Shown: piece by piece, positions 1 through 48,448 of the stretch
Position numbering within the stretch: position 1 is the first letter of the stretch
Layout: each line of letters opens with the position of its first letter
DNA from: Pirellula sp.
GTDB lineage: Bacteria; Planctomycetota; Planctomycetia; Pirellulales; Pirellulaceae
Assembly (NCBI GenBank): GCA_021299695.1
Contig: JAJTEK010000038.1
Coordinates: forward strand, 1 to 48,448
Reading direction: 5' to 3'
DNA length: 48,448 nt
Translations under genes and position numbers: made by a program
The notes under the pieces: model-generated
What the model saw: only the letters and a program-made list of their open reading frames with translations
Database searches by the model: none
What the model was told of the DNA's origin: nothing

Positions 1-2
1 AG

Positions 3-3000
3 ACGATTCAGGGCACCTACAATTCTTATCAGTCGCGGCAAACCGTGGAAGCGGTCGATGGAGCCACCGTTGATTTGTCTGGGCTCAAGACACTGACCGT
101 TGGCGGGACATCGACTGAGTATGGTCAATTTGAAATTCGCACGAGCAACGGAACCGTTCGGCTTGACTCCCTGACAACGGTAATCGGTTCCGGCGACGGC
201 GTTCGGTTCACCTTGGACGCGTCGGCCTCCTTACCGGAACTGTTGACCGCAACGCGAATGTCTTTGAACTCTGGCAACAACCAAACCATTAGTTTACCCA
301 AGCTCAATTCATTGAGCTCAAGCACATTAACACTCCAGGGGTCTGGACGCATTGATGGCAATCCCGATTCGCAGCTAACGGTTACCGACGGATCGATTTC
401 TCTTGCTGACACTTCTGTATTCTCTCTAAAGAAATTGGTGATCGATAGTTCTGCCACCCTCTCCGGCACTGGAACCATGATCGGCGATGTCGAGAATCGT
501 AGCACTATTGCACCTGGCTCGGCGAGCACTTCTGGAAGAATTACGATCCAAGGTAACTACACCCAAGCCAGTGGTGGCAAGTTAGTGATTGATCTGGCCG
601 GTAATAATCCGGGTACAACTCACGATCAGCTAGAAATTACAGGAACAGCGAACCTTAACGGTGGACTGCAGGTCGTCCAGAAATCAGGTTACAACCCGAC
701 CTCTGGCACCGTCTTTCAACCCGTAGTCTCTCAGTCTATAAATGGTGCGTTTTCAGCCACGAGTGGACTAACACTCGCTAGTGGGTCAACGCTACAGGTT
801 GTCTACACGTCTGACAAGGTGGTGCTTACCGTTTCCGGTAATGGCGAGGGTGAGCCGTACGTTTATTCCGTTTATGGCCCAATGTGGATGATGGCCTCTG
901 ATGCCTACGAATACCCACTCTATGGACCTGTTTGGATGCCGCTAGTAGCCGAGGGAGAAGCAAACGGCGAGGGTGGATCGGACCCTGCTTCGCCACCAGT
1001 CACTCTCCCCGAGGAATGGCAATACGATACAGCGTTCAATCAATTGCTTAGCTACTCAGATGGCAACGGAAATCTCACCCTCTACACACTCGATTCCGCT
1101 AACGGGAGCCGAATCAGTTCGCGCCGCGTGATCGGTCAAGTCGACTCAACCCAGAACGGCGAAACGGACGATCTGGTTACGACCTTCACTTACACAACGT
1201 TTGGATTGATCGATAAAGTTACGGATCCCTTAGGCCGCATCACCGACTACGATTACGACGCTCTCGGACGAATGGTCAAGCTGACCGAAGCTGCCGGGAC
1301 CACCATCGCGATATTTGAAACCTACGAGTATGACCTTTACGGCAACATGACCGCCCGAGTCGATGCGCGTGGGTTCCGATCGACCATGGAATACGATGTC
1401 ATGAACCGGATGACGAAGATGACGTCCCCCGATCCCGATGGCGATGGACCTTTGATCGCTTCCTCAACCATCTTTGAATACAATGCTTTTGGGCAGTTGC
1501 TTCGAACGGTGGATGCTCGTGGTTCTGAATCCACGATGACCTACGATGCGATGGGACGGATGGTCACGCAGACCAATGATGCTGGCAAGACCACCCGCAA
1601 CACTCACGATTTGGCTGGAAATCGGATCGCGGTGACCGACGCCAACGGCAACACGACTCGGTACAAGTATGACGCCCGCAAGCGGATGACCGAGTCGACT
1701 GCTGCCGATGGTGGAGTGACAAAATATGAATACGATCTGGCCAACAACTTGACCTCACTCACCGACCCGGTCGGCAACCGTACCCAATTCCGCTACGACT
1801 CGCGAAACCGTGTGATCGAGGAAATCGATCCGCTGGGTAAGAGCATCCGCTACGAATACGACGGAGTCGGAAACATCGCGACGAAAACAGATCGCAACGA
1901 GCGGACAACGTCCTTCGAATACGACGATGCCAATCGCATGTTTAGGGAAACTTGGCGAAACGCCGACGGTACGACCGCCAACGTTATCACCTATTCCTAC
2001 GACAAAGCAGGAAATCTGCTGGGAGTGCAGGACCAAGCAAGCAAATTGAGCTACAAGTACGATGCCTTGAACCGCCCCATCGAAGTCACCAATGCAGGCA
2101 CTCCGTCTGCGCCGCTAGTCGAATTGGACTACGAATTTGATCCTGTTGGCAACATCGAAACCGTAACCGATACCATCTTTGGTAGCTTGGCAGGCACGAC
2201 TAGCTACACCTACGACGGTCAAAACCGCATGTCGTCGGTTTCGCAAGGTGGTATTAGCGTGGATCCCAAACTCGTTGATTTTGTATACAACGAGCTTGGG
2301 CAATTCTCCCAAATCGATCGCCACAATGATCTTCAGCGATCGTCCTTGGTAGCCCGCAGTCGCTACTCCTACGACGACCTCAATCGATTGACAGCGCTGA
2401 CCCACGGATCGGCATCTAACCCACGCAGCGTAGCATTCTACGACTACGAGTACGACGCTGCCGACCGCATTATCGCAATCACTGATACTGTCGGTCGCAC
2501 GGATTTTCGACACGATGCCACGAACCAGTCAACAGCGGTGTTTCGTGGAAATAGTGATCCAAGGGGTAGCGAAACATATCGATACGATCGCAATGGCAAT
2601 CGCACAAGCAGCCATCTCGCGGCGAGCTACACCACCGGTGCAGGCAATAAGCTCATGTCGGACGGCACGTACGAATACACGTATGACGGCGAAGGGAACC
2701 TGATTCTGCAGACCGAGACCCAATCAGGCACCTATCGCGTGTTCGATTATGATCATCGCAATCGAATGGTTCGTGTAACCGACCGTTCGACGGGGGGCGT
2801 GGCCTTGAAGCAAGTAGAGATGATCTACGACGCTGGCGATCGTCGGATTAGTCAGACCGTGGATGCTGACGGTGCGGCAAGTGGCTTGGCGACTACGGAG
2901 CATTACATCTACGATGGCGAGCACATCATTCTGGAATTCATCGACGCAGACGGACCCGGCTCTGCAACGCAGCCGATTTCCAAGGTTCGCAATCTGTTTG

Positions 3001-3908
3001 GTCCTGGCATCGATATGATCCTTGCCCAGGAGCAGATAGGCGCAGTCGAAACCAACTGGGTATTGACGGACCACCTGGGAACGGTCCGCGATTTGGTCGG
3101 CAACATGGGCCAGCAAGTGCTCGATCTTCAATATGACAGCTTCGGCAACCTACGTTCTTCATCATCCCCGACGACCGTTACGCGCTACGGCTTTACTGGG
3201 CGCGAGTTCGACAATAGCCTTGGGCTTTATTATTACCGCGCGCGTTACTACAGCCCGGAACTGGGGCGATTCCTGCAGGAGGATCCGATTGCGTATGCAG
3301 CCCAGGACGCAAACCTGTATCGGTACGTCTTCAATCAGCCGGCGGAGCACACTGATCCATCGGGTCGAATCTTACCATTGATTTTGGCTGGCATCTGGGC
3401 TGGTGCGGAAGTTGGACTTGCTATCTATGACTCGTACGATACCGCATCGACGATCATGGACCCATGTGCGAGCACTGGTGAAAAATTCGTTGCTGGCGGA
3501 CTGTGGGCAGCAGGAGCCTTTCTGCCCGGTGGCGGCTATAGCCAGATCGATAACGTGGCGAAAGGAGTTGCCAAGAATGTTCCCCCAAGTAGTGCACCAC
3601 AATTCAGCGGCACGAGTAAGCCTTGGACTTCTGGAGCCACACCGAACTCCAAGTACACGCATGTCGGACCAGATGGAAAGGCCGTGCAGAATGCAATCTA
3701 TGACGGAAACGGAAACGTTATAGGACATGTCGACTTCAAGAATCACGGCCCAGGAGCGCCATCTGGGCACGGCCATCAGTTCCCAGTTCCTGGAAATCCG
3801 GCATCCGGGCATGGCCCAGGGAAACCACATATACCTCCAAATCAGTTGCCTCCGGGGTGGGGAGATTTGCCGCCGGGTGTGCCACCAAGAACGCCGATCG
3901 GCCAATAA
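3..3908 (+). CDS. Rhs/YD-repeat protein with C-terminal polymorphic-toxin tip, 5' partial
   Basis: The frame is open to the left window edge; the first in-frame start candidate is a GTG at 45, but the true start lies outside. Residue numbers here count from that GTG. Residues 1-280 are Ser/Thr/Gly-rich with repeated short beta-strand patterns, like a beta-helix or autotransporter passenger. From about 335 to 1000 there are many YD repeats (YDALGR, YDLAGN, YEYDGVGN). The conserved Rhs core follows at about 1005-1105 (LTDHLGTVRDL, YRARYYSPELGRFLQEDP, DPSGR). The tail after DPSGR starts with a hydrophobic stretch and ends in a Gly/Pro/His-rich module (YTHVGPDGKAVQNAIYD, HVDFKNHGPGAPSGHGH) that resembles, from memory, the polymorphic toxin type 24 module. 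The inferred role is a contact-delivered toxin exposed by autoproteolysis of the Rhs shell. The Rhs assignment is secure; the toxin activity is inferred. Confidence 0.9.
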   Translation, partial: TIQGTYNSYQSRQTVEAVDGATVDLSGLKTLTVGGTSTEYGQFEIRTSNGTVRLDSLTTVIGSGDGVRFTLDASASLPELLTATRMSLNSGNNQTISLPKLNSLSSSTLTLQGSGRIDGNPDSQLTVTDGSISLADTSVFSLKKLVIDSSATLSGTGTMIGDVENRSTIAPGSASTSGRITIQGNYTQASGGKLVIDLAGNNPGTTHDQLEITGTANLNGGLQVVQKSGYNPTSGTVFQPVVSQSINGAFSATSGLTLASGSTLQVVYTSDKVVLTVSGNGEGEPYVYSVYGPMWMMASDAYEYPLYGPVWMPLVAEGEANGEGGSDPASPPVTLPEEWQYDTAFNQLLSYSDGNGNLTLYTLDSANGSRISSRRVIGQVDSTQNGETDDLVTTFTYTTFGLIDKVTDPLGRITDYDYDALGRMVKLTEAAGTTIAIFETYEYDLYGNMTARVDARGFRSTMEYDVMNRMTKMTSPDPDGDGPLIASSTIFEYNAFGQLLRTVDARGSESTMTYDAMGRMVTQTNDAGKTTRNTHDLAGNRIAVTDANGNTTRYKYDARKRMTESTAADGGVTKYEYDLANNLTSLTDPVGNRTQFRYDSRNRVIEEIDPLGKSIRYEYDGVGNIATKTDRNERTTSFEYDDANRMFRETWRNADGTTANVITYSYDKAGNLLGVQDQASKLSYKYDALNRPIEVTNAGTPSAPLVELDYEFDPVGNIETVTDTIFGSLAGTTSYTYDGQNRMSSVSQGGISVDPKLVDFVYNELGQFSQIDRHNDLQRSSLVARSRYSYDDLNRLTALTHGSASNPRSVAFYDYEYDAADRIIAITDTVGRTDFRHDATNQSTAVFRGNSDPRGSETYRYDRNGNRTSSHLAASYTTGAGNKLMSDGTYEYTYDGEGNLILQTETQSGTYRVFDYDHRNRMVRVTDRSTGGVALKQVEMIYDAGDRRISQTVDADGAASGLATTEHYIYDGEHIILEFIDADGPGSATQPISKVRNLFGPGIDMILAQEQIGAVETNWVLTDHLGTVRDLVGNMGQQVLDLQYDSFGNLRSSSSPTTVTRYGFTGREFDNSLGLYYYRARYYSPELGRFLQEDPIAYAAQDANLYRYVFNQPAEHTDPSGRILPLILAGIWAGAEVGLAIYDSYDTASTIMDPCASTGEKFVAGGLWAAGAFLPGGGYSQIDNVAKGVAKNVPPSSAPQFSGTSKPWTSGATPNSKYTHVGPDGKAVQNAIYDGNGNVIGHVDFKNHGPGAPSGHGHQFPVPGNPASGHGPGKPHIPPNQLPPGWGDLPPGVPPRTPIGQ

Positions 3909-3919
3909 GGAGCATGAGT

Positions 3920-4315
3920 ATGACGAGAAGATCGCATGATGATTTCGAGCAAATACTGGCCCGTTTCTACGGATTCTCCGACGGTATCATTCGATGGCTA
4001 CGGCTACGATATGAAGATGACGGAACGCGAAACGTGGAGCTTACAGTCGCGTGTCGCGACGCTGAAGCGACCGAAAATGAAGGATGGGTGAGCGTGCGGA
4101 TCCTAGTGCGGAATGCCCGAGAATTCACGGTTCGAGAGCAACCGAACACAACGCTTCAGGTGTTGTCTGAAGGGCTGCATATTCAACCGATTGACGAAGG
4201 AGTTGGAATCGAATTTGGGGGAGCACTGGAACCTCCGCGAACGAAAAGCGACATGCAGAAATCAGACGGTTTTGTAATCGGCAGCGAAATTGAGATAGAG
4301 GTCGAACCGTACTAA
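3920..4315 (+). CDS. Candidate immunity protein for the upstream Rhs toxin
   Basis: A 131-residue soluble acidic protein with no signal peptide or membrane segment. An AAGGAG motif at 3907-3912 overlaps the Rhs stop codon and lies 7 nt before the ATG at 3920, which favours this start over the ATG at 3914. The gene begins 11 nt after the Rhs stop, so the two are almost certainly co-transcribed. I do not recognise a named family. The C-terminal half alternates hydrophobic and acidic residues (GVGIEFGG, GSEIEIEVEPY), suggesting a beta-rich fold. The immunity role rests on position, size and acidity: polymorphic toxin genes are normally followed directly by such a gene. An unrelated small orphan protein is the alternative. 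Confidence 0.6.
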   Translation: MTRRSHDDFEQILARFYGFSDGIIRWLRLRYEDDGTRNVELTVACRDAEATENEGWVSVRILVRNAREFTVREQPNTTLQVLSEGLHIQPIDEGVGIEFGGALEPPRTKSDMQKSDGFVIGSEIEIEVEPY

Positions 4316-4840
4316 CCCTTAGCCCCGGTTGAAGCGGAGCGTCACTCGGTGCCGGGCACGAATGGCACTGTATGGCTACCGTAATCTGCTTCAATCAAAG
4401 GAGTTATCTCCCTTGCTGAGCCTCTGTCGCAATTTGTCTCGGGGTTCCATCATCAGCGTGTACTGCTCCCGCCGTCGCTTGACGAGCGCATGCTTTCTGG
4501 CAACTCAGGCCTGAAGGGCCGATACAGTGACTGCCGTGGCTCCCAGAGCCACGGGCTGCGGGGGCCGCCGTTCTGAGAAGCTCAAAGGGCTGACAGAATA
4601 ACGATCCCCAAATGAGCACCGCGTTGCGGGGACGATGATCCTGTCGGCCCCTTCGGGCCTGATGAAGCCAATGCCGTTTCGCTAAGTGCGTGGGGCTGCG
4701 GGATACTCCGGGATAGTCAGTTGTTTGACGAAAGCTACGACGGAAACGGGTGCCTATGAGAAATCGAGAGTAGCTATGATAAAGGAACGTTCTGATTCGC
4801 TCCTGCTCATTGTTGTTGAAAGGCGTCCTAGTAAAGAAAT
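4316..4840. other. Gene-free stretch between immunity gene and next CDS
   Basis: About 525 bases with no convincing coding frame; the short open frames here lack recognisable protein character. The main structure is the 4505-4662 element listed separately. A short frame from the ATG at 4776 reads about 22 codons and stops at 4842-4844; it has a plausible AT-rich leader but nothing to support it as a gene. The stretch may contain remnants of the missing 5' part of the downstream CDS. Confidence 0.5.
4505..4662. repeat. MITE-like element with imperfect terminal inverted repeats
   Basis: The left end (4505-4527) and the reverse complement of the right end (4641-4662) align as TCAGGCC, then C/TGAA, then GGGCCGA, then CAG. 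The differences are one substitution and short indels over about 22 bases. Between them a 9-bp perfect stem (CCGTGGCTC at 4534-4542 with GAGCCACGG at 4546-4554, loop CCA) and a GC-rich hairpin in the right end (GGCCC 4646-4650 with GGGCC 4655-4659, loop CTTC) are visible. No transposase is encoded. It could be a non-autonomous transposable element, a REP-like palindrome, or a structured RNA element. The inverted ends are seen directly; mobility is inferred. Confidence 0.5.
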
Positions 4841-6418
4841 TTGATCGCGCATATTCAGGCTCGCAAATCAGGGACTCTTGTTGCGGAAGCGTGGGGATCC
4901 ATTCTGGAACTCGCGGCAGGGGGAGTACGAGCCGCAGCGACCGAGTTGCTGGGATCCGATACGAAGGTTCAGGAAGCAGACTGTCTTCTGGTAGCACGGG
5001 CAACAAAGCCTCCGAGAGCTTTGGATGTGGCCAGTGGTGATCAGCAAACGAGTTTTGCCGAAAACCAGCGCGGGCTCTTTGGGTACCTTGTCACCGATAA
5101 GACCAGCGAGGTGCGTCTTCGTGTATCCCCTTTGGAATTGATTGGCTCGAACCGAAGCTTCCAGAAGCATGTCGAAGTCCATGCCGACAAGTCAGGTGTA
5201 ACCATGGAGAAGATCCGTTCCGGGGAACTCCAACTGGCCATATTTCCTACGGAGATTTTACGGATTGATATCGGCTCGGACTCGCCACCCGCTCCGCTGT
5301 TTCGCGGCGCTCCACTTACCTCTGAAGCCTCGGTGACTAAGCCGTTCATGGAGGATTTGCTCCAATCGATGAGCGATTACCTGCTCCGGTCGGTACATCC
5401 GAATGGTCGAATGATGTATGTCTATTATCCCAGCCGAGGAGAGGAGGATACGAGTCGAAACAACTCGATACGGCAATGGATGGCGACACGGGCTCTGATT
5501 CATACCGCCAGGTGGAGCCCGACGCTGCAACGGATCCAGGCTATTGAACAAAACATCCAGTACAACCTTGCAACGACCTACCGTGAGCAAGGGGACTTCG
5601 GCTGGATTGAAGAAAATGGGAAAATCAAATTGGGGGCGATCGCCTTAGCGGCGATGACACTCAGGGATTACGCAGGTGTGATCGATTATTCGGAAACTCG
5701 CCAGAAACTTTGCCGTACTGTTCGCTCGATGTGGCGGGATAGCGGCAGGTTTCGGACATTCTTGGCTCCAGCAGATCGCGACGATTGCCACAATTTCTAT
5801 CCTGGCGAAGCCCTATTGTTGTGGGCTGATCTGCTTGACGAATCGATGGATAAGTCCCTGCTGGATTGCTTTTCACGATCCTTTTATTTTTACGGCGATT
5901 GGCATCGCGTGAATCGCAATCCCGCCTTCGTTCCCTGGCATACGATGGCGTATGCCAAGCTGTGGGATCGATTGCCTGACCAGAAGCTGGTTGATGCAAT
6001 ATTTGAAATGAACGATTGGTTGCTTGGTGTCCAGCAGTGGGATGATGCCCCGTACGAAGATTGCCGAGGAAGATTCTACGCACCGGATCGCCCGTTCGGT
6101 CCTCCCCATGCTTCATCAACCGCTGTTTACCTCGAAGGCTTAGCGGAAGCCTTTCGAATCGCTCGCTTGACTGGCGACCAGGCGAGGCAAGTGGCTTATC
6201 GACGAGCGATCCTCAGAGGCCTGCGCAGCCTGGCCCAGTTGACTTACAAGGGAGACCTAGACATGTGTTTTCACGCAAAGCGAAAGCGTCTTTTAGGTGG
6301 CGTTCGCACGTGCGAGTACAACAACGTCATCCGTGTCGACAATGTCCAGCACTCGATCATGGCAATCCTTAGCGTGCTATCGATCTTCGATGCGGCCGAC
6401 TGGAACTGGATTACCTAA
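4841..6418 (+). CDS. Six-hairpin (alpha/alpha-toroid) glycosidase-like protein, probably 5' truncated
   Basis: A 525-residue reading from a TTG at 4841; the frame is closed by a TAA at 4832-4834, and no ribosome site precedes the TTG. Residues 1-150 are not recognised. From about 165 to the end the pattern of paired helices with aromatic and acidic residues (SVHPNGRMMYVYYP, GDFGWIEENG, HNFYPGEALLLWADLL, PWHTMAYAKLW, CEYNNVIRVDNVQHSIMAIL) looks like the six-hairpin barrel of sugar-active enzymes and related domains found in polymer-synthesis proteins. There is no signal peptide at this start. The abrupt beginning next to an inverted-repeat element suggests that the natural N-terminus has been lost or frameshifted. 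Substrate unknown. The real start could also lie further downstream. Confidence 0.55.
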   Translation: MIAHIQARKSGTLVAEAWGSILELAAGGVRAAATELLGSDTKVQEADCLLVARATKPPRALDVASGDQQTSFAENQRGLFGYLVTDKTSEVRLRVSPLELIGSNRSFQKHVEVHADKSGVTMEKIRSGELQLAIFPTEILRIDIGSDSPPAPLFRGAPLTSEASVTKPFMEDLLQSMSDYLLRSVHPNGRMMYVYYPSRGEEDTSRNNSIRQWMATRALIHTARWSPTLQRIQAIEQNIQYNLATTYREQGDFGWIEENGKIKLGAIALAAMTLRDYAGVIDYSETRQKLCRTVRSMWRDSGRFRTFLAPADRDDCHNFYPGEALLLWADLLDESMDKSLLDCFSRSFYFYGDWHRVNRNPAFVPWHTMAYAKLWDRLPDQKLVDAIFEMNDWLLGVQQWDDAPYEDCRGRFYAPDRPFGPPHASSTAVYLEGLAEAFRIARLTGDQARQVAYRRAILRGLRSLAQLTYKGDLDMCFHAKRKRLLGGVRTCEYNNVIRVDNVQHSIMAILSVLSIFDAADWNWIT

Positions 6419-6551
6419 ATTGCAACATGCCTAAACTATCTCCCAGCTTATTCTAGAATGCACTCCATTCCGCCAGTTTTACCTGTGCATCCGATGAGCC
6501 GTTCTTTACAATAGAGAGTCGTGAATCCACTGCCTACGTACCGTAAGTCTT

Positions 6552-6574
6552 AAACCGCGAGGTTTGATTTTTTT
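6552..6574 (+). terminator. Weak hairpin plus T-run
   Basis: AAACC at 6552-6556 pairs with GGTTT at 6561-6565 around a GCGA loop, followed within two bases by a run of seven T (6568-6574). It lies 130 bases after the previous stop and 20 bases before the next ATG, so it could end the upstream transcript or attenuate the haloperoxidase gene. The stem is short, so support is modest. Confidence 0.3.
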
Positions 6575-6594
6575 AGAAAATCCCCGGCTGAGCC

Positions 6595-8472
6595 ATGACG
6601 CTATCCGTCAATGAGCATGGAAAACAAACGAGTCGCTTTCGTCCCAAGTTCGAGCAGCTTGAGGATCGAGTCGTTTTTTCAGTGTTCCAAAATCCCTCCT
6701 TACCATGTGACATCGATGCATCTGGGTTTGTAACATCGATCGATGCGCTGACAGTCATCGACGCTTTGAACACCCGGGGATCTGGCTTTTTACCCATCGA
6801 CGATGGTCAAGAGGCAAACTTTCTTGATGTCGACGGTGATGGCTTTCTGTCCCCATTGGATGCTTTACTGATCGTAAATGCTCTGAACCGAAACCCAAAC
6901 CCTCCGCAAATAGTCGCGTCGATTGCACCCGCAGACGATACAAATTTCAACGGTGTTGTCCTTTCACCCTCTATCACCATCATCGGACAGACTTCGCCAT
7001 TTGCGAATGTTTCCGTATGGTCGGCAATCTCCCTGACACCTCCCTCCATTGCACTCGGTAAAGGACTCAGCGACTCGAGAGGAGTCTACGAAATCGCCAT
7101 ACCGTTGGAGTTTGGAGCCAATCATCTTGTAATCCACACCCGCGATGAGCTCGGAAGGTCCGCCGAGATCGCAAAGACATGGTACCGTGGCGATGTTGTG
7201 GCCGACTGGAATGCTACGATGCTTAATGCTGTGCGTGATTGGACGGGACTATCGAACGATCCTTACCCCAATCGGATCGTTCCGTCTCGTCCTCCTATCG
7301 TTACTCGAAACCTTGCAATGGTTCATCTTGCGATGTTCGATGCGGCAAATGCTGTTGAGGGCCGTTATCAACCCTATTTGCCAGATCTCGCAAAGGATCC
7401 CAACGCATCTGCAATCGCCGCCCTTGCGACAGCCGCTCATGACATCGCGATTACACTGTATTCTGATCGAGACGAGATTCCTGTATTTGATGCGACTCTT
7501 GCCGCCTCGCTCGCTCTTGTTCCAAACGGAGAGTCCAAACAGCGCGGTATTGCCCTTGGGAAAACCGTTGCGCAAAGGATGCTTGCAGCACGCACCGGTG
7601 ATGGGGCCTCTTCGCCTGCTGGATATACACCAACTGCAGCCGTCGGGAAATGGAATCGTACGGAACCGGATTTCACTCCTCCGGAATTGCCGCAATGGAG
7701 AGACCTCAAATCCTTTGCCCTAGATGGTGTCGGCGCGTTTCGAGTAGCTCCTCCACCATCGCTAGATTCATCCGAATACGCTGCAGCGGTCGATGAGGTC
7801 ATGAGACTGGGCGAATTAGACAGCACCGAACGCACCCTTGACCAAACGGAGTCAGCAAAATTCTGGGCCGACGGAGCTGGTACGGCCACTCCGCCAGGGC
7901 ATTGGAACCGAATCGCCACGGATGTGCTGATGAAAAGTCAGTCGGATCTTCTCGATAGTGCGCGAACACTCGCTCTACTTAATCTATCAATGGCAGATGC
8001 TGCAATTGCAGTGTGGGAAGTGAAATATCACTACGAGCTCTGGCGTCCATTGCACGCTATTCGACGAGCTGATCTAGACGGTAATGCTTTAACTGCCCAG
8101 GACGAATCGTGGGCGCCGCTTCTGAGAACCCCCGCCCATCCTAGCTATTTATCAGGGCACAGCACATTTAGCGCTGCTGCGGCGACAGTGCTTACGAGCC
8201 TCTTCGGAGATAGTGTTTCATTCTCCAGTACAACAGATCCACAGTCAGGGCTCACACAAAGGCCGTTGGCCACTGAATTGATCACCACACGGTATTTCAG
8301 CAATTTCTGGGATGCAGCAGACGAAGCGGGCCGCAGTCGGATTTACGGTGGTATCCATTTTTCGTTTGATAACACAGCAGGTAAATCGCTTGGGAAATCC
8401 GTTGGGGAAGAGATTGTAGGCTCGTGGCTTGGCCCGAGGATTGTTTTGCCCCAGCAGTCTTTGGAGCTTTGA
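6595..8472 (+). CDS. Secreted vanadium-dependent haloperoxidase with dockerin repeats
   Basis: 625 residues. The N-terminus has the motif FEQLEDRVVFS near residue 22, a variant of the planctomycete LEPR-XLL surface-protein motif. Two dockerin-type calcium-binding repeats follow (DIDASGFVTSIDAL, DVDGDGFLSPLDAL; about 40-100), then an Ig-like spacer. The rest is the vanadium haloperoxidase/PAP2 domain with its vanadate ligands: K477 and R484 in K-x6-RP, S520-G521-H522 in PSYLSGHS, and S581-R582 with H588 and D592 in SR-x5-H-x3-D. H588 would be the axial ligand to vanadate. The family oxidises halides with hydrogen peroxide, or acts as an acid phosphatase relative. The dockerins suggest attachment to a cell-surface or extracellular scaffold. 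Catalytic class is secure; the halide used cannot be read from sequence. Confidence 0.9.
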   Translation: MTLSVNEHGKQTSRFRPKFEQLEDRVVFSVFQNPSLPCDIDASGFVTSIDALTVIDALNTRGSGFLPIDDGQEANFLDVDGDGFLSPLDALLIVNALNRNPNPPQIVASIAPADDTNFNGVVLSPSITIIGQTSPFANVSVWSAISLTPPSIALGKGLSDSRGVYEIAIPLEFGANHLVIHTRDELGRSAEIAKTWYRGDVVADWNATMLNAVRDWTGLSNDPYPNRIVPSRPPIVTRNLAMVHLAMFDAANAVEGRYQPYLPDLAKDPNASAIAALATAAHDIAITLYSDRDEIPVFDATLAASLALVPNGESKQRGIALGKTVAQRMLAARTGDGASSPAGYTPTAAVGKWNRTEPDFTPPELPQWRDLKSFALDGVGAFRVAPPPSLDSSEYAAAVDEVMRLGELDSTERTLDQTESAKFWADGAGTATPPGHWNRIATDVLMKSQSDLLDSARTLALLNLSMADAAIAVWEVKYHYELWRPLHAIRRADLDGNALTAQDESWAPLLRTPAHPSYLSGHSTFSAAAATVLTSLFGDSVSFSSTTDPQSGLTQRPLATELITTRYFSNFWDAADEAGRSRIYGGIHFSFDNTAGKSLGKSVGEEIVGSWLGPRIVLPQQSLEL

Positions 8473-8613
8473 TTTGATTGAGCTATTCAAAGCCCAATGG
8501 GGGGGGGCAACATCACTGATCTTGAGGCCAAAAACCAACAGATAAATGAAGTTGTCGCTGCGTTGCTCCACGAGCAATTGCAGCTAAAAGAAGAACTTGA
8601 AGGACCCCAGAAA

Positions 8614-8687
8614 TGGGCGAAGAGGGACTCGAACCCCCGACATCTACTTTGTAAGAGTAGCGCTCTAACCAACTGAGCTATTCGCCC
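8614..8687 (-). tRNA. tRNA-Val (anticodon TAC)
   Basis: The reverse strand gives a complete cloverleaf: a 7-bp acceptor stem (GGGCGAA with TTCGCCC), a D-arm with AGCTCAGTTGGTTAGAGC, an anticodon stem CTACT/AGTAG around loop CTTACAA with anticodon TAC, and a T-arm with GGTTCGAGTCCC. The discriminator base is A at 8614. CCA is not encoded, so it must be added after transcription. It lies 62 bases downstream of rpsU on the same strand. Confidence 0.96.
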
Positions 8688-8749
8688 GATTTGACTGAAT
8701 CACGATGCACTAAACAGCATCGAATCCAGTGCTCGGTGATTGTGCTGTT

Positions 8750-8944
8750 TTAGATCCCGTGCAATCGGATCCGGCGGTTCCGACGCTCGGCTCGTTGCTT
8801 GCTACGACGCTTGATTTCGCTGGGCTTCTCGTAAAACTCCCGACGTCGCATTTCCTTCTTCAATCCGCTTCGCTCAACCAACTTGCGGAACCTTCGTACC
8901 GCATCCTGAATCGTCTCCCGATCGCGGACTTGCAACTTAACCAT
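8750..8944 (-). CDS. rpsU: 30S ribosomal protein S21 (bS21)
   Basis: A 64-residue, strongly basic protein that reads as a full-length bS21: [19 protein letters not shown], then [22 protein letters not shown] and an Arg/Lys-rich tail. bS21 sits on the platform of the small subunit near the anti-Shine-Dalgarno and helps initiation. A GGAG motif 8 nt upstream of the ATG supports the start. It is followed by tRNA-Val on the same strand, possibly on one transcript. Upstream it shares a 594-bp divergent region with the export operon. Confidence 0.96.
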
Positions 8945-9538
8945 GCATCTGACTCCAATAAGACCTATCTACGCTCGCTTCGGTTCGCGAAACTGCTTGT
9001 GCCTCGAAATGATTGACCTCTCTGCGCCTAGCCCCACATCGAATCCTTCTCTGTGAGACATCCCTCTATCGGACCTAGCTTGTCGGTGCCAGGAGCTTTT
9101 GGGGCCGAAATTTTAGCCTAATCATGTCAACCCGTCCAGGCTACTTGTAGGCCCGCCTGAGAAGAAACTAAGAAGTCGACGGGAATCGAACCCTCAACGG
9201 GAATCTCGCCCTAAACCCGGGGAACTTTCTCCCCCCCTTCGGGTTTATCTCCTTGCCGAATCGAAAGGTTCGCTAGCAAACTCCAACCGATCCGATTCCC
9301 TTAGCCGGTCCCGAAAAACCAATCGGCAAGAGAAGAAACCTGCAATCCGATGCACCTTTTTGGCATTTCCTAGCAATCTCTCTAGCCAATTCCGACGAAA
9401 TGGGCGATTTTATCCCTATGCCGATGGTCCAATCCCACCCCCGTTTACGGCCTCCTACAATAAATCGTAGATTCGGTCCGTAGATCCATCGAAATCCTGC
9501 CGGACGTCTTTCCTCCCATCCTAAACAAGTACGCAACC
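8945..9538. other. Divergent intergenic region between rpsU and the export operon
   Basis: 594 bases with no supportable gene. It should hold the promoters for rpsU (leftward) and the MacA-like gene (rightward). I see scattered candidate hexamers (TTGACA on the minus strand at 9125-9130, TACAAT on the plus strand at 9456-9461), but neither has a partner at the right spacing, so no promoter is called. A tRNA T-arm-like string near 9180-9197 has no matching acceptor strand. Confidence 0.5.
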
Positions 9539-11380
9539 ATGAAAAAAAACAGAAGATCCCTTCTACGCTTGTCCCGTACTGCCAGTCGGTCGCGACGAGC
9601 GGGAGTGCGAGGAACCCTATTGGGCCTTTTGGCAGTCTCAGGGCTCTGTGGGGGTGGATATTATTGGGCGATGAACCGTCCTGGAAGCAATCTGGAAAGC
9701 TCCTCGGAGCCGATGTTCCATCAGGTTGCCGAGGGGCCCTTTGACCATATCGTCTTGGAACAAGGTGAAATCGAATCGAGCAGCAACAACGAGGTGAAAT
9801 GCGAGGTCAAAGGCCGTGGCGGGAGCGGAACGCCGATCCTCTCGGTCATTCCCGAAGGAACTTTGGTCAAGAAAGGGGAAGTGCTTTGCCAATTGGACTC
9901 CTCGGCCCTTGACCAGGAAGCAAAGAACCAACGGATTGTCGTCAGCTCGGCCGAGTCAGCAGTCATCAGCGCCGAGGCGGCCGTCAACAAAGCGGTGATC
10001 GCGCGTCAAGAGTACCTAGAAGGAACTTTTCTGACCGAGCGCAAAGCGATTGTCAGCGAGATTGCCGTCGCCCAGCAATCCCTTCGCAAAGCCGAACTCT
10101 CGCTCGAAAGCGCCGAGCGGCTTGCAGCGAAAGGGACCTTAAAACCTCTTCAGATCGAAGCCGAACAATTCTCCGTTGAAAACGCAAAGAGCAACCTTGA
10201 ATCGGCCTTGGGCCGCTTGAAGGTTCTCGATGAATTGACCAAAGCGAAAATGCTTGTCCAATTCGATGCCGATATCGAAACGACGCGAGCCAAGCTCGAG
10301 TCGGATAAAAACACCCTTGGGGAAGAAAAGAACAAGCTTCAGGAAATCCAAGCTCAAACGAAAGCTTGCACCATCATCGCTCCTGCCGATGGCCAAGTGG
10401 TCTATGCGAACAAAAGCTCTGGTCGAGGGGGTAGCGACTTCATCGTCGAGGCCGGCGCATTGGTCCGAGAGCAGCAGACCATTTTCCTGCTCCCAGACCC
10501 CACTCGCATGCAGGTCAAAGCGAAAATCAACGAATCGCGTATCAGTTTGATCCGCGAAGGCATGCCGGTGAAAATCCGCGTCAACGCCTCCGAATACGAA
10601 TTGCTCGGTCGAGTGATCAAAGTCAACAAGTACGCCGAGCCTGGCAATTGGTGGGGTTCGAACGTTAAAGAATACGCGACCTTCATTCAGATCGTCGAGC
10701 CGCCCGAGACGATCCGAACCGGTATGACGGCCGAAGTGAGGATCTTCGTCGAGCAAATCGACAAAGCGCTTCAAATTCCCGTGCATGCTGTCTACGAAAC
10801 CAAACGGCATCACTTTGTCCTCGTGCGCGATGGTGAAAAATGGAACACCCGAGAAATCAAAATCGGTGCGACCAACGATAAGTTTGTGACCGTCAAAGAG
10901 GGGATCCAGCCCAACGACAACGTCGTGCTCGACCCGAGGAACCACTTGGACAAGATGGATATCCCGGAGATCCAAGAAGAAGATGACCGTTCGAAACTCG
11001 TGGCGATGTCCAATGCACCACTTCCGAAATCTACCGCCCCGGAATCGGGCCCCCAGGGTGCCGGTGGTGCCGGTGCTGCCGGTGGTGCTCGGGGCGGGGC
11101 AGGGGGCGGGGCAGGGGGCATGAGTCCCGATGCGATCGTCGGCATGATCATGCAACGTATGGATACCAATACCGATGGAAGCCTTTCTCAAGAAGAGGTT
11201 GCATCCGACGACCGGATGAAGAGTTCCTTTGGCGACTATGACGCGAACAAGGATGGGAAAGTCGACCGCAGCGAACTGGCCGCCGGATTCAAAAAGCGGA
11301 TGGCCGCCATGGGAGCTGGTGGACCTGGCGGTCCGGGCGGTGGTGGATCCGGACGCGGGCCTGGCGCTCCGTCGAATTGA
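9539..11380 (+). CDS. MacA/HlyD-type periplasmic adaptor with C-terminal EF-hands
   Basis: 613 residues. A basic N-terminus is followed by one membrane segment (about 25-45), then a lipoyl/barrel-sandwich half, a long alpha-hairpin rich in Ala/Glu/Lys (about 120-265), the second lipoyl half (IIAPADGQVVYANKSSG), and beta-barrel and membrane-proximal domains ending near residue 480 (PNDNVVLDPRNHLDKM). This is the adaptor that links an inner-membrane ABC permease to an outer-membrane channel. The unusual part is the tail: a Gly/Ala-rich linker (about 505-525), two EF-hand loops (DTNTDGSLSQEE and DYDANKDGKVDRSE) and a second Gly-rich end. Calcium binding outside the cytoplasm is therefore likely. 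The ABC ATPase and permease genes follow directly, so the three form one operon. A TolC-like partner is not in the window. Confidence 0.88.
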   Translation: MKKNRRSLLRLSRTASRSRRAGVRGTLLGLLAVSGLCGGGYYWAMNRPGSNLESSSEPMFHQVAEGPFDHIVLEQGEIESSSNNEVKCEVKGRGGSGTPILSVIPEGTLVKKGEVLCQLDSSALDQEAKNQRIVVSSAESAVISAEAAVNKAVIARQEYLEGTFLTERKAIVSEIAVAQQSLRKAELSLESAERLAAKGTLKPLQIEAEQFSVENAKSNLESALGRLKVLDELTKAKMLVQFDADIETTRAKLESDKNTLGEEKNKLQEIQAQTKACTIIAPADGQVVYANKSSGRGGSDFIVEAGALVREQQTIFLLPDPTRMQVKAKINESRISLIREGMPVKIRVNASEYELLGRVIKVNKYAEPGNWWGSNVKEYATFIQIVEPPETIRTGMTAEVRIFVEQIDKALQIPVHAVYETKRHHFVLVRDGEKWNTREIKIGATNDKFVTVKEGIQPNDNVVLDPRNHLDKMDIPEIQEEDDRSKLVAMSNAPLPKSTAPESGPQGAGGAGAAGGARGGAGGGAGGMSPDAIVGMIMQRMDTNTDGSLSQEEVASDDRMKSSFGDYDANKDGKVDRSELAAGFKKRMAAMGAGGPGGPGGGGSGRGPGAPSN

Positions 11381-11462
11381 CGCGCAAACAGCACTGCCGA
11401 TCCGGACGGTAACGCCCTGCTGGTGGCTTCGACCGATAACACTCTAGAGTACAAGTCGCATC

Positions 11463-12233
11463 ATGACGCAAGACGCTTTTACGACCGAAGGATACGCTTG
11501 TAGGGTCGTAGATCTGAAGAAGGAGTACGTGCTCAAAAGTGAGACGGTCCGCGCGTTGCGGGGGGTCACTTTCGACGTTCCGACCGGGGACTACGTTGCG
11601 ATCATGGGACCCTCTGGGTCCGGAAAGAGTACCTTGCTCAATCTGCTCGGATGCTTGGACAAGCCTTCTTCGGGGAGTTTGTGGCTAGGACATGACGACG
11701 TGGCCAAAATGAGCGACGATCAGTTGGCCGACATTCGCTCGCAGCGGATCGGGTTTGTTTTTCAGGCCTACAATCTGATTCAGCAGTTGACGGTTGTCGA
11801 AAACATCCAAGTGCCTCTGTTTTATCAAGGCAAACCGTTGACGGCAGCTCAGAAAAATCGCAGCATCGAATTGGCCAAAATGGTGGGGCTCGGCGATCGG
11901 CTCGGCCACCGCCCGACGCAGCTCTCAGGGGGCCAGCAGCAGCGGGTGGCTATCGCTCGTTCGCTGGTCAATGACCCTTATTTCATTCTCGCCGACGAAC
12001 CGACAGGGAACTTGGACTCTCGGACGACCGAAGAGATCCTCCAAACGTTTGAGCGTCTGAACAACGAAGGCCGAACCGTCATCTTGGTCACCCACGAAGA
12101 CGAGGTTTCTAAGCGAGCCAAAAGGGTCGTGCGACTCAAGGATGGTCGGTTGCAGTGGGATAAGATCAATACGCAGCAGGTCCGCGACGAAGCGGCTAAG
12201 TATGCGATCGATAACATGCCCGTAGAAGTCTAG
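11463..12233 (+). CDS. MacB-type ABC transporter ATP-binding protein
   Basis: 256 residues with the full set of ABC ATPase motifs: Walker A GPSGSGKST near residue 43, Q-loop VFQAYNL, signature LSGGQQQR, Walker B ILADEPTGNLD and switch His in LVTHED. The DEPTGNLDS form and the overall length place it in the LolD/MacB/FtsE group, where the ATPase is a separate polypeptide. It lies 82 bases after the adaptor gene and 34 bases before the permease gene, so it powers that permease. The ATG lacks a strong ribosome site. Substrate (antibiotic, lipopeptide or protein) cannot be told from sequence. Confidence 0.93.
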   Translation: MTQDAFTTEGYACRVVDLKKEYVLKSETVRALRGVTFDVPTGDYVAIMGPSGSGKSTLLNLLGCLDKPSSGSLWLGHDDVAKMSDDQLADIRSQRIGFVFQAYNLIQQLTVVENIQVPLFYQGKPLTAAQKNRSIELAKMVGLGDRLGHRPTQLSGGQQQRVAIARSLVNDPYFILADEPTGNLDSRTTEEILQTFERLNNEGRTVILVTHEDEVSKRAKRVVRLKDGRLQWDKINTQQVRDEAAKYAIDNMPVEV

Positions 12234-12267
12234 TCACACACGCAAGAGAGCTTAGGGAAAAATCGTC

Positions 12268-13593
12268 ATGGGAATTCTATTAGGTACCATCGGGCTTGGA
12301 ATCAAAAGCCTCTGGCTCCACCCGATGCGTTCGATCCTGACGGTCTTGGGGATCTTCATCGGAGTGGCGAGCGTGATCTGGTTGCTGGCGATTTCCAAGG
12401 GGATTGGGGACGAGGCCCAGCGACAGATTGAGAGTCTCGGAGCCGACACCATCATGATCCGGACGGTTAAGCCTCCGAGCGAGAAAATGTCCAGCCAGGG
12501 TTTGACCCCTTATGGTCTGACCCGCGAAGAGTACGACATGCTTGTGGCTACGGTACCAACGGTCAAAAGTGCCATTCCCATCCGCGAGATGCGGCGTCAG
12601 TTCCAGTTCAAGAATCGCAAGCTCGATGGCCGGTTGGTTGGCTGCACGCCGGAGTATGCCGATGTGACGAAACTCGAGGTCGTCTCGGGGCATTTCCTGA
12701 GCGACGCCGAGAATTTTGCTCGCGACTGCCACTGTGTCTTGTCGGCCAAAGTCGCAGAGCGGCTTTTTCCGTTCGAGGACCCGGTCGGACAGCGGATTTA
12801 CATGCCTGAAAACCAGGACTTTTATTTGGTCGTCGGGGTATTGAAGCCAAAGGGCGCTACGGCGGCAATCGGCGGATCGATGGCGGCTCAAGACTTCTCA
12901 AACGACGTCTACATCCCAATTCAAACGCTCCAGCAACGCATCGGCGATACAGTCATGACGATGCGATCCGGTTCGCGTGAAGGTGAGATCATCGAATTGA
13001 ATCAAATCACCCTTCGATGTTCCGACGTGTCGGAGGTCAAGAAAACGGCGGAATTGGTGCAAGCAGCGCTTTCGAGCCACGAGAAGATGGAAGACATCTC
13101 GGTGGTTGTGCCTTTGGAGTTGCTCGAACAGGCTCGCACGACGCGCGCGATGTTCATGCTGTTTATGGGGATGATTGCAGCGATCTCGCTGCTCGTCGGT
13201 GGGATTGGGATCATGAATATCATGCTTGCGACGGTCACCGAGCGGACGCGAGAGATCGGGATTCGCCGTGCACTGGGGGCTAAACGGCGAGACATCGTGC
13301 GACAATTCTTGGTCGAGACGAGCGTGCTGAGTTTGACTGGCGGGATCCTTGGGATCCTCTTTGGGCTGTTTTGCAGTCCTGCGGTGGACTTGGCCCGGGA
13401 GATTGCAACGGCTTGGTTCCCCAAGCAGATGGCGGATTTGCCGGAGGTGGTGCGCGTCGTTAAGCCATCGATTGTTCCAGAGAGCATTCCAGGTGCGTTT
13501 TTTATCTCGCTGGCTGTGGGGTTGATTTTTGGAATTTACCCGGCGACGCGGGCGGCGAAAATGAATCCCATCGAGGCCTTGCGGCACGAGTAA
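12268..13593 (+). CDS. MacB-type ABC transporter permease (FtsX/MacB family)
   Basis: 441 residues with the four-helix mechanotransmission layout: one membrane helix at about 22-45 (ILTVLGIFIGVASVIWLL), a large periplasmic MacB-PCD domain (about 50-285), and three C-terminal helices starting at about 292, 345 and 405. The conserved motif TVTERTREIGIRRALGAKRRDI sits after the second helix, as is typical. The ATG is preceded by an AGGGAAAAA stretch. With the adaptor and ATPase it would use ATP hydrolysis in the cytoplasm to push a periplasmic substrate through an outer-membrane channel. The gene ends directly at a 173-bp repeat. Confidence 0.93.
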   Translation: MGILLGTIGLGIKSLWLHPMRSILTVLGIFIGVASVIWLLAISKGIGDEAQRQIESLGADTIMIRTVKPPSEKMSSQGLTPYGLTREEYDMLVATVPTVKSAIPIREMRRQFQFKNRKLDGRLVGCTPEYADVTKLEVVSGHFLSDAENFARDCHCVLSAKVAERLFPFEDPVGQRIYMPENQDFYLVVGVLKPKGATAAIGGSMAAQDFSNDVYIPIQTLQQRIGDTVMTMRSGSREGEIIELNQITLRCSDVSEVKKTAELVQAALSSHEKMEDISVVVPLELLEQARTTRAMFMLFMGMIAAISLLVGGIGIMNIMLATVTERTREIGIRRALGAKRRDIVRQFLVETSVLSLTGGILGILFGLFCSPAVDLAREIATAWFPKQMADLPEVVRVVKPSIVPESIPGAFFISLAVGLIFGIYPATRAAKMNPIEALRHE

Positions 13594-13766
13594 GCTAGTC
13601 CGTGGGCGAAATTGTTTAACCCGCAGCCAACGGCGAGGGAGTTGCTAGTACCAGGCCGAGCGCCCCCGTGGGGTAAGTTTGTGGGGGCGAGCTTGTGGGG
13701 GCGGAAGAGAGACGAAACACAGAGCCACGGAGGTCACGGAGAGACGAACCAGGGCTGGAGGCAAGA
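13594..13766. repeat. 173-bp direct repeat, copy 1
   Basis: Starts immediately after the permease stop codon and recurs 196 bases later with only four substitutions. It contains a small hairpin (CCCC 13663-13666 with GGGG 13670-13673), a doubled GTGGGGGCG, and a degenerate 9-10-base tandem (CACAGAGC, CACGGAGGT, CACGGAGAG). There is no coding character. It probably belongs to a dispersed intergenic repeat family; that is inferred, as no other copy is in the window. Confidence 0.85.
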
Positions 13767-13789
13767 GTTTTGTCCCAGAGAGCTGGCAT

Positions 13790-13962
13790 GCTAGTCCGTG
13801 GGCGAAATTGTTTAACCCGCAGCCAACGGCGAGGGAGTTGCTAGTACCAGGCCGAGCGCCGCCGTGCGGTAAGTTTGTGGGGGCGAGCTTGTGGGGGCGG
13901 AAGAGAGACGAAACACAGAGCCACGGAGGTCACGGAGAGACGAACCGGGGCTGGAGGCCAGA
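13790..13962. repeat. 173-bp direct repeat, copy 2
   Basis: Second copy of the 13594-13766 unit, without indels. The four differences are at 13861, 13867, 13947 and 13959. The first two are paired positions of the small hairpin and change a C-G pair to G-C, keeping the stem. It lies between convergent genes, just before the stop of the YhaM-like gene. Confidence 0.85.
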
Positions 13963-13995
13963 GAGTCATCCACCAGGCTAAGGAGCCTTGTGAAG

Positions 13996-14985
13996 TTACT
14001 CGGCTTTGGGATTCAAGCTGGCTTTGAACAGACGTCTAGCGAGAGTCGGGTGGAACGGGGTCCAGCCATCGGTCGATCGATCTTGGGCGATGAGTTCCTG
14101 TGCCGTATTGAGTTTCGCGTCCAGTTCGTCTAGGTAGTGGAACACGAGGGCTTCGAGCGTCATCGGGACTTTGGGGCTACCGTGATCGAGCGATCCGTGG
14201 TGGCTCACCACGATATGCTGCAATCTCAGAAGTTTCTGTGGGTCGATGGCAACACCTTTGGCCTTGAGGCGATTGGCTAGGGAATCGAGCATCACGACAC
14301 CTTGGACAAGGTGACCAAGCAGTTGCCCGGAGTCGGTGTAGTTGAGTTCGTTTTCGAAGGAGAGTTCCTCGATTTTTGCAAGGTCATGGACCAAGGCTGC
14401 TGCCATGAGCAGATCTCGGTCGACTTGGCGGTAGTGTCGGCTTGCAAATTCACACAGTTGCATCAGCGAGACGATATGTTCGAGCAATCCGCCTGGGTAG
14501 GCGTGATGGGTTTTGGTACCTGCCGGGGCGATCTGCAATCGTTTGCTGATTGACTCATCTGCGAGGATTTCTTTGCAAATAGCCACGACGCTCGGATCGT
14601 TCAGGGTATCGACGAGACAGTTAAGGGTATCCCAGTGTGCGGTGACTTGATTGCGATCGAGCGCGTCGAATTCCTCGAGTGCGACTAGATCGGAATCGAC
14701 GTTGTGCATCTGATTGACGATGATCTGGAGGTTCCCGTTATGCAGTTGCGTCATGCCTTGGATGCGAGCAAAGGTCCCTTTGGGGAACCTCTCGCAGAGG
14801 CGATCGTCGGCATTCCATCGCATGGCCGAGATCATGCCGCTACGGTCTTGCAGTTGTAGGAGCAGGTACGGGTTGCCTTGGCGATTGGATCTCAATTGCC
14901 GATCGGCGATTTTGAAGACCGCATCGACTTGGGTTTGCGGAAGCAATTCGGCGATGTATTGGCGAGCCGAGGAGTTGGTATTCAT
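13996..14985 (-). CDS. YhaM-like 3'-5' exoribonuclease (OB-fold plus HD domain)
   Basis: 329 residues from the ATG at 14985; a longer frame upstream lacks family similarity and would overlap the promoter region. Residues about 10-110 form an OB-fold nucleic-acid-binding domain (IADRQLRSNRQGNPYLLLQLQD style). The rest is an HD domain with metal ligands in THHAYPGGLLEHI, ALVHDLAK and VVSHHGSLDHGSP. This architecture and length match YhaM/CBF1 exonucleases, which degrade RNA and single-stranded DNA from the 3' end. The conserved HHAYxGGLLEH box is intact. It is the last gene of a leftward block after the ABC-2 permease; a 38-bp gap separates them. The exact substrate in planctomycetes is unknown. 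Confidence 0.88.
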   Translation of the reverse strand: MNTNSSARQYIAELLPQTQVDAVFKIADRQLRSNRQGNPYLLLQLQDRSGMISAMRWNADDRLCERFPKGTFARIQGMTQLHNGNLQIIVNQMHNVDSDLVALEEFDALDRNQVTAHWDTLNCLVDTLNDPSVVAICKEILADESISKRLQIAPAGTKTHHAYPGGLLEHIVSLMQLCEFASRHYRQVDRDLLMAAALVHDLAKIEELSFENELNYTDSGQLLGHLVQGVVMLDSLANRLKAKGVAIDPQKLLRLQHIVVSHHGSLDHGSPKVPMTLEALVFHYLDELDAKLNTAQELIAQDRSTDGWTPFHPTLARRLFKASLNPKAE

Positions 14986-15023
14986 GGTTTCGTTTCCGTT
15001 TCGATGCTCGACGTTGCAGGCCA

Positions 15024-15893
15024 TCAACTGCTGGCGCTTGAGTAGCTTCTTAGGGCCCTTTGAAAGACCCATCGGCTCAAGATGAGGGCGACGATCGTAG
15101 CTAGAAAGGCGAAAACCGCTAGCCCCCATTCCCAGCCTTGTCGGGGCGAAAGGGGCTGGGCCAGGAGCCTAGCTGGGACGTTGATGATCACCAGGATTGG
15201 GAAGACAAACGTGAAGATATACCATAGGGGTATCCCCCAACCGCTTTGGTAGATTTCCATCGGATATCGAGAAAAGTTGGTGATGTAGAACCAGAAATCG
15301 TAGAGGCTTTGGTTTCTGCCAAGCCAGATGCTCGTGGCGGCCAAGCAGACGATCAGGCTGTAGAAAAGTGCCACGCCGCAAACCAGGTAGACTCCGTAGA
15401 GCAGACCGATTCCGACCGAGAATTCCCAGGGGGGCTCGGTTCGAGAGGACAGGCGCCAGACGGCGTAGGCCAGGATACCTAGACCTGCAACGGCGTTGCT
15501 CAACGAGGCCCACTCGACGCGCCGGAAGGAGATCAAAAACTGGGTATCGATCGGTTTGAGCAATGCGTAGTCTAAGCCACCGGTTCGAATCAGTTCGCTG
15601 AATTCCTGTGCATTGGGCATCAGGAACGCTTGGACAATCGCATTGACGATCCAGGTTGTTGCAAGAAAGACGTAGAATTCATCTCGCCCCCATCCGGTCG
15701 AGGCACCGATGCTGCGCACGTGGAAGAAAATAAGGAGGTAGAAACCTAAGTTCATGGTGAGCCAAGCGAGGCTCGAGATGCAGTCGACGATGAAATTGCC
15801 TCGGAAGGTCATATCGCGCACCAAGCTGTTGCGAGCAAAGGCAAGGAGCAGACGTGCATGCCTGAGCGTTCCATCGATCCTGCGATTGATCAT
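15024..15893 (-). CDS. ABC-2 type permease (PF06182-like)
   Basis: 289 residues with six predicted membrane helices and short loops (LAWLTMNLGFYLLIFFHV; FLATTWIVNAIVQAF; VYLVCGVALFYSLIVCLAA; IFTFVFPILVIINVPARLL; a final helix near 255-275). The sequence around ELIRTGGLDYALLKPIDTQFL and NFSRYPMEIYQ is typical of the PF06182 (former DUF990) permeases. Those usually work with a second similar permease and an ATPase; neither is adjacent here, so the partners may be encoded elsewhere. The start at 15891-15893 has AAGGA directly against it, closer than ideal. Confidence 0.85.
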   Translation of the reverse strand: MINRRIDGTLRHARLLLAFARNSLVRDMTFRGNFIVDCISSLAWLTMNLGFYLLIFFHVRSIGASTGWGRDEFYVFLATTWIVNAIVQAFLMPNAQEFSELIRTGGLDYALLKPIDTQFLISFRRVEWASLSNAVAGLGILAYAVWRLSSRTEPPWEFSVGIGLLYGVYLVCGVALFYSLIVCLAATSIWLGRNQSLYDFWFYITNFSRYPMEIYQSGWGIPLWYIFTFVFPILVIINVPARLLAQPLSPRQGWEWGLAVFAFLATIVALILSRWVFQRALRSYSSASS

Positions 15894-15933
15894 TCCTTGT
15901 GGGCTTTCGTTTGCTGATTGCTGGGATGATTCT

Positions 15934-17178
15934 CTAGAATCGGCCTTGTTGGGCCCAAAGTTCTGCGAGTACCACCGCGTGCTCGACGGCTTGGACCATT
16001 TCGTCCAAGCAAGCGAATTCTTTGGTTGAGTGAATATTGTATTGGCCTACGGAGAGGTTGGGGGTAGGTAGGCCTAAGTGGGACATGAGCGACCCGTCAC
16101 TTCCACCGCGAATCGCATCGCGTTTGGAGGTTCGGCCGAGTTTTCGGAAGGCTTGTTCGGCCAAATCTGCCGCCAGGGGGAATTCCCGCAGTTTATCGCC
16201 GAGGTTTCGGTATTGCTCTTCGATGTGGATTTCGATGCGAAGCCGCTTATCGCCCTGTTGCATATCTTCGGCCAGTTGGCGCAGTAGGTCCGCGTGGTCG
16301 GCGAGTTTCGCGGTATCAAAATCCCTAAGCAAAACTTGGACGCTCGCCTCGGAGACCGAGCCTTGAAACACGTAGGGGTGTAGAAAGCCTTCGCGTTGGC
16401 AAGTGGTTTCCGGGGAGAGACGGTCGATCGGTAGGCTTGCGACAAAGAGGCTTGCAGCTTTGATCGCATTGACCATTTTTCCTTTGCCCACCGAGGGGTG
16501 GGTGTTATGGCCGTAGAACTTGATGGTGGCCAAGTCTGCGGAGAAGGTTTCGACGTCGATGGTTCCCGAAGCGCCTCCATCGAGGGTGTATCCGGCGATT
16601 GCCCCGGCCTTGGAAAGATCGAAGTGCCGGGTTCCTCTCCCGATTTCCTCATCGCAGGTAAAGAGGATACGGATTGGACCGTGAGGTATACTGGGTCGTT
16701 CGATCAGGTAGTGGGCCAGTTCCATGATCGAGGCTACGCCCGCTTTATCGTCGGCACCTAGGAGTGTTTTGCCATCGGTGACCACGAGGGTCTTGCCCAC
16801 GAGCGAGGCGAGTTCCGGGGTATGGGCAAGTTCGATTTTGTCTCCGTTGGCTAGAGGGATATCGCCTCCTGAGTAAGGTTCGATGACCTCGGGTTTGCAG
16901 TGATCGCCTGGGGCTTCTGGGGACGTGTCCAGATGTGCGTTCAGGAGGATGGTAGGGACCGGTCCGGGGCAGGTCGCAGGGACGGTCCCCCAGACGAGCC
17001 CGTGGACGTCTTGTTCGGCATCTTCGATCCCCATGGAGCGCAACTGCTTGACGAGTAGCTCGCCCAGGAGCCATTGACCTCGACTGCTCGGGTAGTCCTG
17101 GGTGTTGGGATTTGCGGTCGTCCCGATCTTGACATATTGAAGGAATCGGTCGAGCAGGCGTTCGCGGTTGATGTGCAT
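15934..17178 (-). CDS. pepT: Peptidase T (tripeptide aminopeptidase, M20B)
   Basis: 414 residues, the usual PepT length. Zinc ligands and catalytic residues are visible in order: HLDTSPEAPG (first His and catalytic Asp), GADDKAG (bridging Asp), DEEIGRG (catalytic Glu and ligand Glu), TLDGG (ligand Asp) and NIHSTKEFA (last His). The YGHNTHPSVGKGKMVNAI stretch belongs to the lid/dimerisation domain. It cleaves the N-terminal residue from tripeptides in the cytoplasm. GAGGA 5 nt before the ATG supports the start. It sits in a leftward block 73 bases after the large membrane-protein gene. Confidence 0.95.
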   Translation of the reverse strand: MHINRERLLDRFLQYVKIGTTANPNTQDYPSSRGQWLLGELLVKQLRSMGIEDAEQDVHGLVWGTVPATCPGPVPTILLNAHLDTSPEAPGDHCKPEVIEPYSGGDIPLANGDKIELAHTPELASLVGKTLVVTDGKTLLGADDKAGVASIMELAHYLIERPSIPHGPIRILFTCDEEIGRGTRHFDLSKAGAIAGYTLDGGASGTIDVETFSADLATIKFYGHNTHPSVGKGKMVNAIKAASLFVASLPIDRLSPETTCQREGFLHPYVFQGSVSEASVQVLLRDFDTAKLADHADLLRQLAEDMQQGDKRLRIEIHIEEQYRNLGDKLREFPLAADLAEQAFRKLGRTSKRDAIRGGSDGSLMSHLGLPTPNLSVGQYNIHSTKEFACLDEMVQAVEHAVVLAELWAQQGRF

Positions 17179-17251
17179 GGTAGTCCTCTTTTGGCTTCGA
17201 TTCGTGGCATTCTATCGCATTTCGACCGACTTTGTTGAGAGCCTCGATGGG

Positions 17252-20200
17252 TCATGGCCCGGGTTGGTTTTGAGACTCGATCGCTTGGTCTTGGGTCAGT
17301 TCGTTTGTGTTTCTTGTGCCCGAGAGTTGATTCCAGGCTTGTTCCCATTGGGTCCAGGTCGTTTCGCTTGCGGCAAAGATCCAGCGGCGGTCTGGGATAT
17401 CGGCCAGTCCAAGGGTTTTCGCGAGGCTGCTGGGTTGGAAGCTTGAGACGTGCGGACCATCGAAATGAACGTCGCATTTTTGCACGAAGTCTTTATTGGC
17501 CCAGACGACCATTCCTTGGTCTTGCAGGTCGTAGGGTTTCCCTTTGGAGAACTCCGATTCGACTTGAGCGCGTACTAGAAACACTCCGCATTTTCGCATG
17601 AATCCGAGCAGGGCTAGGTCGAAGGTTTTTTGCACGGGTTCGGGAGCTTGATCGAGCCAACCGTTTTGGCGGGTCCAAGCGATAATCCAGCCGCTTTGTT
17701 CTTGGATGACCAGTTCTAGTCGGGAGGCTTGGTGTTCTTGTCCTTTGAGGGAAATCGGTTCGAGACGGATCGTCAGGCTATTGGTCGCAGCGATCACTTC
17801 GGAGCAGACTAGGCCGTACGGATCGTTGCCCGGAGATTGATTGCCTAGGGACTGATTGACTAGGGACTGATTGACTAGGGCGATCAATTCGCGATCGACG
17901 CATCGGTGGACATGATCGGTAACGTGGTGAAGTTTTTTGTAAGCGCTACGTCGTTTGGTAAACCGTTTTACCGAGGCGGGTAGATTTTCGAGTCTGCGAA
18001 TGTTTCGGAAAAGCTTGGGTAACGTTCCGGAGTGGAATCCGGGTCGGAGCAATCGCTCGATGGTCTCACCGTGGCTTCCGACGGGAATCGCAGCGAGGGT
18101 TCCGCGTCGATTTTGCCGGAAGAGCCTCCAGTTCTCCTTGAGCTCCCAGACGGCGAATCCGAAGAATCCCGGGAGAAACACGATGTTAAACCAGGTGATC
18201 GACATGGCAAGAGGTTTGTTCATGTACTGGATCAGGAACGCTTCCATGTTGACGGCTAGGATGAGCAGGACCGGCAGGAAGATTTTGTGGGCGACGGTCA
18301 CGACGGGGAAGTGTTTGACGGGGTGGAGTGTCGGCTCGATGAGCAGATTGATGTAGATTCGAATTAAAAACGAGATCACTGACCAGAAGAAGCCCAGGAT
18401 CGCTTTTGCGATGAGCGATAGGAGGTTCTCTTGGCTGTGGAAACGGAGCCATTCGTCGACGGCATAGAGAAACCGTTCGAATGCGAGCAGCATGCTTCGA
18501 AACAACTCGACGATCCAATCGATGGCGATGACAACCCAGCGCAATCGGACCAGATTCCAGAAACCTCCGATGGCTTCGAAGAGGAGTTCTTGGAGGTCTC
18601 GTCCCAAGCGAGAGTTCATCATTGCACTCAGGACGACCGCCTCGCAAGCGACACGAAGGTTCGGGCTTATTAGGACGCTTGGGGATCTTTGTACCATGCA
18701 TTCGATGGCCAGGACCAACGCCGTTGGCTTGATCCAATAACTCCAAGTGGTTTGAGTCCAGGGGTGTTCGAAGAAGGAGCGGATCGAGGCCCAGGGTAGA
18801 AGTTCTTGAGGCAACCGGATGCAGATCGCATAGATCAATTGCCCGAACCATCGGATGGCTTTCCAAAGTCCCAGTCGGAAGCGGGGCAGGTGGATCAGGG
18901 CCATCAGGAACAGTCCCAGGAGGATGACCAAGGGGATGATGTTCAGTTGGTTCGAGACGATTTGATCGACGGCTTGGTCTGCCGTTTTGGTGACGGTCGA
19001 TTCGGGTTCGGATTGCGATTCGTTAGCAAAGAGACTCGGATCGATTGAATTGGACTTGGGTGGAGGGTGTTCGCTGGTCCAGGATTCAATTTTGTGCCAA
19101 ATGTGTTGGATGCTTTCGATCAGGACCAAAGCGCCGCCGAAGGGAATGATGAGAAATAGGGTGGCGAATCGTCCTTTGGTTGTCCCGAAGAACATGGCGC
19201 TGATCATTTGGATCCATCGAAGGTAGAAATCCCCTTTGCGATAGACGCCGTCGAGGACTTTGTCGAGGCGATCGTCGGCTTTGAGAAGTCGATCGCCGCC
19301 CCAAGCTTCGCGCAGTCCGTGAAGATCGGGGAGTTTTAGATCGTTTTTGCTGACTGCATCCCGGAAATAGCCCATGGAGATATAGCCTCGTTCGGAGATG
19401 CAATCCAGGGCGTCTTCGACGAGCTTGTCCATGGCGATGCGTTCAGGAAATGAACTCGGGGTCATTCCGACTTCGAGGAGGGTATTGCGTAGGGGGTCAC
19501 GGATCCTGAGCCGCATTTGAGAGTCGGCTTGATGTGAGGCTTGTTCAAGTAGCAGGGTCAATCGATCGCGTTCGACTCCGCTTAAGCGCACGTGGGTCAA
19601 TCTGGCCGTTGCGCTGGCGAGGTGCTTGGCCATTAGGACTTCTTGAAGGTTATACAGTGGCCGGCTCAGCGGTTTTGCCCCCAGGGAGGTGATCCATCGC
19701 AAGAGGTCGACGCGGTAGGATATCCGTTCTTTGTCGAGGCAGACTTTTTGAAGGTCGTACAGGAGTCGTTTTTCGGAATTCCAAAAACCTTGGATAGCGT
19801 TTTTGGCTAGTGCTAGCAGAACAGCGTGCCAGTCGTTGTTATCCGAGGCTGGGAAGCCGATCGCTTCCCGCAAGCGTTTGACGAACAGGCGGAGATCCGA
19901 CTCGGCGGTCGACTCGGCCTTGGACCGCTTGCTTCGCGAGGGTGCCGAGCGGGCAGCGCGTAGTGAGGAACTGATCGCATGGACGGTATTGCCCCTTTCG
20001 GTGGCTCGATCTCGCCTGCGCATGTAACGGAGGTATTTCCGCTCCGAGGTGCCTTGTGCAAGTTCGACAGACCATCCTCTTTGGGTGTTCTTTAGGATCA
20101 CTTCGTCTTGTGTCTCGCGGCTTTGCGTTTCGATGGATGCAGAACCTGCGATCCGCGATTGCTCTAACATTTTCTCGATAGGCAGATCCAATCGCATCTT

Positions 20201-20797
20201 CTCGGCCAATTGATCGACATGTTGAATCGAAGGAAACCAGGAATCGAGACTACCTGAATCAAAGCAACGGTATTCCCAATAGAGAGCTACCCATTCGCAA
20301 AAAGCTTCGACACGGCATTTGGGATCGAGCAGTCGCATTTCGGCCCCGAGCACGTGGTGGGCCTCGTCAAATTCCACCTGTCCGAGTGCATCGATTTTGG
20401 ATTGAACGAAGGCGAATTGATCTGGGGATCGCAAGGCAAGCAGAGCGCGATCGAGTTGGGCGTGGAAGAGTCTTCGCCAGAGGAGCAATTTGAGTTCGTC
20501 CAGAGGCCAGTGTTCGAGTTGGTCGGAACTGGGGAGTTTGATCAGCAGGACATCTCCCCAGATCGGTTGCATATCGCGCAGTCCGAGTTCGTCGGGATGG
20601 ACACTGCCGAGAACTTGATCGGCAGGCGCGACATGGGATTCTTCATGAGGCAGCGCCAGTGCCAAACTCGGATGCTGGGTCCGCTTGCGGAGCAGCCTGC
20701 GCATGACCCTACCCTCGACCAAAAAAACGGTCGAATCGTCGGCCGACACCGCTTCCCGCAATTCCCCAACTCGGTTAGCAACGGGTGCTTGAGACAC
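17252..20797 (-). CDS. Large membrane protein of unknown function
   Basis: 1181 residues from a GTG. I do not recognise a family. Residues 1-530 look soluble, basic and helical, with several Arg/Lys-rich stretches (KYLRYMRRRDRATERG; a Ser/Arg/Lys linker near 285). Residues about 540-890 hold around seven hydrophobic segments (FATLFLIIPFGGALVLI, IIPLVILLGLFLMALI, WFNIVFLPGFFGFAVWEL) mixed with amphipathic helices. Residues 890-1181 are again soluble, containing a 5-residue tandem repeat (LVNQS, LVNQS, LGNQS) and a folded-looking end with many Trp residues. There is no signal peptide. It starts a leftward block with pepT. It may be a planctomycete-specific membrane scaffold or a distant GTPase-associated protein, but no Walker motif was found. 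Confidence 0.8.
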   Translation of the reverse strand: MSQAPVANRVGELREAVSADDSTVFLVEGRVMRRLLRKRTQHPSLALALPHEESHVAPADQVLGSVHPDELGLRDMQPIWGDVLLIKLPSSDQLEHWPLDELKLLLWRRLFHAQLDRALLALRSPDQFAFVQSKIDALGQVEFDEAHHVLGAEMRLLDPKCRVEAFCEWVALYWEYRCFDSGSLDSWFPSIQHVDQLAEKMRLDLPIEKMLEQSRIAGSASIETQSRETQDEVILKNTQRGWSVELAQGTSERKYLRYMRRRDRATERGNTVHAISSSLRAARSAPSRSKRSKAESTAESDLRLFVKRLREAIGFPASDNNDWHAVLLALAKNAIQGFWNSEKRLLYDLQKVCLDKERISYRVDLLRWITSLGAKPLSRPLYNLQEVLMAKHLASATARLTHVRLSGVERDRLTLLLEQASHQADSQMRLRIRDPLRNTLLEVGMTPSSFPERIAMDKLVEDALDCISERGYISMGYFRDAVSKNDLKLPDLHGLREAWGGDRLLKADDRLDKVLDGVYRKGDFYLRWIQMISAMFFGTTKGRFATLFLIIPFGGALVLIESIQHIWHKIESWTSEHPPPKSNSIDPSLFANESQSEPESTVTKTADQAVDQIVSNQLNIIPLVILLGLFLMALIHLPRFRLGLWKAIRWFGQLIYAICIRLPQELLPWASIRSFFEHPWTQTTWSYWIKPTALVLAIECMVQRSPSVLISPNLRVACEAVVLSAMMNSRLGRDLQELLFEAIGGFWNLVRLRWVVIAIDWIVELFRSMLLAFERFLYAVDEWLRFHSQENLLSLIAKAILGFFWSVISFLIRIYINLLIEPTLHPVKHFPVVTVAHKIFLPVLLILAVNMEAFLIQYMNKPLAMSITWFNIVFLPGFFGFAVWELKENWRLFRQNRRGTLAAIPVGSHGETIERLLRPGFHSGTLPKLFRNIRRLENLPASVKRFTKRRSAYKKLHHVTDHVHRCVDRELIALVNQSLVNQSLGNQSPGNDPYGLVCSEVIAATNSLTIRLEPISLKGQEHQASRLELVIQEQSGWIIAWTRQNGWLDQAPEPVQKTFDLALLGFMRKCGVFLVRAQVESEFSKGKPYDLQDQGMVVWANKDFVQKCDVHFDGPHVSSFQPSSLAKTLGLADIPDRRWIFAASETTWTQWEQAWNQLSGTRNTNELTQDQAIESQNQPGP
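17836..17880. repeat. 15-bp tandem repeat inside the large membrane-protein gene
   Basis: Two perfect copies of ACTGATTGACTAGGG (17851-17865, 17866-17880) and a third with two mismatches at 17836-17850. On the coding minus strand this gives the peptide repeat LVNQS-LVNQS-LGNQS. The unit is a multiple of three, so copy-number change would keep the frame. Confidence 0.85.
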
Positions 20798-20944
20798 AGA
20801 AAATCACTCAAAGGGGAGGCTAACTAACGAAAAGACGGATGTTATCTTCGCATATTTTCAGCGAGAATAGAAGCCGCGCTCGGGAGCTAACCTTCAACAA
20901 ATCCCCAACTCCAACTCTATCGCTCACAGAAGGGTTCGTCGAAC

Positions 20945-21889
20945 ATGGAGAAACGCCGACTTGGAAACTCAGACCTGATGATTACCCCGATAGGGATAGG
21001 GGCCTGGGCTATCGGAGGCGACGGTTGGGCATTTTCCTGGAGCAAGCAGGAGGATTCCCAGAGCATCCTGGCGATCCACGCGGCGCTCGATTCTGGGATC
21101 AATTGGATCGATACGGCCGCAGTGTACGGTTTGGGGCATTCCGAGAGTGTTGTGGCCAAGGCACTGAAGCAAACGTCAGCCCAACGGCCTTATGTTTTCA
21201 CTAAATGCGAGCGGGCTTGGGACGAGAATCGCCAGATCGTCAAATCCTTGAAGGCCGAGTCGATCCGCAAGGAGTGTGAGGATAGTCTGCGTCGGCTTGA
21301 AGTCGAAACGATCGATCTTTATCAAATTCACTGGCCTGAGCCCGACGAAGACATCGAGGAGGGTTGGAGCACTTTGGCTGATCTTCAGCGGGAAGGAAAG
21401 GTACGATGGATTGGAGTTTCGAATTTCGATGCGAACCAAATGCGGCGAATCGCATCGATCGCGTCGATCACTTCGCTGCAGCCCCCCTATTCTCTGATCC
21501 GACGCGATGCGGAAAAGGAGATCCTACCCTATGCCCACTCGCACCAAATAGGCGTGATCGCTTATTCTCCTATGGGATCAGGCATGCTCACTGGCGCGAT
21601 GAGTCGCCAACGCATCGAGTCGCTTCCACCTGACGATTGGCGCACCCGCAGTGCGAATTTCCAAGAGCCCCTGCTGACAAAAAATCTAGCCATCGCCGAA
21701 AAACTCGAGCAGACGGCCACTCAAGCAGGTCTCTCCCCAGGGCATCTTGCTATCGCTTGGGTGCTCCAAAATCCTGCCGTTACCGGCGCCATAGTGGGGA
21801 TTCGAAGTGTGGAGCAAGCCCTAGAACTGGCTCGATTCGCGGATGTCTATCCATCGAAGACTGCAAGTATTCTCGGTGCATTGGAGTAA
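20945..21889 (+). CDS. Aldo/keto reductase
   Basis: 314 residues, a full (beta/alpha)8 aldo/keto reductase. The catalytic tetrad is visible: Asp and Tyr in WIDTAAVYGLGHSE, Lys in VFTKCE and His in LYQIHWPEP. The C-terminal NADPH-binding part has GIRSVEQA after AIVG, and the SNF motif (GVSNFDANQM) is present. It reduces carbonyl compounds with NADPH in the cytoplasm; the substrate cannot be told. An AAGGG stands before the ATG at a slightly long distance. It is the first gene of a rightward trio: the HD gene starts 4 bases after its stop, suggesting translational coupling. Confidence 0.94.
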   Translation: MEKRRLGNSDLMITPIGIGAWAIGGDGWAFSWSKQEDSQSILAIHAALDSGINWIDTAAVYGLGHSESVVAKALKQTSAQRPYVFTKCERAWDENRQIVKSLKAESIRKECEDSLRRLEVETIDLYQIHWPEPDEDIEEGWSTLADLQREGKVRWIGVSNFDANQMRRIASIASITSLQPPYSLIRRDAEKEILPYAHSHQIGVIAYSPMGSGMLTGAMSRQRIESLPPDDWRTRSANFQEPLLTKNLAIAEKLEQTATQAGLSPGHLAIAWVLQNPAVTGAIVGIRSVEQALELARFADVYPSKTASILGALE

Positions 21890-21893
21890 TCGC

Positions 21894-22673
21894 GTGAATT
21901 CCGTGAATCCAGAAGGCATCGAGCCTCGCAGAGATTTGGTTCAAAAGATAGAGGCTTGGGATGGCCGATGGGGGCGTTTGGTTCTCGAGCGTTTGCGAGT
22001 TCAGATGGCCGACGCGGACCCGGCGCATGGGCTTGAACATGTCCAGCGTGTCGTAAGAAACGCCTGTCTGATCGCAACGAACTTGGTCAACTCCCCGGGG
22101 CTCGGTGGTGCTCGAAGGGTGGATTTCGAGGTCCTCTTGCCGGCTGCTTGGTTTCACGACTGTGTTTATGTGCCTAAGAATTCCGCTCAACGCTCCGAGG
22201 CATCGCGACTCGCAGCGGACCGAGCCGTCGTGCTGCTCACGGATCTTGGCTATCCGGCGGTGAAATTCCCGGCGATTGCCCATGCGATCGAAGCGCATAG
22301 TTTTTCGGCTCAGATCCCTTGCCGGAGCCTTGAGGCACAAGTGCTCCAGGACGCCGACCGTCTGGAGGCCCTCGGAGCCATTGGGCTGGCTCGATGCTTG
22401 ATGACCGGCGGCTCGATGGGACAGAGGTTATACCATCCTGAGGATCCGTTCCCCACGGTAAGGGAGCCTCGGGATGATCAGCAATCGGTTGATCATTTCT
22501 TTGCGAAATTGCTTAAGCTCCCGTCGACCATGCAGACCGAATCCGGCAAGCAGATCGCCTCAGAGCGTGCTGGATATCTCGCGGCGTTTCTTGAGCAACT
22601 AGCGCAGGAAATCGGAGTGCCAATCCAACTGCCGTCGGAGTTCCGAGGTTTACAAAGCGGCTCTGTTGGCTGA
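21894..22673 (+). CDS. HD-domain phosphohydrolase (YedJ-like)
   Basis: 259 residues from the GTG at 21894, chosen because it follows the reductase stop directly; an in-frame ATG at 21843 would overlap that gene. HD-family metal ligands are seen in AHGLEHVQRVVRNA, AAWFHDCVY, HAIEAHSFSAQIP and VLQDADRLEALGAIGLAR. The last two blocks are characteristic of the YedJ subgroup of metal-dependent phosphohydrolases, probably acting on nucleotides or other phosphoesters. The C-terminal helix bundle (about 200-250) also matches that family. It sits 52 bases before the H-NOX kinase gene, so all three may be one transcript. Confidence 0.88.
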   Translation: MNSVNPEGIEPRRDLVQKIEAWDGRWGRLVLERLRVQMADADPAHGLEHVQRVVRNACLIATNLVNSPGLGGARRVDFEVLLPAAWFHDCVYVPKNSAQRSEASRLAADRAVVLLTDLGYPAVKFPAIAHAIEAHSFSAQIPCRSLEAQVLQDADRLEALGAIGLARCLMTGGSMGQRLYHPEDPFPTVREPRDDQQSVDHFFAKLLKLPSTMQTESGKQIASERAGYLAAFLEQLAQEIGVPIQLPSEFRGLQSGSVG

Positions 22674-22725
22674 CAATAGAGCATTCCGATGCCCGCCGGC
22701 ATTGATCACCTTTCGGGTACTGACC

Positions 22726-24291
22726 ATGCATGGATTGATACTTGTACAGCTTCAAAAATTCGCCCAGCAGACGCTCGGACCCGAGGAGTGGCGCAGGGCG
22801 TTGTCGAAGTCCGGTTTAGACCGGACCACGTTTTCAGCCGGTTTGGTTTACGAGGATCGGCAAGCTCTGGAGTTGATTGTTCTGGCTGCTGAGACCCTGA
22901 ATGTCCCGGTCGACGAAGTGGTCGAGATGTTTGGTAGGTTTATATCGACCGAATTGCTCAGGCTCTACCATCGGGTAATCAAGCCGCAGTGGCGAACACT
23001 GGACATCATCGAAAACACCGAGACTTTCATTCACTCGGCAGTTCGCGTTGGCAATCCTGGTGCGGTTCCACCGGTCCTCGATGCGATTCGCCTTTCGGAG
23101 AACGAATTGCAGTTGCTCTATTCGTCGGATCGAAAACTGTGCAAGTTGGCTATCGGCATCATTAAAGGCTTGGCCGACCACTTTCATGAGGTAATCGAAA
23201 TTTACAAAGATTCCTGCATGCTCCATGGGGACCCGTTTTGTACATTTCGATTGGTAAGAAATCTTGCCAAACAAGACACCAAAAAACTGGATGTGAGAAA
23301 CACCATTCAATTTGGCCTAGACTCCCCATTGACCGTCCAGGGCGATCCATCGTCTTGGGAGGGTGGGACCAATAAGACTCTAGCGGACAAGACGCTAGCA
23401 GAGCGTTCCAAAGGGGAGCCCACTCGTTGGGATAGCTATCTGTCACCTGCGATTATCGAGTCGGATTTCGCTAGTATCGGTCCTTACAGGGTCCTAGGCC
23501 AGCATGGTGAAGGGGGAATGGGTTGCGTCTTTCGAGCCATCGATACACGGAACGAACAGACAGTAGCGATCAAGGTATTGCATCCGAAGGTTTCCAAGGA
23601 AGCCACATCCAAAAAGCGTTTTTTGCGAGAACTCCTGGCCTTACAGCAAATCCGGAGTCCACATGTGGTCGAGGTTCGCGACGTCGGCGAAGTCGGTCAA
23701 CTGCCTTATTTGGTCATGGAGTTTTTGCGAGGTACCAATCTTCAGATGTACCGGGAGCGTTTCCAGAGCTTGCCGGCTCATGAGATTCTCCGTATCGCGA
23801 TCGAGACGGTCGATGGACTATCGGCCGTGCATCGATGCGGGCTGATCCATCGCGACATCAAGCCTGAGAATCTTTGGGTCGAATCGTCGACGCTCAACGT
23901 GAAGATCATCGATTTTGGATTGGCTCATGCGGTATCCGACGAGATGCGACTAACTCGCACCGGTACCTTCATTGGAACCCCATCGTTCATGGCTCCCGAG
24001 CAGGCCAGCGGCGGGAGTATTGATCCTCGGGCTGACTTTTTTAGTTTAGGTTGTGTGCTCTACGATCTGTCGACCGGACAACGGCCGTTTGATCGTCCGA
24101 ACATCTTGAGCACTTTGTCGGCTTTGGCGAACCATACCCCAGAGAATCCTCATGTCCTTTGGCCGGATTGCCCAGTTGGATTTTCAGAGTTGATCATGCA
24201 GATGCTTGAAAAAGCCCCTGAAAATCGACCACAAGACTGCCAGGAAATCTCAGAAAAACTCAAGCAGATTATGGACCGTCTTTCCACATAA
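22726..24291 (+). CDS. H-NOX (heme-NO-binding) domain fused to Ser/Thr protein kinase
   Basis: 521 residues from the ATG at 22726, which gives the canonical H-NOX beginning MHGLILVQLQKF; an earlier in-frame start adds 20 residues with no family match. Residues 1-178 are an H-NOX domain: predicted proximal heme ligand H103, conserved P116, and the heme-propionate motif Y132-x-S134-x-R136, each one residue later than in the Thermoanaerobacter H-NOX (H102, P115, Y131/S133/R135). The position matching its oxygen-binding distal Tyr140 is Leu141, which predicts NO over O2 selectivity. A Gly/Thr/Lys-rich linker (about 195-245) leads to a complete Hanks-type kinase: Gly loop GEGGMG (261-266), K283 in VAIK, HRDIKPEN with D377, DFG at 396-398 and APE at 423-425. 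No membrane segment follows the kinase. The likely role is a soluble gas-sensing kinase; the fusion is seen directly, the signal inferred. Confidence 0.93.
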   Translation: MHGLILVQLQKFAQQTLGPEEWRRALSKSGLDRTTFSAGLVYEDRQALELIVLAAETLNVPVDEVVEMFGRFISTELLRLYHRVIKPQWRTLDIIENTETFIHSAVRVGNPGAVPPVLDAIRLSENELQLLYSSDRKLCKLAIGIIKGLADHFHEVIEIYKDSCMLHGDPFCTFRLVRNLAKQDTKKLDVRNTIQFGLDSPLTVQGDPSSWEGGTNKTLADKTLAERSKGEPTRWDSYLSPAIIESDFASIGPYRVLGQHGEGGMGCVFRAIDTRNEQTVAIKVLHPKVSKEATSKKRFLRELLALQQIRSPHVVEVRDVGEVGQLPYLVMEFLRGTNLQMYRERFQSLPAHEILRIAIETVDGLSAVHRCGLIHRDIKPENLWVESSTLNVKIIDFGLAHAVSDEMRLTRTGTFIGTPSFMAPEQASGGSIDPRADFFSLGCVLYDLSTGQRPFDRPNILSTLSALANHTPENPHVLWPDCPVGFSELIMQMLEKAPENRPQDCQEISEKLKQIMDRLST

Positions 24292-24354
24292 GCCGCTTGG
24301 AGGGATTGGTTCTCTGCGAAACAAGAGTCCAAGTCGTTATGGGCCGAGCGAGTC

Positions 24355-26022
24355 TTATTGGAAATCGAGGACTTGGCCGACTTCCAGCAATCGCTTTTGG
24401 AGGGCCGCATAAGGGACATCTTGGACCGATTGTCGATGGTCGATGGCCAGGCAGGCCAATTCCGAGGCGCTTTGGCCTAGAACCATGAAGACCGGTTCCA
24501 TTCGAATGCTCCCATAGGCGATATGGCTTGCAGACATGCATACGGGGATTAGTAGGTTGCTGCATTCGGCCTTTTTGGGAAAGATGCTTCGAGCAGAAAT
24601 CGGATAAGGCTTGGTTGGGATCTGGACATCTCCCTCGTTCCTGGCGTGTCCCTCAGGGGTTACATAGCGTTGTGTATTGTGGCTATCCATGTTGTAAGCC
24701 CCCATGCCGACACTATCGTTGACGACTTCGATACGTTTGCAGTTTTTCTCGGTCATCACGTAATCGGACACCAATCGCCGCGCTTCTCGTACGTAGAGTT
24801 GTCGGGGCCAATGGCCGTTATCGAGAAATTCGTCTTTCGCGAGCCCGTTGTTTTGGAATACCTGTCGGATCGATTCGGGGACTCTTGGATGGTTGGCCAA
24901 GGTCCACATGAGGCCTTGTTGGTAGCTTTCATGGTCCTTGAGGATCTCTTCACGCCGAGCATAGTCTGCGTCAGGGTAGTCGTAGTTCTTGCCGATGTAA
25001 TCGGTGCTAAATGCGAAATTGTTGTTCACATCGGTCTTCCGGTTGGGCATCCAGATCGGGGCCCAGGGTAGACGCATATCGGCTGCTTCGAAATTTCTTA
25101 GCAAGAGTTCGTAATCCAGTTCGTTGTATCGCTGGGGCTTGGGCCATGGTACTCGGTTCGCAGGGATATCGGTCGTGCACATACGGTAGTTGTAAGCCTG
25201 TAGTCGGTGGTCGCCGTCCCCGTCGGAGCCTTGTGTCATTGGCACGATGTTCGGAAGCAGACCGCTGTTGGGGTCGCCGGGGGTGATGTAAGGGTCCACG
25301 GGTTTGACGAATTGGTGATGGATGGTCTTTTCCATTTGCATGCCGTTGATCGTTTCGCCGTAGGTTGTATTCGCTTCACGGCCTACATGGTACGACACAC
25401 CGGCGGCGGCCATCAGATCTCCCTCATAGGTCGCATCGATGAATACTTTCGCTCGGTATAACTCACCGGTTTCCATTCGGATTGTCTCGATAGTCGTCTC
25501 GTTTTTGTGAACTCCTTCCTTGCGATCCAAGCGTTGATTGAGGACGACTTGGACTTTGGTCTCCTTGAGCATTTGATCGAAGACGATCGAGGCGACGTGC
25601 GGTTCGAAGGTCCACATCGAGTCTTCATTTTGCGAGTTGATCGTCCTACCTTTGAAATACTTTTCGCGAGTTTCATGGGTCCAATGCGCTGGGTCTTGGT
25701 AGTGTTTGAATATCCTGCGATAAAATTCACGGGATATCCCGCCGATGCAGCGTTTGTTTCCTATGTCGGTTGCACCGAGCCCGCCGGTGGTCATCCCTCC
25801 GAGGAATCCTGTCGGTTCGATCAGGATTACCGATTTACCCAATCGCGAAGCCGAAACCGCTGCGGCGATCCCACCGCTGGTTCCACCGTACACGACGACA
25901 TCTACATCGGATTGCATTCCTCGGGACTTAGGGGAGCCACCCATGGCCATTCCCAATAGGAGCGAAGGTAAAACGGCGAGAACTGCAGTGAGGAAACTTC
26001 GGATTAAAGGCCAAGTTTTCAT
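24355..26022 (-). CDS. Secreted FAD-dependent oxidoreductase
   Basis: 555 residues from the ATG at 26022, which begins a signal peptide (MKTWPLIRSFLTAVLAVLPS). After about 40 residues comes the Rossmann FAD motif VVVYGGTSGGIAAAVSASRLG and the LIEPTGFLGGMTTGGLGATD box characteristic of the FAD_oxidored (PF12831) family. VFIDATYEGDLMAAAGV matches the conserved central region, and MRMEPVFMVLG-like residues (SIRMEPVFMVLGQSA) close the fold. These proteins are abundant in planctomycetes and are often linked to polysaccharide breakdown, but substrates are mostly unknown. It is convergent with the H-NOX kinase gene and lies downstream of the PqiA-like gene on the same strand. Confidence 0.9.
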   Translation of the reverse strand: MKTWPLIRSFLTAVLAVLPSLLLGMAMGGSPKSRGMQSDVDVVVYGGTSGGIAAAVSASRLGKSVILIEPTGFLGGMTTGGLGATDIGNKRCIGGISREFYRRIFKHYQDPAHWTHETREKYFKGRTINSQNEDSMWTFEPHVASIVFDQMLKETKVQVVLNQRLDRKEGVHKNETTIETIRMETGELYRAKVFIDATYEGDLMAAAGVSYHVGREANTTYGETINGMQMEKTIHHQFVKPVDPYITPGDPNSGLLPNIVPMTQGSDGDGDHRLQAYNYRMCTTDIPANRVPWPKPQRYNELDYELLLRNFEAADMRLPWAPIWMPNRKTDVNNNFAFSTDYIGKNYDYPDADYARREEILKDHESYQQGLMWTLANHPRVPESIRQVFQNNGLAKDEFLDNGHWPRQLYVREARRLVSDYVMTEKNCKRIEVVNDSVGMGAYNMDSHNTQRYVTPEGHARNEGDVQIPTKPYPISARSIFPKKAECSNLLIPVCMSASHIAYGSIRMEPVFMVLGQSASELACLAIDHRQSVQDVPYAALQKRLLEVGQVLDFQ

Positions 26023-26082
26023 TGGGGTAGAGCTTAGGGTTGAGCTCGTTAGAGCTAGGAACAAGAGGGTGATTCATCAACA

Positions 26083-26697
26083 TCAATCGCCCCAAATCGA
26101 ATGCGGGTCAAAGGTCATCGATGCGATCATGCTCATCGCTACACAACCCGCAAAGGCGATCACCGCTGGACCTACATGAAATTCGACCAGTCCAGATAAT
26201 TTGACCAACATCACCAGAAATGCAAGGAGCATAACGTCGAGCATGCTCCAACGACCAGAGAACTCGATGATACGGTAAGCCCAGGCGCGGTGGTGATGCT
26301 CGAGCCATTTGAGCCAACAAAGTTCCAAGAGTGTGGCAAGTTTCACCGCTGGCAAGACGATCGAAAAAACGAAAATGATCGTCGCGACAAACCAGCTTCC
26401 TTGCTCATAGAGCTCGATAATTCCGCCCACGATGCTGCTGTGGTATCTATGGCCAAGCTTCTCGATTTCGAGAATCGGCAGAAAGATCGCTGCGGGAAAC
26501 AGCAAAAGCGCCGCCAGAGCTGCGGCGGCAGTCCTTTGGCTGGCTCGTTGGGATTTGGCCGGGTTGGCTATCGTCGTTCCGCAACGCGTGCAGGCGTAAC
26601 CGATCAGCTTTTCCTTGGAATCCGGGTCGGATTGGTACGGCAAAAGACGGTGGACCTTGCCGCAGCAGTGGCATGCTTTCATCAAATTGCTTGACAT
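26083..26697 (-). CDS. PqiA-like membrane protein (paraquat-inducible protein A family)
   Basis: 204 residues from the ATG at 26697, supported by GGGAGG five bases upstream. A zinc-ribbon-like N-terminus (CHCC and CTRC pairs) is followed by four membrane helices (ALAALLLFPAAIFLPIL; FVATIIFVFSIVLPAVKLA; MLDVMLLAFLVMLVKLSG; VIAFAGCVAMSMIAS). The SIVGGIIELYEQGSWFVA and GRWSMLDVMLLAFLV stretches are diagnostic of the PqiA fold. E. coli PqiA has two such units; this is a single-unit form. PqiA works with MCE proteins in lipid transport between membranes; no MCE gene is nearby, so its partner is unknown. It follows the DUF2007-like gene with one base between them. Confidence 0.9.
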   Translation of the reverse strand: MSSNLMKACHCCGKVHRLLPYQSDPDSKEKLIGYACTRCGTTIANPAKSQRASQRTAAAALAALLLFPAAIFLPILEIEKLGHRYHSSIVGGIIELYEQGSWFVATIIFVFSIVLPAVKLATLLELCWLKWLEHHHRAWAYRIIEFSGRWSMLDVMLLAFLVMLVKLSGLVEFHVGPAVIAFAGCVAMSMIASMTFDPHSIWGD

Positions 26698-26698
26698 T

Positions 26699-26953
26699 TT
26701 AGCCTCCCGGAAAATCTTCGTCGGGGTCCGGTTCGCTCTGCATCCGGGCCATTGCAATCCTGGCTCGCTCCAGGTCGCATTCTCGCACGATCACTTGAGC
26801 GTATCCTCCCGCCTCGGGCCAACCAGAATTCCCCCCGATACCGCCGTGAAATGCAGGAATTTCATTGTCCTCGAGGTACCCGATAAGCAATCGAGCCTCG
26901 ATGTCGGTCAAATAATCGGTCAGGACTATCGGTCGGTTTGGATCAGTTACCAT
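26699..26953 (-). CDS. DUF2007-like putative signal-transducing small protein
   Basis: 84 residues from the ATG at 26953, preceded by an AGGGG motif. The sequence IVLTDYLTDIEARLLIGYLEDNEIPAF followed by a beta-strand and AQVIVRECDLERARIAM matches the DUF2007 pattern (a small alpha/beta domain that recognises two strands and two helices), and the acidic tail DPDEDFPGG is disordered. A longer upstream frame contains two cysteines but no conserved start context. Function is unknown; the family is described as possibly involved in signalling. It starts the leftward unit DUF2007-PqiA-FAD oxidoreductase and is divergent from dnaX. Confidence 0.8.
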   Translation of the reverse strand: MVTDPNRPIVLTDYLTDIEARLLIGYLEDNEIPAFHGGIGGNSGWPEAGGYAQVIVRECDLERARIAMARMQSEPDPDEDFPGG

Positions 26954-27103
26954 GATTTGTTTCCCCTTGGGCGGCCCGCACATTGTACACCCAAAATGCT
27001 CGGTCAAAGTGCCTCGCAAGACGGCAGTCGCAACTTGGGGATTTCCTAACGGGCTCATGTAGGTGACAATAACCCTAGGAATTTTTTACTTTGAGGACAA
27101 TCG

Positions 27104-28906
27104 ATGGCCGACGATCTGCAGAACACAACCGATGGCGCTCTAGCCGATCAAGCTTCGAAATACACCGTCGTGGCAAGACGTTATCGCCCGAGGACCTTCG
27201 AGGAACTCGTTGGTCAAGACACCGTAGCCCAGGGGCTCCTAAGGGCGATCGAGACCCATCGGGTCGGTCACGCTTACCTTTTTACCGGAGCTCGGGGGGT
27301 CGGCAAAACCAGTACCGCTCGAATTTTCGCCAAAGCTCTCAATGCGTCGGCCGATGGAAAAGGGCAGTTCGATCCGAAGTCCGAGATCGCCTTAGCGATC
27401 GATTCGGGCGATGATATGGATGTGATCGAAATCGACGGTGCAAGCAATCGCGGCATCGATGAGATTCGCCAGTTGCGTTCTAACGCATCGATCCGACCGA
27501 CTCGATCGCCGTACAAAATCTACATCATCGACGAAGTTCACATGCTTACAACGCAGGCATTCAACGCGTTGCTCAAGACGCTCGAGGAACCCCCGGGGCA
27601 CGTCAAATTTATATTCTGCACGACCGATCCAGATAAAATTCCGATCACCGTCTTGTCCCGATGCCAACGCTACGATTTTCCACCGGTCCATACCGACCAG
27701 ATCCTCGCACGGCTGAAATTCATCTGCACCAACGAGGGAACGCAGGCCGACGAGGACGCGCTGAAATTGATCGCAAGACGCGCGGCGGGATCCATGCGCG
27801 ATAGCCAATCGCTCTTGGAGCAGATGCTCAGTTTTGGTGGCAAACACATTACGGTTGACGAAGTCCACGCGATGCTCGGAACGGCCGATGAGAGCCGCTT
27901 AGCCCTTTTCGCCGAATGCATGGTTCGCCGGGATGCAGCCAGGGCAATTACAGAACTCAATAGCGCGATCGCTGACGGCGTCGATCCAGGACAACTGGCC
28001 GAGCAATTCCTCGGATACCTGCGCGATGTGATGACCGTCGCGATCGGAGCTCCGGCTGAGTTGGTGCGGACTGCCGACCCGAGCAACGCCTCGGACCTGA
28101 AGGCCTACGGAAACGCTTGGGGTTTATCGACGCTCCTGTCGGCCATCCAATTGCTCGACGAGTCCATCGTCAAGATGAAGCACAGTGTGCAAAGCCGAAT
28201 TCTACTTGAGGTAGCATTGGTTCAGATCTGCACTCTAGCCGACCTTCAATCGATCGCCGATATTGCCCAAGGGATCGCGCAGAACCTGAACCCTAGCGCA
28301 GTGCCAAAGAGGGTGGAGTTGCAAACGGTCCAAGCCCCATCGGAAAAAAAAAACGTTGAGCAAGTCCCAGCAGCAATCGCTCCGGTAGCCATCCTTCCGG
28401 TAGCGGCCGAGGTGACCGAGTCGACCGAGGTGGCCGAGGTGGCCGAGAGTTCCGACGTAAAAAAAAAAGAGCTCCAAAACCTAAATCCTAGCCAAGAGAC
28501 TTCCGAAACCGTCGAGCCTCTCCAACAACTTGCACTCGTCGCCTTGGAGCTCGAAGGGCTTGCGAGGCAATTAGCAAGCTTGGCACTTGATGTCGTCGAG
28601 CATCCCGAGGGCCGTTGGAAAGTTAGCCTGGCCAAGGAAGCCGAATGGACTTTTTCGAAATTTACCAGTCCGGAGAATCTTCGGAAACTCACTGATGGCC
28701 TGATGCGTCTGACGGGCAGACAGATCGAGCTGGACTTTGTCGTTACCGACGAGCCGATGCCACAGCAACAGGGCGTCCATGATCATGGGCCTAAGCCGAT
28801 GCAAGGCGTTTCACAGCCTCAGCGGATTCGTGAAATGATGGCTACGGATCTGATCAGACGTTTCATTGAGGTATTGGGTGGCGAGGTGGTCAAAGTCGAG
28901 GATTAA
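27104..28906 (+). CDS. dnaX: DNA polymerase III subunit gamma/tau
   Basis: 600 residues. The AAA+ clamp-loader motor occupies about 20-390: YRPRTFEELVGQD, Walker A FTGARGVGKTSTA, EIDGASNRGIDEIRQL, Walker B IYIIDEVHML, LLKTLEEPP, sensor 1 IFCTTDPDKIP, arginine finger SRC and the sensor 2 region. The tau-like C-terminus follows a low-complexity, Val/Ala/Glu-rich linker (about 395-470). The four-Cys zinc module that normally sits between Walker A and EIDGAS is absent: the segment AKALNASADGKGQFDPKSEI has no cysteine. Two A10 runs in the linker could cause slippage and make a short gamma form. GAGGA stands shortly before the ATG. It loads the sliding clamp and, as tau, ties polymerase to helicase. 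Confidence 0.95.
   Translation: MADDLQNTTDGALADQASKYTVVARRYRPRTFEELVGQDTVAQGLLRAIETHRVGHAYLFTGARGVGKTSTARIFAKALNASADGKGQFDPKSEIALAIDSGDDMDVIEIDGASNRGIDEIRQLRSNASIRPTRSPYKIYIIDEVHMLTTQAFNALLKTLEEPPGHVKFIFCTTDPDKIPITVLSRCQRYDFPPVHTDQILARLKFICTNEGTQADEDALKLIARRAAGSMRDSQSLLEQMLSFGGKHITVDEVHAMLGTADESRLALFAECMVRRDAARAITELNSAIADGVDPGQLAEQFLGYLRDVMTVAIGAPAELVRTADPSNASDLKAYGNAWGLSTLLSAIQLLDESIVKMKHSVQSRILLEVALVQICTLADLQSIADIAQGIAQNLNPSAVPKRVELQTVQAPSEKKNVEQVPAAIAPVAILPVAAEVTESTEVAEVAESSDVKKKELQNLNPSQETSETVEPLQQLALVALELEGLARQLASLALDVVEHPEGRWKVSLAKEAEWTFSKFTSPENLRKLTDGLMRLTGRQIELDFVVTDEPMPQQQGVHDHGPKPMQGVSQPQRIREMMATDLIRRFIEVLGGEVVKVED
28344..28353 (+). other. A10 slippage tract 1 in dnaX
   Basis: Ten consecutive A read as GAA AAA AAA AAC in the zero frame. 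A -1 shift here would read AAA CGT TGA and stop at 28359, giving a product of about 418 residues that keeps the whole motor domain, close to the size of E. coli gamma. That such a product forms is inferred. Confidence 0.7.
28459..28468 (+). other. A10 slippage tract 2 in dnaX
   Basis: Ten consecutive A read as GTA AAA AAA AAA GAG in frame. A -1 shift meets TAG at 28489-28491 after seven codons; a +1 shift meets TAA at 28482-28484. Slippage at this second site would give a product of about 460 residues. Confidence 0.7.
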
Positions 28907-29101
28907 TCGATGGTTGCTTGCGCGTCGTTACACTGGAAGACGCCGCCGCTTGCGCGTCGGGAGGGAGCCATTGGGGACAATCGCTCTACACGGATAGGCC
29001 GAGTCTTACCGCTCGAATCCATGTTGATCCCTAGACGGAAACTGCGTAGACTCGGAAACCGTTATTCGTCGCACATGGTCTATTGACCTTCGGGGTATTT
29101 C

Positions 29102-29974
29102 ATGAGATCGCTAGCTATTGCACTGCTTTTTTTGCCGGCTGCCATGTGGATTGGTAGCGTCCAAGCTCAGACGCTTGAATGGAAGCTTAAAACGGGCCAG
29201 TCGATCGATGTTCAAACCGTCAATGAGATGGTAACGAGCATGCTGCTGCCCGATGGAGCCAAAGAGGAGATGCCGATGAAGCAGATGGTCGATGTTCAAT
29301 GGAAAATCAAAGCGTCGGATGACGTTGGCTTCGATGTCGAACAGACGGTCAAGCGAGTTCGAACCTCGATGAAATCACCGATCCTTAATGTTGAATACGA
29401 TTCGGACCAAGGCGATCCGGCCGATCCGGTAGGAAAGCAGATTGCAAAAGGTACGAAATCGGTCCTCGGAGTTCCAATCTCCGTAAAAATCGGTCGACTT
29501 GGGAATCTGATCGAACTCAAGCTTCCGCCCAATCTAGTCGAGCAGAAGGCTAACCCTTCGAGCCCGTTCAGCGCCGAGTCTCTCAAGGCATCGTTTCAAC
29601 AACAAATCGAGTTTCCTAAATCGAACTTCAGTGTCGGGGATACCTGGGAGCAAACTCTCAAGGCGAATTTGAACGGCATGCAAACACGATCGGTTTTGAA
29701 GTATCGCTTCGACGGAAACGTCGACGTCGATGGCCGTAAACTCGCGAAAATCCATGTGGACGCAGTTACCGAGTTGGTGCAATCCCCGCCGGGTATCGAG
29801 GTCGAGCTTCAGGATACCGGTAGCGACGGTGATATCTTGTTCGATGCCGAGTTGGGTTGCGTTTTTCAATCGATCCAAAGGCAACGACTCGACATGAACC
29901 TCAACGCTGGAGGCCGAAAGGTCCAGCAGGCGATCCAGGGTACGACCACGACCACGTACCGATTGGCCAATTAG
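29102..29974 (+). CDS. Secreted DUF6263-like protein
   Basis: 290 residues with a Sec signal peptide (MRSLAIALLFLPAAMWIGSVQA, cleavage likely after AQA-type residues near 22-23). The mature part is beta-rich with repeated phrases (QTVNEMVTSMLLPDG, QMVDVQWKIKASDDVGFDVEQTVKRVRTSM, FSVGDTWEQTLKA, GVFQSI-like end) that recall the DUF6263 family common in planctomycetes. It has no catalytic motif that I can see. It probably acts in the periplasm or at the surface as a beta-sandwich binding protein. It stands alone between dnaX and the convergent wall-salvage genes; the 195 bases before it contain a doubled GCTTGCGCGTCG (28916-28927, 28948-28959). Confidence 0.75.
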   Translation: MRSLAIALLFLPAAMWIGSVQAQTLEWKLKTGQSIDVQTVNEMVTSMLLPDGAKEEMPMKQMVDVQWKIKASDDVGFDVEQTVKRVRTSMKSPILNVEYDSDQGDPADPVGKQIAKGTKSVLGVPISVKIGRLGNLIELKLPPNLVEQKANPSSPFSAESLKASFQQQIEFPKSNFSVGDTWEQTLKANLNGMQTRSVLKYRFDGNVDVDGRKLAKIHVDAVTELVQSPPGIEVELQDTGSDGDILFDAELGCVFQSIQRQRLDMNLNAGGRKVQQAIQGTTTTTYRLAN

Positions 29975-30042
29975 TGTTGGGCCAGTCGGTTCGAGTGGTT
30001 TCTAACTTGAGTCTTGCCGATGGCGTCCGAGGCCGGATACGA

Positions 30043-32355
30043 TCAGGGGTAGAGCAAGTACTTTTGGCGTCTGTTTTGAAACTCAAAGAGCCCCAGGTCA
30101 AGGCGAGGATCGAACCGCGGATCGATCGTACCGTCGAGGATCGCATCTCGAATCGTGGCATTGCGCAAAAGTGTGTTGAGATTTTTGGTTTCCCATGCTT
30201 CTGGATAGAGTTTGCGTAATGATTTTGCGATCGCGAGTCCCAGGGGGACACTTTCAAGCCGTTGTCGATCCGTGATCAAGATCTCGATCCCATGGCAGGC
30301 GACGTTGGCATGTTTGCTCGACCCAGGAGTGAATTCGATTGGGACGAAGGTGACCCCTGGCAGCTCGATCTCGTTGAGTTCGCTAGCGAGTTCCCTGCCT
30401 GAGATCCATGGAGCCCCTACAACTTGAAAGGGAGTATCGGTCCCCCGTCCTACCGATACGTTGGTCGCCTCGAGCAATCCAATCCCTGGATAGAGGAAAG
30501 CTTGGGTCAAGCTACGCATATTCGGCGAGGGATTGATCCAGGTCAATCCGGTTGAATCCCATTGCATGGAACGGGTCCAGCCTTCGCAGGGAACGACGGT
30601 CAGTTCAAGGTCGAGTTTGAGTTCGTCGCGAAACATCTTGGCCAATTCCCCGATAGTCATGCCATGGCGGACCGGGAGTGAATGGAATGCGACGAAAGCT
30701 TCCTGACCTGCATCGAGCATCGGACCTTGGACGATCTGTCCTCCAATAGGGTTAGGTCGATCGAGGACCACGAAGCGTTTTCTTTGTTCGTCGGCGGCTT
30801 TCATGGCTTCTCCCATCGTCGATACATACGTATAAAACCTTGCTCCGATGTCTTGGATATCGAATACGATGGTATCGATTTTCGAGAGCATTTCGGGGCT
30901 GGGTTTTCTGGTCTCGCCATAGAGGCTGTAGATGATCAGTCCTGTATCTTTGTCCTGCGAATTATCGACTTTGGGGATATCGAGTTTCCCTTCGAAGCCA
31001 TGTTCGGGACTGAACAAAGCGCTCAGCGTGATGCCTGGGGCTTTGCTTAAGACTTCGACAGTATTGAGACCTTCGATATTTCGACCGGTGTGGTTGGTAA
31101 TGAGTCCGAGTCGCTGTCCTTTTAGGAGTTCGAATGCGTGGGACTCGAGCACATCAATGCCTGTTCGAACCGAAGCAGGACTTCCCGACGTGGCGTGGGT
31201 ATTTGAGGTCTTTGCATCACCGAAAAATCGGACGACTTGATTGGCGAGCTTTCCGGCAAGTGGATTGATGAGTCCTTTTCCGTCTGGGTGGACACGGTTG
31301 CTCAGGAAGATAAAGAACAAATCGGTTCCTGGATCGATCCAGAGGACGGTTCCGGTAAATCCGCCATGTCCGAAGGCTAGGTCGCTCAAAAGGTCCCCGC
31401 GGTTCAGAGAGAATCCCGAGCGTTTATCCCATCCGAGTCCTCGAGTCCCGTTAGGGACAAGATAACCGCTTGTCATTTTTTGGCGGGTCAGTGGCGAGAG
31501 GATTTGAGGGTTTGAATTTCCGAGCATGGATTTCGCATAGAGTGCAAGATCGTTCAGGGTTGAGAAGAGTCCTGCGTGACCAGCGACGCCGCCGAGTGCA
31601 TGGGCTCGTGGGTCGTGCACTTGGCCTTGGATCCACTTTCCATCGCGTTTCTCCGTCGGAGCGCAGCGGCTGTGCAAATCCTCGGCAGGTAGGTATCCGG
31701 TCTCCTTCATACCTAGCGGTTCGAAGATGTTTTCCCGGGTGTAAGTATCGAGGCTTTGGCCTGAGATTTTTTCCACCAGTTTTCCCAGGATGATGAAGTT
31801 CACATCGGAGTATTTGAAAGCTGTGCCAATTGGGGCCGTCAGTTTCAAATCGCAGATTTTTACCCAAGCTTGCTCGGGGCCTTGGAGATAGTCGGCCATC
31901 GGGTTATCAGGGATCAGTCCGCTGGTATGCAGCAGCAAGTGTTCGACATGGATCGGGTCCTTGTCGTTCGAAGCGAACTCGGGGAAAAAGCTCGATACCT
32001 TATCCTTGAGTCTGAGTTTCCCTTTCTCGATCAATTGCAGAATCGAGGTGGCGGTGGATACCGGCTTGGTGATCGAAGCCATATCGAAGACCGTGTCGAG
32101 TGTCATGGGGCTGACCGGATCGAGGGAGCGATTTCCGAATGCTTGTTGATAGAGCAATCCGTGGCGGTTTCCGACACCGACTACGCATCCGGGCATTTTG
32201 TTTTCCGAGATTGCAGTTTCGATCATGCCACGGATTTCCGCTTCAAAGGCCACTGACCGCTGGCTCGCGATCCGACTGGCGTCTTGGCCATGGGTTCGAA
32301 CATAGCAGGAAGAGATTCCCAAGCAAAAGAGGAATATCAAAAGTAACGATTTCAT
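30043..32355 (-). CDS. Serine hydrolase (class C beta-lactamase fold) fused to NamZ exo-muramidase
   Basis: 770 residues from the ATG at 32355; the longer upstream frame overlaps the symporter gene and has no family match. The N-terminus is a signal peptide with a possible lipobox (ISSC). Residues about 45-375 are a beta-lactamase-family serine hydrolase: S-x-x-K in MASITKP near residue 93, Y-S-D in FKYSDVNF, and HGGFTGT near the end. Residues about 395-770 are a DUF1343/NamZ domain (GLITNHTGRN, LFSPEHGFEG, FDIQDIGARFYTYV, DRPNPIGG, GRGTDTPFQVVGAPW). NamZ removes terminal MurNAc from peptidoglycan fragments; the hydrolase part may trim peptides or esters. The ATGA overlap with the upstream symporter gene and the divergent murQ point to MurNAc salvage. 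Confidence 0.92.
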   Translation of the reverse strand: MKSLLLIFLFCLGISSCYVRTHGQDASRIASQRSVAFEAEIRGMIETAISENKMPGCVVGVGNRHGLLYQQAFGNRSLDPVSPMTLDTVFDMASITKPVSTATSILQLIEKGKLRLKDKVSSFFPEFASNDKDPIHVEHLLLHTSGLIPDNPMADYLQGPEQAWVKICDLKLTAPIGTAFKYSDVNFIILGKLVEKISGQSLDTYTRENIFEPLGMKETGYLPAEDLHSRCAPTEKRDGKWIQGQVHDPRAHALGGVAGHAGLFSTLNDLALYAKSMLGNSNPQILSPLTRQKMTSGYLVPNGTRGLGWDKRSGFSLNRGDLLSDLAFGHGGFTGTVLWIDPGTDLFFIFLSNRVHPDGKGLINPLAGKLANQVVRFFGDAKTSNTHATSGSPASVRTGIDVLESHAFELLKGQRLGLITNHTGRNIEGLNTVEVLSKAPGITLSALFSPEHGFEGKLDIPKVDNSQDKDTGLIIYSLYGETRKPSPEMLSKIDTIVFDIQDIGARFYTYVSTMGEAMKAADEQRKRFVVLDRPNPIGGQIVQGPMLDAGQEAFVAFHSLPVRHGMTIGELAKMFRDELKLDLELTVVPCEGWTRSMQWDSTGLTWINPSPNMRSLTQAFLYPGIGLLEATNVSVGRGTDTPFQVVGAPWISGRELASELNEIELPGVTFVPIEFTPGSSKHANVACHGIEILITDRQRLESVPLGLAIAKSLRKLYPEAWETKNLNTLLRNATIRDAILDGTIDPRFDPRLDLGLFEFQNRRQKYLLYP

Positions 32356-33833
32356 GAGGTTGAATCGATTCGAAACCAGGGAAGAAACGAAAGGTAGCTT
32401 GCCGTACTGAATGTCACTAAAGAGCCGATGCACGAGAGCCAGGGGAAGGCGATACGGATTGCGTCCGGACGATTCAAAACGAATTGAATCCAAACAAGTA
32501 CGGCAAGACCGGCGATGCCACCGGCGATCGCGGCGCGTTGACCAACCCATGGCTGGAAAATTCCTAGGAAAAACCAACCCAAAAGGACACCTGAAGAGAA
32601 TCCAGCGATGGTCAATGCGTTGTTGACGACGCTATTGGAAAACTGACTTGCCCAGATTCCGATGAGGATTTGAACTACGCCGAAAAACAACGTGGCCAGG
32701 CGTGTGAACCAAAGCCGCGATTGCTCGGTCGGTTCGTGCCGCAGCCCCGATAGCCAAAGGTCGCTGTAGGCTGAGGAGGCTGATGACGATAGGGAGCTAG
32801 AGAGGGTAGACATTGTCGCTGAGAGGATCGCCGCGAGCATCAGGCCGATGATCCCAACGTTCATAGGAAAATGGTGGGTGATGAAATGCGCAAAGACTTT
32901 ATCGTTAGCGATCCCCTCAGGCAGTGGATTTGAGGCGTAGAAGGCACCTAAGAGGGTTCCTATCCAGAGTACCAAAGCGAACTGGAAGAATACGAACACG
33001 CCACTGACGAGTATGGCCGTGGCTGCATGGGTTTGGTTTCGGGCGCTAAGGTACCTTTGCACCATGATTTGGTCGGTTCCGTGGGAGCCCAGGGACAGAA
33101 AGGTGCCACCGACTAGCCCAGCGAAAAGGGTGTAAGGTTTGTCTAACGAAAGGTCCCAATCGATCCAGTTCCACTTGCCCGTCGCGTCCATGTATTCGCT
33201 ATAGCTGGTCCATCCCTGTGGCAGAAATCGTACCAGCAGGATCGCCGCGACGATGCACCCGCTCAGATAGATCACCAATTGGATGCAATCATTCCACACC
33301 ACCGATCGCATGCCTCCGAATACCGTATAGACCAAGGTCAGTCCACCGACAGCCAACGCACTTGGGACCAGTGGCCAGCCGACGAGTTGCTCCAAGACCA
33401 TGGCGGCAAGGTAGAGTCTTAAGCCATCGCCGAGATTTCTTGTTACAAGGAAGATCAGCGAGGCTAGGCGAGTGATGTTTTGTCCAAAACGACTTTTGAG
33501 GACTTCGTAGGCGCTGACGATGCTACCGCGAAAGAAATTCGGGAGCAGGAATACCACGACGATCCATCGACCTAGGATGTAGCCCAAGGCTAGTTGAAGG
33601 AATGCAAAGCCGGTAGCACCGTACGCGATCCCAGGGACACTCAGAACCGTAGCGGTGCTTGTTTCCGTGGCCACGATCGAGCCGAGGATTGCCCACCAAG
33701 GCAGATTTCGATCTCCCAGCAGATAGCTCTCGACGGTGTTGTTTCTTCCAGCGACCTTCAGGCCGATCAATACCGAAGCGGCCATGGCGATGAACAGCAC
33801 TACCAAATCGACCCAACCGAGAGAAATCTGCAT
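32352..33833 (-). CDS. Sodium/solute symporter (SSS family)
   Basis: 493 residues with about 13 membrane helices, the LeuT-fold layout of the SSS family. Typical motifs are visible: ESYLLGDRNLPWWAILGSIVATETST in the first unwound helix region, GGMRSVVWNDCIQLVIYLSG, GGTFLSLGSHGTDQIMVQRYLSA and MLAAILSATMSTLSSSLSSSASS. It would take up a small organic solute with Na+. Its stop overlaps the start of the NamZ fusion by four bases (ATGA), so the two are translationally coupled, and murQ starts 115 bases away on the other strand. MurNAc or a muropeptide is thus a plausible substrate; that is inference from context. AAAGGA six bases before the ATG supports the start. Confidence 0.93.
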   Translation of the reverse strand: MQISLGWVDLVVLFIAMAASVLIGLKVAGRNNTVESYLLGDRNLPWWAILGSIVATETSTATVLSVPGIAYGATGFAFLQLALGYILGRWIVVVFLLPNFFRGSIVSAYEVLKSRFGQNITRLASLIFLVTRNLGDGLRLYLAAMVLEQLVGWPLVPSALAVGGLTLVYTVFGGMRSVVWNDCIQLVIYLSGCIVAAILLVRFLPQGWTSYSEYMDATGKWNWIDWDLSLDKPYTLFAGLVGGTFLSLGSHGTDQIMVQRYLSARNQTHAATAILVSGVFVFFQFALVLWIGTLLGAFYASNPLPEGIANDKVFAHFITHHFPMNVGIIGLMLAAILSATMSTLSSSLSSSASSAYSDLWLSGLRHEPTEQSRLWFTRLATLFFGVVQILIGIWASQFSNSVVNNALTIAGFSSGVLLGWFFLGIFQPWVGQRAAIAGGIAGLAVLVWIQFVLNRPDAIRIAFPWLSCIGSLVTFSTASYLSFLPWFRIDSTS

Positions 33834-33948
33834 GCATTGTCCTTTTCAATTGCCCTTGCCGTTGTAGATTGTCCTATTGTAATGGACTCCAGGGGGCTTG
33901 GGTAAGCGTCTTGGGATAACCTAGCAGATCAAAAAGAACCAAGCGAAT

Positions 33949-34836
33949 ATGGATCACTTAACCACCGAACAAAACAACCCTGAATCGGTCGCGATCGATC
34001 AGATGGATCCGATCCAAATCGCGATGTTGATGAACCGCGAGGACTTGAAAGTTGTGGCCGCCGTCGAGCGGGTTTTGCCGGACATTGCGCGAGCCATCGA
34101 AACGGTCACTGAGCGTGTGCAGGCCGGAGGTAGGCTGATTTATATTGGGGCAGGAACCTCGGGCCGACTCGGGGTGCTCGATGCATCGGAGTGCCCCCCG
34201 ACTTTCAATACACCGCCAGCTTTGGTTGTGGGACTTATTGCCGGTGGTCATCGTGCTTTAACGAACGCAATTGAGGGAGCTGAGGACAATCGCCATGCTG
34301 GCGAGGAGGATCTCCGAGGGGTCGAGTTGAATGCGCAGGATGTGGTCTGTGGAATCGCGACCAGTGGTCGGACACCTTATGTACTCGGTGGTCTAGCTTA
34401 CGCTCAGAGCCTTGGTGCCGCGACCCTAGGGGTCACTTGCAACGAGGTTTCCGAGTTGTCTGAGGTATCCGATGTTCTGATCGCACCTGTGGTGGGTCCG
34501 GAGATCCTCAGTGGATCGACGAGGCTTAAAGCGGGAACAGCAACGAAGATGGTATTGAACATGATCTCAACTGGAACGATGATCCGAATCGGAAAGACCT
34601 ATGGCAATTGGATGGTCGATTTGCGAGCGACGAACGTGAAACTCAAGGATCGGAGTATTCGCATCGTAAGCGGGATCACTGGATTGGATCGCCAACGAGC
34701 CGAGTCTCTTTTGGCACGCTGCGATGGAGAGGTCAAGACGGCGATCGTCAGCCAAGCTTTAGGTATCGACAGAACCGAGGCCCAACAGCGATTGAAGGCC
34801 GCCGGCGGGCGACTTAGAGCTGCGATCCAGGGGTGA
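33949..34836 (+). CDS. murQ: N-acetylmuramic acid 6-phosphate etherase
   Basis: 295 residues, full length for MurQ. The SIS sugar-isomerase domain is clear: LIYIGAGTSGRLGVLDASECPPTF (substrate-binding loop and the catalytic Glu region), GGHRALTNAIEGAEDN, GIATSGRTPYVLGGLAYA, and LKAGTATKMVLNMISTGTMIRIGKTYGNWMVDL. A UBA-like helical tail closes the protein. It removes D-lactate from MurNAc 6-phosphate to yield GlcNAc 6-phosphate in the cytoplasm. It is divergent from the symporter and NamZ fusion and so completes a wall-recycling locus. A MurNAc kinase is not in the window; if the symporter imports free MurNAc, one must be encoded elsewhere. Confidence 0.96.
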   Translation: MDHLTTEQNNPESVAIDQMDPIQIAMLMNREDLKVVAAVERVLPDIARAIETVTERVQAGGRLIYIGAGTSGRLGVLDASECPPTFNTPPALVVGLIAGGHRALTNAIEGAEDNRHAGEEDLRGVELNAQDVVCGIATSGRTPYVLGGLAYAQSLGAATLGVTCNEVSELSEVSDVLIAPVVGPEILSGSTRLKAGTATKMVLNMISTGTMIRIGKTYGNWMVDLRATNVKLKDRSIRIVSGITGLDRQRAESLLARCDGEVKTAIVSQALGIDRTEAQQRLKAAGGRLRAAIQG

Positions 34837-34871
34837 TCGGCGCGGTCTGATCGATCTTCGGTTCGTCTTCT

Positions 34872-36149
34872 TTAACGTTTGACGTCTCGGATCAATGGTC
34901 CTGTGTAGACTTGGCGGGGACGCCCGATCCGAGTGTTTGGCGAGCGTTGCATTTCGACCCAGTGAGCGATCCAGCCGGGCAACCTCCCCATGGCAAACAG
35001 GACAGTGAACATCTGAACCGGGATTCCCATGGCTCGGTAGATGACACCGGAATAGAAATCGACGTTGGGGTAAAGTTTGCGTTCTACGAAGTATGGGTCG
35101 CGGAGGGCGACGGCTTCGAGTTCTTGTGCGACCTCGAAGAGCGGGTCGCTGAGGTTGAGTTTCTTCAGAAGGATATCGCTTGCGGCTTTGATGATCTTAG
35201 CGCGAGGGTCATAGTTCTTGTAGACGCGGTGACCGAAACCCATCAGCCTGAAGTTGCTGGTTTTGTCTTTTGCCATATCGACGTACTTTTTGACGTTGCC
35301 GCCGTCGTCGGCGATCTGTTTGAGCATGTTGACGCAGGCTTCGTTGGCCCCACCATGGAGTGGCCCCCATAAGGCGCAAATTCCAGCAGAAATACTTGCA
35401 AAAAGATTTGCATCCGAGGAACCAACCATGCGAACCGTAGAGGTGCTGCAGTTCTGTTCATGATCGGCATGCACGATCAAGAGCAGGTTAAGAGCTTTGA
35501 CGAAATCTGGGTCGGCGACATACTTTTCGCTGGGGACCGAGAACATCATGTGGAGAAAGTTCTCGCAGTAATTCAGCGAGTTGTGGGGATAGATAAAGGG
35601 CTGACCAAACGATTTCTTGTAGCTGTAGGCTGCGATCGTCGGTAGCTTGGCGATCAAACGATGGATCGATATCTCGACTTCTTCTGGGTCATGGGGATCC
35701 AAGGAGTCTTGGTAGAACGTTGAGAGTGCGCTGACGACGCTCGAAAGGATCGCCATGGGGTGGGCGTCGCGTGGAAACCCGTTGTAGAAAGAACGCATGT
35801 CCTCATGGAGCATGGTGTGGTGAGAGATGTCCGTTCGGAATTTCTCAAGTTGTTCCGGTGTTGGCAATTCGCCATAGATCAGCAAGTAGCTTGTTTCAAG
35901 AAAATCGCATTGCTCGGCGAGTTGCTCGATGGGGTATCCACGGTAGCGGAGAATCCCGCGATCCCCGTCGAGATACGTGATCGCGCTGGTCGTCGCGCCT
36001 GTGTTCGCGTAGCCCTCGTCGAGGGTGATGTGCCCGGTCTCTTTCAAAAGTTTCGAGATGTCGATTGCTCGGTCGTTCTCGGTACCGACGTGGATAGGCA
36101 TCGAGAGAGACTTCTCGCCGATTTTGAGGGTTGCGACTTCTTCTGACAC
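34872..36149 (-). CDS. gltA: Citrate synthase (type II)
   Basis: 425 residues from a GTG. The N-terminal beta domain (about 1-45) typical of bacterial type II enzymes is followed by the catalytic core: ILRYRGYPIEQLAEQ, HADHEQNCSTSTVRMVGS (first catalytic His region), WGPLHGGANEA (second His region), MGFGHRVYKNYDPRA, and the catalytic Asp in the C-terminal part (PNVDFYSG). The end RPRQVYTGP is the usual C-terminal signature. It condenses oxaloacetate and acetyl-CoA in the TCA cycle. It is convergent with murQ, 35 bases apart. Its upstream region contains three tandem 14-bp units. Confidence 0.97.
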   Translation of the reverse strand: MSEEVATLKIGEKSLSMPIHVGTENDRAIDISKLLKETGHITLDEGYANTGATTSAITYLDGDRGILRYRGYPIEQLAEQCDFLETSYLLIYGELPTPEQLEKFRTDISHHTMLHEDMRSFYNGFPRDAHPMAILSSVVSALSTFYQDSLDPHDPEEVEISIHRLIAKLPTIAAYSYKKSFGQPFIYPHNSLNYCENFLHMMFSVPSEKYVADPDFVKALNLLLIVHADHEQNCSTSTVRMVGSSDANLFASISAGICALWGPLHGGANEACVNMLKQIADDGGNVKKYVDMAKDKTSNFRLMGFGHRVYKNYDPRAKIIKAASDILLKKLNLSDPLFEVAQELEAVALRDPYFVERKLYPNVDFYSGVIYRAMGIPVQMFTVLFAMGRLPGWIAHWVEMQRSPNTRIGRPRQVYTGPLIRDVKR

Positions 36150-36560
36150 GGGGATTGGCTGCGGGTAGGTAGGGAGTGATCGGAATGGTCGAACGGGAAT
36201 GTTCGACTCGGCTTCGACTGGTTTTCAAGTCGCAAACAGTGTAGCCTTACTGAAAGCTTGCGACAATCCAGGAGGGTCTTTTCGCCGTGATCTTTTCGCG
36301 GTGATATTTTCGCGGGGATCTGCTCAGATTTTGTGCAAATCTTTTGCCGTGGTGCTGGTTTGCAAGCCCCTGTTTGGTTTTTCTATTTGGCTAGCCTTGG
36401 ATTGGATAATGAACGAAGAACTCAAGGAAATCGCGATTCGGCTGCGGATCGGCAACTCGATAGGTTCATCGATGAGCAAATCCTCAATGGAAAACCGATC
36501 GAGGAGTGGATCTTTGCCAGAAACCCGATCGGTTGAAAATTTTTAGGAGTTCTCGAGGAA
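36150..36560. other. Intergenic region upstream of citrate synthase
   Basis: 411 bases between gltA (leftward) and the stop of the DUF1501 gene. It should hold the gltA promoter. Apart from the 14-bp tandem triplet, a short frame near 36410-36540 has some coding look in two different frames (ELKEIAIRL in one, LDRFIDEQILNGKPIEEW in another), which might be a frameshifted small gene; support is too thin to call it. Confidence 0.5.
36277..36318. repeat. Three tandem 14-bp units upstream of gltA
   Basis: Units TCTTTTCGCCGTGA (36277-36290), TCTTTTCGCGGTGA (36291-36304) and TATTTTCGCGGGGA (36305-36318) follow each other without spacers and differ at one to three positions. They end about 128 bases upstream of the gltA start. 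They could be binding sites for a regulator or a simple tandem duplication. Confidence 0.8.
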
Positions 36561-38048
36561 TCAAGCTGGGGATTTCGCCAGCGGTTGCTTGAGGATGCCT
36601 TCGACGATTTTGCCGGGTTGTCCGTCGAGCAAGGTACCGATTCCTCCTGGACGCACGAAGGCTAGTTTGGACGGTTCCAAGCCAAATAGATGCATGACCG
36701 TCGCATGGTAATCGTAGTGATGGACGATGTCGGTGACGGCTTGATAACCGAAATCGTCGGTCTGGCCGTAGACCGTCCCTTGTCGGATTCCGCCTCCGGC
36801 CAACCACGTGCTAAAGCCATACGTATTGTGGTCCCGACCGATACTCTTTTCGTTTTGAACGACGGGCAATCGTCCCATCTCCCCACCCCAGTGGACCAGC
36901 GTCGAATCGAGCAATCCTCGTTGCTTGAGATCCTTGACCAAAGCTGCCGAGGGTTGATCGGTTTTCTTGCAAGCTCCAGGCAAGGCGTCTTTGATATTGC
37001 CGTGGTGGTCCCATTGCTGGGTCGACGTATAGATCTGAACGAAACGGACTCCTCGTTCGACGAGTCGTCGGGCGATCAAGCATCTGGTTCCGTACTCCCG
37101 GGTGGCATCTTGATCAAGCCCATAGAGCTTATGGGTCTCTTGGGTTTCCTTGCTGATATCCAATGCGTCGCGGGCAGCGGTTTGCATTGCTTCGGCGAGT
37201 TCATAACTGGACATACGCGCTTGCAAGTCGTTTTCGTAAGCTCTAGAAGCGAGGTGCTCGGCGTTGAGTTCCTTGAGCAAATCCAGATAGGCTCGTTGGG
37301 GTCTACCCGCCAGATGCGGGGGAGGGTTTAAGTTCAAGATGCGGGGTTCTTGAGGCCGGATCACGGTTCCTTGGTAGAGCGACGGCAACCATCCGTTTGA
37401 CCAGCAATCGGTACCTAGAACGGGCAATCCACCCGGATCGGTCAGCACGACGAAGGCGGGTAGTTGTTGGCTCTCGGTTCCCAGTCCGTAGGTGATCCAT
37501 GAGCCCAACACCGGTCGTCCTTCGGTCACGCGGCCGTGGTGCAACGCGTAGATCGATTGCCCGTGATTGTTCACGCCGGTGTTCATGGAACGTATGAGAG
37601 TGATGTCATCGGCGATCGAACCTAAATGGGGGACCAGCTCGCTGAGTTCCATACCGCATTGGCCATAGCGTTCCCATTTCCAGGGCCCAGACCAAATTTT
37701 TGCGGACGATTCGGCGGCGTTGTCGTATTTGAGATCTCCTGTGTATTTTTCTCCGTTTCGCTTTTCGACTTCGATCTTACGGTCGAAAAGATCGATATGC
37801 GATGGTCCTCCTTGCATGAACATCGAGATCATGGCTTTGGTTTGTGGGACCAGATGGGGTTGTTTGGGCTTGAGATCGTATTGGATCGGCTCGAGGGCTG
37901 GTTTTGGAGGTTCTCCAGCGGCTTGTTGTGCTGCGAGTCCGGCGATGCATAGGGTTGCTCCTGCGATCCCCTGCTGTGCCAGAAAGTGTCGCCTAGAGGA
38001 ACGCTCAGAGACACATCGCTGCGATTCGAATTGGTTTTCGTTGTTCAT
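36561..38048 (-). CDS. DUF1501 family protein with Tat signal
   Basis: 495 residues from the ATG at 38048; the longer upstream frame has no conserved content and overlaps the preceding gene. The N-terminus has a twin-arginine signal (SSRRHFLAQQGIAGATLCIAGLA). The mature part is the sulfatase-like/alkaline-phosphatase-like DUF1501 fold: MISMFMQGGPSHIDLFDRK, ITLIRSMNTGVNNHGQ, LGSWITYGLGTES, VHWGGEMGRLP, GRDHNTYGFSTWLAGGG and YDYHATVMHLFGL. DUF1501 genes in planctomycetes almost always come directly after a PSCyt1/DUF1549/DUF1553 gene, as here (50 bases apart). Biochemical activity is not established. Confidence 0.93.
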   Translation of the reverse strand: MNNENQFESQRCVSERSSRRHFLAQQGIAGATLCIAGLAAQQAAGEPPKPALEPIQYDLKPKQPHLVPQTKAMISMFMQGGPSHIDLFDRKIEVEKRNGEKYTGDLKYDNAAESSAKIWSGPWKWERYGQCGMELSELVPHLGSIADDITLIRSMNTGVNNHGQSIYALHHGRVTEGRPVLGSWITYGLGTESQQLPAFVVLTDPGGLPVLGTDCWSNGWLPSLYQGTVIRPQEPRILNLNPPPHLAGRPQRAYLDLLKELNAEHLASRAYENDLQARMSSYELAEAMQTAARDALDISKETQETHKLYGLDQDATREYGTRCLIARRLVERGVRFVQIYTSTQQWDHHGNIKDALPGACKKTDQPSAALVKDLKQRGLLDSTLVHWGGEMGRLPVVQNEKSIGRDHNTYGFSTWLAGGGIRQGTVYGQTDDFGYQAVTDIVHHYDYHATVMHLFGLEPSKLAFVRPGGIGTLLDGQPGKIVEGILKQPLAKSPA

Positions 38049-38098
38049 GCTGGTTCCGAGGCGATGGGGGGATTGCGATTTGCTGTCAGGTCGGTTGG

Positions 38099-40759
38099 CT
38101 AGTCGACATACAAGAAGTTGTTCGACGAGAGCAAAGCTTGGCATAGCAGCGCTAAGGCTTGTTGGTTGGCTTTAGCCGGTTCGAGCGCTCCGGCGTTGGG
38201 AGCCGTTGGCTGTTCGGGATTTGGCTGTGCGAGAACCGCTCGCTGTTCGACGAGCCACTGGGTCGTTCTGGTTCGCTGTGTTTCGCTCGGATCGACTCCG
38301 AAAGCCAACTGCCAAGCCCGTTGGACTTGGGCCATCGGATCCTCGCCAGCCTCCCGGAGCACGCGATTGGAAAAGTGCTCGCAGATGCGGATGACCGAAC
38401 TGTTGTTCATGAGCATCAGCGATTGGGTTGCAACGGTCGATTGGGAACGGCGATCGCAATTCGGCGCGGTTCCTGCCGGATCGAACGGTTCGATGACCCC
38501 AAGGGGCATCGAACGACGAATTTGTACATAGACACTGCGTCGGTAGGAGTCGGCGACTTCTTCGTGTTTGGCGACCAAGATACCGTTGCCATCGCGAGTG
38601 GCTTTGCCGATGATTGTCTGACCGACTTCGTCGGGGTTGACGGTGCTAGGTGGACCGTACATCCGCAGCGTGAGTATTCCAGCGGTGGCCAGCATCGTAT
38701 CTCGAAGCGATTCGGTTTGAAGTCGTCGCACATTCATTCTCCCCAACCAGATGTTTTGCGAATCGTTGTCGGGATCCTGGGCAATTCGACCCGAGGAGCG
38801 GCGGTAGGTATCGCTTAAAAGGACTTCTCGAGAGATGCGTTTGCGGCTCCAACCCGTTTGAACGAACTCGTTGGCCATCCAGTCCAGGAGTTCTGGATGG
38901 GTGGGACGTTCGCCCAGGAGGCCTAGGTCCCCCGGGTTCGATGCGATCGCTCGGCCGAAATGATGCATCCACATTCGATTCACATAGGATCGAGTCAGCA
39001 GCGGGTGGACTCCTTGGGTCAGCATCTTGGCAAACTGCAACCGACGTCCTGAGGTTGCGACGTTAGGATCGTCGGGAATCAGTTTGTCGTGCTCGGCGAG
39101 GATACTCAATCCGCCGGGGGAGACAGGGACTTTAGGCTGCTGAAAATCACCGCGGCTGAAAAGGAACGTGGTGGGGATTTGATTCGGGACTTCCGAGAAG
39201 CTAGCGACAAAGACCTCGGCGGGCCGCTTGGTCTTGATCTCGGCTTGTTGGGTTTCGTATTGCTTGTTGAACTCGTTGATTCGCGCGCCGTCGTATAGGA
39301 TGGCACTGCCTCGGTCGACGTTCAAGCTCGGGTAATCGCGCATCAGTTTTTGTTGGTCTTCGGTCCGTTTATCGGCGGCCGTCGAGCGTGATGTGCGAGC
39401 CGCCTGGCGTAAGTCCTCGGGAAGTTTCATCACTTCCTGGTCGAAAATCTCGTCGACGATTCGGTCGAGTTCGATGAGCCGTTTGGCTTCGAGTTCCGAA
39501 AGCTCTTTGTCGACCTCGGAGGCTTTTTGTCTTTGTTCTGCATCCCAGAGGTTCACGAGCCGGGAGTTTTTGTCTCGCCAATTTTTCCAATCCAAACCGG
39601 GCTCGATCAACGCTCGGATGCGGTAGTAGTCCCGTTGCGAGATCGGGTCGTAGCGATGGTCATGGCACTGGGCGCAGCCGACGGTCAGTCCGAGGAAAGA
39701 GCTCGATAGGATCTTGATCGTCTCGGCGATCACATCGTTTCGAGCGATGTTCGCCTCGACTCCTTGATGTCCTGTACCGTCGGGTGCGTTTCTGAGGAAA
39801 CCTGTGGCCGCTAGGAGTCGCTGCTGATCGGGGGCAAGGATTTCCCAAGGTTGTGGGACGAGTTCATCGCCGGCTAGCTGTTCGATGACGAATTGATCGT
39901 AGGGAACGTCGGCATTGATGCTCGAGAGGACATAGTCTCGATATTGCCAAGCCCAAGGGCGTTCCGTGTCCTGTTCGCTGTAGCCGTCGCTGTCGGCATA
40001 CCCAGCGACATCGAGCCAATGCCTTCCCCAATGCTCCCCGTAGCGTGGGTCAGCAAGGAGCCGATCGACGGTCCGTTCGTAAGCATCGGGGCGGGAGTCC
40101 TCGACGAATGCTTGAATCTCCTCTTGGGTTGGGGGAAGTCCGAGCAGATCTACCGATAGTCTTCGAATGCGCGTGACGCGATCGGCAACCGGGGCAATTG
40201 GAAGCTGTTTCTCTAGGAGCTTAGCGGTAACAAACGCATCGATCGGAGAGTTCATCGCGTAAGCGTTGTCTTGAGCTACCTTGGGCACCGGGCCCGAGGC
40301 GACGGGTTGGAACAACCAGAAGTTCCGTTCTTCCTCGGACCAATCCTCTAGGGTTGGAGTTTGCGGTTCGGGCCGTTTGGTCAGTGCTCCTGATTGGATC
40401 CATCGCCTGAGAATCTGCTTCTGCGTATCGGGAATGGTCTTTCCGCCAGGAGGCATTTGACCATCTTGAACACGTTGGATCAGCAGGCTCGCATCGGCGT
40501 TTCCTGGCACGATCGCCGCGCCTGAATCACCACCTTTTTCGAGCAGATGCACAAGCCGTAAGTCCAATCCTCCCTCGCGATGCTCCTGTTCACCGTGGCA
40601 ATGGAAGCAATGGGCTTTGAGGATTGGGCGAACCTGGGTTTCAAAGTGGATCGGAGCCTCAGAGGTAGCCTCTTGGGAATTCGCATTCGGCAAGGGAGCG
40701 GTTGCACAAGCCAGAAGGCTTAGCAAGCAAAAAGCCAGCATCGATCGGATCGGCGGCAT
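38099..40759 (-). CDS. Planctomycete cytochrome c-type protein, PSCyt1-DUF1549-DUF1553
   Basis: 886 residues from the ATG at 40759, which starts a signal peptide (MPPIRSMLAFCLLSLLACATA); a GTG at 40840 would add 27 residues before it. Residues about 40-110 are the PSCyt1 heme-binding domain with one CxxCH (CFHCH). About 150-370 is DUF1549 (RIRRLSVDLLGLPPT, DRLLADPRYGEHWGRHWLDVAGYADSDGY, CAQCHDHRYDPISQRDYY, which carries a second CxxCH). A helical linker leads to DUF1553 (about 540-820: RSYVNRMWMHHFGRAI, LLDWMANEFVQTGW, DTYRRSS, LMLMNNSSV). Two heme c sites suggest an electron-transfer role outside the cytoplasm, paired with the DUF1501 partner. Role not established. Confidence 0.93.
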   Translation of the reverse strand: MPPIRSMLAFCLLSLLACATAPLPNANSQEATSEAPIHFETQVRPILKAHCFHCHGEQEHREGGLDLRLVHLLEKGGDSGAAIVPGNADASLLIQRVQDGQMPPGGKTIPDTQKQILRRWIQSGALTKRPEPQTPTLEDWSEEERNFWLFQPVASGPVPKVAQDNAYAMNSPIDAFVTAKLLEKQLPIAPVADRVTRIRRLSVDLLGLPPTQEEIQAFVEDSRPDAYERTVDRLLADPRYGEHWGRHWLDVAGYADSDGYSEQDTERPWAWQYRDYVLSSINADVPYDQFVIEQLAGDELVPQPWEILAPDQQRLLAATGFLRNAPDGTGHQGVEANIARNDVIAETIKILSSSFLGLTVGCAQCHDHRYDPISQRDYYRIRALIEPGLDWKNWRDKNSRLVNLWDAEQRQKASEVDKELSELEAKRLIELDRIVDEIFDQEVMKLPEDLRQAARTSRSTAADKRTEDQQKLMRDYPSLNVDRGSAILYDGARINEFNKQYETQQAEIKTKRPAEVFVASFSEVPNQIPTTFLFSRGDFQQPKVPVSPGGLSILAEHDKLIPDDPNVATSGRRLQFAKMLTQGVHPLLTRSYVNRMWMHHFGRAIASNPGDLGLLGERPTHPELLDWMANEFVQTGWSRKRISREVLLSDTYRRSSGRIAQDPDNDSQNIWLGRMNVRRLQTESLRDTMLATAGILTLRMYGPPSTVNPDEVGQTIIGKATRDGNGILVAKHEEVADSYRRSVYVQIRRSMPLGVIEPFDPAGTAPNCDRRSQSTVATQSLMLMNNSSVIRICEHFSNRVLREAGEDPMAQVQRAWQLAFGVDPSETQRTRTTQWLVEQRAVLAQPNPEQPTAPNAGALEPAKANQQALALLCQALLSSNNFLYVD

Positions 40760-40916
40760 GATGAATCGCAAGGAGGGAGGGGGGACACAGCGGAGGGATC
40801 GGACATGTGCAATTGTAGCATGAATTTGGATGGACTGCACGGAACTACAGGCAACTCAGCGACTCTAAACGTCCATTCGAAACCCGTTGTTCTATCGTGG
40901 GTGGGAGTCTCCTCGG

Positions 40917-43900
40917 TTGACACAGACACAAAACACTACCAATGCCGTCCTTGTTCCTGGAGTCTTGATCGGTTGCTTGGATGAGGCCGGATTGGTCCAT
41001 CGCAATCTCTGGCTCGCGAATTTTACCGATGTTTCACTCCGAGGTTCGCGTTCGGAACAATGGCTGGTCGTTTCATCCAAGGAAGTATCGGTCTTGGCCA
41101 TCGAGCCGGAGCCCGTGGAAACAGCCATCCAGGGAGCTGCTGGAAAGGGAGCTACTTGCGCGGTCCTTTTGCGGAGCGTTCCGTGGACGGACATCAAGTC
41201 GGTCAGGACCCAATCGGGCGTCGGTAGCGGAACGCTTCAAGTGCGAGTTGGGGACGATTGGATCGACTGGGTAAGGTTCTCGAACGCTTATGCGACGCGG
41301 TTCCACAAGATTTCTCGTCTGATGGAAAAGATGCGCGAGTTTCCAGAGACTTGGTCGGAGGATGTTTACGCCGAGTCCCATGACCCCCATTCGAGCGGTC
41401 AGAGTTTCGATGCGCCCGAATGTCCTAAATGCGCCTTGTATCTGAGCAGCAAAGAAGAGAGTTGTCCTCGATGCATGCAAAAGGGGCAAATCCTTCGACG
41501 GGTTCATCAATTGCTCCACCCGTATCGACGCGGAGCGATCCTGTTGTGCCTATTGACGATTGCTGGGGTGATCGCGGAGTTGATCCCACCGAAACTCCAG
41601 CAGTACATGATCGACCATGTATTGACGGGCAAAGATGAGTCAGGAGATCCACGTCAGGTCGACTTTAAAACGGCCCTACTGTTGATTGTTCTCGCATTGG
41701 CAGCCTCTCGGGTCTTGCTGTCGTTTGTCGCGGTTTTCAAGGGTAAATTAGCGACCCTGATCGGGACTGGATTGACCCGAACGCTGCGTGCCGAGATGGT
41801 TCGTAAGTTGCAGAGTTTGGCCGTCGTGTATTACGACCGCCATCAGGTCGGTTCGATGCTTGGCCGAGTCGCGCATGACAGCGAAGCGATGCATGGACTG
41901 ATGTACCAGATCACAGGAGGGTTCTTGCTCCAGATCGCCCAGCTTATTGGGGTCGGAGCGATGCTGGTGTGGATCAATCCTAAGCTCGCGTTATTCACAT
42001 TGATTCCCGTCCCGTTGGTCATCTTGGGGACCTCTATTTTCTGGCGGAAGGTCTATCCTCGTTACTACCGTCTCTGGGATGCATCCTCCAAGCAGATAAC
42101 CGTCTTGAGCGGAATGCTTACCGGGATACGGGTCGTAAAGGCTTTTTCTCAGGAGGATCGAGAGTACGAGCGATTTTCTAAAACCAGCGAACAACTTCGA
42201 GACTGGCGTCTGTGGGTCGAGAACGCCAACGCGTGGTACTCTGCGGCCATGTCGATCGTCTTTAGTCTTGGAGGGCTGATCGTTTGGTATGTCGGAGGTC
42301 GGGACGTGATCGGCAACTCGATGAGCCTCGGGGAACTCATCGCCTTCTTGGCCTACTTGGGCATGTTCTATGCACCGTTGAGCGCCTTGTCGAACTTCAC
42401 CTCCTGGTTGACCAGTTTTCTCACCGGTAGCAAACGGGTTCTGGAGTTGCTCGATACTCCACTGACGGTCCTAGAGCCAAGCCGTCCGGTCGCTTGGGAA
42501 AACGTCCAAGGTGAGATCCGGTTCGAGGAGGTGACGTTTGGGTACGATCGCAACCAGCCGGTTTTGAAGAATATCAGTTTTGATGTCAAAGCCGGTGAGA
42601 TGGTGGGTATTGTCGGGCGATCTGGATCTGGCAAATCGACGATGGTCAATCTGCTGGGGAGATTCTACGATGTTCAGGAAGGTCGAATCTCGGTCGATGG
42701 AATTGATCTTCGGGACCTATCGAGTCAACAACTTCGAGAACGCTTGGGGATCGTTTTCCAAGAGTCTTACATGTTCCGTGGAACGATTTGGAGAAATCTG
42801 AGCTTTGGCAAACCTATGGCAAGTCTCGAGCAGGGCTTGGAGGCAGCCAAGGCAGCCGGTGCGCACGATTTTATCTGCCGGCAACAACTCGGCTATGAAA
42901 CGCTGCTAGGTGAGAATGGTTCAGGATTGTCTGGAGGTGAAAAGCAACGACTCTCGATTGCAAGAACCCTGCTATATGATCCGAAGATTCTTGTGCTCGA
43001 CGAGGCGACGAGCAATATCGACGCCGAGGCCGAAAAGAGCATTCAGGAGGCTCTCAAAGTGCTCATACGTGGACGCACGACCTTGGCTATCGCGCACCGA
43101 CTCTCGACGCTTCGCAACGCCGACCGGATTCTGGTGTTCGACCAAGGTCGATTGATCGAGCAAGGATCGCACGCGGAACTTTTGGCGCTGGATGGAACCT
43201 ATGCAAGGCTGGTACGAATTCAAACCTCGGTCAGCAAAAATCCAGACGTTGACAAATTGATCCATACGGCAGCCGAGTTGGAGAAGACGCAGAAAGCCGC
43301 GGCAGCCTCGGGCTCCGACCGCTCGAGCGTTTCGGTTCTAGATCCTCCCAATCCAAAATCTCGCAAAAGCGATTCGGAAACTCTCGAGGCGACTGACGAC
43401 GTCGACAATCTCGATGAAAACTCTGATGAAAAACCGATGGATTCCGATCCGGAGAGCACCCCAGCGCCGGCGATCGTATGGTTGGATGACTCTCGCTGCG
43501 ATTTGCGCCGAGGTACGCACGATCGGATCGAGCTTTGGATCGATGGGAAATTGCATGCCGCCTCGGTGTTCATCGTGAAGACTTTCCCGTCGAAATATCC
43601 AGCCGGTTACCTAAGTGTTCGGAGTTGGAAGGAGAACGGGGAAGAGTACGAGTGCGGGATGATCCGGGATCTGGCCCAATGGCGCAGCTCGAACCGAACG
43701 CTCATCGAGGAAATGATCGAACGACGCTATTTGATGCGGCGGATCCTGCGAGTGCGAAAAAATCAGTTAGAATCTGGATACCTCACGATGGATGTTGAGA
43801 CCGACCGAGGACCATGCACACTGACCATGCGTTGGACCCAAAGTCAGGCTCTCGAATACAGCGAGAATGGCAAGCTGCTTATCGATACGTGCGAAAATCG

Positions 43901-43973
43901 CTATGTTGTCGAGGACATCGATGCTTTACCCGCAGAGGATCGCGAGCGATTCCTTCAATTCATTTACTGGTAG
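40917..43973 (+). CDS. ABC exporter with zinc ribbon, fused to DUF1854
   Basis: 1018 residues from a TTG at 40917 preceded by GGGAG nine bases upstream; a TTG at 40887 in the same frame is the alternative. Residues 1-165 are a soluble domain I do not recognise. A two-CxxC zinc ribbon (CPKC, CPRC) lies at about 169-187. Six membrane helices (about 205-500) and a complete nucleotide-binding domain follow: Walker A GRSGSGKST near 570, LSGGEKQR near 670, Walker B ILVLDEATSNID and His in IAHRLST. An acidic, disordered linker (about 770-850) leads to a C-terminal DUF1854 domain (WLDDSRCDLRRG, FPSKYPAGYLSVR, RFLQFIYW). I recall separate DUF1854 and ABC genes near cyanophycin synthetase in other bacteria; here they are one chain. 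No cyanophycin gene is in the window. Substrate unknown. Confidence 0.9.
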   Translation: MTQTQNTTNAVLVPGVLIGCLDEAGLVHRNLWLANFTDVSLRGSRSEQWLVVSSKEVSVLAIEPEPVETAIQGAAGKGATCAVLLRSVPWTDIKSVRTQSGVGSGTLQVRVGDDWIDWVRFSNAYATRFHKISRLMEKMREFPETWSEDVYAESHDPHSSGQSFDAPECPKCALYLSSKEESCPRCMQKGQILRRVHQLLHPYRRGAILLCLLTIAGVIAELIPPKLQQYMIDHVLTGKDESGDPRQVDFKTALLLIVLALAASRVLLSFVAVFKGKLATLIGTGLTRTLRAEMVRKLQSLAVVYYDRHQVGSMLGRVAHDSEAMHGLMYQITGGFLLQIAQLIGVGAMLVWINPKLALFTLIPVPLVILGTSIFWRKVYPRYYRLWDASSKQITVLSGMLTGIRVVKAFSQEDREYERFSKTSEQLRDWRLWVENANAWYSAAMSIVFSLGGLIVWYVGGRDVIGNSMSLGELIAFLAYLGMFYAPLSALSNFTSWLTSFLTGSKRVLELLDTPLTVLEPSRPVAWENVQGEIRFEEVTFGYDRNQPVLKNISFDVKAGEMVGIVGRSGSGKSTMVNLLGRFYDVQEGRISVDGIDLRDLSSQQLRERLGIVFQESYMFRGTIWRNLSFGKPMASLEQGLEAAKAAGAHDFICRQQLGYETLLGENGSGLSGGEKQRLSIARTLLYDPKILVLDEATSNIDAEAEKSIQEALKVLIRGRTTLAIAHRLSTLRNADRILVFDQGRLIEQGSHAELLALDGTYARLVRIQTSVSKNPDVDKLIHTAAELEKTQKAAAASGSDRSSVSVLDPPNPKSRKSDSETLEATDDVDNLDENSDEKPMDSDPESTPAPAIVWLDDSRCDLRRGTHDRIELWIDGKLHAASVFIVKTFPSKYPAGYLSVRSWKENGEEYECGMIRDLAQWRSSNRTLIEEMIERRYLMRRILRVRKNQLESGYLTMDVETDRGPCTLTMRWTQSQALEYSENGKLLIDTCENRYVVEDIDALPAEDRERFLQFIYW

Positions 43974-43995
43974 TGCCGATCAAGGATTTTTTCTC

Positions 43996-45162
43996 ATGCG
44001 CGCTAGGACCGTTTCGTTGGCCTTGATGGGCTTATTCACTTCGGGCTTGGGAACCCCCGCCTTGTTTGGCCAGGACAATCCCCAAAAAATCCAATCACAA
44101 GCAAGCGGAACGCTCGACAAGCAAGACAAACGAGAAGACAAGCAATCGGTGCGACTGCCCAGAGCCACGCCTGAGTCCCAAGGTGTTTCTTCGGCGTCGA
44201 TCGCGAAATTCATCCAAGCCGCCGATGAGAAAGTCAATTCGATGCACAGTTTCATGCTGCTAAGGCATGGAAAGGTCATTGCGGAAGCCTGGTGGACTCC
44301 TGAGGATGCGAATAAACCTCATGTGCTCTGGTCATTGAGCAAGTCGTTCACATCGACGGCCGTGGGGTTGGCTGTCCATGATGGCAAGTTATCGGTCCAG
44401 GATCGGGTCATAGGATTTTTCCCCGATGCGCTGCCTGACAATCCCTCGGAGAATCTCAAGTCCATGAGGGTACTGGATTTGCTAACCATGTCGACTGGCC
44501 ATCAGGATGAACCGAACCTTCGAGCATCCCAAGACTGGATCAAGACGTTTTTGGCCCATCCGGTCCCCAGGAAACCAGGTAGCTTCTTCCGCTACAACAC
44601 TCCTGCAACCTTTATGCAGTCGGCGATCGTCCAGAAGGTCACCGGCCAGAACGTCGTCGATTATTTGCAAACACGCCTATTTGATCCATTGGGGATCGAC
44701 GCTCCGAAATGGGATAAGAACCCTCAAGGTATCTCGATCGGGGGCTATGGGCTTTACCTCACGACCGAGGATATCGCCAAGTTCGGTCAATTGTATTTGC
44801 AAAAAGGTCGTTGGGAGAACCAACAATTGATACCGAGCGATTGGGTCCAAGAGGCCACCACCAAGCAGGTGTCCAACGGGAGCGATCCGGCAAGCGATTG
44901 GAATCAAGGCTACGGTTACCAATTCTGGCGATGCCGGCATAATGCCTTCCGTGGCGACGGCAAGGACGGGCAGTTTTGCATCGTTTTGCCCGACCAAGAT
45001 TCGGTGGTCGTGATGACTGCAAATACATCCAATATGCAATCGCAACTCAGTCTCGTATGGGAGCATTTGCTAGGTGCTATGGTCGATAAAGATCTGCCTG
45101 AGTCTCCCAAGGATCGAGAGAATCTCGAAGGAATCTGCACCGGACTCAGAGCCAAAAGATAA
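43996..45162 (+). CDS. Secreted beta-lactamase-family serine hydrolase
   Basis: 388 residues from the ATG at 43996, which has AAGGA nine bases upstream and begins a signal peptide (MRARTVSLALMGLFTSGLG). A basic, Gln-rich stretch follows, then the class C beta-lactamase fold: S-x-x-K in WSLSKSFTS, YxN-like RYNTPATFMQ, LGIDAPKW, and GYGYQFWRCRHNAFRGDGKDGQF near the end. Such proteins are esterases, D-aminopeptidases or carboxypeptidases rather than true beta-lactamases; the substrate is not evident. It starts 22 bases after the ABC-DUF1854 stop, so the two are likely co-transcribed. It is a different subgroup from the NamZ-fused hydrolase at 30043-32355. Confidence 0.9.
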   Translation: MRARTVSLALMGLFTSGLGTPALFGQDNPQKIQSQASGTLDKQDKREDKQSVRLPRATPESQGVSSASIAKFIQAADEKVNSMHSFMLLRHGKVIAEAWWTPEDANKPHVLWSLSKSFTSTAVGLAVHDGKLSVQDRVIGFFPDALPDNPSENLKSMRVLDLLTMSTGHQDEPNLRASQDWIKTFLAHPVPRKPGSFFRYNTPATFMQSAIVQKVTGQNVVDYLQTRLFDPLGIDAPKWDKNPQGISIGGYGLYLTTEDIAKFGQLYLQKGRWENQQLIPSDWVQEATTKQVSNGSDPASDWNQGYGYQFWRCRHNAFRGDGKDGQFCIVLPDQDSVVVMTANTSNMQSQLSLVWEHLLGAMVDKDLPESPKDRENLEGICTGLRAKR

Positions 45163-45315
45163 CTTGCGGTTCGACCTGATAGCCCGGGGTTCCAATCGGT
45201 GGGGGGATGAATTATCATCACACTGTTTGGCACGACGATTGACCGATCTGCCGAACTCTTCGCGCCACATTCTTTTCGATTTAATTGCTCATCTTTTCGG
45301 AATTGTTCTCTTACC

Positions 45316-45957
45316 GTGACACTCCCTAATGATCTTCTGTTAGTGACCACGTATGACATCGACCGGGTCGGTATCGCAACGATCTTGGACAAATCGATGC
45401 GATACAAAGTCCATACATTGCGTCCAAATCGCATCGTTTCGTCGTTCTTCGAGGGCCTAAGCCCAAATCCGATCGGTCTGATCGACATCGATTTGCACGA
45501 TACGGACCCTGTATTGGTGGCTAACCATTTATCGGGGTATCGGCCTGGAATGCCCTTACTGTTTTTCGCAAGGGGAGAGTCCCCTCAGTTGTTCCTGCGC
45601 GGTGTCAGGAACGGAATTTTAGGTACGGTACAGAAGACCGATGGTCCGCAGGAACTGTTGAGAAAACTCGACTGCGCATTGCAAAAGCAGAATCTGTGGA
45701 ACAAGGAGGAGTTGAAGCGGATACAAGCTTGTTTCTCCCTGGATCCGAGTGTTTCAGGTTTGGAGATGTCTCTGACTCAACGCGAGTCCCATGTATTGAT
45801 GAAACTATCATGCGGGATGACCAATCGTCAGATCGCCGATGATTTGTCGATCAGTTATGAAATGGTCAAAGAGCACGTTCAGCACATCTTGCGCAAGATC
45901 GGGGTTACGGATCGAACCCAAGCGGCTGTTTGGGCCGTACGCAAACGGTTGTGCTAG
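45316..45957 (+). CDS. LuxR-family regulator with degenerate receiver domain
   Basis: 213 residues from a GTG. Residues 1-120 have the strand/helix pattern of a response-regulator receiver (LLLVTTYDIDRVGIATIL, IGLIDIDL, VQKTDGPQELL), and 150-213 are a LuxR-type helix-turn-helix (LTQRESHVLMKLSCGMTNRQIADDLSISYEMVKEHVQHILRKIGVTDRTQAA). In the receiver the usual acidic pair is replaced by Thr-Thr and the Ser/Thr switch by Ala, while a candidate Asp (LID) and the Lys (VQK) remain. It may therefore be controlled without phosphorylation. No histidine kinase is adjacent. The DNA-binding assignment is secure. Confidence 0.92.
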   Translation: MTLPNDLLLVTTYDIDRVGIATILDKSMRYKVHTLRPNRIVSSFFEGLSPNPIGLIDIDLHDTDPVLVANHLSGYRPGMPLLFFARGESPQLFLRGVRNGILGTVQKTDGPQELLRKLDCALQKQNLWNKEELKRIQACFSLDPSVSGLEMSLTQRESHVLMKLSCGMTNRQIADDLSISYEMVKEHVQHILRKIGVTDRTQAAVWAVRKRLC

Positions 45958-46000
45958 GATCGCCTGAGGTTCGTGCCTCGCCTGAGATTTCGTCGTACTC

Positions 46001-46030
46001 GTACTCAGCGAAGCGGTACTCAGCGAAACG
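46001..46030. repeat. Tandem 15-bp repeat
   Basis: GTACTCAGCGAAGCG (46001-46015) and GTACTCAGCGAAACG (46016-46030), flanked by further GTACTC copies at 45995-46000, 46031-46036 and an overlapping one after it. Lies in the 219-bp gap after the LuxR gene. No coding or clear terminator role. Confidence 0.8.
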
Positions 46031-46176
46031 GTACTCGTACTCGATGGCTTTTTGAACTGCGGCGATACCGCTCGTTGATCCAAGAGGTTCGAGGTAACTT
46101 GCGGACCATTAGGCCGAATAGATATACTTAATTGAATCGAGTACGAGAAGAAGCACGAACAAAGCATTGTCCCCCT

Positions 46177-46635
46177 ATGATCAACCCTTACGAACCTAAC
46201 CGGTCTGAGTTAGAGCCTCCGAGGACCCATGGATCGGATCCGAGCCTCATCGGGACTTTTCTGATCACCGCGGTCTTTGCCCTGGCGGCGCTTGTAGGGA
46301 TCCTCTCGAGCATGGTCCCAGAGATTGCAGCTTACACGACACCGCGTTTTGGGGCGATCGGGTTAGTCCTTTGTTTAAACCCGCTTATTTTCTTAGTCCC
46401 CACCCTGCGAAGTCCAACCATGTTGAACTACGCTTCCTCTGCCTTCATGACCCTTTCGATCGGCTTGATCAACGCTATCTCGCTGATGGGTTTGGGCCAA
46501 TCCCAATCCCAATCCCAATGGCCCTATACGGTACTCCCGTTTCTTCTTGCCGGAATGTATCTTGCTTGGCAATCCTTCAAGACAAGTCGTGGGGTGAAGG
46601 TGCCCCAAGATCCACCGACGGGGAACGACTCTTGA
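46177..46635 (+). CDS. Small membrane protein, NPYEP-type N-terminus
   Basis: 152 residues from the ATG at 46177, which gives MINPYEPNRSELEPP; an N-terminal NPYxP motif is common in planctomycete membrane proteins. Four hydrophobic segments follow (FLITAVFALAALVGILSSM, AIGLVLCLNPLIFLVPTL, FMTLSIGLINAISLMGL, TVLPFLLAGMYLAW). A short SQSQSQSQ stretch precedes the last helix, encoded by a TCCCAA repeat. No family function is known. It is convergent with katG and shares the terminator hairpin. Confidence 0.75.
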   Translation: MINPYEPNRSELEPPRTHGSDPSLIGTFLITAVFALAALVGILSSMVPEIAAYTTPRFGAIGLVLCLNPLIFLVPTLRSPTMLNYASSAFMTLSIGLINAISLMGLGQSQSQSQWPYTVLPFLLAGMYLAWQSFKTSRGVKVPQDPPTGNDS

Positions 46636-46660
46636 TGATTTTTCTTTTTTGAAAACAAAA

Positions 46661-46701
46661 TCGCGCCGCTGGGGATACCAGCGGCGCGACGGAGCTTTTT
46701 T
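46661..46701. terminator. Strong rho-independent terminator between convergent genes
   Basis: TCGCGCCGCTGG (46661-46672) pairs perfectly with CCAGCGGCGCGA (46678-46689) around a five-base loop. On the minus strand the stem is followed directly by TTTTGTTTTC, ideal for ending katG, whose stop is 30 bases away. On the plus strand a T6 run follows at 46696-46701, so it probably also ends the small membrane-protein gene. Confidence 0.9.
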
Positions 46702-46718
46702 CAGGCGACCAAAGCGGG

Positions 46719-48448
46719 CTAGAGCTTCGAGGCTACTTGGGGTCTATCGAGCATCATGACTTTGTTCCATGCTGCTACAAAGTCCTGGGCGAACTTGGTC
46801 TTGGCATCATCGCTAGCGTAGACCTCGGAGATCGCTCGGAGTTGCGAGTTCGACCCGAAGATCAAGTCGGTTCGTGACCCTTTCCAACGTAGATCGCCCG
46901 TCTTACGATCGTAGCCTTCGTACACATGCACGTTGGCTTTCGATGGTTTCCATTCGATATTGCTATCGAGAAGATGTACGAAGAAGTCGTTGGTGAGCAC
47001 TTGCGGCTTTTGGGTCAATACACCCAAATCCGAGTTTCCAGTATTGATGCCCAAGACGCGAAGGCCACCGATAAGTGCCGTCATCTCGGGGGCTGACAAT
47101 TGCAGTCGATGAGCGCGGTCGAGGAGAAACTCTTCTTCGGGGCGAACCTTGGGAGCCTGTCGAATCTCTGGTGCAACGTAGTTGCGGAAGCCATCGGACA
47201 GAGGTTCCAAAACAGCAAACGACTCGACATCGGTCATGCTTTGGTCAGCATCCATCCGGCCGGGACTAAATGGAACGGCGATGTCCGTTCCACCTTGCTT
47301 GGCGGCTTGCTCGACGGCCGCACAACCACCGAGCACAACTAGATCAGCGATCGAAATCCGCTTGCCATCGGTTCGCCCCTGTGCGAATTCCTTTTGAATC
47401 CCTTCGAGTACCGAGAGAACCTTGCCGAGTTCCTCCGGATCATTGACGGCCCAGTCTTTTTGAGGGATCAGACGGATCCTGCCACCGTTAGCTCCACCTC
47501 GGTGGTCGGTTCCTCGGTAGGTCGATGCTGCCGCCCAAGCAGCACCGGTGAGCTCCGAGATGCTCAAGCCGCTGGCAAGTAACTTCTGTTTTAGCTCGGA
47601 GATCTGATTGGCATCAACCAACGGGTGATCGACAGCAGGGATCGGATCTTGCCAAATCTGTGGTTCGGGGACCTCGGGACCAAGCAACCTAGAACTTGGT
47701 CCCATGTCGCGGTGCGTGAGCTTGTACCAGGCCTTGGCAAATGCGAGTTCAAAGTCCTTTGGGTTTTTGTGAAATCGTTCAGAAATCACTCGGTACTTCG
47801 GGTCCATCTTCAAGGCCAAATCGGTCGTGAACATGATCGGTGCATGCGTCTTCGTTTTGACATGGGCGTCGGGCACGGTTCCTTGGGCTGCTGGGTCAGT
47901 GGGTGTCCATTGCCAAGCTCCAGCAGGGCTCTTGATGAGTTTCCACTCGTATCCGAAAAGGTTATCGAAATAACCATTCGACCAAGTCGTCGGAGTGGAG
48001 GTCCAAGCTCCTTCGAGTCCACTGGTGATCGTGTCCTGGGCGTTCCCTTTGCCGAATTTGTTCTTCCAGCCAAGACCTAGTTCCTCGATCGGCGCGCCTT
48101 CGGGTTCGGGGCCGACGTTCTTTGCGCTCGAGGCTCCGTGCGCTTTGCCAAACGTGTGCCCACCTGCGATCAGCGCTACGGTTTCCTCATCGTTCATGGC
48201 CATTCGGCGGAACGTTTCGCGGATGTCGATCGCGGCCGCAAACGGATCGGGCTTACTATTGGGTCCCTCAGGATTCACATAGATCAATCCCATCTGAACG
48301 GCGGCTAAAGGCTGCTCAAGTTTCCGATCCCCCTCATAACGTTTGTCGGCGAGCCACTGGCTTTCGGGCCCCCAGTAAATGTCTTCCTGCGGTTCCCAAA
48401 CATCTTGGCGACCGCCAGCGAATCCGAAGGTTTCAAAGCCCATCGATT
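46719..48448 (-). CDS. katG: Catalase-peroxidase, 5' partial
   Basis: The reading frame runs off the right edge, so roughly the first 150-170 residues, including the distal Arg-Trp-His of the active site, are outside; the ATG at 48443 is internal (the context [13 protein letters not shown] is mid-protein). The visible part has the Tyr of the Met-Tyr-Trp adduct in [12 protein letters not shown], the proximal heme ligand His in [10 protein letters not shown], the adduct Met in [11 protein letters not shown], and the C-terminal duplicated peroxidase domain with the usual end ([28 protein letters not shown]). It breaks down hydrogen peroxide by catalase and peroxidase reactions. A strong terminator follows. 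Confidence 0.97.

Follow-up and report, generated by a model that had tools for sequence, protein, structure and literature searches.

The window, i.e. the whole analysed stretch of 48,448 nucleotides, from a genome of 5.5 Mb in 229 contigs, contains on its forward strand a gene of 521 codons plus stop (22726-24291, by translation of the frame), in which an N-terminal H-NOX domain, a sensor type by which animals detect nitric oxide, is joined to a Hanks-type Ser/Thr kinase (Table 1). An earlier note, made from the sequence alone, had described this single frame as holding a complete H-NOX domain and a complete kinase, and both were recovered with Pfam: HNOB on residues 2-159 (103.7 bits, E 1.2e-29; profile positions 1-161 of 163; cut-off 25.5 bits) and Pkinase on residues 254-507 (173.1 bits, E 9.4e-51; cut-off 31.7 bits). 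The residues named there (H103, P116, Y132, S134, R136, L141, K283, D377 and D396) were all found as stated. The same frame is open from a TTG at 22666, which would give a version of 541 aa; as a stop lies five codons ahead of the homologous Met in the ortholog L005 and conservation among orthologs starts at MHGLI, ATG 22726 is the likely start of the gene. Pfam detected no domain between HNOB and Pkinase and no class III cyclase domain in the protein, Pkinase standing in its place, and no NCBIfam model scored above its own cut-off. A weak V4R match below the Pfam cut-off covers residues 127-177, and hydropathy gives no evident membrane segment (19-residue Kyte-Doolittle mean at most 1.29).

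Table 1. Features of the fusion locus in the window; counts in fused frames cover related sequences, not independent events.
Feature	Position	Strand	Basis
HD-domain phosphohydrolase gene, directly upstream of the fusion	21843..22673	+	Pfam HD, E 1e-7
H-NOX/Ser-Thr kinase fusion gene, 521 residues	22726..24291	+	open frame, HNOB and Pkinase, full-length orthologs 39-92% identical
H-NOX domain, residues 1-176, with V4R-like C-terminal end	22726..23253	+	Pfam and solved-chain profile match
His103, predicted proximal heme ligand	23032..23034	+	invariant in alignment of nine fusions; His in 73/75 fused frames
Y132-x-S134-x-R136, predicted heme-propionate motif	23119..23133	+	each residue in 73/75 fused frames
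Cys139, first of triad, predicted zinc/redox site	23140..23142	+	matches a zinc-site Cys of S. oneidensis H-NOX in alignments
Cys164, second of triad, predicted zinc/redox site	23215..23217	+	family alignment and solved-chain alignment
Cys172, third of triad, predicted zinc/redox site	23239..23241	+	family alignment and solved-chain alignment
Linker, residues 177-248, fast-evolving, two conserved Thr (T185, T193)	23254..23469	+	
Hanks-type Ser/Thr kinase domain, residues 249-515	23470..24270	+	Pfam Pkinase; closest solved chains PknE/PknB
Lys283, ATP-binding Lys, pairs with Glu302	23572..23574	+	K and E each in 75/75 fused frames
Asp377 of HRDIKPEN, catalytic base, RD-type kinase	23854..23856	+	D in 71/75 fused frames
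Asp396 of DFG, Mg binding	23911..23913	+	D in 69/75 fused frames

The fusion is confirmed as a genuine gene, and chance is excluded by the E-values, by full-length orthologs elsewhere and by dN/dS ratios of about 0.05-0.18 in both domains. In a simple Nei-Gojobori count on close orthologs, restricted to pairs with computable dS, the H-NOX domain gave a dN/dS of 0.05-0.12, the kinase 0.05-0.18 and the linker 0.12-0.30; the low ratios point to maintenance of both H-NOX and kinase. An alignment of nine full-length fusions showed H103, P116, Y132, S134 and R136 to be invariant, and so are C139, C164, C172, K283, D377 and D396. Many genomes, the closest named relatives included, are metagenome assemblies, and one might think of an artefact of assembly or annotation which joined two genes; yet dozens of separate assemblies share the fusion, its frame unbroken and its dN/dS low, which leaves this reading a vanishingly small probability, and an artefact or a pseudogene was regarded as ruled out by the orthologs and the low dN/dS.

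In the genus 14 of 27 genomes had an HNOB match; of the genomes sampled more widely, 42 of 392 did so in the phylum and 93 of 396 in the order, 92 of these 93 being above cut-off. A search for the combined HNOB and Pkinase architecture, which the earlier note had proposed as a measure of spread, was carried out by scanning all HNOB loci, save two short pieces of one contig (C5 of G401), with custom profiles for a kinase encoded in one open frame with the H-NOX. A kinase was fused in 94 of 184 H-NOX frames with duplicates, and in 75 of 164 after repeats were removed. Within the order, fusions were carried by 63 of the 396 genomes, namely 43 of family f8, 17 of f1 (the window's family) and three of f3, and within the genus by 10 of the 27, the copy of G011 being spread over two contig ends. 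The remaining two H-NOX-positive genomes of f8 display H-NOX and kinase in two overlapping frames (G530) and a gene cut by a contig end after the H-NOX (G681). Beyond the order, three fused genes were found in G085 and a degenerate one in G148. A singleton was ruled out by this survey. H-NOX also occurs in 17 plasmid records, where the annotations under the matches, considered for the matches alone and with one record lacking annotation, name no kinase.

With a profile of nine orthologous N-terminal domains, the best solved chains were 2kii (which we take to be S. oneidensis H-NOX), 4u9b and 4u99 (E 6e-26 to 3e-25), in all of which residues 1-175 of the fusion were aligned on residues 1-175; next came 6ocv, Alr2278 and sGC beta-1. 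The chain 4U99 is S. oneidensis H-NOX (PMC12329717). The heme motif proved common to the family, H103 and YxSxR being kept in 73 of 75 distinct fused frames, a count of related sequences rather than of independent events, and the fusion's H-NOX is predicted to bind heme. Position 141, from which alone the distal Tyr was judged, is Leu in the fusion and in 70 of the 75 frames and never Tyr, as the earlier note had proposed for the window's copy; a non-polar residue at this place suggests a heme pocket suited to NO. An O2 sensor with distal Tyr is disfavoured, no Tyr having been met at 141 in the 75 frames.

Pro116 is located 13 residues past the proximal His103, and across the 75 frames this position is occupied by Pro in 63 and by Ala in 10. 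The proximal Pro is replaced by Ala116 in ten f1 fusions (L115, L117, L118, L119, L122, L123, L124, L125, L127 and L136). The P115A mutant of Thermoanaerobacter H-NOX is said to suggest a flatter heme.

The solved kinases closest to the C-terminal domain are PknE (E 4e-44) and PknB (E 2e-42). Gly-rich loop, VAIK Lys, C-helix Glu, HRD and DFG are all present, so that the kinase is apparently catalytically intact, and K283, D377 and D396, on which the claim of a complete kinase had been based, are kept in every frame that reaches them. The four frames without Asp377 stop short of it, L137 and L150 at contig ends and L149 and L158 early inside a contig; as to Asp396, five frames end before the residue and one has an unreadable codon. 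Membership in the PknB/Stk1 PASTA kinases (NF033483) was excluded by a score of 253.7 against 450 bits, with only profile positions 9-270 of 563 covered. With the fusion as a query, each of 40 genomes gave between 18 and 42 matches, most of those listed falling in its kinase part. Close kinases without H-NOX (L183, L184, L189-L192, L194, L196 and L198-L200) carry, N-terminal to the kinase where the fusion has its H-NOX, a short HxxxCxxC segment that by eye resembles an anti-sigma-like zinc finger.

The interpretation given in the earlier note stood with regard to the fusion, the heme motif, the intact kinase and the non-Tyr distal residue, but it had overlooked a cysteine triad, C139/C164/C172. 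Ungapped alignments to solved H-NOX put all three on Cys residues, and the zinc ligands of S. oneidensis H-NOX are Cys139, Cys164 and Cys172, the same numbers as in the fusion (PMC7108781). Judged from these alignments, the site, which lies near the C-terminal end of the H-NOX and beside the linker, probably binds zinc and may be open to oxidation. The fourth zinc ligand, His160/161 in characterised proteins, corresponds to Tyr160/Lys161 in the fusion, which lacks the His or Gln expected at about 160/161 in the zinc-cysteine H-NOX of groups 2 and 3 (PMC7108781). His160 is found in five close orthologs, and Glu161 is commonest across the family (53 of 75 fused frames). In the H-NOX of V. cholerae, oxidation of the zinc/Cys site lets the heme-free protein inhibit its histidine kinase (PMC7108781), and in that of Caulobacter, where such a site is also present, the kinase is left unaffected by the Fe(II)-NO form but responds to oxidation of Cys (PMC12329717). 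Since the Cys site senses oxidants in these related proteins, the signal of the fusion may not be NO alone, and the statement that heme NO binding changes kinase activity becomes one of two live options, because the kinase of Caulobacter H-NOX answers Cys oxidation and not Fe(II)-NO.

On the residues described above it appears fairly probable that the fusion is a soluble one-component sensor kinase, in which H-NOX input by heme-NO and thiol oxidation alters the attached Ser/Thr kinase. The N-terminal H-NOX would take up the signal and change its shape; when activated, H-NOX domains shift at two glycine hinges and thereby govern their partner (PMC8738867, PMC7108781), and the partner would in this case be the attached kinase. 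The shape change would be passed on by the C-terminal end of the H-NOX, where two of the three cysteines are located, and by the flexible linker, and would alter kinase activity or trans-autophosphorylation and, with it, the phosphorylation of cell proteins. Two inputs would be united in one sensor, a heme pocket tuned to NO and an oxidisable three-cysteine site. Concerning the natural signal, NO, thiol oxidation and a combination of the two seem to us about equally likely. A stricter form, a two-input switch common to the family whose kinase would act on its targets only when nitrosative and oxidative conditions coincide, with autophosphorylated Thr of the linker as docking sites, is speculative and seems rather unlikely.

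The distribution of the triad bears on a kinase ruled by thiol redox, in which oxidation of zinc-bound Cys would be the signal, the heme structural or secondary and NO of little effect. The three cysteines occur together in 73 of 75 fused frames versus 12 of 89 H-NOX frames without kinase, and three of these 12 (L132, L141 and L172) are cut or split fusions; Caulobacter H-NOX acts in just this manner (PMC12329717). A further parallel is the V4R domain of MsvR, in which a Cys triad of similar spacing (206/232/240) is part of the redox response (PMC3729527), V4R and HNOB having been described as similar (PMC5847659), though on this region of a fused relative the NCBIfam MsvR profile reached only 21 bits, far short of its cut-off of 220. 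In view of a fourth zinc ligand that the window's copy does not keep, and of a His103 and YxSxR conserved as much as the cysteines (73 of 75 each), which would be odd if the heme were irrelevant, we consider such a kinase possible but less than even in likelihood.

The converse, that NO alone breaks the Fe-His103 bond and changes kinase activity while the zinc site is structural, agrees with the conserved heme motif and Leu141 and with the behaviour of sGC and several H-NOX/histidine kinase pairs (PMC8738867). A structural role of zinc is plausible, because in Vibrio H-NOX the alanine substitutions attempted around the zinc site mostly yielded insoluble protein (PMC7108781). Against this, the bias of the triad, which is absent from 77 of the 89 kinase-less frames, is left unexplained, and of the nine neighbours in the window scanned with Pfam none is recognisable as an NO gene; the reading is doubtful in our opinion.

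Hanks-type kinases are often activated by dimerisation, and the H-NOX could be mainly a dimerisation or docking module that joins kinases or recruits substrates, its ligand binding being vestigial. Two exceptions among the 75 fused frames, L070 and L177, would fit such a module, for they are without heme and Cys sites and still match a kinase; but L070 sits on a very long branch, L177 covers part of the H-NOX profile only, and the other 73 keep both sites, so that we regard this as improbable.

The exceptions deserve a description of their own. L070:1496-3499 (G148) encodes an H-NOX/kinase/TPR protein in which heme His, YxSxR and Cys triad are missing, and is a candidate for a ligand-independent descendant. 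In G527, L141 represents one fusion in several frames and L177 a partial H-NOX match plus kinase; the same genome also possesses an intact stand-alone H-NOX (L091).

The linker comprises about 70 residues in the fusion, and across the family a median of 51 residues lies between the profile matches (range 34-285). In four relatives set against the window's copy its dN was 0.06-0.66 versus 0.02-0.11 in the H-NOX. Despite this fast evolution T185 and T193 are invariant in the alignment of nine full-length fusions. Two Thr preceded by an acidic residue or Asn and 5-10 residues apart were counted in 52 of 75 linkers as compared with 3.1 expected from shuffles, a pattern which was picked after the linkers had been viewed and a count which is inflated by kinship. 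These Thr may cautiously be taken as candidate sites of autophosphorylation or phosphothreonine docking. The longest linker, of 285 residues and rich in 'DASGRYRAP'-like repeats, belongs to an 874-residue fusion of G085 with an extra N-terminal stretch (L067:2554-5175); L068 and L069 are the other two fusions of this genome.

Several known systems resemble the fusion in part. HnoX-HnoK of Shewanella oneidensis, Vibrio cholerae and Caulobacter shares with it the H-NOX, His103, YxSxR, the three-cysteine site and the control of a kinase by the sensor, but consists of two proteins with a histidine kinase, whereas the fusion is one protein with a Ser/Thr kinase and without the fourth-ligand His. 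sGC beta-1 is likewise a soluble protein whose N-terminal H-NOX is linked to an enzyme at the C-terminus; the output of the fusion is, in contrast, a kinase and not a cyclase, no Pfam domain intervenes, and a cysteine triad is present. PknB- and PknE-like kinases have the kinase domain and catalytic residues in common with the fusion, which, unlike them, shows neither PASTA match nor evident membrane segment and bears the H-NOX at its N-terminus as a sensor. The O2-type H-NOX/methyl-accepting chemotaxis proteins also tie H-NOX covalently to an output, although they are membrane chemoreceptors with a distal Tyr (PMC8738867) in place of a kinase and Leu141. HNOB-GGDEF proteins, in which an H-NOX-type sensor is linked to, or associates with, an enzyme (PMC8846402), serve cyclic-di-GMP synthesis instead of protein phosphorylation, and MsvR, despite three similarly spaced Cys in its V4R domain, is a DNA-binding regulator of archaea (methanogens).

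The view that characterised NO-binding H-NOX signal through separate histidine kinases agrees with a 2022 review, which for facultatively anaerobic bacteria adds cyclic-di-GMP enzymes and states that a high-resolution structure of an H-NOX together with its partner does not exist (PMC8738867). Both domains of the fusion are well known, and what is new is the variant, i.e. their joining. No description of an H-NOX/Ser-Thr kinase fusion appeared among the literature matches listed, a corpus with most subscription journals outside its scope; 'H-NOX' and 'Planctomycet' never stood together in any paper of the literature searched, and a word search in PMC2877116 and PMC6213207 yielded no mention of heme, nitric oxide, H-NOX or HNOB. 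As a covalent H-NOX/kinase of 521 residues, the protein would make the step from H-NOX to kinase solvable and assayable in a single polypeptide, and as heme and Cys sites are both conserved, the question of NO, oxidant or both as the signal of zinc-type H-NOX could be approached with a built-in readout. If the sensor kinase holds true, one of the many Ser/Thr kinases in planctomycetes would receive a named signal, and the two-input switch, if true, would be a prokaryotic one-protein counterpart of sGC, with a phosphoprotein replacing cGMP.

With respect to the origin of the fusion, one old event is the simplest reading, which the trees allow but do not prove. In the H-NOX tree of 109 domains, from which 10 rows less than 75% filled and rows more than 80% identical to a kept row had been left out, 41 fused and five other rows fall into a single cluster (SH-aLRT 94, slightly short of the mark of 95). 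Three of these five are cut or split fusions, and L053 and L076 are stand-alone H-NOX that group with the G085 fusions. The fused label needs five changes on this tree, four of them forced by starred branches. For the kinases, compared with a biased set of controls (matches to the window's protein or kinases from fetched loci), one clade was not rejected when L172 and L070 were omitted (p 0.18, 39 rows; p 0.507 with 36 rows, without G085), but was rejected when the split fusion L172 stood among the controls (p 1.9e-44). In another family, L071 (G117) and L079 (G097) present an H-NOX frame followed on the same strand by an overlapping Ser/Thr kinase frame, and these neighbouring overlapping genes point to a functional coupling of H-NOX and kinase. 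By eye, both H-NOX have YxSxN for YxSxR; L071 possesses the full triad, and L079 is without Cys164 and Cys172.

The HD gene directly upstream is possibly co-transcribed with the fusion, judging from its position. Homologs precede the fusion in L054, L055, L056, L057 and L059, and the comparison that revealed these gave none in L058, L060, L061 and L064-L066 (L060, L061 and L066 being further named fusion loci). In the closest relatives the upstream genes include the HD gene and one for an aldo/keto reductase; homologs of the latter are situated on the opposite strand near the f8 fusions L158 and L163, and a Pfam scan of the f8 loci L138 and L165 showed the flanks to be a gene without match and a histidyl-tRNA synthetase on the other strand. 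A conserved operon partner was rejected, as a comparison that includes shadow frames turned up no neighbour shared by the whole family. No histidine kinase was detected among the nine other window proteins scanned, the output of the fusion sitting in its own frame. Some match to flavohemoglobin (Hmp) was obtained in 18 of the 27 genus genomes, mostly partial (from residue 145 or later); full-length matches were confined to three (G006, G016 and G040), none with any H-NOX match. NnrS matched in 0 of 27, in a search whose control was silent too.

Two further genes near fusions were observed. In f8, L147:3187-4383 (-) and its homologs, with a lipoprotein-like start, are located directly upstream of the fusion and co-oriented with it; the cluster to which the L147 gene belongs takes in 37 f8 loci, and the gene at the homologous place in L138 is without Pfam or NCBIfam match. 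In the window itself, a frame of 1181 residues without Pfam match (17252-20797, minus strand) is conserved in four near relatives.
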